NCBI GenBank assembly: GCA_947174825.1
Contig: CAMWKN010000171.1
Coordinates: 1 to 5,216 of the forward strand
Reading direction: 5' to 3'
DNA length: 5,216 bases
DNA from: an uncultured Clostridium sp.
GTDB lineage: Bacteria; Bacillota_A; Clostridia; Lachnospirales; Lachnospiraceae
Below, one piece after another: positions 1-5,216 of the stretch. How positions within the stretch are numbered: position 1 is the first letter of the stretch; every line of letters begins with the position of its first letter. The notes under the pieces are model-generated. The model did no database searches. It was not told the origin of the DNA and saw nothing but the letters and a program-made list of their open reading frames with translations. The position numbers and the translations under genes were made by a program.

Positions 1-1300
1 CCCGGATGTACTTCCCTGCGTATTCTGCCTCATCTGGAATTTCAAAATTCCTGTTAACTGCACTTGGAATGTCTGTATAATGGCTCCCATCCCCTGACTG
101 TTCCCACTGATAACTAACATTCGTTGCCGCTTCTCCCTCTTTTCCCAATGCCTGTGCCATTAATCCCGCACCAGTCTTCTTCTCCCCAATAATGGAAACC
201 TCCGTTACCGGAATGGATACAACATCAGAAACAAGCTGCCAATTCAATACCGGATATCCCTCATTAATACCAGCAGTGTCTTCACAAAAGCTTCCCTCGC
301 TTCCGGCTGCATTCAGATTTTGCAATAAACTGTCCTTGCCGGAAATTGTTTCATAACCGATACCACTTGGTGTACCACCCGGTGCAGATACAGCATCCGA
401 CGTGTTCTCTGCCAAATAATAGCAATTTGTAACCGTTGCACTGCTGAATCCACAAATACCATTTTTACTTGTTCCAATACTGTAACAATAGCTAATCGTC
501 CCTTTTGACTGTTGTCCGGCAATACCGCCGCTACGGGTTACCCCTGTAATATCACCAGTATTGTAACAACTGCTAATTACCACTGCGTTACTATTATAAC
601 CAAGGATTCCACCGGCATAAGAACCGCTTACCTCTGCCTGATTACAGCATCCAGTAATAATTGCACCTGGGGCATTTGTCACCGTACCGATCAATCCACC
701 GGCATATCCCTTGGTAGTTTTTCCCGTGGAAGAAACCGAACCACGCATGGAACAATTTCTGATGGCACCTCCATTTTGAAGTTTCCCGATAATTCCACCA
801 ACCACGTTGCTGGAACTCACATCCCCCTCCACTTTAAGGTTCTCTATGGTTCCAGTATTCACAACAGAAAACAATCCATAATTGGCACTGGTCGTATCAA
901 TTTTTAATCCAGACACAGTATGATTCTGCCCATTAAAATTTCCTGCATAGGCATCTGTCACATAGTTTACCATACTAATCGGTGTCCACGGATGATCTCC
1001 TAAATCAATATCTTCCGTCAGCACAGCATCTACTGCTACCAGACCTGTATCTGCAGCACCCAGGTCATTGACATATTCTGCAAACCAAGCAAGTTCTGCT
1101 GCCGTAGCAATCTGATAAACACCATCCACCTGCTCCGGTTCCTCCTTGGCTGATCCATCCCACGGCGTTACAGTAGCCCTTACCTTAACTTCTGTCGCTT
1201 CCACAGTTTCTGCCTTTGCCGCTATTGCGCCCGGTGTTGCTGGACAAATCGACACAATCATCGCTAATACCAGCATAAAAGCATATAGTCTTTTCTTCAT
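1..1300 (-). CDS. Secreted GLUG-repeat surface protein, 3' end cut by window edge
   Basis: I translated this frame by hand: 433 codons with no stop from the ATG at 1300 to the left edge, so the C-terminus is missing. Residues 1-30 are a signal peptide (MKKRLYAFML start, hydrophobic core, cleavage probably after AKA at 28-30). Residues 60-135 resemble the lead-in common before GLUG repeats (YQIATAAELAWFA, ADIDLG-like LTEDIDLG, FNGQNHTVSGL). About five GLUG-type repeats follow at 140-295, marked by VVGGIIG, YAGGLIG, YAGGILGYN and SGGIAG, each followed by an NC/SC/YC pair. Residues 360-433 look like a bacterial Ig-like domain (VSYQWEQSGDG, ending in AGKYIR). The product should be exported and displayed on the cell surface. 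The start is set by AAGGAG at 1313-1308, 7 bases upstream. It overlaps the stop of the upstream 94-residue gene as ATGA, so translation is probably coupled. A cobalamin-type riboswitch heads the transcript. Ligand and anchoring type are unknown; a role in corrinoid capture is inference. Confidence 0.9.
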   Translation of the reverse strand, partial: MKKRLYAFMLVLAMIVSICPATPGAIAAKAETVEATEVKVRATVTPWDGSAKEEPEQVDGVYQIATAAELAWFAEYVNDLGAADTGLVAVDAVLTEDIDLGDHPWTPISMVNYVTDAYAGNFNGQNHTVSGLKIDTTSANYGLFSVVNTGTIENLKVEGDVSSSNVVGGIIGKLQNGGAIRNCSMRGSVSSTGKTTKGYAGGLIGTVTNAPGAIITGCCNQAEVSGSYAGGILGYNSNAVVISSCYNTGDITGVTRSGGIAGQQSKGTISYCYSIGTSKNGICGFSSATVTNCYYLAENTSDAVSAPGGTPSGIGYETISGKDSLLQNLNAAGSEGSFCEDTAGINEGYPVLNWQLVSDVVSIPVTEVSIIGEKKTGAGLMAQALGKEGEAATNVSYQWEQSGDGSHYTDIPSAVNRNFEIPDEAEYAGKYIR

Positions 1301-1581
1301 TTGCTCTCTCCTTTTTCTTCTAAATGTTTTCTGGAATGTTCCCTTCGATATCGCATCTGGTTTTCCCTTGCACGTCGGCGTTTTTCTCTTTTTTTTGCAA
1401 TCCGTTCCATATTGATCGGCTTAACTCCTGCCATTTCCAGTGCCCTCGGCCATGGTCCAAAGAATGATTTAATCCGGCCGACCGTATCCTCATCAAAATC
1501 TGATTTTCTTGGCAGACGTTTTACCTCATCTGCTTTCTGCTGTAAACGACGAATACATTCTTTCCTTGTCAGTTTGCTCAT
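1297..1581 (-). CDS. Small basic protein with HNH-endonuclease-associated repeat
   Basis: A 94-residue protein. Residues 5-55 match the homing-endonuclease-associated repeat (HNH_repeat type): a helix with KxECIRRLQ, then LPRKSDF, a short helix ending in RIKSFFGPW, then RALEMAGVKP. This family is small and probably nucleic-acid binding, and it occurs as short stand-alone proteins in Clostridia. No HNH catalytic domain is present. Residues 57-94 are an extremely Arg/Lys/Glu-rich tail (for example KKREKRRRAR), probably a charged helix. The start is supported by AGGAAGG at 1590-1584 just upstream. It is the first gene after the riboswitch terminator, and its TGA overlaps the ATG of the surface protein, so the two genes form one coupled unit. 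Its role is unknown; binding of DNA or RNA is likely from composition and family, but the target cannot be seen. The close coupling argues that it is a real gene. Confidence 0.82.
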   Translation of the reverse strand: MSKLTRKECIRRLQQKADEVKRLPRKSDFDEDTVGRIKSFFGPWPRALEMAGVKPINMERIAKKREKRRRARENQMRYRREHSRKHLEEKGESK

Positions 1582-1623
1582 ATCCTTCCTCTTCTCTACT
1601 TGACGAGTACTTTACAATTCCAT

Positions 1624-1661
1624 AAAAAAAACACATCTCTACCTGAATCAGTAAAAATGTG
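1624..1661 (-). terminator. Intrinsic terminator of the riboswitch expression platform
   Basis: On the minus strand CACATTTTTAC (1661-1651) pairs with GTAGAGATGTG (1642-1632). This gives an 11-pair stem with two G-U pairs and an 8-base loop, followed at once by eight Ts (1631-1624). It lies between the cobalamin-type riboswitch and the first gene, 42 bases before that gene's ATG, so it is placed to stop transcription before the operon. The base of its left arm overlaps GTTGCAC (1665-1659), the partner of an upstream antiterminator strand. Confidence 0.82.
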
Positions 1662-1755
1662 CAACAAGATTTCTGTAAGCCAAAAAAGCCAAAAGAATGC
1701 ATCCATTCCTATGGTACTCACATCAAACGGTTGCACTCTTCCTTGCCCAAAAGTG
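1659..1755 (-). promoter_or_regulatory. Antiterminator / anti-antiterminator segment
   Basis: GTGCAAC at 1736-1730 is perfectly complementary to GTTGCAC at 1665-1659, which includes the first three bases of the terminator's left arm. Pairing them would open the base of the terminator stem. The same GTGCAAC can instead be partly sequestered in an upstream hairpin, where CACTTTT (1755-1749) pairs with AAGAGTG (1740-1734) around an 8-base loop. Between the two antiterminator strands, AGGAATG and CATTCTT can form a further 7-pair hairpin with a GATG loop. These mutually exclusive pairings are what a riboswitch acting by transcription attenuation needs. The overlap with the terminator is only 3 bases, so the exact switch is inferred. 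Confidence 0.55.
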
Positions 1756-1761
1756 TTTTTC

Positions 1762-1895
1762 GGGTTTATCCCAGATAACCCTGTCCTCCAGCAGGAATTC
1801 CGACTTTTACGGTAATGGTGGTTGCGACGGATTCTCACCGAACTTCCCCTTTAATGTCCTATGACAACACTGAAAGACAGATCCTATTCAATTCT
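1762..1895 (-). promoter_or_regulatory. Cobalamin (B12) type riboswitch aptamer
   Basis: The minus strand carries the cobalamin riboswitch core: TTAAAGGGGAAG (1853-1842), then CGGTGAGAATCCG (1840-1828). These match the consensus GGGAAnnnGGTGnnAnTCC. A divergent L5 region follows (AACCACCATTACCGTAA), then a B12-box-like AGTCGGAATTCCTGCT (1805-1790) against the usual AGCCAGGAGACCTGCC. The 5' AGGA (1885-1882, in ATAGGATC) can pair with TCCT (1796-1793) inside the box. This equals the usual AGGT/ACCT pairing with one compensated change. A P13-like hairpin follows (GGGTTAT 1781-1775 with ATAAACCC 1769-1762). In this class, adenosylcobalamin or methylcobalamin binding normally turns expression off. 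Downstream terminator and antiterminator elements support a transcriptional switch controlling the HNH-repeat protein and the surface protein. The core match is strong; the L5 and B12-box divergence leaves ligand preference open. Confidence 0.78.
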
Positions 1896-1900
1896 AAAAT

Positions 1901-1929
1901 ACCATATCATCATCTAAATCAATTGTCAA
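1901..1929 (-). promoter_or_regulatory. Sigma-A type promoter for the riboswitch operon
   Basis: A perfect -35 box TTGACA (1929-1924) is separated by 17 bases from a -10 box TATGGT (1906-1901). Transcription would start near 1894, right at the 5' edge of the riboswitch. The position relative to the aptamer is the main support, since the -10 matches only four of six consensus bases. Confidence 0.65.
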
Positions 1930-1961
1930 GATGATATTAGATAGTGTAATTTTTAGGGGAA

Positions 1962-2009
1962 TAAATGAAACAACCACAGAAAACATAATAAATCCATTGT
2001 TCTCTGTGG
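1962..2009 (-). terminator. Terminator of the sigma-factor operon
   Basis: On the minus strand CCACAGAGAACA (2009-1998) pairs with TGTTTTCTGTGG (1985-1974). The stem has 12 pairs, one of them G-U, with a 12-base loop and a T-rich tail TTGTTTCATTTATT (1975-1962). It lies 78 bases after the sigma gene stop and ahead of the next promoter. On the plus strand the same stem has one A-C mismatch but is followed by GTTTTATTTTTAT, so it could work in both directions. No plus-strand gene is seen. Nothing else is visible between 2010 and 2086. Confidence 0.75.
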
Positions 2010-2086
2010 CGTTTTATTTTTATATGTTTGCCAGAATCCTCTTGTCTTTATGATTTATCGGGCGTCAAAAGAAATTTACAGCTTTG

Positions 2087-2593
2087 TCAAATTTTAGAGC
2101 TTAACATAGATTTCAATTTTTCCTTACCCCGATAATAAATTACCTTGGCAGAATTCTCCGATATGTGCAGAATTTGTCCAATTTCCTGGAAAGATAGCTC
2201 AAAATAAACCCGATAAATCATCACATCCCGATATTTCTTCTTTAATCGCCTCATTGCTCTGCGCAACATATTCCGCTCTTCTCTGCTAAAAACCACCGCT
2301 TCTGGAGAATCTATGCTTCTGGATTCTTCTAATAATGGCTGCTCCCAGGGAATTTCCTTTGCTCTTTTAGAAAAATATTTATAGGAAACATTTTTGGCTA
2401 TCTGACAGATCCAGGTTTTTATACTACAGTCTCCCCGATAACGATGCAGGGATAGAAATACCTGAAAAAAGGTTTCCTGCGTCAATTCTTCCGCCAGAGA
2501 ATAATCTCCATGACTCCATTTCAGCAGAAAATACAGAATATCCATATAATAGCTTTCATATAATTGCGTAAAATCCTGTTCTATCTTATCCAT
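2087..2593 (-). CDS. ECF-type RNA polymerase sigma factor
   Basis: A 168-residue sigma-70 family protein of the extracytoplasmic function group, a usual length for the group. Region 2 spans about residues 7-77, with the region 2.1-2.3 pattern AEELTQETFFQVFLSLHRYRG and then WICQIAKNVSYKYF. Region 4 spans about 105-162, with LKKKYRDVMIYRVYFELSFQEIGQIL and a helix-turn-helix ending SENSAKVIYYRGKEKLK. It would bind core RNA polymerase and direct it to stress-type promoters. I place the start at 2593 rather than at an in-frame ATG at 2629. GGGAG (2605-2601) lies 7 bases upstream of 2593, while the 2629 start would overlap the upstream gene without a clear ribosome site. It sits 13 bases after the zinc finger-signal peptidase gene, so the two are cotranscribed. 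That neighbour is the likely anti-sigma factor. Which promoters it reads cannot be told from the window. Confidence 0.93.
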   Translation of the reverse strand: MDKIEQDFTQLYESYYMDILYFLLKWSHGDYSLAEELTQETFFQVFLSLHRYRGDCSIKTWICQIAKNVSYKYFSKRAKEIPWEQPLLEESRSIDSPEAVVFSREERNMLRRAMRRLKKKYRDVMIYRVYFELSFQEIGQILHISENSAKVIYYRGKEKLKSMLSSKI

Positions 2594-2600
2594 ATCACCA

Positions 2601-2605
2601 CTCCC
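2601..2605 (-). promoter_or_regulatory. Ribosome binding site fixing the sigma factor start
   Basis: GGGAG on the minus strand lies 7 bases before ATG 2593 and just beyond the TGA of the upstream gene (2609-2607). It favours 2593 over the upstream in-frame ATG at 2629. Confidence 0.7.
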
Positions 2606-2606
2606 A

Positions 2607-3398
2607 TCATTCTGCGGTATCTGAAACATAAGAGGATGACACTCCTAAATGCGGTACTTTTGAAGTCAAAAATTTTCCGATAATATCATTCCGATCCACA
2701 CAGCCTATATATCTGCTGTCATAAGATTTTTCATGATGATCTCCCAGGAAAAAATATTGATCCTCCGGAACAGTAATTCGATAATCTGACCCTTTTTTCC
2801 CATCTAATTCTGTTGCACTAATCCCCTCATAACGTTGATTGATCTCGCCATTTACCAATAAATGTCCGTCTGCGATTTCAATTTCATCTCCCGGAACTCC
2901 TACAATTCGGTATATATCGAGCCTTTTTTCTCCCACGTTTCCTATCCGTAGCAGCACTATATCTCCTCTTCTGGGAGCATGCATCAGATAAGAAATCTGG
3001 GAGATCAAACAATAATCTCCGTCCTGAACAGTAGGCGACATGCTATCCCCTTCCATATAAATGGTATGAAAACTCATTTGATAAATTAAAAATAAACTGA
3101 TGAATGCCACTATCCCAATACAGATATTACGTGCTTTCCTCTTTTTCAGCTTTTTGGACAATACCCGGAATTTTCCCCTCTCCTCTTGTTCCTGTACCGA
3201 TAATGGGACTTTTTTTGCCTCTCTGTTTTTTTCCTGCTGATACACTTTCGCAATAATCCTGTTTTTTTCCTGACAGGAGGGGCAATCCTCCAAATGTTCT
3301 TTTATAATATTCTCTGTATCTTCCCCAATACTGTGTTCCTGATACAATGGCAGCAATTCCTCCACCAGAGAACAAAAAGCATCTTGTTTCTTTTCCAT
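2607..3398 (-). CDS. Zinc finger-signal peptidase I fusion, putative anti-sigma factor
   Basis: A 263-residue membrane protein. Residues 9-42 form an anti-sigma type zinc finger (zf-HC2 like): Cys9, LLPLYQE, then HLEDCPSC with His35, Cys39 and Cys42. A charged linker ending in KKLKKRKAR precedes one membrane helix (about 92-108), so the N-terminus should be cytoplasmic. Residues 112-245 are a signal peptidase I (S26) domain outside the membrane: GDSMSPT with nucleophile Ser119, RRGDIVLL, RIVGVPGDEI, and box E GDHHEKSYDSR. The catalytic Lys that normally precedes RVIGxPGD is Tyr163 (codon TAC), and box E has GDHH instead of GDNR. Protease activity is therefore doubtful. An ECF sigma gene follows 13 bases later, so I infer sigma-factor sequestration by the zinc finger. 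GGAAGG (3410-3405) lies 6 bases before ATG 3398; ATG 3404 is possible and adds two residues. It could still be an active peptidase using another base. Confidence 0.88.
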   Translation of the reverse strand: MEKKQDAFCSLVEELLPLYQEHSIGEDTENIIKEHLEDCPSCQEKNRIIAKVYQQEKNREAKKVPLSVQEQEERGKFRVLSKKLKKRKARNICIGIVAFISLFLIYQMSFHTIYMEGDSMSPTVQDGDYCLISQISYLMHAPRRGDIVLLRIGNVGEKRLDIYRIVGVPGDEIEIADGHLLVNGEINQRYEGISATELDGKKGSDYRITVPEDQYFFLGDHHEKSYDSRYIGCVDRNDIIGKFLTSKVPHLGVSSSYVSDTAE

Positions 3399-3435
3399 AG
3401 TCATCCTTCCTTTCTAATCTAAATAATACAATAGT

Positions 3436-3488
3436 AAAAAAGCGTAAGCCCAGCGGCTTGCGCTGCAAGAAATCCTACGGATTTCTTG
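3436..3488 (-). terminator. Tandem perfect hairpins ending in a T run
   Basis: Two adjacent palindromes lie in the gap before the zinc finger-peptidase gene. The first is CAAGAAATCC/GGATTTCTTG (3466-3475 with 3479-3488, loop TAC), 10 pairs without mismatch. The second is AGCGTAAGCC/GGCTTGCGCT (3441-3450 with 3455-3464, loop CAGC), with T-G in plus-strand RNA or one C-A mismatch on the minus strand. Reading the minus strand, the second hairpin is followed by six Ts (3441-3436), so the pair may act as the main terminator of the ABC operon. It ends only 37 bases before the next start codon. That means the downstream operon starts in those 37 bases or is read through the hairpins. It may also be a copy of a dispersed palindromic repeat. 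Confidence 0.55.
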
Positions 3489-3532
3489 GTCGTGTACCAC
3501 TATGTTACAAGCAATTTCCTATATAGCAAATA

Positions 3533-3560
3533 AGAAGTAGCAGATGTCTCCGCTACTTCT
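3533..3560 (-). terminator. Hairpin downstream of the ABC operon, possible weak terminator
   Basis: AGAAGTAGC (3533-3541) and GCTACTTCT (3552-3560) form a perfect 9-pair stem, with two further inner pairs beyond a mismatch. On the minus strand it is followed by TTATTTGC, a short and interrupted T tract. It lies 82 bases after the ATPase stop codon. I see no gene in the gap 3405-3642 apart from these hairpins. Confidence 0.45.
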
Positions 3561-3642
3561 CTGTATGTGATCACAAGCTACGACTGGCACTCTACCGTAA
3601 CTATATATTAGTACTATCTGAAACAGAAAGGTTACAAAAATA

Positions 3643-4374
3643 TTAGATCATGCTCATAATCTGCTTCTTATAAGACAAAAATTCCTCCGTCAGAATAAAT
3701 TCTGAATCCCTGGGTTTCTCCCGTTCAATACAGATTTCTGCCCGAATTTTCCCCGGTTTCCCTGCCAGAACATAAATCCTGTCTGATAATAAGATCGCCT
3801 CATCCATATCATGAGTAATTAACAGCGTGGACAAATGAATCCTCTCCATCACAGACAAATACCACTCATGCATAGCACTTTTGGTCATGGTGTCTAGCGC
3901 ACTAAAAGGCTCATCTAAGAGAGCTACATCCCCAGAAAATAAATAAGTCCGAAGTAAGGCTGCCCTCTGCCGCATTCCTCCCGAAAGCTGGGAAGGGTAT
4001 TTTTCCTCATATCCCTCCAAGCCAAACTCTTTGAAATACTGTTTTGCCTCCTGCCTGGCGACCCGTTTCTTAACTTTTTTGATTTGTAAAGGCAAGGATA
4101 CATTATCCAGTACCGTCTTGTAAGGTAACAGCATATCTTTTTGCAGCATATAACTGATTTTCCCAGGCTTGCCGGTAATTTCCTCCCCTTCCAGACAGAC
4201 CGAACCGGTATCCGGAATCATCAAACCAGCAATAATATGGAACAAGGTGGTCTTACCCACACCACTGGCACCTAACAAACTAACCAGCTCCCCCTCTGCC
4301 AGATTAATCCGAATATCTTCCAATACCTTTTTGTCGCCAAAGGCGGCAGAGACTTCTTTCACTTCCAGTTTCAT
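3643..4374 (-). CDS. ABC transporter ATP-binding protein, NitT/TauT (ThiZ/SsuB-like) type
   Basis: A 243-residue nucleotide-binding subunit with all expected motifs, numbered from my start: Walker A GASGVGKTT (35-43), Q-loop Gln78 in MLQKDMLLPYKTVLDNV, signature LSGGM (130-134), Walker B VALLDEP (150-156), D-loop SALD (158-161) and switch His188 in LLITHDMDEA. ATP hydrolysis by the dimer would power import through a permease that is not in the window. The MLQKDMLLPY pattern and short length place it with importers of nitrate, sulfonate, taurine and pyrimidine precursors; the substrate cannot be read from it. I start at ATG 4374 because GGAG (4384-4381) lies 6 bases upstream. The in-frame ATG at 4386 has no properly spaced site and would add only MENR. 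The solute-binding protein gene ends 22 bases upstream, so the two are cotranscribed. Confidence 0.93.
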   Translation of the reverse strand: MKLEVKEVSAAFGDKKVLEDIRINLAEGELVSLLGASGVGKTTLFHIIAGLMIPDTGSVCLEGEEITGKPGKISYMLQKDMLLPYKTVLDNVSLPLQIKKVKKRVARQEAKQYFKEFGLEGYEEKYPSQLSGGMRQRAALLRTYLFSGDVALLDEPFSALDTMTKSAMHEWYLSVMERIHLSTLLITHDMDEAILLSDRIYVLAGKPGKIRAEICIEREKPRDSEFILTEEFLSYKKQIMSMI

Positions 4375-4380
4375 TCTGTT

Positions 4381-4384
4381 CTCC
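4381..4384 (-). promoter_or_regulatory. Ribosome binding site deciding the ATPase start
   Basis: GGAG on the minus strand is 6 bases before ATG 4374. It overlaps the alternative ATG at 4386-4384, which itself has only GATGGA directly against it. This supports the shorter protein. Confidence 0.55.
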
Positions 4385-4396
4385 ATTCCATCTGCT

Positions 4397-5216
4397 TTAC
4401 TTGGTTAAATAGGAATTATCAAAACCTGCATTTTCCGGGATATCCTGTTCTACCAGTTTTTTTTCATTTAACCAGGCATAATATGCATTCCAACGGTCTG
4501 CATCAATATATCCCCAGCGATCAGCCTCTGCCAGATATTGTTTACTGACATAATCCTGACTACGCTGTATCAGCTCCTCATCCAGTTCTGGTACCGCCTT
4601 TAACAAGATCTCTGCGGCATCCGACGGCTGGGCTGCCGCATATTCATACCCTTTCCTAACTGCGTCTATAAAAGCCTTTGCTACCTCCGGTTTCTCATGC
4701 AAAAAGGCATTATTACCGATAATAACCGGGCTGTAATAGTCAAAAATCGGATCCATATCTGCAAAAGCCAGATAATTGGTCTCTATGTTTTCCTGCTCTA
4801 ACTTGATACCATCCCAGCCATAATAGATCCATACGCTGTCTATGTCGGCATTTAAACCAGCAACAATATCTTCTACATAGGTGGAGATCAAGTTGACTTT
4901 TCCAAAATCTCCTCCATCCTCTTCTACTACGTTTTTCAGAACCGCCTGCTCAATAGGGGAATCCCATGTTGCATAGCTATGCCCCTCTAACTTCCCTGCA
5001 CGGTCAATTCCTTTCTCTTTCAAAGAAACCAAACCAGAGGTATTATGCTGCATTACTGCAGCAACTGCTGTAATTGGCAGGGGATTGTCACTGCCAAAAG
5101 CGGCGGCAAGGGTGTCCTGAAAGTCAATTCCAAACTGCGCTCCTCCAGAAGCCACCATATCTGTTGCACCACCATCTGGCGGCTGTACAATAGATACCTC
5201 CAGCCCAGCATCTGCA
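4397..5216 (-). CDS. ABC transporter solute-binding protein, NMT1/ThiY-like, 5' end missing
   Basis: The open frame continues to the right edge: 19 more codons precede the internal ATG at 5158 (ADAGLEVSIVQPPDGGATD). The window therefore holds the last 272 residues and lacks the signal peptide and N-terminal strand. The pattern IVQPPDGGATDMVASGGAQFGI, then ITAVAAVMQHNTSGLVSLKEKGI, then TWDSPIEQAVLKNVVEEDGGD, is the type II binding-protein fold of the NMT1/SsuA/ThiY group. Later segments (VWIYYGWDGI, FDYYSPVIIGNNAFLHEKPEVAKAFIDAVRKGYEYA, RWGYIDADRWNAYYAWL) are also usual. In Gram-positives such proteins are membrane-anchored lipoproteins that hand substrate to the permease. Aromatic residues (WIYYGW, FDYYSP) fit an aromatic or pyrimidine-like ligand, as in thiamine-precursor carriers. 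Sulfonates or other small molecules remain possible. The ATPase gene follows 22 bases downstream. Confidence 0.92.
   Translation of the reverse strand, partial: ADAGLEVSIVQPPDGGATDMVASGGAQFGIDFQDTLAAAFGSDNPLPITAVAAVMQHNTSGLVSLKEKGIDRAGKLEGHSYATWDSPIEQAVLKNVVEEDGGDFGKVNLISTYVEDIVAGLNADIDSVWIYYGWDGIKLEQENIETNYLAFADMDPIFDYYSPVIIGNNAFLHEKPEVAKAFIDAVRKGYEYAAAQPSDAAEILLKAVPELDEELIQRSQDYVSKQYLAEADRWGYIDADRWNAYYAWLNEKKLVEQDIPENAGFDNSYLTK

Follow-up and report, generated by a model that had tools for sequence, protein, structure and literature searches.

An ECF sigma factor gene adjoins a candidate membrane anti-sigma factor with a signal peptidase I fold and an incomplete catalytic dyad

The window analyzed here, the whole 5,216-nucleotide stretch of DNA from an uncultured Clostridium sp., carries on its minus strand, in order of transcription, genes for an NMT1-type binding protein (4397-5158, cut by the end of the window; the frames of its relatives have about 350 codons), an ABC ATPase (3643-4386, identified with Pfam), a fusion anti-sigma factor candidate of 263 aa (2607..3398) and an ECF sigma factor of 168 aa (2087..2593), which starts 13 nt downstream of the anti-sigma stop codon. 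The fusion is made up of a ZAS domain, a linker helix, one transmembrane helix and a putative pseudo-S26 domain. Its frame is open over 2607-3404, and the start at 3398 was preferred because of its better ribosome-site spacing, as judged by eye; this start also agrees with homologues whose N-terminus is MEKK. For the sigma factor, a GGGAG motif precedes the ATG at 2593, and the alternative upstream ATG at 2629 would overlap the anti-sigma gene. The sigma protein contains regions 2 and 4 without region 3 (Sigma70_r2 and Sigma70_r4_2 in Pfam), and its closest solved chain is SigW (2e-13). A cobalamin riboswitch was also predicted on the same strand (1773-1889; 37 bits against a cut-off of 31.5). 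Downstream of it are genes for a small HNH-repeat protein (1297-1581, minus strand) and a GLUG-motif protein (2-1300, minus strand), the N-terminus of the latter resembling an export signal by eye.

The earlier note on this DNA had described the fusion as a zinc finger of the anti-sigma type joined to a membrane helix and an S26 signal peptidase domain, and this architecture was upheld by Pfam: zf-HC2 matched with an E-value of 4.1e-7 (30.4 bits, cut-off 22.2) and Peptidase_S26 with 2e-33, also above its cut-off. The two families were both matched at E<=0.01 by all 26 fusions scanned; for P0121, the zf-HC2 score (21.5) was slightly below the cut-off of 22.2. The ZAS/zf-HC2 core spans residues 9-43 (3270..3374, minus strand) with the ligands C9, H35, C39 and C42, and the same pattern (H-x3-C-x2-C plus an upstream Cys) is present in all 30 fusions collected, 27 of which had been selected by that same motif; a loss of zinc ligands in relatives, which the earlier note had named as evidence against its reading, was therefore absent. 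Only one hydrophobic segment was found, residues 92-110 (3069..3125, minus strand), predicted from hydropathy to be a single transmembrane helix (positive side inside); residues 68-109 were marked as helical. Since it is preceded by KKLKKRK, the N-terminus with the zinc domain should be inside the cell and the S26 domain outside, which is the topology of Gram-positive signal peptidases. The predicted extracytoplasmic domain, residues 110-246 (2661..3071, minus strand), has a signal-peptidase-I fold with the conserved GD..S.DSR residues, and the protein scored 121.8 with the curated signal peptidase I model TIGR02227, for which the cut-off is 47. Fold residues M120, R164, G219, D220, D227 and R229 were invariant in the 30 fusions.

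The 30 fusions with a ZAS motif were collected from three protein searches and from genome samples. The protein searches gave 193, 864 and 434 hits, the third after scoring 7998 candidates, and fusions were taken from the best 120 hits of each. Twenty-six of them were selected by the motif C-x(22-30)-H-x3-C-x2-C near the N-terminus, while four came from genomes (P0227, within an earlier set of 27, and P0335, P0336 and P0337). All remaining hits among the matches listed, 307 proteins, are referred to here as ordinary homologues. As the first search alone returned 14 more full-length relatives with 42-88% identity, the fusion is not a product of chance; chance domain joining and a frameshift artefact were both rejected on the basis of 30 fusions and five loci. 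A phage origin was likewise rejected after one scan of viral_contigs, which contained no relative, as was a plasmid relative, since none of 247 matching plasmid records spanned >=80% of the query.

Fusions looked rare in the genomes sampled. At least one of 291 genomes carried a fusion in the class sample (E<=1e-35), at least one of 398 in the family sample (E<=1e-30) and at least one of 197 in the order sample, the genome being G170 in each case. A second family sample had fusions in at least two of 397 genomes and the order of that second family in at least one of 392 (E<=1e-48); in the 291-, 398-, 397- and 392-genome samples, the best 6 to 8 candidates of many genomes were scored. Three small genera gave at least one fusion among 4, 5 and 1 genomes, respectively, each in an already-known genome. 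Matches were found in 29 genomes of the 197-genome order sample and in 174 of the 397-genome family sample and, besides one and two full-length fusions there, the other matches listed lack the N-terminal part. The match in G1110, starting at residue 24, was opened and had no ZAS domain. A contig scan of genomes gave 32 loci, 27 of them with an S26 ORF and none of these 27 with the ZAS motif; the other five (L026-L028, L030, L032) gave no S26 ORF row. One match was limited to the N-terminal part (G002:C58:3323-3607; profile positions 6-107, E 9.9e-10) and lies within a 331-codon open frame, which probably encodes a further ZAS anti-sigma factor whose outside part is of another kind.

The earlier note had proposed to search for homologues and to tabulate how often an ECF sigma gene adjoins them. 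Five loci among the 30 fusions, including the window, came with DNA context, and an ECF sigma gene adjoined the fusion in all five, in line with the pairing first seen in the window and now confirmed there by Pfam. The missing sigma linkage that the earlier note would have counted against its reading was not observed in these five loci. The anti-sigma gene comes first in the window and in L122 (genome G1260), and the sigma gene comes first in L099 (G991), L100 (G918) and L035/L101 (G170). Sigma factors were identified with Pfam in the window and L035, and by eye in L122, and the identity to the sigma factor of the window was 49% for L099, 48% for L100 and 27% for L035. The remaining neighbours vary from locus to locus among the five.

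A predicted ECF promoter with the pattern TGTAACC-N16-TACTAA (3608..3636, minus strand) is located upstream of the sigma/anti-sigma pair in the window and is shared with the pairs of L099 and L100. In L122, TGTAACT-N16-TACTAA was found 75 nt upstream of the anti-sigma gene, with 12 of the 13 positions matching, and the consensus across the four pairs is TGTAAC-N17-TACTAA. The window, L099 and L100 served to define the pattern, so that L122, which was found later, is the sole independent test. The window has a single exact match and, with <=2 mismatches, 2 sites against 0.14 expected from shuffles. G991 and G918 have one exact match each, upstream of the pair in both cases, and G170, which has the distant sigma factor, has none. 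We also considered a wider regulon and rejected it, since sites with <=1 mismatch (exact included) were no commoner than those of a reversed-pattern control (13 vs 15 in G991, 3 vs 11 in G918 and 1 vs 5 in G170), and no targets beyond the operon were found with this pattern in the three genomes. Among the matches listed were 15 non-exact sites, of which five were inspected; four of these five fall within open frames 164-957 codons long. The leader (3399-3607) that separates the promoter from the anti-sigma gene folds well (z -4.5) and has two terminator-like hairpins (3446..3561, minus strand), which simple autoregulation does not explain. Neither 123 loci nor viral_contigs yielded the leader repeat.

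The Ser-Lys dyad of signal peptidases is incomplete in the window protein: Ser119, at the S26 nucleophile position (3042..3044, minus strand), is kept, and the alignment puts Tyr163 (2910..2912, minus strand) in the place of the general-base lysine. This lysine was kept in 304 of the 307 ordinary homologues among the matches listed and, in the first alignment, in only one of 27 fusions. In the complete set of 30 fusions, the position is occupied by Tyr (18), Val (8), Lys (3; P0234, P0335 and P0336) or Cys (1), so that the lysine is lost in 27. The nucleophile position holds Ser in 24 fusions and Ala (4), His (1) or Gly (1) in the other six. Both residues are kept in two fusions only, P0234 and P0336, and these two could be active.

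Phylogenetic trees were built with the fusions and 44 ordinary rows, namely 18 of the 307 ordinary homologues (including P0021 and P0027, both without the lysine) and 26 ORFs, of which two are identical; these rows were chosen by hand to be well spread. Eighteen fusions formed one fully supported clade with Tyr at the lysine position (Cys in one), hence the 27 lysine losses are not independent events. A second, well supported clade grouped nine fusions with Val at this position (Lys in one, P0234). P0335 and P0336 paired weakly in the first tree (91/69); in a later tree, they paired at 96/9 next to an ordinary protein, and P0337 (Tyr) was separate. The alignment had 134 columns and many forks were poorly settled: all fusions grouped as one clade in 0 of 200 bootstrap trees, and a single fusion clade was not rejected by the AU test (p 0.217, 29 rows). 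The presence of Tyr and Val in separate clades, together with the Gly at the serine position of P0335, suggests at least three separate losses. Beyond the counted sets, L085 and L102 each contain an ORF for an ordinary homologue that lacks the lysine. In L085, it is the second signal peptidase homologue, with Arg at the lysine position; two neighbouring signal peptidase homologues were seen in 14 of the 28 loci L071-L098 (L071-L073, L075, L079-L081, L085, L088, L089, L091, L093, L096 and L098). In L102, a GTPase gene is flanked by two signal peptidase homologues, one of which has Ser at the lysine position; we take the GTPase to be YlqF-like, and the gene adjoining it is presumably ribonuclease-HII-like. 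The fusion sequences are best read as carrying an outside pseudo-peptidase, a signal-peptidase fold that can dispense with catalysis and has lost it in most cases.

The substrate cleft is altered as well. Two fusion-specific residues, Cys130 (3009..3011, minus strand) and Asp161 (2916..2918, minus strand), were matched in the alignment to Ile101 and Tyr143 of LepB by counting from Ser90 and Lys145, and the available text of PMC2259416 reports a model with Ile101 in the S3 and Tyr143 in the S1 subsite. Cys130 is present in 29 of the 30 fusions (all except P0336), in none of the 307 ordinary homologues among the matches listed, and in one of the 44 ordinary tree rows (L076). Asp161 is found in 24 fusions and in none of the 307 ordinary homologues among the matches listed or the 44 tree rows. 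It tracks the loss of the lysine, being present in 24 of the 27 fusions without lysine and in none of the three that keep it. The predicted cleft floor is mostly hydrophobic, with M120 in all 30 fusions, I, V or L at position 124 in 28, and I, L or M at position 162 in all 30.

Taken together, we think it likely that the gene pair is an autoregulated module of an ECF sigma factor and a membrane anti-sigma factor, with a signal-peptidase fold of dispensable catalysis as outside sensor. ZAS domains are an established type of sigma factor holder and, by analogy, the cytoplasmic zinc-binding domain of the fusion would hold the ECF sigma factor. The outside signal-peptidase fold would serve as receptor for a ligand that binds within the former substrate cleft or close to it. 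Binding would alter how accessible the anti-sigma factor is to site-1 and site-2 proteases; the anti-sigma factor would be cleaved or rearranged, and the sigma factor, once free, would transcribe its own operon and possibly other targets. The same promoter-like site is found with anti-sigma factors that have Tyr163 in the window and L122, lack the Ser in L099 and keep both dyad residues in L100, so that signalling appears to be independent of catalysis. The earlier note had already suggested the peptidase fold as the sensor, an idea that gains support from the degenerate catalysis, the kept fold and the family-specific cleft; it had, however, not noticed the loss of the lysine, which turns the picture from a peptidase into a peptidase-derived receptor.

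As for the ligand, we can offer a tentative guess, namely a peptide close to the membrane, be it the signal peptide of an exported protein, an inhibitor of the lipopeptide type or some other one. A possible but doubtful elaboration is that, in some gut Clostridia, the dead signal peptidase acts as a decoy that competes for signal peptides or lipopeptide inhibitors, the filled Cys/Asp cleft freeing the sigma factor. If this were true, the loss of the dyad by differing replacements across branches would represent a recurring route from enzyme to receptor.

Other explanations were weighed against a receptor role. The S26 domain might be a passive stalk or folding anchor, sensing being left to the linker and membrane helix or to another protein, as in the case of RsiP, which is controlled via the separate sensor PbpP (PMC8844934, available text); the genes around the pair vary among the loci seen, so that such a partner could be encoded elsewhere. 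However, a passive stalk is not expected to keep a distinct cleft signature, and the family-specific constraint on Cys130, Asp161 and Met120 (29, 24 and 30 of the 30 fusions) makes this explanation improbable. We also find it hard to favor a sensing role in which Cys130 responds to redox state, to a metal or to a thiol-reactive compound, with no peptide as the signal. The cysteine is near-fixed in the fusions, almost absent from ordinary homologues, and located in the outside domain of likely anaerobes (judging from one relative, P0008, recorded as from a Lachnospiraceae bacterium), but neither a second Cys nor a His is invariant in the outside domain of 25 aligned fusions, and P0336 does without Cys130. 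Finally, an S26 domain that is still active, through an alternative general base or slow self-cleavage of the LexA/UmuD type (Ser-Lys folds), and that carries out the site-1 step by cleaving itself or its own anti-sigma stalk is very unlikely in view of the lysine lost in 27 and the serine in six of the 30 fusions, with varied replacements (Y, V, C; A, H, G), against invariant zinc ligands and fold residues.

A pseudo-peptidase receptor would represent a new type of outside sensor for membrane anti-sigma factors as well as a signalling example of a non-catalytic signal peptidase fold. Should the ligand be a signal peptide or an inhibitor, the module would give a direct handle on the surveillance of signal peptidase activity in Gram-positive bacteria, and secretion management is called poorly understood in the available text of the AyrRA paper (PMC5727409). 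These proteins also pose a naming problem, as the window protein passes the signal peptidase I model TIGR02227 and P0008 is recorded as signal peptidase I. No description of such a fusion or sensor was found in the titles and abstracts listed by searches of the open-licence literature; PMC7406223 mentions signal peptidase in its reference list only, and PMC8103513 nowhere mentions a peptidase.

Among known systems, type I signal peptidases (SpsB, LepB, Sip) share with the fusion the fold, the membrane topology and the GD..S.DSR residues, whereas the fusion has Tyr for the general-base lysine and an added anti-sigma domain. In a structural comparison of the fusion model using VIA-align on Foldseek candidates, the top Z (18.2) was obtained with SipA, while SpsB superposed with a lower rmsd (2.1 over 123 residues vs 3.6 over 136 for SipA). 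Ranked by sequence, active peptidases come first among solved chains, and SipA takes fifth place with the window protein as query and tenth with the profile. According to the available text of PMC4049620, SipA of Streptococcus pyogenes, a signal peptidase homologue without catalytic function, resembles the fusion in having a signal peptidase fold with an incomplete dyad and a kept peptide cleft. Unlike the window fusion, which keeps Ser and has Tyr for Lys, SipA has its dyad replaced by Asp and Gly and works in pilus assembly; no sortase or pilin gene lies beside the fusion within the 5.2-kb window, where the neighbours are ECF sigma and ABC transporter genes. In the same text, a SipA mutation occluding the cleft left pilus assembly unaffected, and therefore a cleft may be preserved without being the place where the protein works. 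AyrRA of Staphylococcus aureus, which responds to signal peptidase inhibition (PMC5727409, available text), is a different kind of regulator, likened to the fusion by purpose alone, a possible common one being the monitoring of unprocessed signal peptides. The SigW-RsiW pair of Bacillus subtilis (ZAS, class I) has the same N-terminal H-x3-C-x2-C zinc domain and an adjoining ECF sigma gene, and the fusion profile matches RsiW (E 0.0011), but the signal-peptidase fold outside belongs to the fusion. Closest to the proposed role is RsiV, where the outside domain is a receptor whose ligand, lysozyme, exposes the site-1 cut (PMC5014341, available text). Its outside part consists of DUF4163/DUF3298 and it is itself a signal peptidase substrate, in contrast to the fusion, where the putative sensor has the signal peptidase fold. 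True signal peptidases make the site-1 cuts in both RsiV (PMC5014341) and RsiP (PMC8844934), as stated in the available text of these papers, and thus there is already a point of contact between proteases of this class and signalling of this kind.
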